Part shown: one piece after another, positions 1 through 64,000 of the stretch
Layout: each line of letters opens with the position of its first letter
How positions within the stretch are numbered: position 1 is the stretch's first letter
Assembly (NCBI GenBank): GCA_019192445.1
Contig: JAHCMK010000009.1
Coordinates: 1 to 64,000 of the forward strand
DNA: 64,000 nt
Source of the DNA: Oceanococcus sp. HetDA_MAG_MS8
Lineage (GTDB): Bacteria > Pseudomonadota > Gammaproteobacteria > Nevskiales > Oceanococcaceae
Direction of reading: 5' to 3'
The notes under the pieces: model-generated
Told to the model about the DNA's origin: nothing
Seen by the model: only the letters and a program-made list of their open reading frames with translations
The model's database searches: none
Position numbers and translations under genes: made by a program

Positions 1-58
1 CGTTTGGCTGCGCCAATCCTCGCCCGCTCGCAAGTGCCGCTGAGCTAGGGCGTTAGGC
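1..58 (+). other. attC-like recombination site, right half
   Basis: The window opens inside an imperfect palindrome that ends with GTTAGGC at 52-58, matching the integron core consensus GTTRRRY. The stretch containing GCTCGCAAGTG and CTGAGCTAGGG recurs almost unchanged in the site at 754-852. The left half lies before the window. It would mark the junction before the ccdAB cassette. No integrase gene is visible, so the integron reading is an inference from these repeated ends. Confidence 0.6.
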
Positions 59-122
59 GACTGAGCGAAGGGGGAGGCCAAGCGCGGTTACATACCCAAA
101 CATCCTGCAGCATTGATGCGCA

Positions 123-138
123 GATAATATGCGCATAT
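123..138 (+). promoter_or_regulatory. Candidate ccdAB promoter and operator palindrome
   Basis: A GATAAT hexamer at 123-128, resembling a -10 element, overlaps a perfect 12-bp palindrome ATATGCGCATAT at 127-138. A second TGCGCA core lies at 117-122. Antitoxins of the CcdA type normally repress their own operon, so this paired palindrome 34 bp before the ccdA start is a reasonable operator. This is inferred from position and symmetry only. Confidence 0.4.
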
Positions 139-171
139 AGTTAAGTCAGTCTCACCGTGAGAGGTCTTGCC

Positions 172-417
172 ATGCAGGCTGCCGAAGCTACTAAATCTGT
201 TCGTAAGCCTACGAATCTGTCCCTCGATAGCGCCTTGCTGCGAGAAGCAAAATCCCTGGGAATCAACGTGTCTCGATCTGCCGAGGCGGGTATCGCCGAG
301 GCTGTGAGACTACACAAGAGGCAGAAGTGGCTGAAAGAGAATGCTACGGCATTGGCCAGTTCAAACGCTTACGTTGAAGCACACGGCCTGCCGTTGGCTC
401 AGCACCGTCAGTTCTGA
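172..417 (+). CDS. ccdA: Type II antitoxin, CcdA family
   Basis: This 81-residue protein matches CcdA antitoxins. It has an N-terminal ribbon-helix-helix DNA-binding segment (NLSLDSALLREAKSLGINVS, about residues 15-34), and a C-terminal arm with the family pattern WL..N, then VE..GLPLA, that wraps the toxin. It neutralises the gyrase poison CcdB and represses the operon. ATG 172 is chosen over GTG 157 because AGAGGT at 160-165 is correctly spaced from it. The stop overlaps the toxin start (TGATG), implying translational coupling. The pair probably forms one cassette between attC-like sites at 58 and 754, where toxin-antitoxin modules often stabilise arrays. Confidence 0.85.
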   Translation: MQAAEATKSVRKPTNLSLDSALLREAKSLGINVSRSAEAGIAEAVRLHKRQKWLKENATALASSNAYVEAHGLPLAQHRQF

Positions 418-716
418 TGGCGCGTTTCGATATCTTCCAAAATGAAGGTGGTGCGGGCTATCTGCTAGATGTTCAGTCTGAGCTACTCAGCGGCTTAAAC
501 ACCAGAGTCGTTGTGCCGTTGCTGCCAAAATCTGCCGCTCCTTCTCCAGCCCAGCGGCTGAACCCATTGTTTGAGGTCAAGGGCCAGGTACTAATGATGG
601 CAACACAGTTCTTGGCTGCCGTGCCGGAAAGTGAACTGCGCGTTGGTGTCGGTAATCTTGCCGAACAGCAGCACGAAATATCGGCGGCGTTGGATATGCT
701 GTTTTTGGGCTTTTGA
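417..716 (+). CDS. ccdB: Type II toxin, CcdB family (DNA gyrase inhibitor)
   Basis: A 99-residue protein of normal CcdB length. The start (MARFDIFQN then YLLDVQSELL), the central VVVPLLP segment and the C-terminal ALDMLFLGF are family features. In characterised members the C-terminal tail (W-G-I in the F-plasmid toxin) contacts GyrA; here the last residues are LGF, so target strength cannot be judged. The reading frame is intact and starts on the last base of the ccdA stop codon. CcdB is a cytoplasmic gyrase poison released when CcdA is degraded. Confidence 0.85.
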   Translation: MARFDIFQNEGGAGYLLDVQSELLSGLNTRVVVPLLPKSAAPSPAQRLNPLFEVKGQVLMMATQFLAAVPESELRVGVGNLAEQQHEISAALDMLFLGF

Positions 717-753
717 CGCGAAACAACCTATTTATCAACGGTATACCGCGGTC

Positions 754-852
754 GCCTAACGAGGCGCTCCAGCCGGTCACTTGCGAGCAGGCTGCCTTTG
801 ACCACGCGAATCATTGCCCGCTCGCAAGTGCCACTGAGCTAGGGGGAAAGCC
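754..852 (+). other. attC-like site with degenerate right core
   Basis: The left core GCCTAAC (754-760) fits RYYYAAC. The inner arms CACTTGCGAGCAGGC (778-792) and GCCCGCTCGCAAGTG (817-831) are complementary over 15 bp with one mismatch, giving the extruded hairpin expected of attC. The right part shares GAGCTAGGG with the site at 1-58, but the terminal core reads GAAAGCC instead of GTTRRRY, so this copy may be inactive. It separates the ccdAB and carbamoyltransferase-like cassettes. Confidence 0.6.
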
Positions 853-858
853 CTCGGG

Positions 859-1653
859 ATGACCAACATTATCTCCATCTCTGATCTTGTCGCTGCAGAC
901 ATTGAGACCATATGGTCGCTGTCGTCTGCGCCTGACCAGCCACTTGCGGGAACAGTAGGCTGGTCATTCGAGGGAAACGGTATCCGCACACGGACGACCT
1001 TTATTCAGGCGTTTCGCGATCTCGGTCTTCAGTTCACAGAGTTGCCGAATTTTCTCAAGACTGAGGAACGCGTTGAGGATCTGGCCGGTTATCTCGACCC
1101 CTTCTACTCCCACTATGTTATTCGTGAGTCAGACCACAGTCGGCTCTTAGCCTTTGCTCAGGCGAGTTCACGCCACGTTATTAACGCCATGTCTGGCGTG
1201 GGGCACCCATGTGAAGTGCTCACGGATGCCTACTTCATCCACAAATCAGTGAAGCCGATCAGCAGTGCCACTATTTGTTTGTGGGGACCAACCACTAATG
1301 TGTTTCGCTCCTGGCACGAGTTGGCAACGGTGATGGGGGCTCAGGTCATTCAGGTGTGTGATGAGCGCTACCACGAGGTGGATTCGGTCATCCGCTTTGA
1401 CACGCAACCTACAGGTCCTGTGGACGTAGTCATCACTGACTCCTGGCCGAATGATTCCGGAGTGCCGACTTCACTGACGGAGGATCATCTTGCTGCCATG
1501 GGTTTTCCCGCACTCCTACCCACTCCGCCATATTCCATTGGTCGAGAGCTCAACTTCGATCCTCTGCGATACCAGCGGTTCTTGGGTTACAGCCAGAAGC
1601 AGTGGCTACTTCCAGTACAAAAGGCGATCATCCGCTATGCGAGCCAGGCTTAA
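859..1653 (+). CDS. Ornithine/aspartate carbamoyltransferase superfamily protein
   Basis: This 264-residue protein resembles the aspartate/ornithine carbamoyltransferase fold. The carbamoyl-phosphate loop region reads FEGNGIRTRTTF (about residues 36-47), where true OTCases have F-x-K-x-S-T-R-T-R-x-S-F. The arginines are kept but the lysine and the S-T pair are not. A later HPCEVLTD matches H-P-x-Q-x-L-x-D with Q changed to E. It is shorter than the usual 310-330 residues. The changed loop makes a standard carbamoyl transfer reaction doubtful; a different substrate or a non-catalytic paralogue are alternatives. The gene fills one cassette: its TAA stop lies inside the left core of the next attC-like site, a common cassette arrangement. 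Confidence 0.65.
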   Translation: MTNIISISDLVAADIETIWSLSSAPDQPLAGTVGWSFEGNGIRTRTTFIQAFRDLGLQFTELPNFLKTEERVEDLAGYLDPFYSHYVIRESDHSRLLAFAQASSRHVINAMSGVGHPCEVLTDAYFIHKSVKPISSATICLWGPTTNVFRSWHELATVMGAQVIQVCDERYHEVDSVIRFDTQPTGPVDVVITDSWPNDSGVPTSLTEDHLAAMGFPALLPTPPYSIGRELNFDPLRYQRFLGYSQKQWLLPVQKAIIRYASQA

Positions 1654-1740
1654 CAATACGCCGGACAATTTGAAGCAGGCTGCGTTTGGTTAAGCTAATC
1701 CGCGCCCCCTCCCAAGTGGCGCGGAGCTAGGGTGTGGGGC
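1648..1740 (+). other. attC-like site
   Basis: Left core GCTTAAC (1648-1654) fits RYYYAAC and contains the stop codon of the preceding gene. The internal stretch GCAGGCTGCGTTTGG is shared with the sites at 1-58 and 2388-2484. The right end has GGAGCTAGGG followed by GTGGGGC (1734-1740), one base from GTTRRRY. Length 93 bp is within the normal attC range. Confidence 0.65.
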
Positions 1741-1809
1741 GAAAGCCATGTCCGCATCCCCGCTGGGAATGCGTTACATGGTTGAGATGCCTGCTACTGG
1801 AGAGTAATC

Positions 1810-2364
1810 ATGTCGCTTGCCCGCTGCGCTGCACTCTGCTTGATTGGAGTTCTTCCTGCCTGCGGTGGTGGAGGAAGCGACACCGCCGGCGCTGGGTACT
1901 GCGAATCGGGCTTCGTTGGCGGCCAGTCTTCGTGGGGCTGCACCTCGTGTTCGGGTGTGGACCCTCTAGACGATAATGACGATTTTTCTCCGGCCATTGA
2001 CGGTAACTCTGCGACCTTCACAGACTTCGGCCTCAACACTGGGGGGCAAATCCGGATCACAGTTGAAGCGCCCTCGGGGTCCTTCGAGACCGGAAGTAGC
2101 GCTGGGGTACTGATGCGTTTTCCCGAAGGCAGCTACAACACCATTGGAGTCCAGTTATCCGCGACTCGCGATGGAGCCGTCGTCGCCAGCTCTGGTGGAT
2201 TGGACAATGTTGCAGTTGCTGGGAACGTCGAAGGCGCAGGAGCAGATCGTTTCTACAGCTTCACCCCACAAGCACCATTTGACTCCATCGAGGCAGTCGT
2301 CTCGGTGACCGGAAACACGCAGAGAGTTAACTTTCGGGTGTACGAGTTCTGTGGCAACCGCTAG
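1810..2364 (+). CDS. Predicted outer-surface lipoprotein, unknown function
   Basis: A 184-residue protein with an N-terminal signal and lipobox (LIGVLPAC, lipidated Cys about residue 19), followed by a glycine-rich GGGGS linker. The mature part is acidic and probably beta-rich, with cysteines near residues 31, 44, 47 and 181 that could form disulfides. I recognise no enzyme motif. It sits alone between two attC-like sites, so it looks like a single-gene cassette. GGAGAG at 1799-1804 precedes the ATG. Confidence 0.6.
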   Translation: MSLARCAALCLIGVLPACGGGGSDTAGAGYCESGFVGGQSSWGCTSCSGVDPLDDNDDFSPAIDGNSATFTDFGLNTGGQIRITVEAPSGSFETGSSAGVLMRFPEGSYNTIGVQLSATRDGAVVASSGGLDNVAVAGNVEGAGADRFYSFTPQAPFDSIEAVVSVTGNTQRVNFRVYEFCGNR

Positions 2365-2387
2365 TGATACTCGCCAGCTCTGCGGTC

Positions 2388-2484
2388 GCCCAACAATGCA
2401 CTGTAGTCAGCCACTTGCCAGCAGGCTGCGTTTGGCTGTGCCTCCTCGGCGGTTCGCAAGCGCGCGTGAAGTCTAGCCTTAGGC
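2388..2484 (+). other. attC-like site
   Basis: Left core GCCCAAC (2388-2394) matches RYYYAAC. It shares CAGCAGGCTGCGTTTGGCTG with neighbouring sites, has complementary CCACTTGC/TTCGCAAGC inner arms, and ends in CTTAGGC (2478-2484), one mismatch from GTTRRRY. At 97 bp it separates the lipoprotein cassette from the next gene. Confidence 0.6.
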
Positions 2485-2499
2485 TAGAGGAGATGGATT

Positions 2500-2775
2500 A
2501 TGAGTAAGTTCCAGTTGGCCTCTTTGGTTTTAATCCTGGTAGGGCTCGTCGTTCTTGCGGTCGGTCTATACGCACTATTCGCGACTGGTGACTGGAAGTC
2601 AGGGCTTCATCAACTAGGAATGGCGTTTATCGTTTTTTCATTTGCCTGTGCGCCCCAACTCTTGTTTTGGCCGATCAGCAAGTTCTTTATCGACGAGTCT
2701 TCGATGTCAACCGCATGTACCGCGTTCACCTGGGCAGGGCTTGCTTGCTTTGGTCTTGGTTATCTCGGTGCCTGA
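2500..2775 (+). CDS. Small integral membrane protein, unknown function
   Basis: A 91-residue hydrophobic protein with three likely membrane segments at roughly residues 6-28, 38-58 and 70-90. It has no recognisable motif. AGAGGAG at 2486-2492 is well placed for the ATG at 2500. It follows an attC-like site by 15 bp, as expected for a cassette gene. No convincing attC-like site separates it from the next lipoprotein gene, so both may share one cassette. Confidence 0.55.
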   Translation: MSKFQLASLVLILVGLVVLAVGLYALFATGDWKSGLHQLGMAFIVFSFACAPQLLFWPISKFFIDESSMSTACTAFTWAGLACFGLGYLGA

Positions 2776-2893
2776 GCGCCAAGCAACCGAGGCATAAGCC
2801 CTAGGCGGAGGTTGAAATGAATCAACCTCACTTCGATTGTATGCACTGGGCCGATTTTTATTATAGTCATGCGAACCCTGGAGGAATCCTCTT

Positions 2894-3577
2894 GTGCCAG
2901 TCGTCCTAGTTGTATTGCTTGTTCTAACGGGTTGCGCTGCGAATTACAAAGAGATCCCCGACTCTGTCGATGTTCGGGAGCTTGCGCCAGGTAATGGGGC
3001 AATTTACGGAAGCATGGTCTCAATCAGAGGGGGTAGAAGCTATTCTGCAAACGCGATTCGTCTAAGGAAAAAGGATGAAAAAGACGAAGTTCGGATAGTT
3101 TCTGTAAAGCCTTCGGACTTTGACGGCGCTTGGCCTAACGTATATTCCGACCCAGTCGTCGACGGCGTTCCATTCTACTTTGAGCTCGAAGCAGGAGAGT
3201 GGGAGTTTTTCACCTACGGTTTTGGGACTCTTGTAGGAGGCGGTTATAAGTCGTGGAGTCCTAGGAGGGAGTTTTCTGTTCCTTTTTCGGTGACGCCAGG
3301 GCAGTTAACCTATGTCGGCGAGATTAGTGTTTGCGGAATGACTGGGAAAAACATATTTGGGCTGCCGATTCCTATTGGGGCTTTTGTGTCGTTCAATGAT
3401 CAATACGAACGTGATTCGGATTATGCTGTCAGTACATTCGCAGGGCTCGAAAAAAACGGGATGCTTAGAGGCGTGCCACAGGCAGGCAGTCGAACGGAAG
3501 GTGTTGTGGGCTTTGAGGCTCGGTCGTGCCCTCCAAGGTTTGACGGCGAAGCCCAACGAGATCTGGCGCCCAACTAG
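2894..3577 (+). CDS. Predicted lipoprotein, unknown function
   Basis: This 227-residue protein has a short signal sequence with a lipobox (VLLVLTGCA, Cys about residue 14). The mature region contains a stretch around FYFELEAGEWEFFTYGFG typical of small beta-sandwich lipoproteins. No catalytic motif is visible. The start is GTG at 2894, with GGAGG at 2880-2884. The stop overlaps the end of the left core of the following attC-like site, supporting cassette status. Confidence 0.6.
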   Translation: MPVVLVVLLVLTGCAANYKEIPDSVDVRELAPGNGAIYGSMVSIRGGRSYSANAIRLRKKDEKDEVRIVSVKPSDFDGAWPNVYSDPVVDGVPFYFELEAGEWEFFTYGFGTLVGGGYKSWSPRREFSVPFSVTPGQLTYVGEISVCGMTGKNIFGLPIPIGAFVSFNDQYERDSDYAVSTFAGLEKNGMLRGVPQAGSRTEGVVGFEARSCPPRFDGEAQRDLAPN

Positions 3578-3665
3578 GCGCTACAGCTATGGTTTGATTC
3601 GCCCCCATTTTTGCTGCCGCAACAACCTTCGTCACCTCAAAACTAGCGGAGCTTAGGTATTGGGC
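3568..3665 (+). other. attC-like site
   Basis: Left core GCCCAAC (3568-3574) and right core ATTGGGC (3659-3665) are complementary except at one base, and the pairing extends outward (GCGCCCAAC with ATTGGGCGC). The site is 98 bp, overlaps the end of the upstream gene and lies 14 bp before the next start. Outer-core symmetry here is the best in the array. Confidence 0.65.
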
Positions 3666-3679
3666 GCAGAGGAGCGCAG

Positions 3680-4330
3680 ATGGTTTCAATATTTTCTTCC
3701 CAAGAATCAGCCATTGTTTTTGTAGTTTCAGCCTTGGTGCTGGCGGTCACTCCTGGCCCCGGTGTTGTTTATATCGTCACGCGAACTCTTGCTCAGGGTC
3801 GTGTCGCGGGCTTCGCTTCAGTACTTGGAGTGGCTGCAGGCAACTTTGCCAACACTGTTGCTGCGGCGGCTGGGTTAGCTGCTGTACTACTCGTGTCCTC
3901 TACGGCTTTCTTGGCATTAAAGTACGCTGGGGCTGGCTATTTGATCTATCTGGGCGCAAAGGCGCTTCTTGCAGATCGACGCGTAGACAGCGGCCCAAGC
4001 GCGCCCAAAGTTAAGGCACAAAGAGTGTTCCTGGACGGTTTTTGCGTCGCGTTGCTCAATCCTAAAACCGCGCTTTTTTTCGCCGCTTTTCTTCCTCAGT
4101 TCGCAGTGCCAAACCCACCATTTGGCGCACTCGTCGCGCTCGGGGCGCTATTTGTGGGTATCGCATTGCTGACGGATGGGGTCTACGTTCTTTTTGCGTC
4201 GCGAGTATTTTCGTGGCTTAGCAGGCGCAGGAATAGTGGCAAGCTAGTATCGCGTGCGGCTGGTATTTCGCTAATAGGGCTAGGCGTGTTCGCTGCGTTT
4301 TTCGGAACTCGCACAGCTCAACAACCATGA
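3680..4330 (+). CDS. LysE/RhtB family amino-acid exporter
   Basis: A 216-residue inner-membrane protein with the family signature near the N-terminus (VLAVTPGPGVVYIVTRTLAQGR, residues about 20-41) and about six hydrophobic segments. LysE/RhtB proteins export amino acids such as homoserine, threonine or lysine using the proton gradient; the substrate here cannot be told. It starts 14 bp after the attC-like site at 3568-3665. A CAACAAC/GTTGTTG inverted repeat follows the gene (4320-4356) and may be a weak terminator or a decayed site. Confidence 0.85.
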   Translation: MVSIFSSQESAIVFVVSALVLAVTPGPGVVYIVTRTLAQGRVAGFASVLGVAAGNFANTVAAAAGLAAVLLVSSTAFLALKYAGAGYLIYLGAKALLADRRVDSGPSAPKVKAQRVFLDGFCVALLNPKTALFFAAFLPQFAVPNPPFGALVALGALFVGIALLTDGVYVLFASRVFSWLSRRRNSGKLVSRAAGISLIGLGVFAAFFGTRTAQQP

Positions 4331-4382
4331 GTCTGTCGCTCACTAGTTGTTGTGATGGCTCATTCAATTAAGGAGACAAGTC

Positions 4383-4967
4383 ATGCGTAGATTTCTTGGA
4401 GTATGTGCGTTTGGTATCGCTTTGGGGCTTGGAAATGCACATGCGGAAACGCCTCTGCCAAAGGGCTGGTCGTTGGCCGGCAGTAACCCAGCAAGCTATA
4501 CCGTCCAATTAGACGGCGAGCTCAAAAAAGCGGGCATGCAGAGTGCCAGACTTGAGGCACCCAATAAAACAGAAGGCTTTGGGACTCTGATGCAGTCCAT
4601 ATTGGCCGACCCTTACCGGGGAAAGCGGCTGCAGCTTTCGGCATTCATAAAAACCAGTGAGGTCCTAGAGCATGCTGGGCTATGGATGCGGGTAGATGGG
4701 CCCAGCCATATAGTCGTTCTAGACAACATGAACGATCGACCGATCACCGGGACAATAGGATGGAACAAGTTCAAGGTTGTTCTTGATGTTCCGGCAAATG
4801 CCTCAGCGATAGCCTTTGGCGTGTTGCTGGACGGTGCTGGCAAGGTCTGGATAGACGATGTGAACCTCAGTGTGGTGGGAGACGATGTTCCTGTCACGGC
4901 AAGCCCAAGGCTAAGAGGAGCTCAAGAGCTTGTAGCTTCCCCAACAAACTTGGACTTCGAGATCTAA
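4383..4967 (+). CDS. Secreted carbohydrate-binding-like protein
   Basis: A 194-residue protein with a cleavable signal peptide (MRRFLGVCAFGIALGLGNAHA, cut before ETPLP). The mature part resembles the galactose-binding-like jelly-roll module found fused to some regulators and peptidases: a strand with YRGKRLQLSAFIKT, then GLWMRVDG, DNMNDRPI, a W-x-K-x-x-V-V-L-D-V segment, and FGVLLDGAGKVWIDDV. Ligand and function are unknown. AAGGAG at 4371-4376 supports the ATG. Confidence 0.6.
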   Translation: MRRFLGVCAFGIALGLGNAHAETPLPKGWSLAGSNPASYTVQLDGELKKAGMQSARLEAPNKTEGFGTLMQSILADPYRGKRLQLSAFIKTSEVLEHAGLWMRVDGPSHIVVLDNMNDRPITGTIGWNKFKVVLDVPANASAIAFGVLLDGAGKVWIDDVNLSVVGDDVPVTASPRLRGAQELVASPTNLDFEI

Positions 4968-4994
4968 GCTGTGACCCGGTCGCCTCGCATTTGA

Positions 4995-5264
4995 CTCCTT
5001 GTACACAGAGGCTTGGAGAAGTTTTTCCACAAAGGAAGTAAGTCTGGTATCCAAGCCACGCATGCTCCGAGGCTTCGTCTCATCTTAGGTCGGCTTAATG
5101 CTTCCACGAGCCCCGAAGACATGAACCTCCCAGGTTTGCCTCTTCACCCGCTCGTCGGTAACCGTGAAGGCATTTGGTCGGTAAAGGTCAGCGGTAACTG
5201 GCGGGTCACTTTTCGATTCGTAGGCGAGCATGCTGAGGTCGTGAACTACGAGGACCATCACTGA
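4995..5264 (+). pseudogene. higB: Remnant of HigB-type toxin (RelE fold), 5' end lost
   Basis: The readable part matches the HigB/RelE plasmid-maintenance toxin: GLEKFFHKGS, HAPRLRLILGRL, EDMNLPGLPLHPL, then SVKVSGNWRVTFRF and EVVNYEDHH. Intact members start about ten residues earlier. Here the frame runs back only to a TGA at 4992-4994, with no ATG or GTG between. TTG 5013 is the only alternative start and GAGG lies too close to it. The upstream bases read TTGACT then TTGTACA, like a promoter fused to the gene interior by a small deletion. The toxin is probably not made, in line with the broken partner gene downstream. Confidence 0.6.
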
Positions 5265-5273
5265 GGTTGAATC

Positions 5274-5561
5274 ATGTTGATGCACAATCCTCCCCATCCC
5301 GGCGAAGTGCTTAAAGAACTGTGCCTCGAGCCTCTAGGGGTCACGGTTACCGATGCTGCCAAGGCTTTAGGGGTCAGTCGCAAGACACATTCCACACTCA
5401 TCAATAGCCGTGCTGGCATTAGCCCGGAAATGGCCATCCGGCTTTCTATTGCCTTCGACACATCGGCATAAAGCTGGCTCAATCAGCAGACGCAATAGGA
5501 CCTTTGGCAGGCGGAGCAACATCGCTCCGAGCTGCGTGTTGAAAAGTTGTCGGCCGCTTAG
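5274..5561 (+). pseudogene. higA: HigA-type antitoxin broken by two nonsense codons
   Basis: The first 65 codons encode a HigA helix-turn-helix antitoxin ([20 protein letters not shown], then [20 protein letters not shown]). A TAA at 5469-5471 stops translation after DTSA. The same frame continues with SWLNQQTQ, a TAG at 5496-5498, then DLWQAEQHRSELRVEKLSAA and a final TAG at 5559-5561. That matches the usual C-terminus, with TAA where Glu and TAG where Tyr are expected. Two point mutations therefore truncate it. The helix-turn-helix part could still bind the operator. Confidence 0.75.
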
Positions 5562-5585
5562 GTATGCAGCCGTTTAGAAAAAGGA

Positions 5586-5632
5586 GGACGTACCCTATTT
5601 GCTACAAGTGCCGCAGAGTTCGGCTGTTAGGT
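5586..5632 (+). repeat. Short repeat copy 1 joined to attC right half
   Basis: GGACGTACCC followed by TATTTGCT (5586-5603) is copy 1 of a four-copy repeat. It runs directly into ACAAGTGCCGCAGAG and a perfect core GTTAGGT (5626-5632), which resemble the right half of the attC-like site at 1-58. The matching left half is absent, as if the repeat replaced it. The vapC stop lies at the end of this stretch on the other strand. Confidence 0.55.
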
Positions 5633-6028
5633 GCTTTGGAATGCCCGTTGCAGCCCCAGGTGCTCGTGGAAGGGTTCAAAGTCCCGGTCGGCCTGCAGTA
5701 GTGGCAATTGGTGCTCAATGCAGTACGTGGCAATGACGCAGTCGATCGTTTTACGCACCGTGAATCCCTTGGCGCGTAGCTTGCGAAAATTCTTCGCGCT
5801 TTGTATCGCCACGGCTCTGCCAGCCAGGTCAAGGGTGGTCACCGTCTCGAAGAGTTCCAGGGCTGTGCTGAAGTCCTTGTCTTTACGAAAGCCTTGGAGC
5901 ACTTCTGCCAGCATCAGATCACCCATGGCAACGGGCCTTAAGCCCAGGCTTTCGGAGAGAAACTGCGTTTCAGCGGTATCTGCGCCGTTGAAGAAATCGA
6001 TCCAAACGCTGGAATCGACCAAGATCAC
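5627..6028 (-). CDS. vapC: VapC toxin, PIN-domain ribonuclease
   Basis: A 133-residue PIN-domain protein. Acidic residues at the expected places are visible: D4 in MILVDSSVWIDFF, a Glu in LAEVLQGF (about residue 42), D in TIDCVIA (about residue 96) and D in ADRDFEPF near residue 115. These coordinate Mg2+ for RNA cleavage. VapC toxins cut initiator tRNA or rRNA when released from VapB. It starts with GTG at 6028, overlapping the vapB stop (GTGA). It is read opposite to its neighbours, which is common for toxin-antitoxin cassettes that carry their own promoter. Confidence 0.88.
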   Translation of the reverse strand: MILVDSSVWIDFFNGADTAETQFLSESLGLRPVAMGDLMLAEVLQGFRKDKDFSTALELFETVTTLDLAGRAVAIQSAKNFRKLRAKGFTVRKTIDCVIATYCIEHQLPLLQADRDFEPFHEHLGLQRAFQST

Positions 6029-6219
6029 GAATCAGATCTCATCTCTTCAAGGTCGCCTTCCCAACGGAGTTTGCCTTTGAACTGCTTGATGCGCTCTTGT
6101 TTCTTCAGTCTGATCAGTGTTTTGAGCCCAAGTTCGACGGCCTCTTTCTTGGTGCGAACGCCAGTCATGGCCAGGGCGTCCGACATTAAGTTATCGTCAA
6201 TTTCAATGTTCGTCCGCAT
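6025..6219 (-). CDS. vapB: VapB antitoxin
   Basis: A 64-residue antitoxin with the N-terminal DNA-binding pattern MRTNIEIDDNLMSDALAMTG, then TKKEAVELGLKTLIRLKKQE, as in VapB proteins paired with this VapC type. An upstream in-frame ATG exists at 6282, but residue 1 of the family corresponds to 6219. The C-terminal residues (WEGDLEEMRSD) are the usual toxin-masking tail. It is coupled to vapC by a 4-bp overlap. Confidence 0.85.
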   Translation of the reverse strand: MRTNIEIDDNLMSDALAMTGVRTKKEAVELGLKTLIRLKKQERIKQFKGKLRWEGDLEEMRSDS

Positions 6220-6282
6220 GGCGTGGAAAATGTGTATGAAGGAATCAAAGTATACACACTGCCTGCTTCTTTGGAAGAACAT

Positions 6283-6333
6283 GGGGACGTACCCTATTTG
6301 CTCGCTGAGATCAGGTCTGAGCTAGGCTAAAGC
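6283..6333 (+). repeat. Short repeat copy 2 with attC-like remnant
   Basis: GGGGACGTACCC followed by TATTTGCTC (6283-6303) is copy 2 of the intergenic repeat. About a dozen bases later CTGAGCTAGG (6318-6327) repeats the right-half signature of the attC-like sites, but no GTTRRRY core follows. It lies between vapB and the next plus-strand gene. Confidence 0.5.
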
Positions 6334-6334
6334 G

Positions 6335-6826
6335 ATGAACAAAGTGATCTGCAGTATGTGCGTTCTGGTGCTGGTTGCCTGTGCGGCTCCACCGCCTGGC
6401 GCTTTCGTCCAAAAGGCGGATGCTCCGCAGACGGGTAGTCACATCCGTCGAGCCAGGTTCTTGTCGGATATCCCCATGGACAAGTCCTATGCCCAGCTTT
6501 CGGCCGAGCAACAGGCCTTGGTTCGGGCGTTGTACTCCGACCTGCCGGCTGATGCAGAGCCGCCCTTTCCCAAAGAGGGCATGGGGGCGATCACCACAGA
6601 ACTCGAGAAGGCTATGCGGGTGATTCCTGTCGCTGGGGAGCTGGTGGCTGTGGCAAATGTCGACGCCGCAGGGGTAGTGCAGTCGGTGTCCTTCTACAAA
6701 ACACCCAGCCAGGATATGGCTCAGGCCGTCTCCCGCATCCTTGTATCGACTCCCTTCAAGCCTGGTCTTTGCGCGGGCCAGCCTTGTGCGATGACCTATC
6801 CGCTGCGGCTTGTATTTGAGCGATAG
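6335..6826 (+). CDS. Predicted periplasmic lipoprotein, unknown function
   Basis: A 163-residue protein with signal sequence and lipobox (VLVLVACAA, Cys about residue 16). The C-terminal half (VAVANVDAAGVVQSVSFYKTP, then LVSTPFKPGLCAGQPCAMTYPLRLVFER) resembles the TonB-C-like fold with the ending PLRLVF common in small TonB-like proteins. The two cysteines in CAGQPC may pair. TonB-C similarity is suggestive only. The gene is framed by two copies of the short intergenic repeat. Confidence 0.55.
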   Translation: MNKVICSMCVLVLVACAAPPPGAFVQKADAPQTGSHIRRARFLSDIPMDKSYAQLSAEQQALVRALYSDLPADAEPPFPKEGMGAITTELEKAMRVIPVAGELVAVANVDAAGVVQSVSFYKTPSQDMAQAVSRILVSTPFKPGLCAGQPCAMTYPLRLVFER

Positions 6827-6881
6827 GTGGAATGTTTAGAGGTAGTCAGGCGATGCAAGCCGAAGGGATTAAAGAGAAACT

Positions 6882-6902
6882 GGGGACGTACCCCATTTGC
6901 TC
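6882..6902 (+). repeat. Short repeat copy 3
   Basis: GGGGACGTACCC followed by CATTTGCTC, preceded by GAGAAACT. GGGG and CCCC can pair around ACGTA. The downstream stretch to about 7140 holds no convincing gene: the reading frames there lack ribosome-binding sites and family features. Confidence 0.55.
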
Positions 6903-7142
6903 ACGCATTGAGGGTATGAGCGACTTTCTGCTCTTACCGGTCAGCCACCCCTTGATGACGAAAAGTGCCGCCGTGTTGCGATCGGCGCATCAATTTTTGA
7001 ACACGGGCCAGTTTCTTCGCTAAGTTACACAAGGCCGCTGGGTGGGTGCTTGGTCGGCAGCAGATCTTTGCTTATTGACTGGGCCGGCGTATGGTAAAGG
7101 TTGATTCAAGCCGTCTGGAGGTGCGCCATCACTACCCAAATC

Positions 7143-7331
7143 ATGATCGTTGTTCTGGGGAGCTTTTTGATGGTGGTGGGCCTGGTAGAGCGGCACTGGT
7201 TGAATGTGGTTGTTGGGTGCTTTGTGGCCTACAACGCCTTGAGCTTGATCATTGCCTTCAAGACCGGGCGGCGCTGGTCCGCATGGGCATGGCTGAAACG
7301 CAGATTGGCTGGGCAAGCTGGCTTAGTTTGA
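7143..7331 (+). CDS. Small two-helix membrane protein, unknown
   Basis: A 62-residue hydrophobic protein with two likely membrane helices (MIVVLGSFLMVVGLVERHW and NVVVGCFVAYNALSLIIAF) and a basic C-terminus (KTGRRWSAWAWLKRRL). A TTG at 7101 would add 14 residues. GGAGG at 7119-7123 is not correctly placed for either ATG or TTG, so the start is uncertain. It lies between copies 3 and 4 of the short repeat. Confidence 0.4.
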   Translation: MIVVLGSFLMVVGLVERHWLNVVVGCFVAYNALSLIIAFKTGRRWSAWAWLKRRLAGQAGLV

Positions 7332-7375
7332 GGCTTTTTAAAGAAAGCGCTGAGACTATGACTGTGGAAGAAGTA

Positions 7376-7395
7376 GGGACGTACCCCATTTGCTC
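7376..7395 (+). repeat. Short repeat copy 4
   Basis: GGGACGTACCCC followed by ATTTGCTC, preceded by GGAAGAAGTA. It is the last copy; copies start at 5586, 6283, 6882 and 7376, so the spacing is one small gene or gene pair each time. It lies 60 bp before the next gene. Confidence 0.55.
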
Positions 7396-7455
7396 CCAAA
7401 TGGTCCCTTCGGCGGATACTTGCAAGAAGTCTCCGCATAGGCCGCAGGACGTAGA

Positions 7456-7821
7456 ATGGAAGCCACGCGATATTTGGTCTTAAAAGATCACGCTAGTGAG
7501 TATCCTGACCCCATCACCTTCGCTAAAGGTGCTGCACTTGCTGTAGGCAAGAAATACGAAGGTCCGGAGGATTGGGACAACTGGTGGCTTTGTGAAACGC
7601 CAGGACAAAAAGCTGGTTGGGTGCCGGCGCAGATTATCGAGATCAGCAGTAACAATCGTGCTCGTGCGCGTGAAGCCTATACGGCGAAAGAGCTCAATGT
7701 GAAGGAAGGTGATTTCGTTCACGGTACAAGAGCTCTCAACGGCTGGGTCTGGTGTACGCGTATCGATGGCTTGGAGTCAGGGTGGGTTCCTCTCGCAAAT
7801 CTGCAAGTGGCACACGAGTGA
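7456..7821 (+). CDS. Tandem SH3-like domain protein
   Basis: A 121-residue cytoplasmic protein with two SH3-like repeats. The first ends WWLCETPGQKAGWVPAQIIE and the second ends GWVWCTRIDGLESGWVPLANLQ, each with the W-x-x-x...G-W-V-P pattern of bacterial variant SH3 modules. Between them AREAYTAKELNVKEGDFV matches the start of a second barrel. Such proteins usually mediate ligand or protein binding. No signal peptide is seen. Confidence 0.65.
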   Translation: MEATRYLVLKDHASEYPDPITFAKGAALAVGKKYEGPEDWDNWWLCETPGQKAGWVPAQIIEISSNNRARAREAYTAKELNVKEGDFVHGTRALNGWVWCTRIDGLESGWVPLANLQVAHE

Positions 7822-7977
7822 AGCCCAAGGCAGAGCGGCGGTCTCATCATTCATTCAAACCGTCGCCGCTTCGCTGCGCGGCTTTCGCAGTCCTTCGCGC
7901 CCCGTACCATCACATCAAAGGTCATGGCTTGAAGTTAATGTGACGGTTCTGCGCAAAAACGCATGGAGATGGGTTGA

Positions 7978-8439
7978 GTGAGGAAAATTCTTTGTACCGT
8001 GCAGGCTGAGCAGGTTGGCGATAATCACAAGAGAGCCTTGGAGTCCGCCCTACGGCTGCACTACTCCAGTTACCTCTCGGCAGCGGACAAGCTCGCCATC
8101 ATTTGGTGTGAGCTACCTTCGGATCAGGGGTTTACAAATTTCGAACAGCCCTGCGTATCGCTCGTCGTTATCGAGGCCCAAGATGGGTTGGATCAAGTGG
8201 CACGCGAGAAAATGTTGTCGGCTTGTGCTTCAGATTGGTCGAAGATTACGGGTATCGCTATGGAACGGTTGATGATCTCCGTTTTCGATGAAGCGCAGTT
8301 CGCCGTATACATGGCAGCCAATCAGCGCCGAATGTCGCCACTGGGTCGCATACGTTTCGCCTTGCACATGGTGGCTAGTCTTATGCGTTCCAAAACCACG
8401 CGTGGCTTGCTTGTTTTCAAGCCCAACCTGAGTCGTTGA
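7978..8439 (+). CDS. Tautomerase-like protein lacking the N-terminal proline
   Basis: A 153-residue protein starting with GTG at 7978. The layout (short strand, long helix, IWCELP, then SLVVIEAQDGLDQVAREKML, then IAMERLMISVFDE) suggests the doubled beta-alpha-beta unit of the tautomerase superfamily. The catalytic Pro after the initiator Met is replaced by Arg. It lies 1 bp upstream of a second tautomerase that keeps Pro, so the two may form a mixed oligomer with one catalytic partner. Fold assignment is by pattern only. Confidence 0.5.
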   Translation: MRKILCTVQAEQVGDNHKRALESALRLHYSSYLSAADKLAIIWCELPSDQGFTNFEQPCVSLVVIEAQDGLDQVAREKMLSACASDWSKITGIAMERLMISVFDEAQFAVYMAANQRRMSPLGRIRFALHMVASLMRSKTTRGLLVFKPNLSR

Positions 8440-8440
8440 T

Positions 8441-8827
8441 ATGCCTCTTTACACACTCGCGTGCCGCGATTCGCTGCCACAACAAGTCCGGGAGACAGTA
8501 GCGGACGCAATCACCCGTACGCACTGCCAAATTACAGATGCCCCGCCAGAGTTTGTAAACGTCATTTTTATGGATGGCTATGGGCTCAAAAACCGGTGGA
8601 GCATGGCTGTGGTTGGTGGTGTACGTTCCGGAGGCAATCGAAACGCGGAACTCATTGAGAAGCTTCGCCAAGCATTGCACCAAAACATCGCCTCCGCGGC
8701 GAACTTGCACGAGGATAAAGTGGGCATCGAATTGGTAGGGGTCAAAGCGAGCTGGGTCATGGAAGGTGGGAAAATTCTGCCCGAGCCGGGCGCAGAGGAC
8801 GATTGGCTGAACAATGCCAACAGCTAG
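8441..8827 (+). CDS. Tautomerase family protein
   Basis: A 128-residue protein with Pro directly after Met (MPLYTLACRDSLPQQVRETV), the catalytic base of 4-oxalocrotonate-tautomerase-type enzymes. Two beta-alpha-beta units follow (FVNVIFMDG, then ELIEKLRQALHQNIASAANLHEDKVGIELVGV). It would catalyse keto-enol tautomerisation or related hydration in the cytoplasm; the substrate is unknown. It follows the preceding tautomerase-like gene with one base between, indicating an operon. Confidence 0.7.
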   Translation: MPLYTLACRDSLPQQVRETVADAITRTHCQITDAPPEFVNVIFMDGYGLKNRWSMAVVGGVRSGGNRNAELIEKLRQALHQNIASAANLHEDKVGIELVGVKASWVMEGGKILPEPGAEDDWLNNANS

Positions 8828-8959
8828 CAGTGCTATGTGCATGCCGTGCACAGGCATTTTGAGGCTCAACAGCTGGCGGACGTTGAAGCTGGCGGGACTG
8901 CCGCTTATGTTTGTGCACAAACAGATGCCGCTGGGAAGGTTGGTGAATGCAGGCCTGAG

Positions 8960-9619
8960 ATGGGCATAGTTCCAGCTGCTTACGTTCTGCTCGACTTGGA
9001 TGGCACGCTGACTGATCCAGCTCCCGGCTTTGTTGGCTGTATCCGCTATGCGCTGAATACTCTGGGCATTGCGGCACCATCGGACGAGCACATCACCAGC
9101 CACATTGGTCCGCCCTTGGAAGAAACGCTCACGCAGTTGCTAGGCCCAAAAGCTGCAGATGCTCTACCTGAGGCTATACGGTTGTATCGGGAGCGATATT
9201 CCAGTGTTGGTTTATACGAAAATTCCGTGTACGCGGGTGTGGTCCCCGCGCTGGAGTCAATGGTGGCCAGTGGGCAGCGGCTGTATCTGGCGACCTCCAA
9301 GCCGCAGGTGTTTGCAGCTCAGATTCTCGACCACTTCGACCTGACTCGACTTTTTTCAGGTGTTTATGGCTGCCAACTCGATGGTACTTACGCGGACAAG
9401 CGTGATTTACTTGCGTTTCTGTTCCAACAAGAAGAGGTGGCGCCGCAAAATGCGGTGATGGTGGGTGATCGTCTGCACGACATTCGCGCCGCTCAATCGA
9501 ATAACACCCAGTCACTCGGTGTGCTCTGGGGCTACGGTAGTGAGGCAGAGCTGAGGGCTGCCAAAGCGGACGCCATTATTTCCAGTCCTGCGCACCTAGC
9601 GCAGGCCGTTGTCATCTAA
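8960..9619 (+). CDS. HAD-superfamily hydrolase, phosphoglycolate phosphatase-like
   Basis: A 219-residue HAD hydrolase. Motif I is DLDGTLTD (nucleophile Asp about residue 12), motif II LATSKP, a Lys near DGTYADKRD acts as motif III, and motif IV is MVGDRLHDI. A helical cap after motif I places it in the Gph/PNPase-like subgroup that removes phosphate from small metabolites. ATG 8960 is preferred over a start at 8837 because the added residues match no HAD protein. No strong operon partner is evident. Confidence 0.82.
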   Translation: MGIVPAAYVLLDLDGTLTDPAPGFVGCIRYALNTLGIAAPSDEHITSHIGPPLEETLTQLLGPKAADALPEAIRLYRERYSSVGLYENSVYAGVVPALESMVASGQRLYLATSKPQVFAAQILDHFDLTRLFSGVYGCQLDGTYADKRDLLAFLFQQEEVAPQNAVMVGDRLHDIRAAQSNNTQSLGVLWGYGSEAELRAAKADAIISSPAHLAQAVVI

Positions 9620-9728
9620 AAAATGGACATCAGGCGGATACTATTAAGCCGGCATCCCTTTCGGTGCGCTCATGCTGGCCCGCTCATCAACTCTGCGAAC
9701 CTTTAGCAGCTTAGGCAAAGGAGAAGCC

Positions 9729-10226
9729 GTGAAAAAGTTGTTCTGTCTCGTTTTTCTGGCGGTCATCGGAGGCTGCTCCCATACACCCGCGGTGGACGGC
9801 TACAAACCTGTCGACAAGCAAGCCACTTATGAGCAAAGGTTGCTCATGGTGGGCACTTGGTTTGGAGACGCTCCGACCAAGGACGGGGGGAGGAAAATGC
9901 ACATCGTGGATCGCTTTCTCGACGGGACCATGAAGATTCGGTTCCGCCTTGTCGATGCACAAGGGAACTCCGACGAACAAACGGAGCTGGCCCAGTGGGG
10001 GCTCTCCGGAGATATCTACTTCACGATATCGCGCGGAATACTGGATGGAGAAGAGTTCCACGAATTTGACCTCAGGCAGCCGTACTTTAACGACGCCTAC
10101 GAAGTGTTGGAGCTCACGGAGGCCACCTTCCACTATCGTCATTTGGTGACTGGCAGTGAGTACACCATCCACCGCGTCGAGAAGGGTTTCGACTTTCCAT
10201 CTAGCCCAAACCAGCGCGCCCTGTAG
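9729..10226 (+). CDS. Predicted lipoprotein, unknown function
   Basis: A 165-residue lipoprotein starting with GTG at 9729, with AAAGGAG at 9717-9723. The signal ends in the lipobox VIGGCS (Cys about residue 16). The mature domain (MVGTWFGDAPTKDGGRKMHIVDRFLDG) has the opening of small beta-barrel proteins with a GTW motif, as in lipocalin-like lipoproteins. No catalytic residues are apparent. Confidence 0.6.
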   Translation: MKKLFCLVFLAVIGGCSHTPAVDGYKPVDKQATYEQRLLMVGTWFGDAPTKDGGRKMHIVDRFLDGTMKIRFRLVDAQGNSDEQTELAQWGLSGDIYFTISRGILDGEEFHEFDLRQPYFNDAYEVLELTEATFHYRHLVTGSEYTIHRVEKGFDFPSSPNQRAL

Positions 10227-10264
10227 CCCATAGAACAACAGACCACGACTGACAGTCACAACCG

Positions 10265-10861
10265 ATGCGGGCAGCCACAGCGCCAGCCTTGAACGAGATG
10301 CTCTCCCAGGTGCGGGCCTGCCGCCTCTGTGAAGACGAGTTGCCTCTCGGGCCGCGTCCGGTGCTACAGGTGTCCTCTACCGCCAAACTGCTGATTGCAG
10401 GACAGGCGCCGGGCTCCAAGGTGCATGCCAGTGGGGTTCCCTTTGCCGATGCCAGCGGCCGGCGTTTGCGGGAGTGGTTAGGGCTGTCGGAGGCGCAGTT
10501 TTACGATGCGGCGCAGGTGGCCATTTTGCCGATGGCCTTTTGCTTTCCCGGAACAGGGAAGGGCGGTGACAAGCCCCCACCGCCACGCTGCGCCCATACC
10601 TGGCGGCAGCCCTTGTTGGAACTCATGCCAAAGCGGGAACTCACCATCATGCTGGGGCGTTATGCCTTGGATTGGCATTGGCCGGAAACCAGCGGCCGCC
10701 AGCTGGCCGAGATCATCGCCGAGCAAAACCCAGCCCGTGACGTACAGCTTGTACTGCCCCACCCCAGCCCGCGTAATAACCGGTGGTTAAAGCAGCATCC
10801 GTGGTTTGTGCAGGAGCAGCTGCCCATGTTGCAGCAGCGGGTGGCCCAGGTTCTTAGCTAG
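10265..10861 (+). CDS. Uracil-DNA glycosylase family protein
   Basis: A 198-residue member of the uracil-DNA glycosylase superfamily. LLIAGQAPGSKVHASGVPF (about residues 41-59) is motif A; the G-Q-A-P-G form is seen in the family close to UDG types 4 and 5. VLPHPSPRNNRW (about residues 161-172) is motif B with the catalytic-loop His. A CRLC pair (about residues 19-22) near the N-terminus recalls the iron-sulfur ligands of type 4 enzymes, but the later pair is not clear. Likely role is base-excision repair in the cytoplasm; activity is not guaranteed. Confidence 0.8.
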   Translation: MRAATAPALNEMLSQVRACRLCEDELPLGPRPVLQVSSTAKLLIAGQAPGSKVHASGVPFADASGRRLREWLGLSEAQFYDAAQVAILPMAFCFPGTGKGGDKPPPPRCAHTWRQPLLELMPKRELTIMLGRYALDWHWPETSGRQLAEIIAEQNPARDVQLVLPHPSPRNNRWLKQHPWFVQEQLPMLQQRVAQVLS

Positions 10862-10872
10862 GCCAGAGCGTA

Positions 10873-11325
10873 TTAGTCGGCGGATGGCTCGGCATCAAAA
10901 GTTGCCAAGCTGTTGCCCTGCGCATCCAGCAATTGCAGCATCTGATCTTGGATGCGCCAGCCTTTGGATTGGCTCAGAACTTCGCCCAGGCGGTTATCCC
11001 AGTCCATGCCCTGAATGCAGGCGCGTTTGGTCATGGCCAGGTCGCCCACCTGCAGCCCGGCTTCGTCGATGGTGTAGCGTCCCATCAAGCGGTTACAGCC
11101 GCCTTGGCCACCTAGCGCACCCTGGGCCCCAAACTCCACTTGTACCGGCTGCGCCGGAGCATCGCTGGGGGTGTCGCCCTGATCCAGGCTACGAAGGTTC
11201 CAACGGGTATCAGTCAAACTGGCCATGCCTTGCACCGGTTCTGAAAGTACACAACCACTGAGGCTAGCAGCCGCCAGGCCGACGAGCAGCAAACCGCGTT
11301 TGGCATTGTTCCAAGTCATTGTCAT
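10873..11325 (-). CDS. META-domain lipoprotein (HslJ-like)
   Basis: A 150-residue protein with signal peptide and lipobox (AAASLSGCV, Cys about residue 25). The mature part is a META domain: TRWNLRSLDQ at its start, GCNRLMGRYTIDEAGLQVGDLAMTKRAC in the middle and a final LQLLDAQGNSLATF strand. META-domain proteins such as E. coli HslJ are envelope proteins linked to stress or drug resistance. The gene ends just after the glycosylase gene, converging with it. Confidence 0.82.
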   Translation of the reverse strand: MTMTWNNAKRGLLLVGLAAASLSGCVLSEPVQGMASLTDTRWNLRSLDQGDTPSDAPAQPVQVEFGAQGALGGQGGCNRLMGRYTIDEAGLQVGDLAMTKRACIQGMDWDNRLGEVLSQSKGWRIQDQMLQLLDAQGNSLATFDAEPSAD

Positions 11326-11413
11326 GGGGCCTTTGGCACTCGTTTGGTTTCTTGTCCACCATCCTAGCTCGAAACCATGTTGTGGATGTGTTGGAGGAGC
11401 GGCGTGGGGCTAC

Positions 11414-12655
11414 TTAGCTGCGGGCCACCATGAAAGCACCCAAGCCCAAGGAGCGGGTGGTTTCCAGCAGGCTGCGCCAGGGCGATAGTTGGGGGTGGGG
11501 TTGGCGATCTCGGCCCAGCCTTTGCAGCTGCAGCTGATACCAGGTCACATTCAGCAGTCCGGCTTTATCTAGTGCAGGAATGCCGGTTGTGAGCTTGGGC
11601 AGTTCGCAGGCCGGGGCATTGTCTTGGCTGAGCAGGGCATGCGGCCAGTTAGGGTAAAGGCATAAGGGTCTACCCAAGCCAATGACATCCGCACTTCCAT
11701 CGGTCAACGCGGCTTGCATGCCGGCTTGGGTGCGAAAGCCGCCGGTGAGCATGATGGGGGCCGGGCAGTCCTTGCGTAGCGCCTGGGCGTAATCTGCGAA
11801 GTAGGCTTCGCGCTCACGGGTGGAGGCCTTCTGCATGGCACCCACCATGGCCGCGGCTTCGTAGGTGCCGCCCGAGACCTCAATCAGGTCCATGCCATCG
11901 GCAGCCAGTTGCTTGGAGACCTGCAGAGAGTCTTCCTGGCTAAATCCGCCGCGTTGGAAATCGGCCGAGTTGAGCTTGATTCCAATGGCGAAGTCATCGC
12001 CCACCGCACGGCGGATGGCGGCATAAATGCGCCGGGCAAAGCGCGCTCGGTTTTCCACCGAACCGCCCCATTGGTCGCGCCGTTGATTATGCAGGGGCGA
12101 AAAGAACTGGCTGACTAAATATCCGTGAGCGGCATGAATTTGCACGCCGTCAAAACCGGCTTCGCGAGCACGCTCGGCGCTGCGGGCAAATTGGTCCACA
12201 ATGCGCAAAATGCCACTTTGGCTTAAGGCTTCGGGCTGAGCAAAGGCCGAGCCCATGGCCGACTTCATACCCACGGCTGAAGGAGCCACGGGTTTGCGGT
12301 TCACCAAAATGGGGGACTGTTTGCCGGGGTGGTTGAGCTGCGCCCAAAAGCGGGTGCCATTCTCACGGCCGGCCTGGGTCCAGCGGCGAAAGGCAGCGAG
12401 TTCACTTACGGTATCTAAGACCACATTTCCGGGCTCACCCAGGTGCTCGCGGTCCACCATGATGTTGCCGCTGACCAGCAGGCCGCAGCCGCCCCGCGCC
12501 CAGCTGCGGTAGAGCTGCTGCAGGCGTAGATCGGGCTGGTGGTCAGCGTTGCCCAGCTGTTCGCTTAAGGCAGATTTGGCCAGGCGGTTGGGCAGCACCT
12601 GCCCACAGGGCAGGCGCAGCTGCGTGGCTAGCGGGTTCGTGGTGGAGCTAGTCAT
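11414..12655 (-). CDS. Old Yellow Enzyme family NADH:flavin oxidoreductase
   Basis: A 413-residue FMN TIM barrel. NRLAKSALSEQLGNADH gives the early phosphate-binding region, GFDGVQIHAAHGYLVSQFFSPLHNQRRDQWGGS is the conserved H-x-x-H-G-Y-L and F-S-P..N-x-R-x-D-x-(W/Y)-G-G-S segment, and TGGFRT with ADVIGLGRPL closes the flavin site. Members reduce activated C=C bonds of enones using NAD(P)H. It is the last gene of a minus-strand operon and overlaps the SRPBCC gene by one base (TAATG). Substrate unknown; cyclic enones are plausible given the monooxygenase upstream. Confidence 0.85.
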   Translation of the reverse strand: MTSSTTNPLATQLRLPCGQVLPNRLAKSALSEQLGNADHQPDLRLQQLYRSWARGGCGLLVSGNIMVDREHLGEPGNVVLDTVSELAAFRRWTQAGRENGTRFWAQLNHPGKQSPILVNRKPVAPSAVGMKSAMGSAFAQPEALSQSGILRIVDQFARSAERAREAGFDGVQIHAAHGYLVSQFFSPLHNQRRDQWGGSVENRARFARRIYAAIRRAVGDDFAIGIKLNSADFQRGGFSQEDSLQVSKQLAADGMDLIEVSGGTYEAAAMVGAMQKASTREREAYFADYAQALRKDCPAPIMLTGGFRTQAGMQAALTDGSADVIGLGRPLCLYPNWPHALLSQDNAPACELPKLTTGIPALDKAGLLNVTWYQLQLQRLGRDRQPHPQLSPWRSLLETTRSLGLGAFMVARS

Positions 12656-13083
12656 TAGGCGGTTTGGCGCGCCAACTTGCTCAAGCCCCGACCAATGGCG
12701 GCTTCCAAGGCCTTGGCGATCAGTGGGCCCGCCACGCTAGGACGTCCTTCAAAGCCAATGGTCCATTGCACTTCACAGCCGTTGTCTTTGGGCGTGAACA
12801 GCACTTCGCCAGCGTGGTTCTTCACTGGCCCACCAAAGCGGCTGATGCGATAGCCAATTTTTTGATTGGGCTCAAAGGTGGTGACGGTTTCCTGCACCCC
12901 AACCGGAGCCGGGCCAATGCGGCGCACCGAGCCCAGGCCGTTGGGGTCGCCCTGGCCATCACGAATACGTTTGACGGGGGCGCCGAGTACGGTGCCCAGC
13001 TTGTTGTGGTCGGCCAGGGCCGCGAAGACGGTATCGACCGGGGCGGAAAAGCTTTGCGAAATACGAACGGTTTGGCGACTCAT
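12655..13083 (-). CDS. SRPBCC (START-like) family protein
   Basis: A 142-residue polyketide-cyclase/START-fold protein: the opening VRISQSFSAPVDTVFAALADHNKLGTVLG, a middle RRIGPAPVGVQETVTTFEPNQKIGYRI and a final VQWTIGFEGRPSV strand before the long C-terminal helix are typical. These small cytoplasmic proteins bind hydrophobic ligands; most are uncharacterised. It sits six bases after the dienelactone hydrolase gene and is coupled to the Old Yellow Enzyme gene. Confidence 0.75.
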   Translation of the reverse strand: MSRQTVRISQSFSAPVDTVFAALADHNKLGTVLGAPVKRIRDGQGDPNGLGSVRRIGPAPVGVQETVTTFEPNQKIGYRISRFGGPVKNHAGEVLFTPKDNGCEVQWTIGFEGRPSVAGPLIAKALEAAIGRGLSKLARQTA

Positions 13084-13089
13084 AAGGCG

Positions 13090-13797
13090 TTATCCAGTGT
13101 TTGAAGTGGCCGCGTCGCCCAGTTGGCGCGCGAAGAAATCCAGAGTGCGTTGCCACACCACGGCGGCATCGGGACGGCCCCGGCTCAAGCTGCGAAAGCC
13201 GTGAGGCATGTCATATTCATAGGCTTCCAAGCGTTCACCTAGCTGCTCACGCAGCAAACGGCGGCGGCGAGAGGGGCAGAATGGGTCGGTTTTGGCCCAG
13301 TGGCCTTGGATGAGCCGCACTTCGTGCAGATCATCCTTGCGCGGTACGCCCGAGCCTTCCAGGCCAAGCGAGTGGTGGTAAATCACGGGGGCCTGCATAT
13401 CGGGGCGTTTGGCCATATGCAACACAAAGCCGCCGGTGAGGCAGGCGCCGATAATGCCCAGCTTGCCATTGCATTGATTATCTACCTTCAAGGCATCCAG
13501 CAAGGCATGTACTTCCTGCGCCAAGGGATTGTCGGCGGTGTTTTTGCGGCCGGCCGAGTGCACCATGGCGCGAATGCAGTAACGGGTGGCGCCCACGCCC
13601 GCGTAGAGGTCGGGCAGGTAGACCACGTAGCCGTGCCGGGCGAGGTCTTCGGCGTCTTCGCGATAGGCGTCCAGCACGCCAAAGATCTCGTGTAAATACA
13701 GGATTCCCGGCGCGCTGGCGCTGGAGTCGGGCGCCACCACTTCGACCGGAACTTGCCGATCTCCGACATTCACTTGTATACGCCGATGATGCGGCAT
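13090..13797 (-). CDS. Dienelactone hydrolase family protein
   Basis: A 235-residue alpha/beta hydrolase of the DLH family. GIIGACLTGGFVLHMAK (about residues 112-128) carries the G-x-C-x-G nucleophile elbow with Cys, as in carboxymethylenebutenolidase. The oxyanion region is ILYLHEIFGVLDAYREDAEDLARHGY. A His near MPHGFRS completes the likely Cys-Asp-His triad. ATG 13797 fits the fold better than the longer GTG start at 13827. First gene of the three-gene unit ending in the Old Yellow Enzyme; likely hydrolyses a lactone or ester. Confidence 0.82.
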   Translation of the reverse strand: MPHHRRIQVNVGDRQVPVEVVAPDSSASAPGILYLHEIFGVLDAYREDAEDLARHGYVVYLPDLYAGVGATRYCIRAMVHSAGRKNTADNPLAQEVHALLDALKVDNQCNGKLGIIGACLTGGFVLHMAKRPDMQAPVIYHHSLGLEGSGVPRKDDLHEVRLIQGHWAKTDPFCPSRRRRLLREQLGERLEAYEYDMPHGFRSLSRGRPDAAVVWQRTLDFFARQLGDAATSNTG

Positions 13798-13891
13798 GGT
13801 GGTGTTGTCCCCTGTGGTTGGCTGCACGCAGTGTGCATCGGCTGTGTTGCTGGGTCTAGCCCCTAAGGCATTGCTGCTTAAGCCTGAACGA

Positions 13892-13919
13892 AAAGCGCAG
13901 ACCCTGAGGCCTGCGCTTT
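13892..13919 (-). terminator. Probable rho-independent terminator after the monooxygenase gene
   Basis: AAAGCGCAG (13892-13900) pairs with CTGCGCTTT (13911-13919). On the minus strand the stem is followed by TTTTCG, a short U-run. It lies 27 bp past the monooxygenase stop and before the dienelactone hydrolase gene, so the two may be separate transcripts. Confidence 0.5.
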
Positions 13920-13945
13920 GGCTACGATCATGGAGATGGCCCGTT

Positions 13946-15487
13946 TCAGGACGGTGCCAGTCCGGCGCGCGTGGTCAGGGCCCGGATGGCGGCCATGCCG
14001 CGTGTGGGGGCATCTTGACCGCTGGGGCGGCTCAGAATGCCATCGAAGGCAATCACGCCATCTTCGATGGGTGCGTGCCGAGCGGTCTCCACATCTTTGG
14101 GGTAGTCCTGCGCAACCAGCCAGGGACCACTGGCGCCTTGCCTTGGCAGATGTTTGTCGGCGCGTTGAATGTAGCCCGATTGCAAAGAGCCCATCACGCT
14201 CTCATCGCGGCGCACGCCTTCACGGTCACGCGCCACCGCCTCTACATGGCCATACATGTCCATGTGGTTGAGCAGTCGGCAGATGTACTCGGCGGCAATA
14301 TCGGCTTTGAGGGTCCAGGGTAGGTTGGTGTAGCCGAATATCATCCCGGCATTGGGCACGCCCTCAACCAGCACGTTTTTGTACACCATGGTGTCGCGCA
14401 CCGAAACGGCTTTGTTGTCCACATGCAGTTGGGCGCCGCCCAGCATTTGCACGTCCAGGCCGGTGGCGGAAATGATGATGTCGGCCTCCAGGGTTTGTCC
14501 GGACTCCAGCTCAATACCCGTTTTGGTGAAGCGTTTGATGCGGTCGGTCACCATGGAGGCTGTACCGGCCTTCAGCGCTTTGAACAGATCACCATCCGAG
14601 ACCGCGCAAAGGCGCTCGTCCCAGGGGTTATAGCGGGGGCTGAAGTGACGCATGCTGATATTGGGGCCGACCTGGGCGCGCACCAGTCCACGCAAAAAGC
14701 GCTTCACCACAGCGGGTCGCCGTTTGGAGGCCTGATACATGAAGCGTTGGGCGGCCAGGTTACGACTGCGGGTGATGCGATAGGCCAGCATCTTGGGGAG
14801 CCAGCGTTGGGTTTTGCCGGCCAGCGGGTCGAACTTGGGTACCGGCATCATGTAGGTCGGCGAGCGCTGCAACATGGTCACATGCTCGGCTTTGTCGGCC
14901 ATGGCGGGCACCAAGGTCACGGCGGTGGCGCCGCTACCAATCACCACCACTTTCTTGCCGCTGTAGTCCAGGTTTTCTGGCCAGTGCTGGGGATGAATAA
15001 GCTGGCCAGCAAAGTCTTTTTCGCCGGGGAAGTCGGGCTTAAAACCGGTGTCGTAGTTGTAGTAGCCGGTTGCGCCCACCACAAATCGCGCTGTGAGCTG
15101 GCTGGTTTTGCCGCTGGCTTCGTCCAGCATGTGCACGGTCCAGCATTTGTTCTTGCTGGACCAATTGGCGCCAGTCACCTTGCAGCCATAGCGAATGTTC
15201 TTGTCCACCCCGTATTCGCGGGCGGTGTCGCGCACGTAGTTCTTGATTTCGCTGCCATCGGCCAGCACCTGCCCGCCGGTCCAGGGGCGGAAGTTGTAGC
15301 CGAAGGTGTACATGTCGGAGTCGGAGCGAATGCCGGGGTAGCGGAATAGGTCCCAGGTGCCGCCCAGGTCCTGACGTCGCTCGAGGATGGTGTAGGTCTT
15401 CTGCGGGCAGTTGCGGCGCAGATGGCAGGCCATGCCGATGCCGGAGACACCGGCACCAATAATTAGTACATCGAAATCAGTCTTCAT
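13946..15487 (-). CDS. Flavin-binding monooxygenase, Baeyer-Villiger type
   Basis: A 513-residue FAD/NADPH monooxygenase. The FAD Rossmann motif GAGVSGIGMACHLRR is at residues about 12-26. FAGQLIHPQHWP near residue 160 fits the Baeyer-Villiger fingerprint F-x-G-x-x-x-H-x-x-x-W-P, and GSGATAVTLVPAMA (about residue 180) is the NADPH Rossmann motif. Such enzymes insert oxygen next to a ketone using O2 and NADPH. The dienelactone hydrolase and alpha/beta hydrolase nearby could open the resulting lactone or ester, and the Old Yellow Enzyme could act on an enone. The pathway is inferred from neighbours. Confidence 0.85.
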   Translation of the reverse strand: MKTDFDVLIIGAGVSGIGMACHLRRNCPQKTYTILERRQDLGGTWDLFRYPGIRSDSDMYTFGYNFRPWTGGQVLADGSEIKNYVRDTAREYGVDKNIRYGCKVTGANWSSKNKCWTVHMLDEASGKTSQLTARFVVGATGYYNYDTGFKPDFPGEKDFAGQLIHPQHWPENLDYSGKKVVVIGSGATAVTLVPAMADKAEHVTMLQRSPTYMMPVPKFDPLAGKTQRWLPKMLAYRITRSRNLAAQRFMYQASKRRPAVVKRFLRGLVRAQVGPNISMRHFSPRYNPWDERLCAVSDGDLFKALKAGTASMVTDRIKRFTKTGIELESGQTLEADIIISATGLDVQMLGGAQLHVDNKAVSVRDTMVYKNVLVEGVPNAGMIFGYTNLPWTLKADIAAEYICRLLNHMDMYGHVEAVARDREGVRRDESVMGSLQSGYIQRADKHLPRQGASGPWLVAQDYPKDVETARHAPIEDGVIAFDGILSRPSGQDAPTRGMAAIRALTTRAGLAPS

Positions 15488-15650
15488 TGCGATTCATCGT
15501 CCTCAATTAGTCTTCGACGGCCGGGACGGCATGTCGCGCCGTGAGTAGCAGCGTTCATCGAGCCACTCCTAACCGGGTCAGTCCATTTCCGTACGCACTA
15601 GAAAAACACAAAATGCGTTCATCTGCTAGCGCGTGTAGTCAGATTCTGTT

Positions 15651-16655
15651 TTAGGCGGCGCGCTGCCATCGGCGGGGCAAAGCATGCGCTTGCTCCTGCC
15701 AAAACCGGTGCAGCATGCGTGCGCTCAGACGCGGCGCTTCTACCATGGGTAGGTGGCCAATGCCGCGCAGGATGCGGCTTTGCGCCGTGGGCAGTAGCGC
15801 CCGCGCCGTATGAATGCCGCTGACATGAACCAAGCGGTCATGGTCGCCCCAGAGCACCAATGTGGGGGCTCGGCAAGCCGATAAGCCAGGGGCGTCCACA
15901 TCGGGCATGTGGCGCATGAGTTCGGCAAAGAGATGCGCGTTGAGATCGCGTCTGGCAATGATGTCGCCGGCCATCACAGGGGCCAGACTCAGGGCCAAGC
16001 CCCGGTGATGCATGGCCAGTTTCAGTAGCCGATGCACGCCGGCCAAGTTGGCCGGTAGCATGGGGTTGACCCCCTGCGCCAGCTCCCGCTGAAAGCGGGT
16101 TTGGGTGGGGCTATGCAGGCCAGCAGGGTTCAGCAAGGCCAGAGTTTGCGTTAATTCGGGGTGGCGGCCGGCAAGCAAGCCGGCAGCAGCGCCGCCCGCG
16201 GAGTTGCCTACCAAATGCACCGGGCGACCAATTTCTCGGCGAATCCATTCGGCGACGCGGCCAACTTGATCTTCTAGCCCATAGCGAGCGCTGGCATTGA
16301 AGCTGCTTTCACCCCAGGCCGGTAAGTCAAGCATAAAGAGTCGGTAGCGGCTGCTGAGGAGCGGTGCCAGTGGCAGCCAATTTTCTTTGGCGGAGCCAAA
16401 TCCATGCAACAACACCACAGGCTCCGCCGACTCACGACCGGTTTCTAGCCAGGCCATATCGTGATCTTGAATGCGTCGGCTGCGCCGTTGTACTCCAGAC
16501 AGGCTGCTGTGCCAGCGGTGCATCCGCGCTAAGCGCGAGCGAGGCGCTTGGATGGAATAAGGGTGCGGGGCCGTGGTTGCGGCTAAATAACCGTCGCGAA
16601 CGGCATGCAGAAAACCATGCTCGGCGGGTACTGGGCCCGGAAGTAGTAAAGACAT
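15651..16655 (-). CDS. Alpha/beta-fold hydrolase
   Basis: A 334-residue hydrolase. VVLLHGFGSAKENWLPL is the oxyanion HG motif, VHLVGNSAGGAAAGLLA the nucleophile elbow (Ser in G-N-S-A-G), LWGDHDRLV carries the catalytic Asp and GIGHLPMVE the catalytic His. ATG 16655 is chosen because AGGAGG (complement of 16662-16667) is ideally spaced. Likely an esterase or lactonase acting with the downstream monooxygenase; the gap between them is about 160 bp, so co-transcription is uncertain. Confidence 0.8.
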   Translation of the reverse strand: MSLLLPGPVPAEHGFLHAVRDGYLAATTAPHPYSIQAPRSRLARMHRWHSSLSGVQRRSRRIQDHDMAWLETGRESAEPVVLLHGFGSAKENWLPLAPLLSSRYRLFMLDLPAWGESSFNASARYGLEDQVGRVAEWIRREIGRPVHLVGNSAGGAAAGLLAGRHPELTQTLALLNPAGLHSPTQTRFQRELAQGVNPMLPANLAGVHRLLKLAMHHRGLALSLAPVMAGDIIARRDLNAHLFAELMRHMPDVDAPGLSACRAPTLVLWGDHDRLVHVSGIHTARALLPTAQSRILRGIGHLPMVEAPRLSARMLHRFWQEQAHALPRRWQRAA

Positions 16656-16909
16656 CCGCAGCCTCCTGCTTTGTGACATCGATTGATGTAACGGTATGGA
16701 GGGGCTTTATTACTTGTCAAGCAGTTTTAGTTGTTTCGCCCTAATAAATGATGCTGCGGCGCAATAAGGGAGCCGCTTTGCGCGCCACGGGACTAGCCGG
16801 CTCTCGTATAGCCTTTCTTCCTTGCTCGTGGGCTTTTTGCGCGAAATACAGGGAACTCGAATGTGGCTGTGCCACAAGTCGGTGGGGGGGCAGGTGGGGT
16901 GTTGGTCCG

Positions 16910-17077
16910 TTGGGGTCGCTGGCCCTCGCGCCGCTGCGCGGTGCCCTCCGGGGTCTTGCACTTAGTGTGGTCGGCTTGACGCGACGTCGTGTCGCGGCAA
17001 GCCTCAATCGGCCGTCCATGGCCGATTGACCACAGTCGCTGCAAGCCGCCTACGGCGCTCCGGAATGCGGCCCCAAC
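16910..17077 (+). repeat. Structured intergenic repeat, copy 1
   Basis: First of three related copies of about 168 bp (others 21050-21217 and 36393-36562). Shared blocks include TTCGCGCCGC-like and GCGGT.CCCTCCG sequences, GGCAAGCCTCAATCGGCCGT, and a GC-rich end. It contains two perfect stems: CGCGAC/GTCGCG with a 5-base loop, and CAATCGGCC/GGCCGATTG with a 6-base loop. The rest of the 16690-17215 gap shows no gene; frames there are short and lack ribosome-binding sites. It could be a non-autonomous mobile repeat or a structured RNA. Confidence 0.7.
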
Positions 17078-17215
17078 CCACCACCTCAGGATCTGTTGCG
17101 GAGTCCTACCCCGCAATTGCCGGCTGCTGTGGGTCGCGCTGGATTGAGCCGAGTCAGACCTGGACGAGCCCTAACAAACCGCTCACCCGTTCAGCCCACA
17201 CACTGGCGTGAAGTC

Positions 17216-17252
17216 CAAAAAAAAAGGCGGTGATATTTGGCATCACCGCCTT
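17216..17252 (-). terminator. Rho-independent terminator of the DUF885 gene
   Basis: AAGGCGGTGAT (17224-17234) pairs with ATCACCGCCTT (17242-17252) around a 7-base loop. On the minus strand the 11-bp stem is followed by a run of nine T. It lies 20 bp after the DUF885 stop. Confidence 0.85.
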
Positions 17253-17272
17253 GATATGCCGGGCCTGCTGCC

Positions 17273-19165
17273 TCAGGCCTTGGTGGCCTGCTCCTTGGCA
17301 ATCCACTGCTCAACGCGGCGCTCCAGAATGGCCAGCGGCATGGCGCCGCCACCCAGCACGGTGTCGTGGAAGGCGCGGATATCGAAGTTCTCACCGAGTG
17401 CTTCTTCAGCACGGCGGCGCAGTTCCTGAATCTTCAACATGCCGATTTTGTAGCTGGTGGCCTGGCCTGGCAGCACCAAATAGCGGCGGACCTCAGAGCG
17501 GGCCTGCGCTTCGGTGATTGCGGAGTTGGCCAGGAAATACTGCACGGCTTTTTCTTCGCTCCAGCCCTTGGCATGCAAGCCGGTATCGAGCACCAAACGG
17601 ATGGCGCGCCACATCTCGGAGCCGACGCGGCCGAAGTTGGAGATAGGGGTTTCATAGGTTCCGGGAATCTCGGTGGCCAGCCACTCTGAGTACAAGGCCC
17701 AACCTTCGGCGTAGGCCGTAAATCCGGCCTGGGTGCGGAAGGTGGGCAGGTTCTCGAGCTCCTGGGCAATGGAAATTTGCATGTGATGGCCGGGGTTGCC
17801 CTCGTGATACGCAATCACCTCCAGTTCGGACTTGGGCATGGCCGTCATATCCGAAAGGTGGGCGTAGTAGGTGCCAGGGCGTGAGCCATCGGGCGTGCCG
17901 GGGTAGTAATGCTGAGCCGCGCCGGGTTGTTCGCGGAAGGGTTCTACCCGCTTCACCACCAGCTCGGCCTTGGGCATGATGCCGAAGTACTGCGGCAGCT
18001 TTTCGGTCACCAGATCAATGGCGGCGGTAGCGTCATCAATGTAGGCCTGGCGCCCGGCATCGGTATCCGGGTAGTACAGGCGGCGGTCATCCTTGGTCTC
18101 GCGCAGGTAGCTGAAGAACTCTTGCAGGCTGCCTTCAAAACCGAAGTCTTGTTGGATCTCCTCCATCTCCGCCCGCAGCCGCGCGACTTCGGCCAGACCG
18201 ATCTCATGAATCTCGTCTGCCGTCAGGTCGGTGGTGGTCTGGTTAGCCAGACGTTCGTTGTAATAAGCCTCGCCATTGGGCAGAGCAGTCACACCCTGGG
18301 CGCTGTCGCCAGCTTTGGCTTGGTCTTCAATCTGCCAAGCAATCAGGCTGGCATAGGCGGGCTGCAGATCTTCGACGAGGGCCTTGCGGGCGGCGGTTTT
18401 GAGCGCCTCGGCTTGCTTCTCGTCGATGGCCTCCTGCTCCAGCAACGTGGCAACTTTGCTTTGCACGTCGGCCCAGAGGGCGCTGTCTTCGTCGCTGTCA
18501 TCAAAGGGTTGGCCCGAGATGATTTTGCGGCTTTCGTCAATCACGCTTTCGTAGGCGAAATAGGGTGGGCGCACGCCCCCTTCAGCCACCAGTTTCGACA
18601 GTCCCACCAACTGCTTGATGGCCCGAGCGCTTTCGCTGATGCGCTGGATGTAGTTGCGCATGTCTTCATGGTCTTCCACTTTATGGAAGGCGATGAGCAG
18701 CTGCGGGAAGAAGCCATGAATGGCGCGCATCTGCTCGAAAACGTAGCGGTTCGTGCGGAAGGCATTGGCGGCCAGGGCTTGCTCGGCCTGATACACCCAG
18801 ATGTCGTAAGAGGTTTGGCCTTCTGGCGTCAGCTTGTCGTAATCGAAGCTCTGGCGCAGCTCTTTCAGGTGCGCCCGCGTGCGCGCCATTTCCGCATCCA
18901 TGGACTCGATGGAAAAGTCATCAATTTGGTTTTGGAGCTCGTCGCGGCCCAAAAAAGTGAGCTCAATGGGGCTGTAGAGCAGCTCCTCTTCGTAGGTTTT
19001 TTCAAACCACTGATTCAGTCTCTGAGTTTCGCTTTGAACGCCCTTGTCGGCCTGGGCGTGAGTGTCGGCGGGGGCTGCAGCGCCGGAGGGCTGAGCGGAC
19101 TGATCCGGCGTTCCACAGGCCAGGAGTGCCAGGGTGCTGAGTAGCAAGAAAAGTGAGTTGCGCAT
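17273..19165 (-). CDS. DUF885 family lipoprotein, putative metallohydrolase
   Basis: A 630-residue envelope protein. ATG 19165 gives a clean signal with lipobox (LALLACGT, Cys about residue 17). The DUF885 hallmark VIAYHEGNPGHHMQISIAQEL (about residues 445-465) resembles a zinc-binding H-E-x-x-x-x-x-H-H active site. The C-terminal third (SEWLATEIPG, RLVLDTGLHAKGWSEEKAVQYF) is strongly typical. Some members are described as peptidases; the substrate is not known. It stands alone, with a strong terminator behind it. Confidence 0.85.
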   Translation of the reverse strand: MRNSLFLLLSTLALLACGTPDQSAQPSGAAAPADTHAQADKGVQSETQRLNQWFEKTYEEELLYSPIELTFLGRDELQNQIDDFSIESMDAEMARTRAHLKELRQSFDYDKLTPEGQTSYDIWVYQAEQALAANAFRTNRYVFEQMRAIHGFFPQLLIAFHKVEDHEDMRNYIQRISESARAIKQLVGLSKLVAEGGVRPPYFAYESVIDESRKIISGQPFDDSDEDSALWADVQSKVATLLEQEAIDEKQAEALKTAARKALVEDLQPAYASLIAWQIEDQAKAGDSAQGVTALPNGEAYYNERLANQTTTDLTADEIHEIGLAEVARLRAEMEEIQQDFGFEGSLQEFFSYLRETKDDRRLYYPDTDAGRQAYIDDATAAIDLVTEKLPQYFGIMPKAELVVKRVEPFREQPGAAQHYYPGTPDGSRPGTYYAHLSDMTAMPKSELEVIAYHEGNPGHHMQISIAQELENLPTFRTQAGFTAYAEGWALYSEWLATEIPGTYETPISNFGRVGSEMWRAIRLVLDTGLHAKGWSEEKAVQYFLANSAITEAQARSEVRRYLVLPGQATSYKIGMLKIQELRRRAEEALGENFDIRAFHDTVLGGGAMPLAILERRVEQWIAKEQATKA

Positions 19166-19347
19166 GGGGGTCCTCAAGGCGTTGCAATGGTCAAATGGTG
19201 CCATGCCCGGCGGTGCTGTGTTTCACACTGGGTGCACGGCTCCTCCGGAGGCGCACGGGTAAGGCCGTTCATGGGACCTTGGTCATGACCCTGTAACAGC
19301 GCGGCCTCATCCTAAGGAAGAACCTTAGGTACAAGAGAAATCCCCCC

Positions 19348-20820
19348 ATGTCCGCATCCCATGATGTGTCGCTCAAGCGGCGCGAGTTTCTACAGTCCAT
19401 TTTTTTGACCGCGGGTGCCATGTCATCGCCCGCCCTGCTCACCGCCTGTGGTGGTGATGGTGACACGCCTACCCTGGCGGGCTCCCTGCAAGGCGATAAG
19501 GCCATGCTGCCGATCGAGCCCGGCCCGCTTTACAACATTGGTCCGCTGGTGGATGCCGGCGTCGATCAGGCCATGGTCCCGGAAGGCTTCAGTCTGCGCC
19601 GCGTGGCTGCGCATTTGACCAATCCTGTCTCTGGTCTATTTGATCCCTTGGGTGCGAGTGGCTACGTGTGGCACCAGGCCCCGGATGGCGGCGCGGTCTT
19701 CGCTGCCGGCGACGGTGGCTGGGTTTACGCCTGTAATAGTGAAATTAATCCCGGTAGTGGCGCCTTCGGCTCTTCCCGTGACGGTGGTGTGGGTGCATTG
19801 CGCTTTGATGCCGACGGCAATGTGGTGGATAGCTACCGCATTCTGGACGGTACTCGTCGCAACTGCGCAGGCGGTGCCACGCCCTGGGGTACCTGGATTA
19901 GCTGTGAAGAAGTAGGCGATGGTTATGCCTGGGAATGCGATCCCTTTGGCAGCCCGGCCGATGCCCGCCGCCTTGATGGCCTTGGCCGTTACAACATGGA
20001 AGCGGCCGCAGTCGATCTACCCACGCGCACGGCCTATGTGACCGAAGACAGCGGCAGTGGCCGTTTCTACCGTTTCAGCTCAGCGCCTAATGATGTGATT
20101 GTGGGTTCGGATGGCCAATTGCGCCTGAACATGATCGAAGGCCAACTCGAAGTGTTGGAAATCGAAGGCTTCGAGAATGGTGGCTATATCGAAACCGACG
20201 AGGCGGCCCGTGAGCTGCGTCGCGTCCGTTGGGTGCCCGTGGTGCAGCCCGAGCGGCCACAAGGCCAGGTGCGTGGCGAACTCGCCGATGCCGGTTTGCC
20301 GGTGCCGGGCACCGTGTTCCGGGGCGGGGAAGGGCTGTGGATTTACGATGTGCCTGCGCAGGCTCAGCGCGTGGCGCCGGGCAGCGAGGCGCCCACGCGC
20401 GCCGTGGCCTTTTTTGCCTGCAAGGGCGACAACCGGGTTTTCGCTCTGGATCTGGACAACGACCTGATTCAGTCGGTTTTCGACAACGAGTTCATTGACC
20501 CGGCCTTTGATGACGTGGATAACGTGGTGGTCAGCCCCTCCGGCGATGTGCTGGTAGCCGAAGACGGCGATGGCATGCGCCTGATCGTGGTGGCGCCGGG
20601 TAAGCCGGCCAAAGTGCTGGTCAAGATCAATACGCCGGGTTCCGAAATTACCGGGCCGGCCTTCACTCCGGATGGCTCGCGGCTGTACTTCAACTCCCAG
20701 CGTGGGCCCAACATCCCGCTTCAGAACTTGGATCTGATCGCCCAGTTCCCCGGCCTGCGCAATGGCACCGGCGTGACCTACGAGCTGACCATTCCCGAAG
20801 AGTTTCGTCGGCGTAGCTGA
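19348..20820 (+). CDS. DUF839 (PhoX-like) Tat-exported lipoprotein
   Basis: A 490-residue protein with a twin-arginine signal (SLKRREFLQSIFLTAGA) followed by a lipobox-like LLTACGG, so it is probably exported folded and lipidated. Family blocks include PEGFSLR, the aromatic VWHQAPDGGAVF, NCAGGATPWGTWISCEE, YVTEDSGSGRFYRF and the C-terminal FTPDGSRLYFNSQRG. Related PhoX enzymes are calcium/iron phosphatases with a beta-propeller; NCAGG..PW..W..CEE is one of their metal-site blocks. Whether this protein is a phosphatase is unproven. A paralogue lies at 36723-38144. Confidence 0.82.
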   Translation: MSASHDVSLKRREFLQSIFLTAGAMSSPALLTACGGDGDTPTLAGSLQGDKAMLPIEPGPLYNIGPLVDAGVDQAMVPEGFSLRRVAAHLTNPVSGLFDPLGASGYVWHQAPDGGAVFAAGDGGWVYACNSEINPGSGAFGSSRDGGVGALRFDADGNVVDSYRILDGTRRNCAGGATPWGTWISCEEVGDGYAWECDPFGSPADARRLDGLGRYNMEAAAVDLPTRTAYVTEDSGSGRFYRFSSAPNDVIVGSDGQLRLNMIEGQLEVLEIEGFENGGYIETDEAARELRRVRWVPVVQPERPQGQVRGELADAGLPVPGTVFRGGEGLWIYDVPAQAQRVAPGSEAPTRAVAFFACKGDNRVFALDLDNDLIQSVFDNEFIDPAFDDVDNVVVSPSGDVLVAEDGDGMRLIVVAPGKPAKVLVKINTPGSEITGPAFTPDGSRLYFNSQRGPNIPLQNLDLIAQFPGLRNGTGVTYELTIPEEFRRRS

Positions 20821-20865
20821 GTCATGGCTCAGCATGACGGCTGAGCCTTGCATCCAGCACAAGGA

Positions 20866-20891
20866 AAAGAGGGCTTCGGCCCTCTTTTTTT
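20866..20891 (+). terminator. Rho-independent terminator of the DUF839 gene
   Basis: AGAGGGC (20868-20874) pairs with GCCCTCT (20879-20885) around a TTCG tetraloop, followed by a T-run. A second stem GGCTCAGC/GCTGAGCC (20826-20847) lies directly after the stop codon. Confidence 0.85.
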
Positions 20892-21049
20892 GTGGTTCCT
20901 CAGGTCTTGGTGTGGATTGACGCGATACGCATTCCATCGCGGTGAGGTCAGAACTACCTGGGCGAATACCGTGTCTGGTCTCGAAAACCACCCACTTTCA
21001 AGCAGGTACTTCGATGCGCCTGTTGCGTTGGTAGCGGCATGTTGGGCCA

Positions 21050-21217
21050 TTGGAGCCGCTGTCCTTCGCGCCGCTGCGCGGTACCCTCCGGCGTCTTGTG
21101 CTTGATGTGGCCGGCTTGACGCGACGTCGTGTCGCGGCAAGCCTCAATCGGCCGTCCGTGGCCAATTGACCACAGTCGCTGCAAGCCGCCTGCGGCGCTC
21201 CGGAACGCGACCCCAAC
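21050..21217 (+). repeat. Structured intergenic repeat, copy 2
   Basis: Closest match to copy 1. The core from GGCTTGACGCGACGTCGTG through AATCGGCCGTCC to GACCACAGTCGCTGCAAG is almost unchanged. The CAATCGGCC stem here has one change (GGCCAATTG on the right). It lies in the gap between the DUF839 terminator and the TonB receptor promoter; apart from those signals the 20892-21424 stretch shows no gene. Confidence 0.7.
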
Positions 21218-21424
21218 GGCCCAACATGCCGCCGGCCTACGAGCCGAGCACCGATATCCCGTCCGTCATTGCCGGATGTGGCGCGAGCGCGATTCCCGGC
21301 CTAGGGCGAGCAGGGCACCCACAGCCAGGTGCGGCAAACCCACCCAAGGGCCCGCTAAACCGCTAAGAACCATTCTTCGCATGCGCTGTTAAAGGTCTCG
21401 CCCAGGCACAGTAGGCTTGGCTCA

Positions 21425-21452
21425 TTGACATGCGAATGAGAACGGTTACTAT
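21425..21452 (+). promoter_or_regulatory. Probable Fur-regulated promoter of the TonB receptor gene
   Basis: TTGACA (21425-21430) is a perfect -35 hexamer and TACTAT (21447-21452) a fair -10 with a 16-bp spacer. Between them TGAGAACGGTTACTA (21437-21451) resembles the 7-1-7 Fur box TGATAAT-N-ATTATCA at 9 of 14 positions. Iron-loaded Fur there would block RNA polymerase. It fits the heme-uptake genes downstream. Inferred from sequence only. Confidence 0.5.
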
Positions 21453-21501
21453 TGGCAACACCATTTGCTGATAGGTGCGGTAGGTCGCAGGACGCGACTC
21501 G

Positions 21502-23520
21502 TTGCGAATGTTTGTGCTGAAGAGAATGTCTCGGGGCTGGAATGCCCACTCTCTGCTGATTGCCTTAAGCAGCCTGGCTGGTGCTGCCTACTCCGGGCTG
21601 GCCATGGCGGCTACCGAACTCGATCCTGTGGTGGTCACCGCCACCCGTACCGAGCGTACGGCCGCCGATGCGCCGGTTCGCATCGAGGTGGTGAGCAGTG
21701 CGGAGCTGGAGCGCACCCATGCACGCACGCTCAAGGAGGCGCTGGAAGATGTGCCGGGACTGCAACTGCGGCCGATTCACGGCAAGGCCGGTTTCGAGGC
21801 TTCCCTGCAGGGCTTGAGCGGTGAGCAGGTGCTGGTGCTCATCGATGGTTTGCCGCTGACCGCCACCACAGGGTCGACCGTGGATCTGAGCCAGATTGCC
21901 CTGGCTGACGTGGAGCGGGTGGAAGTCGTCAAAGGGGCTATGTCGGCTCAATACGGCAGTGCGGCCATGGGCGGGGTCATCAACGTGATTACCCGCGACA
22001 TCGATACTGCGTTGATGGCCGAAACCCGTTTCGACGGTGGCAGTTATGGCAACCAAAACCCGTCTGGCGAACAGGCCGAGCCGGCCAACCGGCATGGCCG
22101 CTTTAGGGTGCAGGGCGGTATGGGCGATTGGCGGCTGCGTTTGGCCGCCGATAGCCGCAATTCGGCGGGCATCGATCCGGAGCCTGAAACATGGGCCCGT
22201 CCCGGCGATGCCATTCGCCGACGTCAGCTCAATCTGCGTAGCCAATGGTTGCCCGATGCTCAACGCTCCGCTTATGTGGATTTGAGTCAGTTTCGTGAGT
22301 CGGTCTCCAGCCGCTATGTCTTCAGCCTACCGGGCCGCGAAGTGCCCCAGGAACGCACGGAAGAGGTGGAGCGGTTACGCATCAGCGGTGGCGGGCGGTG
22401 GCAATTGCCCCGCGGTTATCGCTTGCGCCTGGATGCGCTCACTGAAGAGCTGCGCATCGATACCCTTAAAAATGCCCAGAACCAGAGCTTTGATGACCGC
22501 GATGCCGATCTGGGGCTCACTCAGGCCACCTTGCTGTTGGACATGCCCGAGTTTGGCAACCATCTGGTGCAGTGGGGACTGACCTATCACGCCGAAGATC
22601 TGGCTCAGGCGCTGGACGGGGTAAGCGAGCTGCGAAGCGCCGAGGGCGTCAGCCGGGTGAGCCAAGAGATCTTCGTGCAGGACGACTGGCAGCTCGGCGG
22701 CGGCTGGGAATTGCTACTCGGCGCGCGCCACCAACAAGACTCCGATTTTGGCGGCTTCACCGCGCCCAAGCTCAACCTGCGCGGCCATTTGCTGGAGCGC
22801 CCCGGTCTGCGCGGCACGCTACGTATGGGCTGGGCCCAGGGTTATCGCGTGCCCAACCTCAAGGAGCGCAACTTCCGCTTCGACCACAGCGCGCTGGGCT
22901 ATGTGGTGGTGGGCAATGCCAATCTGCAGCCCGAAACATCCAATAGCTGGCAGTTGGGTTGGCGCATGGACTGGCATGGCGGCCACTGGCTGGACCTGAA
23001 TTTGTTCCAGAACCAACTTCAAGACCTCATCCAGGTGGATAGCACCAATGCGCCGGTGGTGAACGGCATCCAGCAATTCACTTACGAAAACATCAGCCGC
23101 GCCAGCACCGAGGGTGTAGAAGTCGCAGCCTACTGGCAGGCCGGCTACTGGCTGGGCATCAGTGCGGCCTGGACGGCCATGCAGACCCGCGATGAGGACA
23201 GCGGCCAAGCACTGACCCGACGGCCCGATCACCAGGCCCGACTCGGTGCGGACTGGCAGCCCACACCCAAGCTGCAGGTGGTCACCCGGCTGCGCTACCA
23301 AAGCGATGAATTAATTGCGGCCCAAAGCGGCGAACGCTCCCCGGCCTGGACCGTGCTGGATGCCAGCCTGAACTACGACTGGTCCGATTCTTTGCGCCTG
23401 TTGGCTGGGGTGAACAACCTGTTGGACGCCCAGCGCGACTTCAATGATCCCTTCGATTTCGGCCCCATTGCCGGTCGTTTTGCCTATGTGGGCCTGCGTT
23501 ACCTCTGGCAGGCCCCGTGA
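21502..23520 (+). CDS. TonB-dependent outer-membrane receptor, probable heme uptake
   Basis: A 672-residue receptor. The signal peptide ends at GLAMA-ATELD (about residue 37), followed by a TonB-box-like LDPVVVTATRTE and a plug domain (VRIEVVSSAELE, LSGEQVLVLIDGLPL, RVEVVKGAMSAQYGSAAMGGVINVIT). The rest is a 22-strand barrel ending in an aromatic strand (GRFAYVGLRYLWQAP). The barrel region NLKERNFRFDHSALGYVVVGNANLQPETSNSWQ is the conserved late-barrel block. The following gene encodes an HmuY-like heme-binding lipoprotein, which together with the Fur-like promoter supports heme or an iron complex as the substrate. Confidence 0.88.
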   Translation: MRMFVLKRMSRGWNAHSLLIALSSLAGAAYSGLAMAATELDPVVVTATRTERTAADAPVRIEVVSSAELERTHARTLKEALEDVPGLQLRPIHGKAGFEASLQGLSGEQVLVLIDGLPLTATTGSTVDLSQIALADVERVEVVKGAMSAQYGSAAMGGVINVITRDIDTALMAETRFDGGSYGNQNPSGEQAEPANRHGRFRVQGGMGDWRLRLAADSRNSAGIDPEPETWARPGDAIRRRQLNLRSQWLPDAQRSAYVDLSQFRESVSSRYVFSLPGREVPQERTEEVERLRISGGGRWQLPRGYRLRLDALTEELRIDTLKNAQNQSFDDRDADLGLTQATLLLDMPEFGNHLVQWGLTYHAEDLAQALDGVSELRSAEGVSRVSQEIFVQDDWQLGGGWELLLGARHQQDSDFGGFTAPKLNLRGHLLERPGLRGTLRMGWAQGYRVPNLKERNFRFDHSALGYVVVGNANLQPETSNSWQLGWRMDWHGGHWLDLNLFQNQLQDLIQVDSTNAPVVNGIQQFTYENISRASTEGVEVAAYWQAGYWLGISAAWTAMQTRDEDSGQALTRRPDHQARLGADWQPTPKLQVVTRLRYQSDELIAAQSGERSPAWTVLDASLNYDWSDSLRLLAGVNNLLDAQRDFNDPFDFGPIAGRFAYVGLRYLWQAP

Positions 23521-23552
23521 TCTTCCTTGCTTTCCCGATCAGGAGTAATTGC

Positions 23553-24779
23553 ATGAATTTCTCTTCCCTTCATCTCGCTGCGGCGACGCTGGCCCTGCTT
23601 CTCGCCGCGTGTGGTGGTGGCTCCGGCTCTGAGGGTTCCAGTAGCGCGGATACCGACTCCTCTACACCGGATAGCAGTGCGCCAGACACCACCAAGGCCT
23701 GCGCAGCCGCCGATAGCAATGGGGTGATTGCCTGCACCATTGACGCCACCTCTTTCACGGATTTTGCCTATCTGGACCTCGATGCCGCAGAGCTGGTCAG
23801 CACCGATGACCTGGACGCTGCGGAGGCGCCGCGCTGGGACTTGGGCCTGCGCCGCTTCGGCGTGATTCTCAACGGTGGGGCCTCCGGCGCTGGCGCGGTG
23901 GGTGGGGCCGTGCTGGATAGCCAGGACAGCTTCTACGATGCCGAAGGGGCGCCCAATGTGAGCGTGTTTACCAACAGCACCGCCGCCAGCGAATACGAGC
24001 ATCTGTTGGCAGACTTCACCCTGCCCGATCGTTTGACCCTGGATAGCGTGGTTACGGCTTTTGACGTAGCCGTAGATGACAGCGGCCCCATTTGGGACTA
24101 CGGCTGGTATCGCTTCGACCCGGCCAGCGGCACCATTACCCAGAACGATGCCAATGGCTGGCTGCTGCGCTCCAATACCGGGAATAGCTACGCCCGCATG
24201 CGGGTCACGGCTCTGGATTTCCCTACCCGCCAGGGGCAGGGCGTGCGCGACTTCAGTATTGCCCTGGATGTGCAGCCCGCAGGGACGGAGCAATTCAGCA
24301 ATAGCACCGCCTTTAGCGGCAGCATTCCGCCCGAGGGTGGCGCGCGCTGCTTCGATTTCGATGCCGGGGTGGATGTGGATTGCACCAATCCCGAGTGGGA
24401 TCTGCGCTTGGCCTTCGAGGGCCGCAGTTTCTCCCTGCGCACCAATAGCGGACCCAGTGGCGAGGGGCAGGCAGCCGCCTTTGGGCCCTTCACCTGGCAG
24501 GAACTCTCCAGCTACACCAGCGCCACCATCGATGCCAACGGCGGCAGCTTGGCCAACTTGTACCGGGCCGATAGCACCGGCGGCGTCTTCGATGACCAGC
24601 CCTGGTATGAGTACAACCTGCAAAACCGTCGCCAGCTCTGGCCCAACTATCGGGTGTACCTGATTCGCGGCGGGGAGGAGGCGACGCCTTATGCGCTGCA
24701 GATCATCGACTACTACAACGCAGCAGGCGACACCAGCGGCTTTGTCACCCTGCGTTATCGCCCGCTACCCAGCTCCTAA
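23553..24779 (+). CDS. HmuY-family lipoprotein
   Basis: A 408-residue lipoprotein with lipobox LALLLAACGG (Cys about residue 19) and a serine/aspartate-rich linker (residues about 20-50). The mature domain shows HmuY features: FAYLDLDAAELV, then a WDLGLRRFGVILNGG block repeated in form by WDLRLAFEGRSFSLRTNSG, and a C-terminal YALQIIDYYN then GFVTLRYR. HmuY proteins capture heme and hand it to the TonB receptor. ATG 23553 is chosen for AGGAG at 23541-23545; the gene follows the receptor by 32 bp. Two HmuY-like units in one chain is longer than the usual roughly 200 residues. Confidence 0.8.
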   Translation: MNFSSLHLAAATLALLLAACGGGSGSEGSSSADTDSSTPDSSAPDTTKACAAADSNGVIACTIDATSFTDFAYLDLDAAELVSTDDLDAAEAPRWDLGLRRFGVILNGGASGAGAVGGAVLDSQDSFYDAEGAPNVSVFTNSTAASEYEHLLADFTLPDRLTLDSVVTAFDVAVDDSGPIWDYGWYRFDPASGTITQNDANGWLLRSNTGNSYARMRVTALDFPTRQGQGVRDFSIALDVQPAGTEQFSNSTAFSGSIPPEGGARCFDFDAGVDVDCTNPEWDLRLAFEGRSFSLRTNSGPSGEGQAAAFGPFTWQELSSYTSATIDANGGSLANLYRADSTGGVFDDQPWYEYNLQNRRQLWPNYRVYLIRGGEEATPYALQIIDYYNAAGDTSGFVTLRYRPLPSS

Positions 24780-24861
24780 GTTGCGCTCAGCGCCGGATCG
24801 TTTCGCTGGCCCGGTCGGATCGCCGCAAGGCCCCGGCCGGGTTGGCACCAATGCGAAGGGA

Positions 24862-25782
24862 TCAATCCGGATGCGCCAAGGCGTAATCGATGGCCGCACA
24901 AACGGCGGCCGCTTGGGCTTTGTTGCACTCGGCTGGCGTCGTTCGCGGGCTGTCCGGATACACCTCGGTGGTGCTGCGATAGGGCGCTGGGGTCACGCCT
25001 GCACAGAGCCCGGCGCGCTCCACGGGATACTCGATCAAGCCCTCGCTGACGATGGGATCACCAATCAGGCGGCCTTGCTCGTCGGCTGGGGCGATATGCG
25101 TCACCTGGGATACGGCGTCGATGATGGCGGCATTGAAGGCGCGTTGTGGCTGCTCGCTATCCCCCACCAGATAAAAGCCGTCCGGAATAGTGCCGGGTTC
25201 GAAGGTGCTGCCATCGCGTGCGGCTAGCGCCGGCCGGAATTCTTCTTCATCGGAGTTGGTGGTTTCGTGCAGATCCAAGTGCACCAGGACTTGTTCCCGG
25301 TGCGGCATCACCAAGTCCACCAAAGCCGCAGACTCCTGCGCGGCGCGATTTCCAAAGCTGCGGTTCGGGTCCACCGCATAGGGGTTCCAGCGCTGAATGC
25401 GTTCATAGCCCCAAGGGCTCACGCAGGGCGCAATGAGCAGGTTGATTTGTCCGGCATAGTTCGCGGCGTACTGCGCCGCAAACAACAGGGCCCCTTGTAC
25501 TCCGCTGGTTTCATAGCCATGAACGCCGCCGGTAACCAGAACCACAGGTCGATCCTCTGCCCAGTCCAGGCTGCGCAGGGCATAGAGTGGATACCGCTCG
25601 GGGTCGATGTCCAGCTGTCCATATTGATGCACGGCGTAGTCTTGGCGCAGGTCTTCGATGCGTCTGAGGACCTCATCGGCATAACTGCGTTGAACTTTCT
25701 GAGCCTTCGCCCAGGCTGCTTTGTCGGCCGGGCCCCAGGGGGTTCCCGGGGTGCCAATGGAGTAAGGGTGGTGTCTGTTCAT
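24862..25782 (-). CDS. M14-family carboxypeptidase / deacylase-like protein
   Basis: A 306-residue member of the succinylglutamate desuccinylase and M14 group. VVLVTGGVHGYETSG supplies the H-x-x-E zinc ligands and VHLDLHETTN the third His. NRSFGN matches the substrate-arginine region. The likely catalytic Glu is in GLIEYPVE near the C-terminus. ATG 25782 is the natural start of the fold; 25821 adds 13 unrelated residues. Likely hydrolyses an amide or peptide in the cytoplasm. Confidence 0.78.
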   Translation of the reverse strand: MNRHHPYSIGTPGTPWGPADKAAWAKAQKVQRSYADEVLRRIEDLRQDYAVHQYGQLDIDPERYPLYALRSLDWAEDRPVVLVTGGVHGYETSGVQGALLFAAQYAANYAGQINLLIAPCVSPWGYERIQRWNPYAVDPNRSFGNRAAQESAALVDLVMPHREQVLVHLDLHETTNSDEEEFRPALAARDGSTFEPGTIPDGFYLVGDSEQPQRAFNAAIIDAVSQVTHIAPADEQGRLIGDPIVSEGLIEYPVERAGLCAGVTPAPYRSTTEVYPDSPRTTPAECNKAQAAAVCAAIDYALAHPD

Positions 25783-25888
25783 GCGCCCATTGTCGCAAAC
25801 CTTGGGCGCTACCAAGGCCATCTTCGCCGAGGGGGCTGGTGGTTATGCAGCGCTCAAGCTGCGGGTCTGGCCACCAAAGGCGGCGTGC

Positions 25889-26806
25889 TCAGGGCTGCGT
25901 GGCGGGGGTGTCTGTGGCTGCGGGAATGGGTTGCCGGCTGAAGATGCCGATCATGGGAGTGCCATGGGCGCGCATCGTCGGCTCAATGTCCCGGTGCAGG
26001 GCGTGATACCGATAAAAGGGCACACGCGGAAACAGGTGATGAATGGAGTGCAGATTTTGCCCCAGCCACAGCCATTCCAGCGGCTTCAGCCATGTGGGCA
26101 CCAACATGCTGTTGGTGTTTTGATAGCGCGCGGCCGTTTTGTAGGGCAGGTGGGGTCTGTAGGCAAACCAATAGGCGGTGAAGGTGGCGCCGATGAGGTA
26201 GCCAATGACGATCAGGGCCACAGAGCCCGGCTGGCTAACTCCGGCGACAAAGGCCACACGCCAGCCCAGGGAAATCGTGAGTTCCAGCGCATAGATTGTG
26301 CGGTCCAGAGTGCTGGCAGATCCCCAGTGATGGCGTGGGAAAAAGCTGTTCTGTACCCACAAGAACTGCAGGATGGTTTTCAGAAAACTCCACGGTCCTC
26401 CGCCCATACCTTGGACGATGAAATCTGGGTCTTTCCCGGGTTGGTTGGTATGCCGGTGGTGGGTGAAATGCTCCAGCTTGTGTGAGGCATAAGGCACCAT
26501 AATCCAGGGCGCCATGGCCATACCGCAAGCCGCATTCAGCCAGCGCAGACCGTCGCGGTCACCATGGATATTTCCATGCGCGGCCTCATGCAATGGCGTG
26601 TAAGACATGTAGGTGAGCAAGGCATAGACCGGCAGCGCCAGCCATACATTGATCCAACCCATGGCAAAGCTTCCCAGCGTTCCGAGAATGGCGGCAAGAA
26701 TGAGCAGGGTGAAGGCGACCGTGCCCCAGGCAGGCTCGCCCATGTAAGCTTTAGCCGCTTGGATGGCTTCGCGGTGTAAACGGTGTAAGTCGGCGTCGTG
26801 ATCCAT
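25889..26806 (-). CDS. Membrane fatty-acid desaturase / carotenoid hydroxylase-like protein
   Basis: A 305-residue di-iron membrane oxygenase. Three His boxes are clear: HEAAHGNIHG (about residue 72), HKLEHFTHHRHTN (about residue 107) and NLHSIHHLFPRVPF (about residue 257). Four hydrophobic stretches lie around them. The family contains acyl-lipid desaturases and CrtR-type beta-carotene hydroxylases; the boxes alone cannot separate them. In a phototroph a carotenoid substrate is a fair alternative. It is divergent from an AraC regulator, which may control it. Confidence 0.8.
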   Translation of the reverse strand: MDHDADLHRLHREAIQAAKAYMGEPAWGTVAFTLLILAAILGTLGSFAMGWINVWLALPVYALLTYMSYTPLHEAAHGNIHGDRDGLRWLNAACGMAMAPWIMVPYASHKLEHFTHHRHTNQPGKDPDFIVQGMGGGPWSFLKTILQFLWVQNSFFPRHHWGSASTLDRTIYALELTISLGWRVAFVAGVSQPGSVALIVIGYLIGATFTAYWFAYRPHLPYKTAARYQNTNSMLVPTWLKPLEWLWLGQNLHSIHHLFPRVPFYRYHALHRDIEPTMRAHGTPMIGIFSRQPIPAATDTPATQP

Positions 26807-26996
26807 GGGCGAGGCTCAATTGATGTCTTCCTGAGGGTTAATCTAGCGCTTTGGCGACTCCCTGGGCAGGGCATTTGGGGCCGTTGATGCCGCATTTTCG
26901 GCCAGTGCCTGGCGCCGCAGTGGGGCCGGTGTTTGCAGGCCGATGCCATTCATCCCAGCGGGCGATGCTGCCCGCAGCGCCAACACAGGAGACGTG

Positions 26997-28010
26997 ATGA
27001 CCCCATCCGCGCCGGTTCTTCACCCTTGGGCCATTGCTCAAGTGATGGTGAACTTTGCCGCCAAACACGGTGTTGGCATGCAGCGCTGTTTGGAGCAGAC
27101 CGGCATCGACCCCGCGCAGATTGGCAGTGAATACCTCATTCAAAGAGCCCAAGAGCTGCGCCTTATTCGGAATATCATCGCCGCCTTGCCCGACCACCCT
27201 GCCTTGGGCTTTGAGCTGGGATTGCAATACAGCATGTCGACCTTTGGCCTGTGGGGTTTCGCCTTGCGGACCAGCCAAACCTTGCGTCAAGCCGTAGAGA
27301 CGGCACTGCGCTACCTGCCATTGAGCACGGCGTATTGCGATTTCAGCATTGCATACAAGCCCCAAGAGGTCTGCTTGCTAGTCGATGCTGGGAAGGTGCC
27401 TGAGGATGTGCGTCCGTTTTTGCTCGAACGCGATATGGCCACCGCCTCCTGCCTGTTGCAGGAGCTCAGCCTGAGCGGCATCCACCTCAAAGCTTTGCGC
27501 TTCGCAGGACCAGCGCCGACCTATGCCGCCCGTTTGGCCGAGTTAAGTGAGGTGCAGCCAGAGTTTGGTAGCGATGCCAACGCGCTGGTCTTGCACCCAC
27601 AAGATTTGGAGCTACCGCTGCCCATGTACGATGCGGCTTTGGTGCGAATGTTTGAGGACCAATGTCGGGCCCAACTGCAGCGCCGCCAGCCCGCCGGCCT
27701 GGAGGGCAAGGTGCGCCATTTGCTGCTGGGGCCCTTGGGGCTGGTGTCTACCCTGGAAGATGTGGCGCAGGCGCTGGCCATGTCGCCGCGTAATCTGCGC
27801 CGCAAATTGGATGAGGCCGGTACCAGTTTCCGGGCCATTGCTGATCAAGAGCGCCGGCTCCTGGCCCAGAGTTTGCTCCGCACGACCGATATGACCCTGG
27901 ACGAAATCGCCCTGCAGTTGGGGTATACCGATACCGCGAGTTTCAGCCGTGCCTGTCGGCGCTGGTTTTCCCAGTCGGCCGGAGAGTATCGCCAGCAACA
28001 CAGCCTTTGA
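26997..28010 (+). CDS. AraC-family transcriptional regulator
   Basis: A 337-residue regulator with the Arabinose_bd-type N-terminal domain used by OruR/ArgR-like AraC proteins (LGFELGLQYSMSTFGLWGFALRTSQTL) and a C-terminal double helix-turn-helix (VAQALAMSPRNLRRKLDEAGTSF, then IALQLGYTDTASFSRACRRWF). CAGGAG at 26986-26991 sets ATG 26997. It lies 190 bp from the divergent desaturase gene and 92 bp before the dikinase-like gene; either could be its target. Confidence 0.85.
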   Translation: MTPSAPVLHPWAIAQVMVNFAAKHGVGMQRCLEQTGIDPAQIGSEYLIQRAQELRLIRNIIAALPDHPALGFELGLQYSMSTFGLWGFALRTSQTLRQAVETALRYLPLSTAYCDFSIAYKPQEVCLLVDAGKVPEDVRPFLLERDMATASCLLQELSLSGIHLKALRFAGPAPTYAARLAELSEVQPEFGSDANALVLHPQDLELPLPMYDAALVRMFEDQCRAQLQRRQPAGLEGKVRHLLLGPLGLVSTLEDVAQALAMSPRNLRRKLDEAGTSFRAIADQERRLLAQSLLRTTDMTLDEIALQLGYTDTASFSRACRRWFSQSAGEYRQQHSL

Positions 28011-28102
28011 CCTGCAACAAATTTCAGGCAATCTGGTCGGCGAACCTTCGCCAAGCGTCGCCTGGGCGCTTGCGCATCAATTACCCTGGCTTAGGATGCA
28101 GG

Positions 28103-31087
28103 ATGGAGAATCGAGTGGTCGCACAGCGACCTGAGCAGACGCAGTGCCGTCCAGCTGGCAGCGCGAGCCTAGCGTTGCGGCTCCTTGTCTCGCTGGGTGT
28201 GGCCTTGGCGCTGCTTCCCGGAACGACGTGGGCTGCAGAGCCAGCAGATCAGCAAACACAAACCCTTCTCACCAGCTGGAAGCAGGCCGAGCGCGGTCCC
28301 TTTGTGGGGGTGCGCTGGTACTGCGCCGATGGGTCCGTGCGTATGCCACGACCCTACGCCTGCGAAGAAGTGGGAGGAGGTCGCCAACACGGGCTCTGGT
28401 TGCAGTCAGCGCAGAATTTGCGTGAGAACGGATACTGGATCGCCAACATCCTGGCGGCGATTCCACCGCAGCAGTTAGCGGCACAGACGGATGCCGGGCT
28501 GGATGTGCTGACCTCGGTTTTGATCGAACGCTATCTCATGGCGCGCGATGACGGCTGGATTTGGCGCCAAGCCCGCTATTTCCGCGGCGTGCTGCAAGAT
28601 GACGATGAGCGCCAAGCTGCGCGGACAGCCTTGCTGCGCATGCTGGCCGATGATCAGCCGCGTAAAGCCCGGTTGGCGCTGATTCGTGAGGCCGCGCGGC
28701 AGCTTCCCATAGAGGGCGCGAGCGCGCCCCTGCAACGGATTAGAACGCTATCCAACCAGCTGGCCGAGCAAGTGCCGGCTTTGGCGCCGCTGCGCAATAA
28801 AATCCACACGCGTTTGCAGCCTGAAGATGCTCAGGCTGTACGTCGGGCGCAGGCATTGACCGATCAACCCGAGGTACAAACGGAGCTGGAGAATTTGGCG
28901 CGGAGCATCGACGCCTTATTTAGCTCTGCAGAGCTGCCCCAAAAGCTGCGTCAGTTCGCTCGCTACAACCCTCCTGTGACTGATGCACTGCAAACGGCGG
29001 CTGATGTACTAGCCTCCAGTGCACCGGCGTCGGTGGCTGATCTGCGCAGGCTGGCCTGGGCGCAAACGCGGTTGTTGCACCTCATCGCAGGGGATGGTCA
29101 GCCTGCAGGGCGCTTAGAAGCCGTGCAGCTAAGCCTGGCCTTGGAAGAGAGAATCTTTGCGTTGGGGCAGCGTTGGCTGGAGGCTCAGTCACGCCCACAA
29201 CGCGCGGAACTGGTGGACTGGCTGGATTACAACCTGCGCGCCTTGTTCGGTGCAGCCTTTATTACCGAAACCGAGTATGACGCCGCGGCCAAGGCTATAC
29301 GCCAACTCAAGCAATCGGCTTTGATGGTAGAAGATTATCGCCAGGCCCTGTCGACCTTGGAGCGAGTGCCGCAGTGGGCGCGCCGTCGCTATGTGTTGTT
29401 CTTCGGCCCCATGCAGAACACATTGAGTGCCATCGAGCCTATGGCTGCGGACTTTGTCACGGACCGTCTGCGCGCCAGCCCTGTGTTGGTCCACAGCCGC
29501 ATGATGGATTGGCTGCAACGAGATCTGGCCCTGGAGCTTGGGTTGGAGCATCGCATTCTTGGCGAGCCCTTGGCCTCCGGTCTCCAAGTGCTCAACCCCG
29601 GTGTGGCACAGGGCATGCTGCGAGGTACGCAGGAGCTGCAGTTAGCTCAGGATCGGCCACAAATTGCTTTGGTCGAAGAAACGGTCGCGGATCTTCCCAG
29701 CGTTGCTGGCATCATCACAGCGGATGCTGGCAATGCCTTATCCCATGTACAACTCCTCGCCCAGAACCTGGGTATTCCAAATGTCGTGGCGAGTGGGCCG
29801 GCCTTAGAGCGGCTGCAAAAGGCGCGACAGCAAGAGTTGTTCATGGCCGCCAGCCCCGGCGGAGTCGTGCACATACTCGGCAAAACGCCTGAGCTGGCCG
29901 TGGCGGAACAAGCGGGTGCGGCAGGACCTAGCCCCTTGCAGCCAAACCTCGCCAAGCTGGAATTGGATCTTCCTGCGGGTCGATCGGGTTTCATTGGCTT
30001 GAGTGATTTGACCTTGGCGGATTCCGGGCGCCGGGTGGGCCCCAAGGCGGCCAAGTTAGGGGAGTTGGCGCAGCGCTTTCCCGGGACGGTCTCGCCGGGG
30101 CTGGCGATTCCTTTTGCCTGGTTTGCCCGTATGTTGGAGCAGCCCCGGCAAGGTCAAGCTGGCCCATTTCGGGATTGGTTGGCGCAGCGCTATGCCCAGT
30201 GGCAGGCCATGCCTGCAGGCGAGGCGCGCCGTGCCCTGTTGCAGCAAACCTTGCAAGCTGCGCAGGAGCATATGCAAACGGCGCCCTTTCCTGCTGGGTT
30301 TCAAGAAGGGTTGCGCGCAGCGATGGTCAGGCAATTTGGCGCGCTAGGAGAGTTTGGTGTCTTCGTGCGCAGTGATACCAATATTGAGGACCTGCCCAAT
30401 TTCTCCGGGGCAGGACTGAATAAGACGGTTCCTCATGTGGTGGGCTGGGAGCCGACCTTGGCAGCGATTCGCAGTGTCTGGGCCTCGGTGTTCAGTGAAC
30501 GTTCTTGGGGTTGGCGCCAAGCCATGATTCCTGACCCCATGAATGTATATGCCGCTGTGCTGCTCCATCAAAGTGTGGATGTCGGCGCCTCGGGCGTGCT
30601 GATTACCCAAGGCTCACCATCCCGTGCCCCCTTCCCGCTCAAGCTGACGATGAATGAAGGGCCAGGTGGTGGCGTGTCCGGGCAGTCTGCCGAGAGTTGG
30701 GAGTTACAGAAGGGCGGTCAGGCGCAATTTTTGCAATCCGCCACCGAGCCCTATCGTTACGCTCTCAAAGAACAGGGTGGGGTCCGTCAGCAGCGGGTCA
30801 AAAATATTGGTCTGCTACTCAATTCTGCCCGCCAACAACGTTTGCTCAAGCTGGTGGAACAGATTGCACAGTGCTGTACGGATTTGCTCGATGATGGCGC
30901 TGAGGTTCAGCCTGCGGATGTGGAGTTCGGCTTTAGCGGCAATAACCTGGTGTTGTTCCAAATTCGGCCTTTAGTCCAGAACCGTGACGCCACTAGCAAC
31001 GCATACCTTCAGGCGCTAGATCAGCCCATGGCGGAGTTCGCTCGGCGCCGCATTGCTATGCAGCAGCCCGTGAGTGTGGAGTTATGA
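28103..31087 (+). CDS. Exported PEP-synthase/glucan-dikinase-like protein
   Basis: A 994-residue protein. ATG 28103 gives a long basic N-region, a hydrophobic core (LALRLLVSLGVALALLPG) and an A-x-A-like site (TTWA-AEP), i.e. a signal peptide. Residues about 50-500 are helical and unrecognised. A PEP-utiliser mobile domain follows, with phospho-His at about residue 548 (NALSHVQLLAQNLGIPNVVA). Then comes the ATP/PEP-binding domain: RSDTNIEDLPNFSGAGLN from about residue 756, SGVLIT, and VEFGF..NNLVLFQIRPL at the end. His domain before ATP domain is the order of alpha-glucan water dikinase, not PEP synthase, and the PEP-binding TIM barrel is missing. Substrate unknown. Its stop overlaps the next start (ATGA). 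Confidence 0.75.
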   Translation: MENRVVAQRPEQTQCRPAGSASLALRLLVSLGVALALLPGTTWAAEPADQQTQTLLTSWKQAERGPFVGVRWYCADGSVRMPRPYACEEVGGGRQHGLWLQSAQNLRENGYWIANILAAIPPQQLAAQTDAGLDVLTSVLIERYLMARDDGWIWRQARYFRGVLQDDDERQAARTALLRMLADDQPRKARLALIREAARQLPIEGASAPLQRIRTLSNQLAEQVPALAPLRNKIHTRLQPEDAQAVRRAQALTDQPEVQTELENLARSIDALFSSAELPQKLRQFARYNPPVTDALQTAADVLASSAPASVADLRRLAWAQTRLLHLIAGDGQPAGRLEAVQLSLALEERIFALGQRWLEAQSRPQRAELVDWLDYNLRALFGAAFITETEYDAAAKAIRQLKQSALMVEDYRQALSTLERVPQWARRRYVLFFGPMQNTLSAIEPMAADFVTDRLRASPVLVHSRMMDWLQRDLALELGLEHRILGEPLASGLQVLNPGVAQGMLRGTQELQLAQDRPQIALVEETVADLPSVAGIITADAGNALSHVQLLAQNLGIPNVVASGPALERLQKARQQELFMAASPGGVVHILGKTPELAVAEQAGAAGPSPLQPNLAKLELDLPAGRSGFIGLSDLTLADSGRRVGPKAAKLGELAQRFPGTVSPGLAIPFAWFARMLEQPRQGQAGPFRDWLAQRYAQWQAMPAGEARRALLQQTLQAAQEHMQTAPFPAGFQEGLRAAMVRQFGALGEFGVFVRSDTNIEDLPNFSGAGLNKTVPHVVGWEPTLAAIRSVWASVFSERSWGWRQAMIPDPMNVYAAVLLHQSVDVGASGVLITQGSPSRAPFPLKLTMNEGPGGGVSGQSAESWELQKGGQAQFLQSATEPYRYALKEQGGVRQQRVKNIGLLLNSARQQRLLKLVEQIAQCCTDLLDDGAEVQPADVEFGFSGNNLVLFQIRPLVQNRDATSNAYLQALDQPMAEFARRRIAMQQPVSVEL

Positions 31088-32349
31088 AATGGTGCGCCTT
31101 GCTACTGGGCGTGTGGGCTGGGTTCGTTTCAGCGTATCCCTTGGATGGCTATGAGCGCACCGGTATTCGACGCCTGGATTTCTACGCGCGCGGACATAGC
31201 GGAGAGATTGCCAACGTGCGTCGCCAGCACCCGGGGGCGCTGTTACCGCTAGACCAAGTTCAAATACCTCCAGCTGGCACCTTTGCCCACAGCTTTCCGC
31301 AGGCCATGGATACATCGCTGCGGGACGAGATTCGTTCTGCCCTGGGTGTTCATGCCGACAGCTATGCCTTGCATCTGGTGGACTTGAGTGATGCCAAGCA
31401 GATCGAGGTTGTGGACTGGCATGCTGAGCGCTTAGGCAATGTTGGCAGTGTAGGCAAGCTGTTGGTGGCCTTGGCAGTTCTGCACCAACTCCAGCAGTGG
31501 TGGCCAGAGCCCGAGCAGCGCTTGGAGATTCTGCGAAATACGCAGGTAGTGGCGAGTAGCATTGCCACGCCAGACCACCACAAGGTGCCGATTTGGCAGC
31601 CTACGGAACAAGAGCTGCAATACCGTCCGCTACAACCTGGCGATCAAGCCAGTCTCTTTGAGTATTTGGACTGGATGATCAGTGCAAGCTCCAATGCCGC
31701 CGCTTCAGTGCTAATGCAGCAAGTCATCTTGCTGGCCCACATGCAGCGTGACTACGCCGCGTCGTCAGCGCGGCGGGAGCGCGTCTGGGCGGAGCTAAAT
31801 AAAGTGCAGCGAGGCGAGGTTTTGGCTGAAGCGATGGACCGGGCGGTAGTCGCAGCGGGTTTGGACCCTGAGCAATTACGCCAGGGCAGCTTGCTCACGC
31901 GTCAAGGTAAGGCGCAGGTGGCCAGCCGGCAGAGCTACGCCAGCCCACTGGCTTTGAATCAGATGCTGTATCGGATGCTGCAAGGGAAATTATTGGATCG
32001 CTTCAGTAGTCATGAGATGCTGCGGCTGATGTACCAAACGCAGCGGCGCATCCGCTACGCCTCGCATCCGGTACTCACCGACTCAGCCGTATACTTTAAG
32101 TCGGGTTCTTTATACAGCTGTAAACCTGAAGAGGGTTTTAGCTGTGGTCCTTATCGAGGCAACCGCATCAACTTATTGACCTCAACGATTCTGGTGCAGT
32201 ACCCCGCGGATGAGCCGCAAGTTCAGTACCTGGTCAGTGTGCGCTCAAACGTACTGAGGGTTAATTCCGCAGTGGCGCACCAGCGCTTGGCGGGCGCCAT
32301 TCATCGTCTCATGCTGCAAAAGCACGGAGTAGTACAGGGTGCCGAGTAG
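31084..32349 (+). CDS. Exported serine hydrolase, class A beta-lactamase-like
   Basis: A 421-residue protein with signal peptide MKWCALLLGVWAGFVSA. It has the penicillin-recognising order of motifs: S122-V-G-K125 (S-x-x-K, acylated Ser), S202-S-N204 (S-x-N) and K339-S-G-S (K-T/S-G). The class A Glu of the omega loop is not obvious, so a D,D-peptidase-like or other amidase role is at least as likely as beta-lactamase. The domain is longer than usual, with an 85-residue N-terminal extension and an insert after S-x-N. It is translationally coupled to the dikinase-like gene before it and overlaps the transporter gene after it. Confidence 0.78.
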   Translation: MKWCALLLGVWAGFVSAYPLDGYERTGIRRLDFYARGHSGEIANVRRQHPGALLPLDQVQIPPAGTFAHSFPQAMDTSLRDEIRSALGVHADSYALHLVDLSDAKQIEVVDWHAERLGNVGSVGKLLVALAVLHQLQQWWPEPEQRLEILRNTQVVASSIATPDHHKVPIWQPTEQELQYRPLQPGDQASLFEYLDWMISASSNAAASVLMQQVILLAHMQRDYAASSARRERVWAELNKVQRGEVLAEAMDRAVVAAGLDPEQLRQGSLLTRQGKAQVASRQSYASPLALNQMLYRMLQGKLLDRFSSHEMLRLMYQTQRRIRYASHPVLTDSAVYFKSGSLYSCKPEEGFSCGPYRGNRINLLTSTILVQYPADEPQVQYLVSVRSNVLRVNSAVAHQRLAGAIHRLMLQKHGVVQGAE

Positions 32350-33625
32350 AGCTCACGGGCAGCAAAGCAAGGCGGCGCGGAATGTCGCGGCACTTCGGGC
32401 AGTCGGCCTAACTGGGTCGTTTTTCTTGGTGATGCTGGCCTACTATCAGGTCAAACCCGCAAGTCGGTCGTTGTTTCTCGAGCATCTTTCGGCCCAGGCC
32501 TTGCCGTATTTATGGATTGCCTCGGCGCTGATGATTGGCCTGCTCATGCCCCTGTATCAGCGCTGCATCCAAAAAATTCCCCGCGTACAGCTGGTGGTGA
32601 GCAGCATTGTTCTCAGCCAGGCTGGTTTGGTGTGGTTTTGGTATCAGCTGGATAGTGCCGGGCCGGTGACGGCAGTTGCTTTCGCGATATTCACCGACAT
32701 CATGAGCGTGGTTTTAGTGGAGCAGGTGTGGAGCCTAGCCAATTCCAGTTTCGTGCTAGCTGAAGGCCGGCGCTGGTATGGCTTAGTAGCCAGTGGGGGC
32801 TTGCTGGGTGGGATGGTGAGTGGTGGACTGGGCTCGGTGTTGCTTAGCCGCTTCGATCTGCCAACCTCGGATTTGCTAATGGTGGCCGTTCTGATACTGG
32901 TCGTTCTGGCCGTCGTCACTATTGTTTTCTCGCGCGTGGGCTTGTTCGTAGAGCGCCAGGGCTATCGCGCTCTGCCGGTGGGCAGCATGCACTCCTTCAA
33001 GCAAATGTTGGCTCAGCCGTATTTGCTTGGAATTGCCGGAATATTACTCACTGCGCAATTAATCGCCCCGGTTATCGAGTATCAGTTCCTCTCCATCGTC
33101 GAAGTGAACTACCCCGATCGAGACCCGAGAACAGCGTACTTAGCCGGATTTTTTGCGCTGCTTTCAGCCTGCGCTTTGGCCACCAACTTAGTTGTTGTTC
33201 CGGTGATATTGCGCCAGTTCGGCACGCTGGGAGGCTTGCTAGTGCAGCCGCTGCTGGTCTTGCTCTCTAGCTTGGCCTTTATGGTGGTGAGCAGCTTGCC
33301 GGTGGCAGCGCTTATGAAAATCAGCGACCGGGGTCTGTCTTACTCCATCAACCGCGTGTCCAGGGAGTTGCTCTATGTGCCGGTGGATGGCGAACTGATC
33401 TACAAAGCTAAGGCTTGGATCGATATGTTTGGCTACCGCCTGTTCCGTATCCTGGGGTCGCTGCTGATCAAGATCTGTACGGTATGGCTGCCCTGGTCGC
33501 TGGAACTAGAAGAGCTGAGCTGGATCACCGTGGTGACGGTCGCCTTGTGGGTGTACTTAATTGCTCGTATCGCCCAAACCCGGCTGGGTCGTCTAGCCAA
33601 TTACAACCGCGCGGCTCCGGCTTAG
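32339..33625 (+). CDS. Npt1/Npt2-type nucleotide transporter-like membrane protein
   Basis: A 428-residue inner-membrane protein with about eleven to twelve hydrophobic helices. AYYQVKPASRSLFLEHLSA, WSLANSSFVLAEGRRWYGLVASGGLLGGMVSGGLG and KISDRGLSYSINRVSRELLYVPVDGELIYKAKAWID are the blocks shared by bacterial relatives of ATP/ADP translocases. Bona fide NTT carriers are longer (about 500 residues), and many short relatives are uncharacterised, so nucleotide transport is a family-level guess. It starts with GTG at 32339 inside the end of the serine hydrolase gene. Being in one operon with a predicted periplasmic ATP-dependent enzyme makes nucleotide export an attractive idea. Confidence 0.72.
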   Translation: MPSRAHGQQSKAARNVAALRAVGLTGSFFLVMLAYYQVKPASRSLFLEHLSAQALPYLWIASALMIGLLMPLYQRCIQKIPRVQLVVSSIVLSQAGLVWFWYQLDSAGPVTAVAFAIFTDIMSVVLVEQVWSLANSSFVLAEGRRWYGLVASGGLLGGMVSGGLGSVLLSRFDLPTSDLLMVAVLILVVLAVVTIVFSRVGLFVERQGYRALPVGSMHSFKQMLAQPYLLGIAGILLTAQLIAPVIEYQFLSIVEVNYPDRDPRTAYLAGFFALLSACALATNLVVVPVILRQFGTLGGLLVQPLLVLLSSLAFMVVSSLPVAALMKISDRGLSYSINRVSRELLYVPVDGELIYKAKAWIDMFGYRLFRILGSLLIKICTVWLPWSLELEELSWITVVTVALWVYLIARIAQTRLGRLANYNRAAPA

Positions 33626-33673
33626 CCTTCGATTTGGGCGAACAGTCGCTCGGGTGTCTTTGACGGGGCTTTG

Positions 33674-35053
33674 TTACTCGGCGCTGGCCACATCCACAGA
33701 AGCAGCTGCTAAGGGGTGGTGGATGATGCTATCCATGGACACGATTAAGTCGCTGAGCCAGCGACTACCCTGAGCCGATTGGGCCAGCGCCACGGCAATG
33801 TAGCGTCGACCATCACGCTCGACCAAAGCCGCATCCGAGTGATAGTTCCGCCAGGTCCCAGATTTGCGAAAAATGCGTGACTCTGGAGCGGCCTGCCGCA
33901 AGCCTTTGACGAACTTGTGAGCAATGGCAGGTTTGCCCATGGTGCGTTTGATGGCAGCCGAAAGCTCGGTGGAGACCAATTGCCCGGTTTCCATCAGGTA
34001 TAAAAATCGAGCAACTTGGATGGGTGTGGCGCCATGCGAGATGCCGTGTAACGGATCGCGCTTCCAGGCTGGACCTTTGGAATAGGGTTTTCCGACCCAG
34101 AGCCCACCATTGTATTCAGGATCATAAAGGCCATAGCGAAGCAGCGTATCGGCCAGATAATCCGGGCCCACCTTTTCGTACACGGCGGTGGCCGCAGCGT
34201 TGGATGAGCTGCGAATCATCTTGGTTAAGGTGGCTTGGGTTTGCGGGTCGTAATCCAGTTCACCGTCTGCCACTTTCTGCATGGCACCAAGCAAAATGCC
34301 AATTTTCGGCAGGCTGGCGGCATACATCATTTGGTCGCCATTCAAGGCGGCCATTTGCGGCGCCGCAGGCTCCGTGATGTCGACCAGCGCCACCGCCAGT
34401 TGTTGCTTGCTCACGGCTCGGCTTAGGCCAAGGTTGGCAATTTCGTGTTCAAGCTGCTCTTGCAAGCGTTGGCTCTGACATTGACGCAGCTCAGGGAAGA
34501 CGACTGCGGCAGGCTCTTCTTCAGCGTGGAAACTGGGAGCATTGGCTGCGGCATGGCTCGCTGGGCCGGCCGCCAAACCAGGTGCCGCTTGCATGGCCAG
34601 AGCCGTACCCATGGCTGCGGCCCACAGACGTTTCTGCATACGCAATTTGTCGTTCAGTGCCTGCTGGCTAATGGCACCCTGAGCAACCAACTCTTCGCCT
34701 AGATGGCGCTTACTTCGCTTTTGGGCGGTCAGTGCCTGTTGCAATTGGGTTTGGGTGATTTGCCCGGTGGATACTAGGAGCTGACCGAGCTGTAGTCCAC
34801 AGCGACGGCGCAACAATGGCGCTGGAGCAACCATGCGGAAAAACTCGCGGGCCGTTTGCTGAAGTTCTCTGAGGCGAGCCTGCAGGGTCAGTGTCAAGCG
34901 TTGTTCTTCCCGGTTCAGTAAGCCGCGTCGGCGCAGAATATCGCCCAAGGGTTTGGATAGGCGGGGTTGATGACGCAGAGCGTTATCCACATCGTAGTCG
35001 TGAACGAAGCCACCACGGACCAACATTTCTCCAAGTTTGCTTGCATCGCTCAC
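33674..35053 (-). CDS. MshEN-like domain fused to a periplasmic serine hydrolase
   Basis: A 459-residue protein in three parts. Residues 6-58 and 87-140 are two MshEN-like units, each with the L-G-x-x-L-x-x-x-G motif twice (for example LGQLLVSTGQITQTQLQQAL then HLGEELVAQGAISQQALNDK). This motif binds cyclic di-GMP in type II/IV secretion ATPases. Residues 143-163 form a membrane helix or uncleaved signal. The C-terminal domain is class A-like: S247-L-P-K250, S283-S-N285 and K397-S-G-T. It converges with the transporter gene 48 bp away. A cytoplasmic second-messenger sensor driving a periplasmic hydrolase is the inferred design. Confidence 0.75.
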   Translation of the reverse strand: MSDASKLGEMLVRGGFVHDYDVDNALRHQPRLSKPLGDILRRRGLLNREEQRLTLTLQARLRELQQTAREFFRMVAPAPLLRRRCGLQLGQLLVSTGQITQTQLQQALTAQKRSKRHLGEELVAQGAISQQALNDKLRMQKRLWAAAMGTALAMQAAPGLAAGPASHAAANAPSFHAEEEPAAVVFPELRQCQSQRLQEQLEHEIANLGLSRAVSKQQLAVALVDITEPAAPQMAALNGDQMMYAASLPKIGILLGAMQKVADGELDYDPQTQATLTKMIRSSSNAAATAVYEKVGPDYLADTLLRYGLYDPEYNGGLWVGKPYSKGPAWKRDPLHGISHGATPIQVARFLYLMETGQLVSTELSAAIKRTMGKPAIAHKFVKGLRQAAPESRIFRKSGTWRNYHSDAALVERDGRRYIAVALAQSAQGSRWLSDLIVSMDSIIHHPLAAASVDVASAE

Positions 35054-35256
35054 TGCACACCTCCAACCCGTTACGCGAAAAAGCGGACAAAGCGCCGGGT
35101 CTTAAGCCAAGGTTCTGACATTAAAGTGTCATTAACGCAGTGTGACCTTTTTCAGGGGTTTGTCAAGCGTACAATCGGACGCAACGACAACACCGCGCTG
35201 CCTGCAAAGCCCTCGTGCCTACGGGGGGCAGCCGTATTGATGGAGGAGAACACGAC

Positions 35257-36081
35257 GTGGATCTTAAAGATAAGGTGGTGGTGATTACCGGGGCATCGGC
35301 CGGAGTCGGTGCTAGCGTGGCCAGAGTCTGCGTGAGGGAGGGTGCCAAAGTTGTTCTTGCGGCGCGCGGTGAGCAGGGCTTATTGCAGCTGGCACAAGAA
35401 CTGGACGCGTCTGATCAGGTGCAGACGGTGGCCTGTGATGTGAGCTTAGCGGCAGGTCGCCAGCGGCTTGTGGATCAAGCTGTTGCACGGTTTGGGCGCA
35501 TCGATGCGCTGGTGAATAACGCCGGTGTGAACCATCGTGGGCCGCTGCATACGCTAAGTGCGGAGCAGATGGCGGCGGTGATTGAGCTGAATCTGCTGGC
35601 CCCAATGCAGCTCACCCACGCCGTATTGCCGGCCATGCGTGAGCGCGGGCATGGAGCCATCGTGAATGTGGCCTCCTTGGCCGGGCGGGTGCCGGTTCCC
35701 GATGAAGCCAGTTATTCCGCCAGCAAATTCGGCCTGCGGGCCTTTAGCCAAGCCCTGGCCGAAGAGTCCCGCGGCAGTGGAGTGACGGTGAGTGTGGTCT
35801 CGCCCGGGCCCATTGCTACTGGCTTCATTCTCACGGATCCCGAGCAGGTACCAGACCTGGTGTTTTCCCAGCCCATGTCCACACCCGAGGCGGTGGCTCA
35901 GGCGGTGGTGGACTGTTTGCGTGATGGGCAGGTGGAGCGCATGGTGCCGGCGAGCTCAGCCGCGCTCACGCATTTGGCGTACACGGTGCCCAGTGTGTTT
36001 CGTCGTTTGCGCCCGCTGTTCGAGCGCAAGGGGGCCAAGGCCAAGCAGCCCTACGTGGAGGCGGCCCGGTCGCGGTCCTGA
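35257..36081 (+). CDS. Short-chain dehydrogenase/reductase
   Basis: A 274-residue classical SDR. VVVITGASAGVGASVARV is the T-G-x-x-x-G-x-G cofactor motif, NNAGVNHRG the N-N-A-G motif, and Ser-NVASLAG with YSASK gives the Ser-Tyr-Lys catalytic set. The start is GTG 35257 with GGAGGAG at 35242-35248; longer starts add residues without similarity. A basic or Arg-containing end of strand 2 (VLAARGEQG) suggests NADP preference. Substrate unknown. It is divergent from the MshEN-hydrolase gene. Confidence 0.85.
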   Translation: MDLKDKVVVITGASAGVGASVARVCVREGAKVVLAARGEQGLLQLAQELDASDQVQTVACDVSLAAGRQRLVDQAVARFGRIDALVNNAGVNHRGPLHTLSAEQMAAVIELNLLAPMQLTHAVLPAMRERGHGAIVNVASLAGRVPVPDEASYSASKFGLRAFSQALAEESRGSGVTVSVVSPGPIATGFILTDPEQVPDLVFSQPMSTPEAVAQAVVDCLRDGQVERMVPASSAALTHLAYTVPSVFRRLRPLFERKGAKAKQPYVEAARSRS

Positions 36082-36167
36082 TTGGTGCTGGCGCTGCCAC
36101 GCGGGCTGAGGCGAGTTGGCCCGCTGGGGGCGCATTTGCCCTCGCGCCGCAGGCAGGTGGCGCGGCT

Positions 36168-36183
36168 GTGGTCAATCGGCCAT
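36168..36183 (-). repeat. Inverted 16-bp fragment of the structured repeat
   Basis: GTGGTCAATCGGCCAT is the exact reverse complement of 16 bases in copy 1 (from ATGGCCGATTG to ACCAC). It lies 210 bp before copy 3, in the opposite direction. It could be a truncated fourth copy. Nothing else is seen between 36082 and 36392. Confidence 0.45.
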
Positions 36184-36392
36184 AGGCGCCCGATTGCCGG
36201 CACTCCTCAGATATCGTGCATATGCCGCGGGTTCTGTGCTCAGGCGGCGGGCCGCCTTACTTCGCTGGCGGATTTCTTCAGCAATCGCTTAATCGTGTGC
36301 AGTAGAAAACTCACGACTAAGGCCTGAGTATGGCGCTTGGTGGGTGAGTAGTGCCGGGGCTAGCAGCTCTACGAATCAGGCGTGTGACTGCG

Positions 36393-36562
36393 TTGAGGCC
36401 GCTGTTCTTCGCGCCGCTTCGCGGTGCCCTCCGTCACCAGCTGCTTGGTGCGGTCGGCTTGACGAGACATCCTGTCTCGGCAAGCCTCAATCGGCCGTCC
36501 GTGGCCGATTGTCCGCAGTCACAGCTGGCGTCTCCGGCGCTACGGCCAACTGCGGCCACAAC
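36393..36562 (+). repeat. Structured intergenic repeat, copy 3
   Basis: More diverged copy: it keeps TTCGCGCCGCTTCGCGGTGC, GGTCGGCTTGACGAGAC and GGCAAGCCTCAATCGGCCGT. The first stem has changed on both sides (CGAGAC/GTCTCG), so pairing is preserved by compensating bases. That covariation favours a structured RNA or hairpin over neutral decay. The second stem CAATCGGCC/GGCCGATTG is perfect. Confidence 0.65.
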
Positions 36563-36619
36563 GCAGTCACACGCCTTTGGCGTATCAGCCACTCTTGAGC
36601 AGTGTTCTACAGTGCTTAA

Positions 36620-36649
36620 GCAAACGCCCCGCTATTGCAGGGCGTTTGC
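36620..36649 (-). terminator. Hairpin, possible terminator of the second DUF839 gene
   Basis: GCAAACGCCC (36620-36629) pairs perfectly with GGGCGTTTGC (36640-36649). The minus-strand tail is only TTAAGC, so termination strength is uncertain. It lies 73 bp after the gene end. Confidence 0.45.
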
Positions 36650-36722
36650 CGTCATCTCTTCCTGACGCAGAAGGGGCAGTTGGCTGGAGGCAACTTCGCC
36701 CGATGCACGGAGGCTGGCGAAG

Positions 36723-38144
36723 CTAGGCGCGAAACTCTTCCGGAATGGTCAACTCATAGGTCACCCCGGTGCCTTGGCCAGGAGCGCCGGCAACGAAGTT
36801 GGCCAGGTTTTGCAGTCCGGGCAGGATGGGGCCGCGCTGCGAGCTGAAGTACAGTCTAGAGCCATCTGGCGAGAAGGCAGGTCCGCAAATTTCCGAGCCT
36901 TCATGGCGGACTTCGACCAGGGTTTTGGCCGGCTCGTTGGGGATGACCACCATGATGCGAATAGCCCGACCGGACTCCGTGAGGTCCTCGGCCACCAGCA
37001 CATCACCAGCCGGGCTGACGGTGAGGTTGTCCACGTCATTGAAGGCTGGCGTGATTTGCTCGTTATCGAAGATCAACTCAATCAGGTCGTTCTCCACGTC
37101 GTAGGCAAAGACGCGGTTGTCTGACTTGGTGGTGAAGAAGGCGATGCCGCGGGTGGGCTTGCTACCGCCAGGCGGAACGCTTTGGACTTCTTCAGGGAGT
37201 TCATAGAACCACAGGCCTTCGCCGCCCCGGAAGCGGGTGCCGGGTACGCTGTCACCGGCGCCAGCCAAAGCGGAGCGCACTTCCACCTGCGGCTGATCCG
37301 GGCTGACCACATCCACCCAAGTCACGCGCCGCAGTTGGCGAATATCGGCCACGTCCTCGGGATAGCCACCGTCTTCGAAGCCTTCGATGTTCATCACCTG
37401 CAGGCGACCGTTCTCCAAGGCCAGACGTTGGCTGGACTCAGACCAGTCGCTGGCATCGGCCACCCAGCGGTAGAAGCGCCCATCGCCGGTATCCTCAGTT
37501 TGGTAGACCACCTTGTTACGCAGATCGACGGCAGCGGCTTCGTGCTTGAAGGTGCCCAGAGAGGGCTTGGCCACGCCACCAACAACGCCGTAAGGGTCGG
37601 TTTCCCAAGTCAGCCCGGTGTCAATTTCTTCGCAGGACAGCCAGGTGTTCCAGGGCGTGCTGCCACCGGCACAGTTGGTGCTGGTGTTGGTCAGAATCGG
37701 GTAGGCATCGACGACGGTGCCGTCCGGATCAAAGACCAGTGCACCCACGCCGCCGATACCGGGGATTTCCGAGTTGGAGGTGTAAATCCAGCCGCCGTTT
37801 TCCCGCGGGTAGCAGGCGCCACCATCGGGGAAAGCATGCCAAGGATAAAGGCTGCCCACCGCCGGAGGTAGTCCATGGCGAGCCACGGCGCGGACGCTAA
37901 AACCTTCTGGTACCGCAATACCCTCGATGAGATCGGGCTCACCCAGCGGGCCAATGTTGGCCAGCGGGCCGGTGGGAATGAACAGCTCGCCACCCATGGC
38001 GGGGTTGGGGCTGCCTTCGCGCAGTCCTGCGCCTGACTGACCACCCTGACAGGCTTGTAACAGCGGCAGACTGGCCGCTGCGCCACCAGATAACAATAAG
38101 CCGCGCAGCAGGCTGCGCCGGCTGGTATCGATATTCAATGACAT
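36723..38144 (-). CDS. DUF839 (PhoX-like) Tat-exported lipoprotein, second copy
   Basis: A 473-residue paralogue of the protein at 19348-20820. ATG 38144 has AGGAG upstream; a longer frame to 38192 lacks one. The Tat signal SRRSLLRGLLLSGGAAASLP leads to a lipobox LLQACQ. Shared blocks: GPLANIGPL, the motif NCAGGSTPWNTWLSCEE, FSPDGSRLYFSSQRGP and the C-terminus GTGVTYELTIPEEFR. It probably folds as the same propeller and may be a metal-dependent phosphatase. Both copies end in nearly the same residues, pointing to duplication. Confidence 0.82.
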   Translation of the reverse strand: MSLNIDTSRRSLLRGLLLSGGAAASLPLLQACQGGQSGAGLREGSPNPAMGGELFIPTGPLANIGPLGEPDLIEGIAVPEGFSVRAVARHGLPPAVGSLYPWHAFPDGGACYPRENGGWIYTSNSEIPGIGGVGALVFDPDGTVVDAYPILTNTSTNCAGGSTPWNTWLSCEEIDTGLTWETDPYGVVGGVAKPSLGTFKHEAAAVDLRNKVVYQTEDTGDGRFYRWVADASDWSESSQRLALENGRLQVMNIEGFEDGGYPEDVADIRQLRRVTWVDVVSPDQPQVEVRSALAGAGDSVPGTRFRGGEGLWFYELPEEVQSVPPGGSKPTRGIAFFTTKSDNRVFAYDVENDLIELIFDNEQITPAFNDVDNLTVSPAGDVLVAEDLTESGRAIRIMVVIPNEPAKTLVEVRHEGSEICGPAFSPDGSRLYFSSQRGPILPGLQNLANFVAGAPGQGTGVTYELTIPEEFRA

Positions 38145-38337
38145 GGGGGTTCTCCTGTGATCACGCACAAAATGGGGGAGCGCGCACTCCAATGGCGTTA
38201 TATCGTACGCATCGGATGTGTCATCTCTATGAAATCTCTTTGTGTCTAGTAGATGCCTTGCTCGCAGCCGAAGGCGGCGCCGTGGGTATGCCCTGACCGC
38301 GAGCGGTCAGGCGGGCAGTTGGGCCAGAGCGGGGGGC

Positions 38338-40197
38338 TTAGTCGAAAAAGTGCTGCCAGCCCAACCAGTATTCCGGCACCGTCTGTCCTTGTGGGCCGGC
38401 CTGGGTCAGGTTGAGCCGAAGACTGTGCTGGCGGCCGAGATGCCAGGTTGCCCGTAGCGTGGCTTCTTGCTCGGTCAGGCCAGTACTCTCCCAGCGCTGG
38501 GTGGCGCGCAGGAGTAAATGCGTATTGGAGCCGTGGTAGAGCAGCCCCAAGTCGGGGCCCAGCCCCAGATGCGGGTCGCGGTCCATATGCCAGGGGGCAT
38601 CGACGCGGGCCTGGAGTAGGGCGAAGCTCTGCCAACGGCGCCCCCAGAACCAGCTACCGCCGCCGCCTCCGCTGAGGTGCCAATCCAAATCCTGAGCTAG
38701 GGTGAAGGGGGCTCGCTCCAGCCCAAAGCGCACGCCCCAGCTCCAGGGGCTGAAAAAGGCGTCACGCGGGGTGAGGCTAAGGATGTTCACCAGATCCAGT
38801 TGCTGCAGTTGCAGCTGATCCTGAGCCCAGCGCAGGCGCATGGCGCCGATATTGATCTGAGCGCCACGCAAGAAGCCGTGCGCATTGTCATCCAGATCAT
38901 GAAAGGACCAACGCAGCCCCAGTTCGGAAAAGCCCTGGCCATCGCGTTCACCCAGCCGCAAACTGAGTTGGCGGCTGTGGTGGGATTCTTCGGGGGCGCC
39001 AGGGCGCGGAGGGTCTGCTGGCTGCGTAGCCACGCCAGCATTGATGGCCCGCAGCAGTCGGTGACTGCGGGCGGCGACGGCGGGCTGTAATGCCGCTTTG
39101 CTGTTGTTGAACCGCAAGTATTCGTAGGCGGTATCAATGATTACAGCTTGTTGCTCTGCGGGCAGTGACTGAAAGTCGGGGTGGTCTAGCAGGCTGGTAT
39201 CGGCGGCCAGCTTTTTGACCCAGGGTTGCTGCTCTGGTGGCAGTGCCGCCAGCCTCGCCTCCAGCCGAGTGCCGCGCGCCGGCCTGTAGTCCTGGCGGGT
39301 GATAAGCCCCGCCTCGCCCACGGCGCGGATGGTGTCGATGGGGATGGCCGTCCAGCGAAAGTCTTCGGTGAGCTCTAAACCCGGACGGGCAATCTCCAGC
39401 ATCTCTAACACCCGGTAGGAGCAGTTCTTATCGAAGAAGTAGTAATCGAAGGCAATGTCTTTGAGTTCCCACAGGTGGCGCACCATTCGCGTGGTCTCTA
39501 CCGGGCTGAGATCCAGCGGGTACTCCCAAACATCGCGATTCTCGATGCCGTTGTACTCCTGGATTTTCTCAAAGTAGGGGCTGACGATGAACCGTCCCGG
39601 ATAGCCCCCGGTCAAGCCCTTCCAGGCATACAGCATGGAATTGTCTTGTTGGGTGATATCGGCGCCGAAGCTCACCGAGAAGCTCAGCCAATCGCTCCAG
39701 CCCGGATCAGCCGGTGGGTCCAGACGCAGCAGCGTATGACCAAACATGGAAGAGGGGCTGTTTAAGTGATACGCCGGGAATACCAGCGTCACGCGGGTCG
39801 GTCGAACCATAGCCTGCCACTCGGCCAACAGCTCGCACACTTCCAAAGGGTTGGCGGTCGTGGACCAATCCAGGCGTGATTGCAAAAAAGCACGGCGGGC
39901 CGGGAACCGACACAGAGGGTGCTGCTCGGTGTAGGGGCCGGGCTGGCTCAGAGCCCAGAGGGTCGCGGCCAGTTCGGCAGCCGGCTGGGCTGCTTCGCTG
40001 AGCCAGAAATTGGCGTCGCGGACCTCAGAGTGGCGCTGGTCGGCAGGCCAGTGCAAAAGCTGACGCCATTGCGGGTCATCGGCCAATTGCAGGTCGCGGG
40101 CCTGCTCGAGGGCAGAGAGCAGATCAGCCTGAGCGGCGGTGCAGCAACCCAGATACAGCGTCAGCGCCAGCAGATGGCGCAGCAAGACAGATGGCAT
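38338..40197 (-). CDS. DUF4105 / Lnb N-terminal periplasmic domain protein
   Basis: A 619-residue envelope protein with a signal peptide (LLALTLYLGCCTAAQA). The DUF4105 core is evident: VTLVFPAYHLNSPSSMFGHTLLRLD, then LSFSVSFGADI, YAWKGLTGGYPGRFIVSPYFEKIQEYNGIENRDVWEYPLDLS, and FFDKNCSYRVLEMLEIARP. These carry the conserved His and Cys of a predicted cysteine-peptidase-like fold. The C-terminal 220 residues look like outer-membrane beta-strands (GLRWSFHD, GVRFGLERAPF, YWLGWQHFFD). The family appears in bacterial lipoprotein and surface proteolysis; the substrate is unknown. A terminator separates it from the DUF3015 gene upstream. Confidence 0.8.
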   Translation of the reverse strand: MPSVLLRHLLALTLYLGCCTAAQADLLSALEQARDLQLADDPQWRQLLHWPADQRHSEVRDANFWLSEAAQPAAELAATLWALSQPGPYTEQHPLCRFPARRAFLQSRLDWSTTANPLEVCELLAEWQAMVRPTRVTLVFPAYHLNSPSSMFGHTLLRLDPPADPGWSDWLSFSVSFGADITQQDNSMLYAWKGLTGGYPGRFIVSPYFEKIQEYNGIENRDVWEYPLDLSPVETTRMVRHLWELKDIAFDYYFFDKNCSYRVLEMLEIARPGLELTEDFRWTAIPIDTIRAVGEAGLITRQDYRPARGTRLEARLAALPPEQQPWVKKLAADTSLLDHPDFQSLPAEQQAVIIDTAYEYLRFNNSKAALQPAVAARSHRLLRAINAGVATQPADPPRPGAPEESHHSRQLSLRLGERDGQGFSELGLRWSFHDLDDNAHGFLRGAQINIGAMRLRWAQDQLQLQQLDLVNILSLTPRDAFFSPWSWGVRFGLERAPFTLAQDLDWHLSGGGGGSWFWGRRWQSFALLQARVDAPWHMDRDPHLGLGPDLGLLYHGSNTHLLLRATQRWESTGLTEQEATLRATWHLGRQHSLRLNLTQAGPQGQTVPEYWLGWQHFFD

Positions 40198-40218
40198 CAA
40201 GACATCTCAGGAGCAAGA

Positions 40219-40258
40219 CAAAAAACAGCCCGGAGCAGGGCGAGCCGTGTCCGGGCTG
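40219..40258 (-). terminator. Rho-independent terminator of the DUF3015 gene
   Basis: CAGCCCGGA (40226-40234) pairs with TCCGGGCTG (40250-40258); on the minus strand the stem is followed by TTTTTT. It stands between the DUF3015 stop and the Lnb-like gene start. Confidence 0.8.
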
Positions 40259-40298
40259 AGTGGCGGATCTGCGACCCGCCGGGCATACCAAGCTGTGC

Positions 40299-40775
40299 TT
40301 AGGCGGCGTAGGCAGCCAAACGCTGGTCTTCGGCCATCACGGCATACAGAGCCGCGATGACGCTATCCACGTCGGTATCAGCAGAGGGGAAGATGCGCTC
40401 GAAGTTTTGATGCGTGACCTGCGCGAAATGAGCGCGATCTTCGGCAGCAACGCCCAGCACCGCGGCGACTGCGTTCAGAGCATCGCCTTCACCACGGGCT
40501 ACGTCTTCGGTCAGCTCGCCCATCAGGGAGCTGATCATTTCCTTGCCGCCGTAGGTCAGGCGACCGTCGGTGGAACAGCCATTGGTTCCGGAGGTCATGC
40601 CGAAGGTGGCATTACCCGAGGTGCCATTGGTCAGCGAAGCGCCCAGATGCGGGATCAATCCCGACTGGCCCTGGAACACCATGTTCCCCCAACCACAATT
40701 CGGGCCACCTGGTGCCTCGGCCATAGCCATGCCAGATGCAGCCAGCAAGACGCCACCGATCAGTACTTTTTTCAT
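40299..40775 (-). CDS. DUF3015 family periplasmic protein
   Basis: A 158-residue exported protein with signal peptide MKKVLIGGVLLAASGMAMA. The mature part has the DUF3015 pattern: CGWGNMVFQGQ at the N-terminus, a central NGTSGNATFGMTSGTNGC and a final helical pair rich in Ala. Two cysteines (about residues 27 and 66) may pair. Function unknown. DUF3015 genes often sit beside DUF4105 genes, as here, suggesting a shared envelope role. Confidence 0.8.
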   Translation of the reverse strand: MKKVLIGGVLLAASGMAMAEAPGGPNCGWGNMVFQGQSGLIPHLGASLTNGTSGNATFGMTSGTNGCSTDGRLTYGGKEMISSLMGELTEDVARGEGDALNAVAAVLGVAAEDRAHFAQVTHQNFERIFPSADTDVDSVIAALYAVMAEDQRLAAYAA

Positions 40776-40975
40776 GTATTCCCCCTAGTAAGAAGATGGT
40801 TCGCTTGATCAATGAGCGATCAAGCTGACCTGATCCTACGGGAAAAATACCCCCCTGCAAAGACGTTTTGATGTGGCAATTAACGGGCCGAGTCAGCGTT
40901 TGCGGGAGCTCATCGCCAGCGGGCCCGAGCGGGGAGCCGATGCATACTGCATCAACCCCGCTTAGTATTCGTCCC

Positions 40976-42208
40976 ATGATTTCCGTGCTGGTTCCTGTTT
41001 CCGCATTACTCATGGGCGCAGCTTTGTTGCTGGGCGGTGTTGGTATTTTGAATACCGTACTCGCCCTGCGCGGTAGCGCTGAGGGTTTTAGCGACTCGGT
41101 CATCGGTTTGGTGCTGTCGGCTTATTTCGCCGGGTTTTTACTGGGCACCTGGCTGGGGCCGAAGATCATTAACCGGGTGGGGCATATCCGTGCTTTTGCC
41201 TTGTTCTCCGCTGTTGCGTCCAGCGCCACCTTGCTGCATGTGTTGCTTATCGATGCCTGGGCCTGGGCCATCTTGCGGGTGCTGACCGGCGTGGCCATGG
41301 TTGGGCTTTACGCGGTCATCGAAAGCTGGATGAGCGTGGTGGCGCCGCGCGATCAGCGCGGCACCGTTTTTGCCAGTTATATGGTGGTGAACTTCAGTGC
41401 CTTGGCCGCATCTCAAGGCGCTTTGATTTGGCTGCCCACAGAGGGTTTCGCCATTTTCTCCCTGGCGGCTATCTTGATTACTTTGGCCCTGACACCGGTG
41501 GTGCTCACTGGTCTGGCACAACCAGCCCTAGGACCGGACACACGTTTTGGCGCGACGCGCCTGCTGAAGATCGCACCTTTGGCAGCCGTTGGTGCCTTGC
41601 TATCGGGTGTCGCGACTTCAGCAGTATGGGGCATGGTGCCCTTGATGCTGGGCAAGCTGGGGCAAGCACCGTCCGCCATTGGTCCACTGATGATTGTGAT
41701 CATCATGTCAGGTGCTTTGGCCCAGATCCCTGTCGGCCATCTGGGCGATCGTGTGGACCGCCGCTGGGTGCTGCTGGGCTTGAGTTTGGTGGCGACCGTG
41801 GCGGGTGTGCTGATCTACCTCAGCATAGCGGCTGGGATGGATGTGGCTTGGTTGTTACCAGGTTTGGCTCTGCTGGGTGCAAGTGGATTTTGCGTATACC
41901 CGGCCTGTGTAGCCCTGTGTAATGACCACTTGCGTCCGGAAGAGATCGTCGCTGCCGCATCTAGTTTGCTGCTTTTTCACGGCGGCGGCGCTGTGCTTGG
42001 TCCCATTATCGCGGGCGCTATGATGCAGTGGTCCGGGCCGCAAGGGCTAGGCCTTTACTTTGCTCTGTCCTGGGGCACTTTGGGGGCATATGCTGCGTGG
42101 CGTTCCGCCGTTGCAAGGCGGCCCAAGCAGCAACGCAGCGGCTTTGCCTGGATGCTCCGCACCACACCGGTGGTGCTGGAAATGCTCGAAGACGATATCG
42201 ACGCTTGA
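40976..42208 (+). CDS. MFS transporter, YcaD-like
   Basis: A 410-residue major-facilitator protein with twelve predicted helices. ATG 40976 starts directly before the first helix. VLALRGSAEGFSDSVIGLVLSAYFAGFLLGTWLGPKIINRVGHIRAFA contains the loop 2-3 region and VIESWMSVVAPRDQRGTVFASYMVV the YcaD-type loop 4. Substrate unknown. It is divergent from the DUF3015 gene. Confidence 0.8.
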   Translation: MISVLVPVSALLMGAALLLGGVGILNTVLALRGSAEGFSDSVIGLVLSAYFAGFLLGTWLGPKIINRVGHIRAFALFSAVASSATLLHVLLIDAWAWAILRVLTGVAMVGLYAVIESWMSVVAPRDQRGTVFASYMVVNFSALAASQGALIWLPTEGFAIFSLAAILITLALTPVVLTGLAQPALGPDTRFGATRLLKIAPLAAVGALLSGVATSAVWGMVPLMLGKLGQAPSAIGPLMIVIIMSGALAQIPVGHLGDRVDRRWVLLGLSLVATVAGVLIYLSIAAGMDVAWLLPGLALLGASGFCVYPACVALCNDHLRPEEIVAAASSLLLFHGGGAVLGPIIAGAMMQWSGPQGLGLYFALSWGTLGAYAAWRSAVARRPKQQRSGFAWMLRTTPVVLEMLEDDIDA

Positions 42209-42235
42209 GTTAATCCCTGTTGCTGGCAATCAACC

Positions 42236-43252
42236 TCAGCGTCCCCAAACGCCTTCGATTTCCAAGCTCAGGTCCGCCCTGCACACATCTCCCTGAAGGG
42301 TCATGAGCGGCAGGCTGCCTGGAGCCTGGGCCTGCAGACATTGGCGTGCGGTAGCCGCTGGAACTTGAGGTGTGAGGTACAGGCGCAAGGACTGCAGCTG
42401 CAATGAGGCTGCGCACTGGGAGCGAAGGGTTTGCAGGTTGATTTGCGTATCCTTGAGCTGCGCTTGCCAATCCCCAGCATGAGTGGAGCGATGGCCGACT
42501 ACGCTAGAGGTCCCGGAAACCAACAAAGGCACTTGGTCGAAGTCGTCGCTCCGTAAATGTCGGGCGCGGGCAAAGGAGGGACTATGCTGACCGTACTGGC
42601 GTGGGTAACAAAAGGCACTGACCTGACGCGGGTTTTCTAAAGCTACGGTTGCCGCACGTCCGGCGATAAAGTGCAGGACCAAGTCGCCCGTGTCGCTACC
42701 AATGACGGTGGCCGCGGGATACGCGCTGAGGGGAAGTTGTTGGCGCTGGAACTCGGCGTAGCGGCCGCTGACAAAGCGGCGATAGGCCTCAGCATCGCCT
42801 ACCCCAGCATGAATATCGGGAAAGTAGTGCCACACCCGCCAGAGTGTCCAGCCAGGGCGCTGATGCAGCCAGCCAAATAAGCGTGCATAAGCCTCTTGCG
42901 CCAGAGAATATAAGTCGGTGTTGGTCGACATCGCCAAGCGCAGCTCGCCCATGGCCAGTTCGCTATGTTCGCGCCAACACATCCCGGCTTCGTCGGCAGC
43001 GTGTTGCAGCGGACGATCGGTGGCCCAGATCTCCACTTGCGGCTCAGGGTCTAGATGCCGCAAGGGGATCTCCCAGCTTTGCTGCTCAGGCTGCCCAAAA
43101 CCCTGGGGTACGAAGCGCGCCAAATGGTGCTCCCCGCAGTCGCTAGCCAGCGTCTTCAGTGGACGTGTGTAAGTGGAGAGCAGGGCAGGCATGGTGAGGT
43201 TTGAGCTGGCCAGGCCCCAAGCCAGGGCCACGGAGATAGTTTTGGGGCGCAA
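42236..43252 (-). CDS. Chorismatase, XanB2/FkbO-like
   Basis: A 338-residue protein of the chorismatase family. Family blocks are RVWHYFPDIHAGVGDAEAYRRFVSGRYAEF, PRQYGQHSPSFARARHL, LLVSGTSSVVGHRSTHAGDW, then DTQINLQTL, and the C-terminal LMTLQGDVCRADLSLEIEGVW with the likely catalytic Glu. XanB2 of Xanthomonas turns chorismate into 3- and 4-hydroxybenzoate, feeding aryl-polyene pigment and ubiquinone; FkbO gives a dihydroxycyclohexadiene carboxylate. The subtype cannot be set by eye. A phosphopantetheinyl transferase gene starts 84 bp away in the opposite direction, reminiscent of pigment gene sets, but no ketosynthase or carrier-protein gene is in the window. Confidence 0.8.
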   Translation of the reverse strand: MRPKTISVALAWGLASSNLTMPALLSTYTRPLKTLASDCGEHHLARFVPQGFGQPEQQSWEIPLRHLDPEPQVEIWATDRPLQHAADEAGMCWREHSELAMGELRLAMSTNTDLYSLAQEAYARLFGWLHQRPGWTLWRVWHYFPDIHAGVGDAEAYRRFVSGRYAEFQRQQLPLSAYPAATVIGSDTGDLVLHFIAGRAATVALENPRQVSAFCYPRQYGQHSPSFARARHLRSDDFDQVPLLVSGTSSVVGHRSTHAGDWQAQLKDTQINLQTLRSQCAASLQLQSLRLYLTPQVPAATARQCLQAQAPGSLPLMTLQGDVCRADLSLEIEGVWGR

Positions 43253-43336
43253 GTCTAACAGGCCAGCAGAGCTTGGCCCGAGGCCGTTGCCATTCTTCGC
43301 GCAATACGGCCTGAGCTAAGCCGACCTGGACAGGGT

Positions 43337-43969
43337 ATGGTGCGAGTCATGACGGAAGCCATGGTTGTACTGCCCGCTGCGGCACACCACACCATCAGTC
43401 TGCCACTGGGTCCTGGGCACAAGATGGTGGACTGTGAGTTGATTTTCGCCCATGCCGCGGACAAAGCGCAGGCAAGGGCGCAGGCCTTCGCCGATTTAGG
43501 TGCGCATGTGCTCAGGCAACCTGAGCAGCGCCATTGGCCCATCCACGCCCATGCATACTTGGAAGATGCTCCGCAGTGGTTGGTTTCACTCAGCCATACG
43601 CGGCGCGAAGCCGTGCTCGTTGCCAGTTCCGATCGCAGCCTGCGTGGCTGGGGCGTGGATATCGAGTCGACCGCGCGCCTGCTTCACCGTAATCCTGCGA
43701 AGCGTGTGGCGCATCCCGAGGATGCGCCAAGCTGGGCGGCACTGCCCTTGGCTCATTGGACTTTGAAAGAGGCGGTTTATAAAGCTTTAGATAGCACGCG
43801 GGCGCTGGTAGAGCCCGAACGTCGATCACCCTTGTTGAGCGAGCTGGTTATTGGTCAGACGCAGTGGCGTTGGGCGGTGGATGAGGACTATAGAGGTGCA
43901 TGTTCGGTGATGCAGATCGCCAGCCCTCACGGTGATTTATGGTGCGCCCTGGCGACGGTCTGGGGCTGA
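43337..43969 (+). CDS. 4'-phosphopantetheinyl transferase
   Basis: A 210-residue Sfp/EntD-like enzyme. SLSHTRREAVLVA, then GWGVDIESTARLL (Mg-binding D-x-E) and LAHWTLKEAVYKAL (W-x-x-K-E-A-x-x-K) are the three signature motifs. It transfers the phosphopantetheine arm of CoA to carrier proteins of fatty-acid, polyketide or polyene synthesis. The start is GTG/ATG uncertain: 43337 or a downstream ATG at 43349. Its partner carrier protein must lie elsewhere in the genome. Confidence 0.83.
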   Translation: MVRVMTEAMVVLPAAAHHTISLPLGPGHKMVDCELIFAHAADKAQARAQAFADLGAHVLRQPEQRHWPIHAHAYLEDAPQWLVSLSHTRREAVLVASSDRSLRGWGVDIESTARLLHRNPAKRVAHPEDAPSWAALPLAHWTLKEAVYKALDSTRALVEPERRSPLLSELVIGQTQWRWAVDEDYRGACSVMQIASPHGDLWCALATVWG

Positions 43970-44001
43970 GCCAGCCCGCGCTCTTGACCCGCAGTGGCCC
44001 C

Positions 44002-44607
44002 CTAGGCGACGCGGTAGCGCCCCGGACGGTGGTTGACGGCGAGTACGCTATTGAGCGTAAAGGCACCTAACAATGACACCAGGAGCTGTGGCCAAGGCAG
44101 CACGAATAGCCCCACGGCGAAAATGCCCGCATCGACCACCATTTGCACAACTCCCGCGCGCCATCCCAGCCGGTTTTGCAGGTAATAAGCCATGATGCCC
44201 ACGCCACCCAGACTGGCCTGGTGACGAAACACAATCAACATACCAAAGCCGATGAGCATACCGCCCGCGACAGCAGCGAAGGCGGGGTTGAGGGAGTTGA
44301 TCTCTAAGACGCGATATAACTGCTCGGCAAAAATAGACACCATGCCCACGCAGCAAATGGTGTTGATAGTGAAGCGCCAACCCAACTCCATCACTGCCAG
44401 GATGTAGAAGGGGGCATTCAACACGGTGAAGAGCAAGCCAAAGCTCAATCCGGTGAGCTCACTAACCAGCAAAGACAGACCAGCAATGCCGCCAGTGATC
44501 AGACCGGCCTGAGAGAGTAAGTACACCCCGAGGCTTACCATGACGGTGGTACTGACAAAGGCCAGTAGATCCTCATGCAGCGGGTGGCGCTGGGGGGCTT
44601 TAGACAT
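44002..44607 (-). CDS. YitT/DUF161 membrane protein
   Basis: A 201-residue integral membrane protein with the YitT core (GVYLLSQAGLITGGIAGLSLLVS, RHQASLGGVGIMAYYLQNRLGWRAGVVQMVVD) and five to six helices. The C-terminal DUF2179 domain of many relatives is absent. Function unknown; transporters of small solutes have been suggested. It is the last minus-strand gene after puhE but separated by 300 bp, so it is probably independent. Confidence 0.78.
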   Translation of the reverse strand: MSKAPQRHPLHEDLLAFVSTTVMVSLGVYLLSQAGLITGGIAGLSLLVSELTGLSFGLLFTVLNAPFYILAVMELGWRFTINTICCVGMVSIFAEQLYRVLEINSLNPAFAAVAGGMLIGFGMLIVFRHQASLGGVGIMAYYLQNRLGWRAGVVQMVVDAGIFAVGLFVLPWPQLLVSLLGAFTLNSVLAVNHRPGRYRVA

Positions 44608-44904
44608 AAATGCGATGTTGCTCGTAATGCTCGCCTCAACCCTGAAGAGAACTGCAACACTGCTCTGTGCAGTGAGCCAGCTCTATCAAGCACGGGTTGG
44701 TGGGGCGAATGCGAAGACTCAAGCCATGCAAGCTTCGAGCCGGGTTGGTTCTCCGGCAGCGCGGGGACGCTGCCATGTGCAGTGCACAAATTCTAACTGC
44801 TCCAGCGCTGCAGACCAAATGTCGTAATTGCTCTGCAAGTAGCTAGCGGAGTAAGCCTCAGCTCAGGCGCAAGCCATGCTCAGAGGAGCCGGGCGGTTCC
44901 CAAC
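44608..44904. other. Intergenic gap with no recognised feature
   Basis: This 297-bp stretch between puhE and the YitT gene contains no credible gene, no clear terminator and no repeat that I could identify. In many photosynthesis clusters hemA or a cytochrome gene follows puhE; neither is here. Confidence 0.5.
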
Positions 44905-45660
44905 TCAGGTTTCTGCAGCCGGTACGCTCCAGTCCCATAGCGCGCTGACCCGCAAAGGGATCACCAGCATCACATGTTCCAAAGTCGCTAGCCCTAGCAG
45001 TGTGGCCAACAGGCTGGCTTGAACCATCGCTGCACTTGATGGGGCAGCCTGCATGGCCATTTGGATCAGAGCTGTGGTGCCCAGTAGCCCGAGCAGCAAG
45101 GAGAGGGGGAGTAGCCAGTTGCCGCGGCGCCGGCGCAGGTAACTGCGCAGATAACTGAGGCGGGCGGGCAGAAACTCCAAGTACAAATTGCGCACACCCA
45201 AGAACATATTCAGCTTGGCGCTGGTGTGCATGCTCCACAAGATAAGGTAGGTGTAGAGCGCGGTCGGGTTGGCTTGGCCCCAACTCACTATCGCTAAAGC
45301 GGCTGCCAAGGCCAGGATAACGAGCTCATGGTGCAGGCTTGTGCCTAAGCCTTGAGCGAAGCGACTGCCAGGGCTGCTGCCTTGACGAAGCGGCGCTTTG
45401 ACGGGGCCTGTGATGTAGCCCATGAAGTAGCTCATGATTTGCCAACCCCACAGGGCCAGACCGCAGGCAAAGCCCAGGTAAGTTGCCATGATGCTGCTGT
45501 CAGCAGCAGTCCAATGCGCGGCCCAAAGTGCCAGACCCGCTATGAAAGTGGCGGCGGCAAAGCTCAGATAACGGCTATGCGCACCCTGCAGATTCAGGTA
45601 CACGATCACGCCCGTGCTCAGCCACCAGCTAAGCACGGCGCAAATGATCGCTAGCCACAT
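44905..45660 (-). CDS. puhE: PuhE, photosynthetic complex assembly protein
   Basis: A 251-residue membrane protein with about seven helices, matching PuhE (DUF3623): WWLSTGVIVYLNLQGAHSRY near the start, IMATYLGFACGLALWGWQIMSYFMGYITGP, and the conserved HTSAKLNMFLGVRNLYLEFLP. PuhE is needed for normal bacteriochlorophyll regulation and photosystem assembly in Rhodobacter. ATG 45660 lies seven bases past the acsF stop. Last gene of the bchF-puhE operon. Confidence 0.88.
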   Translation of the reverse strand: MWLAIICAVLSWWLSTGVIVYLNLQGAHSRYLSFAAATFIAGLALWAAHWTAADSSIMATYLGFACGLALWGWQIMSYFMGYITGPVKAPLRQGSSPGSRFAQGLGTSLHHELVILALAAALAIVSWGQANPTALYTYLILWSMHTSAKLNMFLGVRNLYLEFLPARLSYLRSYLRRRRGNWLLPLSLLLGLLGTTALIQMAMQAAPSSAAMVQASLLATLLGLATLEHVMLVIPLRVSALWDWSVPAAET

Positions 45661-45667
45661 CGGCGGC

Positions 45668-46735
45668 TTACCAGGTGGGCTGCAGGCGAATATCGCGCGG
45701 CAGACTCTGGGTTTTGGCCGGGCGCAGATATAGGCGGACGAAGACAATCGCGGCGCGCAGTCCTAGTCCGGCGCGCTTGAGGGTATTTAGCATGCCTCCG
45801 GCCTGCTCAAGGGCTGCCATGCTTTGATTGATATGAACCAGTTGGTCCAGACCTTGCTGAAAGCGAGGGTGATCCAGGTCTAACTGAATGGGGAAAACCT
45901 GTTTGGTGATCTCGCTGGTGATCGCGAGTACCTTGCGGTCGTACTCACCGATGTCCAAACCCAAAGCGGCGTGGAAATGGGGCCGGTTGTGGTCGCGCAC
46001 ATACATGGTCGAAAACACAGCCAAGGTGAAAAAGCGCACCCACAGTTTGTTGCGACCCTGGAGTAGCTTGGGGTTGGCGCGCAGGAGCAGGGCAAACACC
46101 TCTCCATGCCGGAACTCGTCATTACACCAGCGCTCGAACCAGTCAAATATGGGGTGAATTCGTAACTCGGGATGGGCCTCGAGTTGCCGGAAAATGCTGA
46201 TGTAGCGCGCGTAGCCTATTTTTTCGGAGAGGTAAGTGGCGTAGAAAATGAACTTGGGCTGGAAGTATTTGTACTTTTTGGCCTTGGTCAGAAAGCCCAA
46301 ATCCACCCGCATGCCAAAGTCTTTGAGCGACTCGTTGATGAAACCGGCATGGCGGGCCTCATCCCTAGCCATCAGGCCGAAGACTTCTTTGACAATAGGG
46401 TTTTTTGCCCGCCGCTTGATCTCGCTGTACAGCACACAGCCGGAAAACTCGGCGGTGACTGAGCTGGTCAAAAAGTCCAAAAACTCTTTACGCAATTCGG
46501 GCGACATACGCTCCACAAAGTCTTTGAAGTCGCCTTCACGCTGAAAGTGCCCGGCATTCACATCATCGCGCAGCTCGCCCATGATGATGTCCCACTCACT
46601 TTGTACCGGTGAGACATCCAAACGATCCAAGGCGTCGAAATCAGTGGTGTAGAAGTGCGGGCTCAGCAGAGTGTCCTGCTGGGCGCTTTGGGTGGTTTCG
46701 TTGCGGGCTTGGTTGCCCATGTGCGCTTCACTCAT
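45668..46735 (-). CDS. acsF: AcsF, oxygen-dependent Mg-protoporphyrin monomethyl ester cyclase
   Basis: A 355-residue di-iron oxygenase of normal AcsF length. The metal motifs are [11 protein letters not shown] (about residues 121-131) and [11 protein letters not shown] (about residues 205-215), with further Glu ligands in [10 protein letters not shown]. It uses O2 to close ring V of the chlorophyll precursor, giving divinyl protochlorophyllide. Its presence, with no bchE in the window, points to aerobic pigment synthesis. ATG overlaps the preceding stop (ATGA). Confidence 0.94.
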
Positions 46736-47034
46736 AGATATCTCCGGGGGCTGAAGCTCACTTCAAAGAGCTCCAGTGTTTCTAATTGGCTGCGAATGCG
46801 GGTCCAAAGCCGCGTCCACCAGCGGGCGCGCGTCACCGTAGCTTCGCGGGAAAAGGTCTGCCGCTGCCCAAAGGGTACGGACTGCGGCGGGGCATGAACT
46901 AGCACTTCGTCGCCGGGCTCGACGGTGTAGCCCTGCAGCTCTACATGAGCTTCGAGGTATTCACAGGAATGCTCGATTTCCACCGTGCAGGGCACACGAA
47001 TACGTTCGCGTTTCCAGAGTAGAGCCCCGATCAT
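46732..47034 (-). CDS. Uncharacterised small protein between puhC and acsF
   Basis: A 100-residue protein without signal peptide or membrane helix. The middle part ([33 protein letters not shown]) looks beta-rich, and the C-terminal half ([25 protein letters not shown]) is basic and amphipathic, possibly membrane-associated. The gene overlaps both neighbours by 4 bp (ATGA), so its product is made in step with PuhC and AcsF. I recall a small conserved ORF in this place in other purple-bacterial clusters, but no assigned role. It could assist AcsF or complex assembly. Confidence 0.65.
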
Positions 47035-47489
47035 AGCTGTGCCGCCTGGGTTGGGGCTTCTAAGTAGCGTGCAAAGCTTTGGGCATTGGTGGGGCCAAAG
47101 GCTTGCAGCAAGATCTGCCGCTGGGTCAGCGGGTCGTAAAGCACCAGCGCTCCGTCGCGGTGCTGAATGAGCTCAAAAGGGTGCGGCAAAGCCATGTTGT
47201 GGGCCTTGCGCTCACGCATCAGGCCACGAATCATGCTGCGCACAAAACCGTCGGCGCCTGGCTCCAGAGTGCTCTGCGACAGCCACACGCCTTGGAGGTC
47301 ACGCACGCGCACTTCCACTGCACCATCGTGCCTGTCGGCAAAGTACAGCTCGCGTTTGGTGTGAGTTTGGGCAGTGCTGGCAGGCTCTTGCACAGCATCG
47401 TTGTAGCTGAACACGAGCAGCAAGACCACACCGAGTAGGGCTCCTGCCGCCCAGAGCACCCATTGTGGAAAACGTGCGGCTTTGCTCAT
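47031..47489 (-). CDS. puhC: PuhC, photosynthetic complex assembly protein
   Basis: A 152-residue protein with one N-terminal membrane anchor (VLWAAGALLGVVLLLVFSY, about residues 11-29) and a periplasmic domain: RELYFADRHDGAVEVRVRDLQG, GFVRSMIRGLMRERK, then HPFELIQHRDGALVLYDP. The pattern is that of PuhC, which stabilises reaction-centre/LH1 assembly. ATG 47489 overlaps the puhB stop by four bases; a longer frame from 47543 lies within puhB and lacks similarity. Confidence 0.88.
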   Translation of the reverse strand: MSKAARFPQWVLWAAGALLGVVLLLVFSYNDAVQEPASTAQTHTKRELYFADRHDGAVEVRVRDLQGVWLSQSTLEPGADGFVRSMIRGLMRERKAHNMALPHPFELIQHRDGALVLYDPLTQRQILLQAFGPTNAQSFARYLEAPTQAAQL

Positions 47490-48154
47490 GCGCGCATGCT
47501 GACCGCGGTGGAGCCTGGCTGCGCCATGGATGCAGGGGTCCACTGGCTGGCCGGAGCCGCCACATCTGCATGCAACTTGGCACGCAGGGCAGTGCTCAAC
47601 AGTTCGGCTACACGCTGGGGGTCATTAAGACCACGCAGCATGGGCTGGACCTTGCGCCAATGCCAGGGCCGCACATGGGGCCAGAGCACCAAGCGGCTGA
47701 CGGCAGCCTCTGGTACCAATTGCATGGGGATATCGCCACTGCCATCGGCATGTATTTTCAGGCCGGCTGATTGCACCTGGGCAAAGGGAATATTGACCGT
47801 TGTTGGCAGCGCAATCCCAGAGCGAATCACCAACCTGGAGGTGGTCAAGGTATAGACGGTCATGCGGGCATAGCCATAGGCTAACGCGGCCAACAGACCG
47901 AGCCCCAGCAGAGCGGGCACCAAAATACCCAGGCTGTTTTGGATGGACGCCGACCAAGTAAGCCCCTCCCGTAGGCCGCTACTGACGCCGAAGACTCCCA
48001 AGACCACGAAATACAAGGCGACCTTGTTGATTTGAAAAGCGCGCCGCGCGGTAGGCCACCACTGGGGGCGGCCCTGCCAAAGAATGACTTCGCCACGCGG
48101 TGGCTCTTCCGGTAGGCCCGGAATGGGTTCTACGGCGTATTCGTCATGACTCAC
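47486..48154 (-). CDS. puhB: PuhB, reaction-centre assembly protein
   Basis: A 222-residue protein with PuhB features: EVILWQGRPQWWPTARRAF near the N-terminus, membrane segments at about residues 42-60, 74-92, and the bPH-like YTLTTSRLVIRSGIALPTTVNIPFAQVQSAGLKIHADGSGDIPMQLV. The C-terminus includes HVRPWHWRKVQPMLRGL. PuhB is a dimeric membrane factor for reaction-centre assembly. It begins with GTG 48154 overlapping the puhA stop. Confidence 0.9.
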   Translation of the reverse strand: MSHDEYAVEPIPGLPEEPPRGEVILWQGRPQWWPTARRAFQINKVALYFVVLGVFGVSSGLREGLTWSASIQNSLGILVPALLGLGLLAALAYGYARMTVYTLTTSRLVIRSGIALPTTVNIPFAQVQSAGLKIHADGSGDIPMQLVPEAAVSRLVLWPHVRPWHWRKVQPMLRGLNDPQRVAELLSTALRAKLHADVAAPASQWTPASMAQPGSTAVSMRA

Positions 48155-48924
48155 AACAATGGCTCCAGACGGTCTTGGGTGGCGTAGAGCGTGCCGGCAC
48201 CGTAATACGCCATGATTTTGTCCTCTTCCAAGCGAGTGGCTTGGTCGGGGTCTTTGAGGCGAGGAATACCAGCGAACTGTTCGGCTTTGAGAGCGTCTAT
48301 CTGCACCCGTTGTGGGTTTTTGCGCAGGTTCACGAAGTTCATCGGAATGAGGACGTGGGTACCGTCACTGGCCAGGGCCATCTCTAAAAAGATGATGCGT
48401 GGCTCAGCCTTATCGACCCAGAAATCGACAACCTCCCCGGCAGCTTCGCCGTCCAGACCCCAGACAGGCATGCCGCGGGGGTCTGGGTCGTTCTCGTCCA
48501 CATGAAACTCGGTGGCCAAGCGGGTTGGCGCCATGCGTACGCTACCGTCCCACATCAGATCGGGCTCATCATCCCGCTGGGCATAACTGCCTGGGCCGAC
48601 GCCAGCACTGAGAGGGTCACCGACTGGATCCAGAGGAGCCCCAGGAAAGTTATAGGCCTTGCGTGCTTGTAGCTCTGGAGCTGGCTTTTCTGGGCGTGGG
48701 GCCTGCAGCGTACTGCCATCGGCCAAGATCCAGGTTTTGGGGTCAGGAAGGTCCGGAAAGCCCACGCTACGGTTGCGGGGGCCCAGGGGCGGATCGCATT
48801 CCAAGGGGTACCCCTCGCGCTTGTTCTCACGGTGGAGGTAGAAGATCAAACCGGCGAAGAAAACCCAAAAGACGTACAGCACCATTTGGGCGACATCGAT
48901 ATTGCTTGTGATGGCTCCAGTCAT
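48151..48924 (-). CDS. puhA: Photosynthetic reaction centre subunit H
   Basis: A 257-residue H subunit of normal length. One N-terminal membrane helix (VAQMVLYVFWVFFAGLIFYLH) is followed by REGYPLE and the cytoplasmic PRC-barrel domain: DPRGMPVWGLDGEAAGEVVDFWVD and RIIFLEMAL. The H subunit caps the L/M core and guides proton flow to QB. A strong site AGGAGG (complement of 48932-48937) precedes the ATG. L and M genes (puf operon) are outside the window. Confidence 0.95.
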   Translation of the reverse strand: MTGAITSNIDVAQMVLYVFWVFFAGLIFYLHRENKREGYPLECDPPLGPRNRSVGFPDLPDPKTWILADGSTLQAPRPEKPAPELQARKAYNFPGAPLDPVGDPLSAGVGPGSYAQRDDEPDLMWDGSVRMAPTRLATEFHVDENDPDPRGMPVWGLDGEAAGEVVDFWVDKAEPRIIFLEMALASDGTHVLIPMNFVNLRKNPQRVQIDALKAEQFAGIPRLKDPDQATRLEEDKIMAYYGAGTLYATQDRLEPLL

Positions 48925-48945
48925 GACCTGGACCTCCTTTGATAA

Positions 48946-50385
48946 CTAACTGGGGAACTCGGCCAAACCGAATTCCGAAGAGCGCGCATTTGTGGGCCCA
49001 TGCGCAGGCCGGACCAGCGGGCCTAAAGCGACCAGCGTGATGAACAACAAACCAATTTCCAGGTGATAGACCAAGCTATAACCAGCGAGCGGGCTTTCTA
49101 ATGCCGTGCCAAACAGACCTTGGTTGACAAGGTGATTGGTGGCATCGCGCAGCCCGCCTCCCAAAGCCAGGCCTAGACCTGCCGCTGTGGCTTGAGCGGC
49201 GCCCCAGGCGCCTAGGCTCAGGCCGCTGTCGCTGCCTTCGCCATCACTGAACTCCATGGCTTTGCACAGCATGCCAACGGCAAATAGGCCGCCGCCGAAG
49301 CCAATCAGGGCTGTGCCCACGCGGAATAGTTCGGTGGTATTTAATGGCGCTGCAAAAATCACGGCAGCAAAGGCGACGATGCCGCACAGGCTGCCTAATG
49401 CTGCGAGACGCATGGGGTCTGCCCCACGAGCGAGGCGGCGTGCTGCCCAGGCCAGGGCCAGCAATGTTCCACCCGCCAATAGCGCGGTTAGTACGGTGGT
49501 CGCACTGACGCTCAGGCCCAGAATTTCCCCGCCATAAGGCTCCAGCAGCACATCCTGCATGCTGAAGGCAGCCGTCCCCAGCATCACGGCCAGCAAGTAG
49601 CGGCTGGCACCAGGCTGGGCGATAAACTGCCGCCAAATCTGTCTGAATCTTGGGCGTGGCTGGTCGCTGCGGGTGCGCGCGGGGTCACGCACTTCTTGCT
49701 TCCACAAGGCGACGCCGTTGAGCAGCATGGTGAGCGCCGCTGCTCCCTGCACCACTCGGATGAGGCGAATTTGACTGAAATCAGCCAATAGAGCCCCAAA
49801 TAGCAAGGCGCTAACTCCCATGCCGACCAACAGCATCACATAGAGCAAAGCGACCACCCGCGGCCGGCTCTGGACCGGCGCTAAGTCGGTAGCCAGCGCT
49901 AAGCCCGCAGTTTGGGTGGTGTGCAGGCCAATACCGGTGAGTAGAAAAGCCAGCGCGGCAGCGGCGGGCCCTAGCCAAGCGGGGCCATTAGAGTCGCCGG
50001 AGAGAATGATTAAGGCAAAGGGCATGATGGCCAGGCCACCGAACTGCAGCAGGCTGCCAAACCAGATGTAGGGAACCCGACGCCAGCCCAAAGCCGAGCG
50101 GTGGGTGTCCGAGCGAAAGCCGATGAGGGCACGGGCCGGCGCGAATAACAAGGGCAGGGAGACCATCAAAGCCACTAGCCAAGCGGGTACACCCAGTTCC
50201 AGGATCATGACCCGATTCAGCGTTCCGCTGAGCAAGACCACAGCCATACCCACGCTGACTTGGAATAGGGCTAAGCGTAAGAGGCGTGGCAGTGGTAGCT
50301 CTTCGCTGGCAGCGTCGGCAAAGGGCAGCATCCGCGGGCTGATCTGCATCCAGCTCCGGGCCCACTTTTGCTGCAAGGTCTTCAT
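48946..50385 (-). CDS. lhaA: LhaA, light-harvesting complex 1 assembly protein (PucC family)
   Basis: A 479-residue membrane protein with twelve helices of the PucC/BCD family. Landmarks are LNRVMILELGVPAWLVALMVSLPLLFAPARALIGFRSDTHRSALGWRRVPYIW and MQDVLLEPYGGEILGLSVSATT. It acts in LH1 assembly around the reaction centre, perhaps delivering bacteriochlorophyll. Genes bchM and lhaA overlap by 4 bp. A second PucC-like gene is at 60103-61437. Confidence 0.92.
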   Translation of the reverse strand: MKTLQQKWARSWMQISPRMLPFADAASEELPLPRLLRLALFQVSVGMAVVLLSGTLNRVMILELGVPAWLVALMVSLPLLFAPARALIGFRSDTHRSALGWRRVPYIWFGSLLQFGGLAIMPFALIILSGDSNGPAWLGPAAAALAFLLTGIGLHTTQTAGLALATDLAPVQSRPRVVALLYVMLLVGMGVSALLFGALLADFSQIRLIRVVQGAAALTMLLNGVALWKQEVRDPARTRSDQPRPRFRQIWRQFIAQPGASRYLLAVMLGTAAFSMQDVLLEPYGGEILGLSVSATTVLTALLAGGTLLALAWAARRLARGADPMRLAALGSLCGIVAFAAVIFAAPLNTTELFRVGTALIGFGGGLFAVGMLCKAMEFSDGEGSDSGLSLGAWGAAQATAAGLGLALGGGLRDATNHLVNQGLFGTALESPLAGYSLVYHLEIGLLFITLVALGPLVRPAHGPTNARSSEFGLAEFPS

Positions 50386-51097
50386 GCGTGGACCAGCTCC
50401 AAGGCTTCGGAGATGTAGAAGCTGCTGTGCACACGCAGGCTGTCACGGGCGATCCAATTGGCGAGTTCAGGCTGCTCGGCCAAGGTCTTGCGCAAGGCCT
50501 GTGGTGTGACGGGCTCGATCATTGGTGCTCGGTTGGCACGCGGGAACAAGCGCCCCACCGCGTGCATGATGGAGAGCAAGACGGTGCGTGGGGCAAAGGT
50601 GAATTGCAGGCCAATGTCGGCCCGCTGCGCCAGTTGGGCCACCATGCGCGCCATATCCAAGCGTTGGTAATGAATGAGCGAATCCATTGCAACGACGTAA
50701 TGAAACTGACCCCATTGCGGATCCAGCATGTCGCCCGCGGCGTAGTCGATGCGTCCGGCCAAACCCTTGGGCGTACGTTCCTCGGCCAGCTGGACCAAAG
50801 TGGGCGACAGGTCGATGGCCACCACATGGGCACCGCGTTGTGCGGCTTCGATGGCCAGCATGCCGGTGCCGCAGCCTGCATCCAGTAGGCGTTGGCCCTG
50901 CATGTCCTGTGGCAGATTACTGAGCAGGTGGTTGCGCATTTGGTCCCGGCCAGCGCGGACTGTGGCGCGGATTCCGCTCACGGGAGCGTCACTGGTGAGC
51001 TTAGCCCAGGCATCGGCGGCCGTGCGGTCGAAGTAATCTTCGAGTAGGCCGCGTCGCTGCAAATAGGCCGAGGGTGCTGAAGGAGGCGCTGCACTCA

Positions 51098-51098
<1 letters not shown>
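50382..51098 (-). CDS. bchM: Mg-protoporphyrin O-methyltransferase
   Basis: A 238-residue SAM methyltransferase. RLLDAGCGTGMLAIEAAQRGAHVVAIDLSPTLV (about residues 70-102) is motif I with the acidic end of strand 2; the N-terminal RRGLLEDYFDRTAADAWAKLTSD is typical of BchM. It methylates the ring-III propionate of Mg-protoporphyrin IX before AcsF closes ring V. Its start overlaps the bchL stop by one base. Confidence 0.93.
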
Positions 51099-55663
<4,565 letters not shown>

Positions 55664-55674
<11 letters not shown>

Positions 55675-57223
55675 AATGTGCTTTAGCCTCGTAGAGCACG
55701 TCCAGTGTGATGGCGCTAAGGTCGCGCTCTGCCGCGTAGGCCTCAGTGTTGCGGCGTGCTTTGCCGCGGACGAAAAACGGAATTTTCTTGAGCTCTTGCT
55801 CGGCTTCTGCGGTCCAGCCCTGATCTTGGGTAGGGGTTTCGCCGGCGTCGGTCACGGCTTCCGGCTGCTCGGCGCGGCTGTGATGCCCTTCTGCGGCCAG
55901 GTGCGAGGCGGCGGCACCATCGTGAAACTCGAAGTCGTCGCGGAACATGCCCAGCAGATGCTCTTCCAAACCCATCACCAGGGGATGCACCCAGGTATCG
56001 AAGAGCACATTGGCCCCTTCGAAACCCATCTGCGGGGAGTAGCGTGCGGGGAAATCCTGCACATGGACGGGGGCCGAAATCACCGCGCAACCAATTCCGA
56101 GGCGTTTGGCAATATGACGCTCCATCTGCGTCCCCAAGACCAGCTCGGGTTGCAGCTCGGCGATGGCGGCTTCGACTTCCAGGTAGTCGTCGGAAATGAG
56201 CGCTTCCAGCCCGTACTCCGTCGCTGCGGCGCGCACAGAGCGGGCTTGTTCCCGACTGTAGCTGCCCAGTCCCACCACCTCAAAGCCCATTTCGTCGCGA
56301 GCAACTCTTGCCGCTGCAATCGCGTGGGTGGCATCGGCAAAGATGAAGACCCGTTTGCCGGTGAGGTAGGTGGAGTCAACGGATCGGGAATACCAGGGCA
56401 GGCGGGTGGCCTGCTGCTGGAGCTGCGCCTCGATATCCAGATCGAACAGGGCGGCCACTTCCCGCAGGAAGTCTTGCGTGGCGCCGACGCCAATGGGGAC
56501 GGTTTCCACCATGGGCATGCCGAACTGGCGCTTGAGCCAGCTGCAGGCGGTGCGCGCTACCTCGGGGTACAGGCAGATATTGCAGTCTGCTTCGGGCAAC
56601 CGGAGTAAGTCGGCCACGGTCGCCCCTTCTGGAGCAACCACATGGGTATCGACCCCAATGCTATCGAGTAGCTTGCGTACTTCGACCACGTCATCGCGGC
56701 AGCGAAAACCCAGCGCCGATGGGCCCAAAATATTGGCGCGCGGCCGTCGGTGCTGGAGGCCGTCACGCGTTGGCGTGGGCTGATCCTTGAGCAGACCGCG
56801 AACGAGGTGGTACAGCGTTTCCGCGGCGCCCCAGTTCTCTTTACGCGAATATGCAGGAAGTTCCAGCGGAATGACCGGGACGGGAATGCCCATGCCGCGA
56901 GCCAGCGAGCCCGGTTGATCTTGAATGAGTTCTGCCGTGCAGGATTCACCGACGAGCAAGGCCTGAGGCTGGAAGCGCGCATAGGTCCGGCGCAGCATGT
57001 CCACCACCAAGTTGGCGGTATCCCCGCCCAGGTCGCGTGCTTGAAAAGTGGTGTAGGTCACCGGCGGACGTTGGTCACGCCGCTCGATCATGGTGAACAA
57101 CAGGTCGGCGTAGGTATCGCCCTGGGGAGCATGCAGCAGGTAATGCACATCCTGCATGGATGTGGCGATTCGCATGGCCCCAACATGGGGCGGTCCTTCA
57201 TAGGTCCAGAGCGCTAATTCCAT
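55664..57223 (-). CDS. bchB: Light-independent protochlorophyllide reductase subunit B
   Basis: A 519-residue NifK-like subunit: [23 protein letters not shown] at the start, [18 protein letters not shown] (Cys cluster ligand region), and [20 protein letters not shown], followed by the C-terminal light-independent reductase tail ([27 protein letters not shown]). It carries the substrate pocket with BchN. It begins two bases after the bchN stop. Confidence 0.96.
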
Positions 57224-57225
57224 AG

Positions 57226-59009
<1,784 letters not shown>

Positions 59010-59113
59010 AGCTAAATTGTCCCCGAAAACAAACCTACCCCCCACTACGGAAGTCGGCGCATCGATCAGGGTTTGTCAGCCTTGGTCGGTCATCTGCGTC
59101 CACCCCGTAGGGT

Positions 59114-59134
59114 ATGGGTCTAGAGTGGACCCAT
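59114..59134. promoter_or_regulatory. Inverted repeat in the bchF-bchG divergent control region
   Basis: ATGGGTC and GACCCAT form perfect 7-bp arms around TAGAGTG. It lies 104 bp upstream of the bchF start, where the bchF promoter -10 region would be expected. Possible regulator site; no match to the TGT-N12-ACA motif of PpsR was found anywhere in the 59010-59221 gap. Confidence 0.4.
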
Positions 59135-59145
59135 CTTTCGACGAC

Positions 59146-59195
59146 TGTCAACACGGCTTGGCCGAGTTGACGCTGGCGCACCCCAACACTAGCGT
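59146..59195 (+). promoter_or_regulatory. Divergent promoter with near-perfect palindrome
   Basis: GTCAACACGGC (59147-59157), TTG, then GCCGAGTTGAC (59161-59171) form 11-bp arms with one mismatch. The palindrome ends supply -35-like hexamers pointing both ways: TTGACG on the plus strand (59167-59172), followed after 17 bp by TAGCGT (59190-59195), and TTGACA on the minus strand (complement of 59146-59151). The -10 elements are weak, as expected for activated or regulated promoters. A bound regulator here could control both photosynthesis operons. Confidence 0.45.
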
Positions 59196-59221
59196 TTGCC
59201 CCAACCTACGGAGGCATGTTG

Positions 59222-60103
59222 ATGTCCACACCATCGCCGCGAGCGATTCTTGAACTGTTCAAGCCCATTACCTGGTTTGCCCCCATGTGGGCCTTTGCTT
59301 GTGGGGCTGTGTCTGCGGCGCAGCCCATGGCGGGCCGTTGGGGCGAAGTGGCCGCAGGGGTGGTGCTGTCGGGTCCCTTGCTCGTGGCGACCAGCCAGGC
59401 CGTGAATGACTGGTATGACCGCCATGTGGATGCCATCAACGAGCCGCAACGGCCGATTCCTTCGGGGCGGATTCCCGGTCGTTGGGGGCTGTATATCGCC
59501 ATTTTTTGGACGATGGTGTCGCTGCTCGTGGCCTGGGTTTTGGGGCCTTGGGTCTTTGGAGCAGCCTTGCTGGGCGTGGTTTTGGCCTGGATTTACAGCG
59601 CGCCGCCGCTGCGTTTGAAGCGCAATGGATGGTGGGGGAATGCCGCCGTGGGCTTGAGCTATGAAGGGCTGGCTTGGTTTGCTGGCGCCGCCGTCATGCT
59701 CAATGGCTTGCCACCGGCCCCGATCCTGCAACTCGCCTTGCTCTACAGCCTGGGCGCGCACGGCATCATGACGCTGAATGACTTCAAATCCGTCGAGGGC
59801 GATCTGCAAATGGGCTTGGCCTCACTGCCCGCACAGCTGGGTGTGGACCGGGCCGCCAGAGTGGCTTGCTGGGTGATGACTTTGCCCCAACTGGTCGTGA
59901 TTGGGCTGCTGTTGCACTGGGGAACAGTGGGTTATGCAACTTTAGTCGTACTCCTACTTTTGGCCCAATGGGCGCTGATGTTGCGCTTATTGGAGCAACC
60001 GCGCGCGCGAGCGCCCTGGTATAACGCCACCGGAACCAGCCTCTATGTATGGGGCATGTTGGTGAGCGCATTGGCACTACGGAGTTTGGGAGGTGGAATC
60101 TGA
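59222..60103 (+). CDS. bchG: Bacteriochlorophyll synthase (geranylgeranyl transferase)
   Basis: A 293-residue UbiA-family prenyltransferase. VNDWYDRHVDAINEPQRPIPSG is the N-D-x-x-D-x-x-x-D motif binding diphosphate-Mg, and MTLNDFKSVEGDLQMGLASLPAQLG the second acidic motif. About eight membrane helices. It esterifies bacteriochlorophyllide a with geranylgeranyl diphosphate. ATG 59222 is set by GGAGG at 59210-59214; ATG 59216 would be too close. First gene of the plus-strand operon. Confidence 0.94.
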   Translation: MSTPSPRAILELFKPITWFAPMWAFACGAVSAAQPMAGRWGEVAAGVVLSGPLLVATSQAVNDWYDRHVDAINEPQRPIPSGRIPGRWGLYIAIFWTMVSLLVAWVLGPWVFGAALLGVVLAWIYSAPPLRLKRNGWWGNAAVGLSYEGLAWFAGAAVMLNGLPPAPILQLALLYSLGAHGIMTLNDFKSVEGDLQMGLASLPAQLGVDRAARVACWVMTLPQLVVIGLLLHWGTVGYATLVVLLLLAQWALMLRLLEQPRARAPWYNATGTSLYVWGMLVSALALRSLGGGI

Positions 60104-61437
60104 TGGGTGCATGGTTGAGCTGGCCAGGGATCTTGCGTTTGGGCTTGGTGCAGACCGCCTTGGGCGCCATTGTGGTGCTCACCACCTCAACCATGAATCG
60201 GGTCATCGTGGTGGAGTGGTCCTTGCCCGCAATGTTGCCTGGCGCTTTGGTGGGGCTGCATTACGCAGTACAGCTGCTGCGTCCGCGGTTTGGCTATGGC
60301 TCTGATGTTGCCGGACGGCGCACGCCCTGGGTTCTGGGCGGCATGGTGGTTTTGGCTTTGGGCGGTTTTCTGGCCGCGGTGGCCACGGCGTGGATGGGCA
60401 CGCAGGTTGTTCCCGGCATTCTCCTTGCCACAGTGGCCTTTTTGCTCATTGGCGCGGGTGTGGGTGCGAGCGGAACCTCTTTATTGGCCTTGCTCGCGAA
60501 ACGGGTCAGTCCGCAGCGGCGGGCCGCCGCTGCCGCTTTGGTCTGGCTGATGATGATTGTGGGCTTCATTGTGACGGCCGGTGTGGCCGGACATTTCCTG
60601 GATCCATTTTCGGCGCAGCGTCTGGTGATTGTTGCTGCGGTGGTTTGTGTGGGGGCGGTATTGCTCACCATTGTTGCCCTCTGGGGCATGGAAGCGGATA
60701 TGGCGGGCACAGCACCTGCTGATTCGGCTCAACCCAGCGCAAGCGAAGCCGCGCGTCTGCCGTTCCGGCAGGCATTAAGACAGGTGTGGGAGGAGCCACA
60801 GGCGCGGCTGTTCACGGCCTTTGTGTTTGTGTCCATGCTGGCTTACAGCATGCAAGACCTCATTTTGGAGCCCTTCGCAGGCATTGTTTTTGGGCTCACT
60901 CCGGGGCAGTCCACGCAGCTGTCGGGCTTGCAGCACTCCGGCGTGTTGGCCGGCATGTTGGTGGTGGGTTTTTTCTGTTCGGTGATTGGTGGGCCCCGTT
61001 TGGGCTCGCTGCGCTTTTGGACCTTGAGTGGCTGCGTGCTGTCCGCGCTGGCCTTGGTCAATTTGGTCATGGCCGCGCTGACCGGCCCGCCCTGGCCGCT
61101 GCATGCCTCGGTCTTTTTGCTGGGGTTGGCCAATGGCGCCTTCGCCGTATCAGCGATTGGCTCGATGATGGATTTAGCCGGCCAAGGACAGGCCCAGCGT
61201 GAGGGCACGCGCATGGGTCTGTGGGGAGCAGCGCAGGCCATTGCCTTTGGCTTGGGTGGATTTTTAGGCACACTGGGGGTGGACGTAGTGCGCGCCTTGG
61301 TGGGCTCACCCGTCCCAGCGTATGCTGCAGTCTTCACGGCTCAGGCCGGCTTGTTCCTTTGGGCGATGCGCCTAATGGCCAGCCTGGGTCGTACGGGGGA
61401 AGGTGAGCGCGCGCCGAGCGCGGCGCTCAAGGTCTGA
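60103..61437 (+). CDS. PucC-family (BCD) membrane protein beside bchG
   Basis: A 444-residue twelve-helix protein related to LhaA and PucC (STMNRVIVVEWSLPAMLPGALVGLHYAVQLLRPRFGYGSDVAGRRTPWVLGG; AYSMQDLILEPFAGIVFGLTPGQSTQLSG). In purple bacteria this position between bchG and bchP is held by the PucC-like protein called orf428 or Bch2, thought to handle pigment delivery to light-harvesting proteins. ATG overlaps the bchG stop (TGATG), with GGGAGG upstream. Confidence 0.9.
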   Translation: MGAWLSWPGILRLGLVQTALGAIVVLTTSTMNRVIVVEWSLPAMLPGALVGLHYAVQLLRPRFGYGSDVAGRRTPWVLGGMVVLALGGFLAAVATAWMGTQVVPGILLATVAFLLIGAGVGASGTSLLALLAKRVSPQRRAAAAALVWLMMIVGFIVTAGVAGHFLDPFSAQRLVIVAAVVCVGAVLLTIVALWGMEADMAGTAPADSAQPSASEAARLPFRQALRQVWEEPQARLFTAFVFVSMLAYSMQDLILEPFAGIVFGLTPGQSTQLSGLQHSGVLAGMLVVGFFCSVIGGPRLGSLRFWTLSGCVLSALALVNLVMAALTGPPWPLHASVFLLGLANGAFAVSAIGSMMDLAGQGQAQREGTRMGLWGAAQAIAFGLGGFLGTLGVDVVRALVGSPVPAYAAVFTAQAGLFLWAMRLMASLGRTGEGERAPSAALKV

Positions 61438-61475
61438 TCGAGTCGTCCTTTTGCGGGCGGCAAGGGGACGTGACA

Positions 61476-62666
61476 ATGCAAACTTTCGAAGCCGTCATCG
61501 TTGGCGGTGGGCCAGCCGGAGCTACAGCCGCCTGGGATCTGGCGCGTGCAGGGCGCAGCGTGCTGCTGCTCGACCGTGAGGGCCGGATTAAGCCCTGTGG
61601 TGGTGCCATACCGCCCAAAGCCTTGGAAGAGTTCGCGCTGCCCGAATCTCTGTTGAAGGCCAAGGTGCATTGTGCGCGTGTGATTTCCCCACGCAAACGT
61701 CGCGTGGATATGCCCATTAACGGCTTCGTGGGCATGGTCGACCGCGAAGACTTTGACGAATGGCTACGCGCTCGCGCTGCCGCATGTGGAGCCCAGCGCC
61801 GCCAGGGCCAGTTCCGCAAAGTGCGCAAAAGCGCAGATGGCACCGTTGTGGTGGAGTACGACCATAGTCTAAAAGGCGGTGGTGTAGAGCGAATCCAAGT
61901 GCGTACCCGCCTGCTCGTCGGCGCCGACGGAGCCCGTTCCGAAGTGGCGCGGCAAGCTCTGCCCGAGTCCAAGGACGTTCCTTTTGTGGCCGCCTATCAC
62001 GAAATTGTGGAGTCACCCCAGGCTGCTGCCGGAGAGGCCTTCGATGGAGCCCGCTGCGATGTCTATTACCAGGGAGAAATCTCCCCAGATTTTTATGGCT
62101 GGGTGTTTCCTCATGGCAAGCAAACCAGCATTGGTGTGGGCACAGCGCATAAAGGGTTTTCCATGCGTCACGCCGTGGCCAGCCTGCGAGAACGCAGCGG
62201 CATGGCCGAGGCCAAGATTATTCGCCGGGAAGGCGCACCTATTCCTTTGCGCACGTTGAAGCGCTGGGATGATGGTCGCAACGTGATCCTGGCCGGCGAC
62301 GCTGCCGGCTGCGTGGCGCCATCTTCTGGCGAGGGCATTTACTACGCCATGCTAAGTGGTCGGTTGGCTGCCGAAGCAGCGGCAAAAACCTTAGAAACCC
62401 GCGACGCCCGGCACTTGGCCAGCGCTCGCAAACGTTTTATGCGTGCCCATGGCCGGGTCTTTTGGGTGCTGGGCATCATGCAATGGTTTTGGTACTCCAG
62501 CGATCGTCGGCGTGAGCGCTTTGTGAGTATTTGTTCCGACCCCGATGTGCAGCACCTCACCTGGGAGGCTTATATGCACAAGCGCTTGGTGCGGGCGCGG
62601 CCAGCGGCGCACATGCGCATCTTCTTCAAAGACTTAGCGCACCTGCTGGGTCTGGTGCGTCCGTGA
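61476..62666 (+). CDS. bchP: Geranylgeranyl-bacteriochlorophyll reductase
   Basis: A 396-residue flavoprotein. AVIVGGGPAGATAAWDLARAGRSVLLLDREGRIKPCGGAIPP (from about residue 6) is the FAD motif with the conserved C-G-G, and VILAGDAAGCVAPSSGEGIYYAMLSGRLAAE the second FAD region. It reduces three double bonds of the geranylgeranyl tail to phytyl. ATG 61476 is spaced seven bases from AAGGGG; GTG 61470 lies too close. Confidence 0.95.
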   Translation: MQTFEAVIVGGGPAGATAAWDLARAGRSVLLLDREGRIKPCGGAIPPKALEEFALPESLLKAKVHCARVISPRKRRVDMPINGFVGMVDREDFDEWLRARAAACGAQRRQGQFRKVRKSADGTVVVEYDHSLKGGGVERIQVRTRLLVGADGARSEVARQALPESKDVPFVAAYHEIVESPQAAAGEAFDGARCDVYYQGEISPDFYGWVFPHGKQTSIGVGTAHKGFSMRHAVASLRERSGMAEAKIIRREGAPIPLRTLKRWDDGRNVILAGDAAGCVAPSSGEGIYYAMLSGRLAAEAAAKTLETRDARHLASARKRFMRAHGRVFWVLGIMQWFWYSSDRRRERFVSICSDPDVQHLTWEAYMHKRLVRARPAAHMRIFFKDLAHLLGLVRP

Positions 62667-63157
62667 CTGAAGGCGCAAAACATCGCCCCATTCTCGCGGC
62701 TCTAGGAGCCGCCGTCCTGGTGGCGGTACTCGGCGGCTTATCCACCGATATAGGGCCTTGGTATCAGCAACTGCAAAAGCCAAGCTGGCAGCCACCCGAT
62801 TGGGTGTTTGGGCCGGTGTGGACGCTGCTGTATGCCTTGGCCGCTTTAGCTGGAGTCTGGGCCTGGCAGGCGGCCCACAGCGCGGCAGAGCGCGGCAATG
62901 TGTTGCTGCTGTTTAGCCAAAACGCGGCCTTGAATGTGCTCTGGAGTTTATTGTTTTTCCGCCTGCAGCGGCCGGATTGGGCGCTGGTGGAAGTGGGCGT
63001 GCTGTGGGCCTCTACCGGGCTTTTAGTTGTTGGTATTGCTCGTCTTCATCGAGCTGCCGGCGCTGTTTTAGTGCCCTATTGGGCCTGGGTCAGCTTCGCC
63101 GCTGTACTCAATTACGCCATCGTTGCGCGCAATGCACCTTTTGGGGCGGGACCGTGA
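62663..63157 (+). CDS. tspO: TspO/MBR family tryptophan-rich sensory protein
   Basis: A 164-residue membrane protein with five helices. [36 protein letters not shown] is the TspO signature, followed by [25 protein letters not shown] and [19 protein letters not shown]. TspO proteins bind porphyrins and in Rhodobacter tune photosynthesis gene expression to oxygen. The GTG start overlaps the bchP stop (GTGA). Confidence 0.93.
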
Positions 63158-63174
63158 TGGTGCAGGAGAAGGCC

Positions 63175-64000
63175 ATGATGCAAATTCGTTTGGCGAAGCC
63201 GCGCGGGTTTTGTGCGGGCGTAGACCGTGCTATTGCCATCGTGCAGCGGGCTTTGGAGCAACTACCAGGGCCGATTTATGTGCGTCATGAAGTGGTCCAT
63301 AACCGCAGCGTAGTGGATGAACTGCGCCAGCAAGGGGCGATTTTTGTGGACGAAGTCAGCGATGTTCCGCCGGGCTCCACATGTATTTTTAGCGCGCATG
63401 GCGTCGCCCCCGAAGTGGTGGAGCAAGCCCGCTTACGCGGTTTGTTGGTGGTTGATGCGACCTGTCCTCTTGTGGCCAAGGTTCATCTGGAAGTGATCCG
63501 CTACGCCAAAGAGGGGCGTGATGTGCTCCTCATCGGGCACGCAGGTCATCCCGAAGTGCAGGGCACCATGGGACAGTTTGATACCAGCTACGGTGGCCGT
63601 ATGCACCTGCTATCGACTGTAGAGCAGGCACATGCGCTGGAGCTGGACCCGCAGCGAGGCTTGGCTTATGTGACCCAAACCACACTGTCAGTCGACGACA
63701 CCCAAGCCATCATCGCGGCGTTGCAGCTGCGCTATCCGCACATGGTCGGGCCGGCGCGAGACGATATTTGTTACGCCACGCAAAACCGCCAGGACGCAGT
63801 CCGCAGCCTGGCGCGTGAGTGTGACCTGGTTTTGGTGGTGGGCTCTGCGAACAGTTCTAACTCCAACCGCTTGTGTGAGTTGGCGCGCAGCCTGGGCGCA
63901 CGAGCCCGGCTCATAGAAGGCGCTGGTGTCTTGAGTCTTCAAGATCTGCATGGTGCAAGCTGTATCGGGGTCACGGCAGGAGCCTCGGCCCCTGAGTCTC
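63175..64000 (+). CDS. ispH: 4-hydroxy-3-methylbut-2-enyl diphosphate reductase, 3' end outside window
   Basis: About 275 codons are present; the gene runs off the end. [19 protein letters not shown] with the first cluster Cys, [25 protein letters not shown] with the second, and [12 protein letters not shown] with the third are the 4Fe-4S signatures; QTTLSVDD and [10 protein letters not shown] are further hallmarks. IspH makes IPP and DMAPP in the last MEP-pathway step. AGGAG at 63162-63166 favours ATG 63175 or 63178 over 63157. Its place after bchG-bchP-tspO links isoprenoid supply to pigment synthesis. Confidence 0.93.

Follow-up and report, generated by a model that had tools for sequence, protein, structure and literature searches.

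A conserved four-gene set joins a predicted exported dikinase to an ATP/ADP translocase relative and two PBP-type hydrolases and may serve ATP-fed phosphorylation in the bacterial envelope

PEP synthase, PPDK and rifampin phosphotransferase form a superfamily (PF01326 plus PF00391) in which an ATP-grasp domain, placed first in the chain, is combined with a swivelling phospho-His domain in a chemistry that releases AMP and Pi. The plant dikinases GWD and PWD have the His domain first, followed by a C-terminal ATP domain, and act on a large glycan in the plastid, a compartment that carriers of the NTT family can feed with ATP. Such carriers (PF03219), known from Chlamydia, Rickettsia and plastids, are nucleotide importers where characterised, and other family members are NAD carriers or proteins for which no nucleotide transport could be measured (PMC5381601). 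According to the statement in that paper that cites the original work, Simkania NTT4 gave no nucleotide transport in heterologous hosts. The fusion types NTT-HEAT and cNBD were described by Major et al. with unknown function, and the roles of NTTs in free-living bacteria were left open (PMC5381601). PBP-A of Thermosynechococcus (Tll2115), finally, is a DD-carboxy/endopeptidase of peptidoglycan (PMC11189452).

Relatives of these proteins are encoded side by side in the window, a stretch of 64,000 nucleotides from the gammaproteobacterium Oceanococcus sp. HetDA_MAG_MS8 (contig JAHCMK010000009.1). The relevant genes are the following.

26943..28010, plus strand: AraC-family regulator (Pfam Arabinose_bd and HTH_18), 92 bases upstream of the dikinase gene
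28103..31087, plus strand: dikinase-like gene, 994 aa, ATG at 28103 (Pfam PPDK_N and PEP-utilizers)
31084..32349, plus strand: hydrolase 1, predicted exported serine hydrolase of Beta-lactamase2/PBP fold (Beta-lactamase2, E 2e-11)
32339..33625, plus strand: carrier relative of the NTT family (TLC, PF03219), 428 aa (TLC ATP/ADP transporter, E 4e-14)
33674..35053, minus strand: hydrolase 2, serine hydrolase, Beta-lactamase2/PBP-A-like (Beta-lactamase2, E 5e-19)

The four genes that the earlier note had read between 28103 and 35053 are present at those coordinates, and each family assignment is backed by Pfam. The stop/start overlaps it described are real as well: an ATGA joins the dikinase and hydrolase 1 genes, and the hydrolase 1 and carrier genes share 11 bases. 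Hydrolase 2, on the minus strand, is convergent to these three coupled plus-strand genes. The AraC-family gene is a possible local regulator that lies outside the conserved module, as it does not recur at other module loci (102 loci compared). The defence-system models of PADLOC gave no match, and an identity as an anti-phage defence was rejected on that basis.

The neighbourhood survey that the earlier note had named as a check was run and returned a conserved four-gene set, the opposite of the missing neighbourhood that was given there as grounds for refutation. A protein search detected the dikinase in 34 of 369 genomes of the class, spread over many families; these homologues share 33-40% identity and are full length, the exceptions being a more distant paralogue and a few copies cut off by contig ends. 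An alignment-based scan of GTDB contigs gave at least 565 loci with full-length dikinase relatives (32-40% identity); 80 of these come from Gammaproteobacteria (among them Sinimarinibacterium, Hydrocarboniphaga, Guyparkeria, Halothiobacillus, Marinobacter, Parahaliea and Agaribacterium), Burkholderiales, Desulfobacterota and Mariprofundus, as well as MAGs labelled Nitrospirae and Myxococcales. In a sample of the phylum the dikinase was present in 24 of 299 genomes, 19 of the 24 coming from one genus outside the class.

The association between the four families is very tight. Hydrolase 1 was detected in all 34 dikinase-positive genomes of the class versus 2 of the 335 dikinase-negative ones, hydrolase 2 in 32 versus 1, the module-type carrier in 27 versus 0, and any NTT relative in 33 versus 52 (Fisher p 9e-23 to 5e-46 over the 369 genomes). 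One dikinase-negative genome (G264) may miss the dikinase through its assembly only, since no more than 500 bases separate its hydrolase 1 gene from the end of the contig; in one dikinase-positive draft genome (G233) no NTT match was found. The same picture emerged from the loci themselves. Of the distinct loci, 60 are flanked by 4.5 kb or more of sequence in each direction; hydrolase 1 is encoded in 57 of these, hydrolase 2 in 51, an NTT relative in 50, and the complete trio in 46. Hydrolase 1 directly follows the dikinase on the same strand at 86 of 93 loci, with a short overlap in 47, and the carrier gene is found after hydrolase 1, before the dikinase or beyond hydrolase 2. This combination of constant content and changing gene order points to a functional linkage and not to an inherited accident. 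Moreover, pairwise distances are correlated among the four families, with r 0.76-0.87 (Mantel p 0.001). Genes that are inherited together would be expected to behave in this way, although the common history of the species has a part in the correlation. Conservation, linkage and co-evolution of the genes are thus established, and the view that the four constitute one conserved functional unit is supported. A common fifth gene was looked for and rejected: the candidates (a response-regulator/Ser-Thr kinase, pyruvate kinase, Lon, an SDF-SBP3 fusion transporter and cNBD-carrying NTT-like proteins) each reach just 7-10 of 102 loci and therefore look like lineage additions.

The dikinase-like protein consists of a predicted signal peptide, a helical domain (~50-480), a phospho-His domain (~490-600) and an ATP-grasp domain (~630-960). 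Pfam places the PEP-utilizers His domain at residues 526-574 (E 1e-5) and PPDK_N at 644-968 (E 3e-21), and the swivelling domain PF00391 was recovered in 28 of 28 members. The closest solved folds in a Foldseek search were rifampin phosphotransferase and PEP synthase, with ~340 aligned columns, roughly what the ATP domain alone would span. More specifically, positions H548, K648, R756, T775, E941 and Q953 are invariant in 52 of 52 homologues, and K648, R756, T775, E941 and H548 are kept in essentially all of 114 sequences; the module enzyme thus has the same Lys/Arg/Thr/Glu/Gln/His set as the PEP synthase superfamily. In rifampin phosphotransferase, Lys22, Arg117, Thr136, Glu297 and His825 matter according to mutagenesis or structure (PMC4844700). 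As read from profile alignments, not from superposition, K648 pairs with Lys22, R756 with Arg117, T775 with Thr136 (at the same +19 spacing), E941 with Glu297 and H548 with His825. Their invariance makes it very probable that the dikinase functions as a phosphotransferase, with AMP and Pi as the products to be expected from the superfamily.

The architecture nevertheless differs from that of the superfamily. The ATP-grasp domain does not lead the chain but follows the new domain and the His domain, the protein is predicted to be exported, and a PEP/pyruvate-binding barrel was not matched by Pfam in any of the 28 members. A RIF-binding domain, which rifampin phosphotransferase has between its ATP-grasp and C-terminal His domains, is absent too, and the match to the NCBIfam Rph model reached 52 bits against a cut-off of 999. 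The new N-terminal domain (about residues 50-480, ~430 residues, with an invariant Cys pair) is mostly helical and was modelled by AlphaFold at a pLDDT of mostly 80-95 (86.9 for the whole dikinase). It gave no Pfam match in the 28 members and no solved fold relative, Foldseek matching the ATP domain only, and is likely to be the acceptor-binding domain. The earlier note had likened the protein to both PEP synthase and glucan dikinases. The PEP-synthase-type phospho-His and ATP-binding domains are indeed there; the second likeness is confined to the domain order with its C-terminal ATP domain and to weak matches of the GWD pHis profile (PF22973) in 3 of 28 members at E<0.1, with a best E of 0.008. 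In contrast to GWD and PWD, no starch-binding domains were found, the setting is the bacterial envelope and the acceptor would not be glycogen.

The sequence evidence that the dikinase is exported is strong. At their N-terminus the homologues have a hydrophobic stretch and, behind it, small residues that resemble a signal-peptidase site, and in 48 of 52 the mean hydropathy of 12 residues at the N-terminus is at least 2.0. C74 and C87 are invariant in 52 of 52 homologues and are the sole cysteines in 26 of them, a pattern typical of periplasmic proteins that hold a single structural disulfide; the window's genome also encodes a cytoplasmic PEP synthase, which has nine Cys and lacks a hydrophobic N-terminus. 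Hydrophobic N-terminus and invariant Cys pair together support the prediction that the dikinase is, very probably, exported. Hydrolase 1 likewise has a hydrophobic N-terminal segment of the signal-peptide type, as the earlier note had claimed for both proteins, and carries one invariant Cys pair (C346/C354).

Both hydrolases have intact active sites of the PBP type, in agreement with the S-x-x-K/S-x-N/K-S-G signature first noticed in the letters. The motifs SxxK, SxN and KSG are located at 122-125, 202-204 and 339-341 in hydrolase 1 and at 247-250, 283-285 and 397-399 in hydrolase 2, and are invariant in 32 of 32 and 24 of 24 sequences of the two families. PBP-type folds also cover esterases and beta-lactamases. 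A class A beta-lactamase was rejected for both proteins: hydrolase 1 scored 26 bits against a cut-off of 200 and hydrolase 2 gave no match. For hydrolase 1 no solved relatives were found in the PDB. The profile of hydrolase 2 retrieved PBP-A as its sole significant solved relative (E 6e-5, distant), and the hydrolase domain of the window's own protein, searched alone, retrieved none. On the basis of the similarity to PBP-A and of the failure of either protein to reach the class A cut-off, peptidoglycan or a peptide-bearing fragment is the likeliest substrate. Hydrolase 2 has the SxxK, SxN and KSG-type active site in common with Tll2115, but it is a near-constant genetic partner of the dikinase and, in the window, is fused to a further domain. 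This part, overlooked in the earlier note, spans ~140 residues (about 1-140) ahead of the one membrane/signal segment near 143-163 and contains two stretches of MshE-type c-di-GMP-binding motifs (NF053729, E 1e-22). Among all loci read, only the hydrolase 2 of the window carries it, and the fusion suggests that c-di-GMP may control hydrolase 2 in this species.

The carrier had been called a relative of ATP/ADP translocases, and profile, fold and most key residues place it in the NTT family. Counted from the helix list of the AlphaFold model, 12 membrane helices are predicted. The best PDB folds for this model are the ATP/ADP translocators 9j3m, 9j3l and 9j3n (E 6e-12, TM 0.77); the top matches comprise ADP- or ATP-bound AtNTT1 and Chlamydia NTT1, with E 6e-12 to 6e-11, and the next MFS proteins trail the translocators by three to four orders of magnitude in E-value. 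The NTT fold is thus established.

Taken together, an ATP-fed phosphorylation in the envelope, by carrier and periplasmic dikinase with the hydrolases acting on the same material, is the best explanation, and we give it an even chance of being correct. The NTT carrier would move cytoplasmic ATP out across the inner membrane and spent AMP or ADP, perhaps with phosphate, in. The exported dikinase would use this ATP on the periplasmic side of the membrane: its ATP-grasp domain would move the beta-phosphate to H548 with release of AMP and Pi, and from the phospho-His the phosphate would go on to a hydroxyl group on an envelope acceptor bound by the N-terminal domain. Both PBP-type hydrolases would process this same material by cutting or trimming, and it would most likely be peptidoglycan or a fragment that bears peptides. 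Here we infer what the carrier moves and in which direction, which reaction the dikinase catalyses, what accepts the phosphate and what the hydrolases act on. The more specific proposal of a dedicated periplasmic ATP supply, in which NTT-mediated ATP/AMP exchange feeds the exported dikinase for the phosphorylation of peptidoglycan or some other polymer of the envelope, in concert with the two hydrolases, is more tentative and falls somewhat short of an even chance.

The weakest step of the ATP-fed mechanism is the substrate and direction of the carrier. The functional residues of AtNTT1 are K155, E245, E385 and K527 (PMC10654386); in the numbering of the AtNTT1 chain a single offset (84) puts these at K71, E161, E301 and K443 (profile alignment). 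E245 corresponds to D120 and E385 to E/D247 in 25 of 25 module carriers, and K527 to K370 in 24 of 25, the window's carrier having R, so that three of the four signature charges are kept or conservatively replaced. K155, which has been implicated in ADP binding (PMC3306366), aligns to a gap. The module carrier, at 428 aa, also differs from known NTT transporters in its score against the curated NCBIfam NTT model (50 bits against a cut-off of 387) and in its occurrence in free-living bacteria beside an exported ATP-type enzyme. Since a counterpart of K155 is missing, the exchanged nucleotide may differ, and one may speculate that the counter-substrate is another one, for example the AMP made by the dikinase.

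The missing K155 also suits a different reading, in which the carrier imports a phosphorylated product set free by the hydrolases (e.g. a phospho-muropeptide or a phospho-sugar) or a different anionic solute, and the dikinase obtains its ATP from lysis, leakage or another exporter. The NAD carriers and non-transporting members of the NTT family (PMC5381601) make such a role conceivable, as do the 7 dikinase-positive genomes without a module-type carrier. However, the fold matches ATP/ADP-bound translocators far better than other MFS proteins, sugar-phosphate carriers included, and 6 of the 7 genomes have another NTT relative. Loci without the module-type carrier often have a distant single-domain NTT, an NTT-HEAT or a cNBD-carrying relative nearby, and the latter two types are also found at several module loci; the NTT function therefore seems to be replaced at the carrier-less loci and not lost. 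We consider import of this kind unlikely.

Even less probable is nucleotide scavenging, in which the carrier would import environmental nucleotides, as the characterised NTTs do (PMC5381601), and the dikinase would interconvert ATP and AMP for uptake or signalling. Cyclic-nucleotide-binding domains do adjoin some modules, but scavenging needs neither a phospho-transfer enzyme extended by a further N-terminal domain nor two wall-type hydrolases, which are present in nearly every genome with the dikinase. The fact that rifampin phosphotransferase is the closest solved ATP domain and that both hydrolases belong to Pfam Beta-lactamase2 could also be taken to indicate a periplasmic detoxification of an antibiotic or xenobiotic. 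This is very improbable, considering that the dikinase lacks the RIF-binding domain and has a domain order unlike that of rifampin phosphotransferase (PMC4844700), that hydrolase 2 resembles the peptidase PBP-A and both hydrolases miss the class A cut-off, and that many free-living lineages carry the set with congruent distances. A mobile or plasmid-borne resistance was rejected, as the plasmid records searched for the dikinase gave no match.

The proposal that the dikinase phosphorylates an osmoregulated periplasmic glucan or an alpha-glucan like plant glucan water dikinase, which its His-then-ATP-grasp order and the few weak GWD pHis matches bring to mind, is scarcely credible and is already contradicted for the window's own species: OpgG was detected in 8 of the 34 genomes with the dikinase, the window's genome not being among them, and glycogen synthase (GlgA) is missing in the window's genome and 7 other dikinase genomes. 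As both pathways are absent from the window's genome, osmoregulated periplasmic glucan and glycogen were each rejected as the general acceptor, and the glycan substrate considered in the earlier note does not stand for these two types. Under ATP-fed phosphorylation the envelope acceptor would probably be peptidoglycan-linked.

The domains of the module are known singly, but no described counterpart was found for the architecture of the exported dikinase, its near-obligate pairing with two PBP-type hydrolases and an NTT, and the chemistry that these imply. The earlier note knew of no such system, and our searches of open-access full texts likewise gave no description of a four-gene system of this kind. 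The periplasm is generally presented as a space devoid of ATP. The presence of an exported, apparently intact ATP-dependent dikinase together with a translocator relative would make periplasmic ATP chemistry directly testable, and the module points to a widespread, undescribed modification of the bacterial envelope. If the proposed mechanism is true, it would constitute a genetically encoded exception to the rule of an ATP-free periplasm and would explain why some free-living bacteria have kept carriers of the type used by energy parasites.

Downstream of the module in the window lie two genes that are ordinary neighbours; their recurrence alongside the module was not seen:

36723-40200 (-), PhoX-family protein bearing a Tat-like signal at its N-terminus; Lnb_N/DUF7840-type protein

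The surroundings of the dikinase homologues in other genomes (loci with L-numbers) contain further genes. A pyruvate kinase gene is found near the module in 10 loci, and in one locus group (L078, L081, L094, L130, L139, L040 and L059) the module halves are separated, with pyruvate kinase and Lon protease genes nearby. In 8 loci the module is adjoined by a fusion of a sodium:dicarboxylate symporter and a family 3 solute-binding domain, and in several deltaproteobacterial MAGs MFS/NTT-like proteins of ~1050-1117 aa with a C-terminal cyclic-nucleotide-binding domain are encoded near it:

L123 16020-18236; L135 15399-17621; L117 9833-11977; and five further loci, symporter-solute-binding fusion
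L096 6587-9940; L133 13599-16745; L143 6651-9812, large MFS/NTT-like protein with cyclic-nucleotide-binding domain

Two dikinase copies are unusual:

L062 4713-8948 (genome G174), distant second paralogue, longer (1411 aa)
L057 7832-10885 (genome G009), gene interrupted by an in-frame TAG

The former keeps the His/ATP domain order of the dikinase and stands apart from the other module genes; the latter is possibly a pseudogene or a sequencing error.

A possible regulator is a response-regulator receiver-Ser/Thr protein kinase fusion, present near the dikinase in 10 of 102 loci and often divergently oriented from it:

L094 8076-9359 (-), receiver-kinase fusion
L040, L072, L078, L080, L081, L095, L104, L130, fusion of the same type

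Within the window, hydrolase 2 carries an additional N-terminal part, in which the motif stretches precede the membrane segment:

34630-35053 (-), MshE-type part, ~140 residues, two c-di-GMP-binding motif stretches

This part was absent from every other hydrolase 2 read among the loci compared. Because it was found solely in the window's protein, the sequence comparison suggests a lineage-specific fusion that would place the module under c-di-GMP control.
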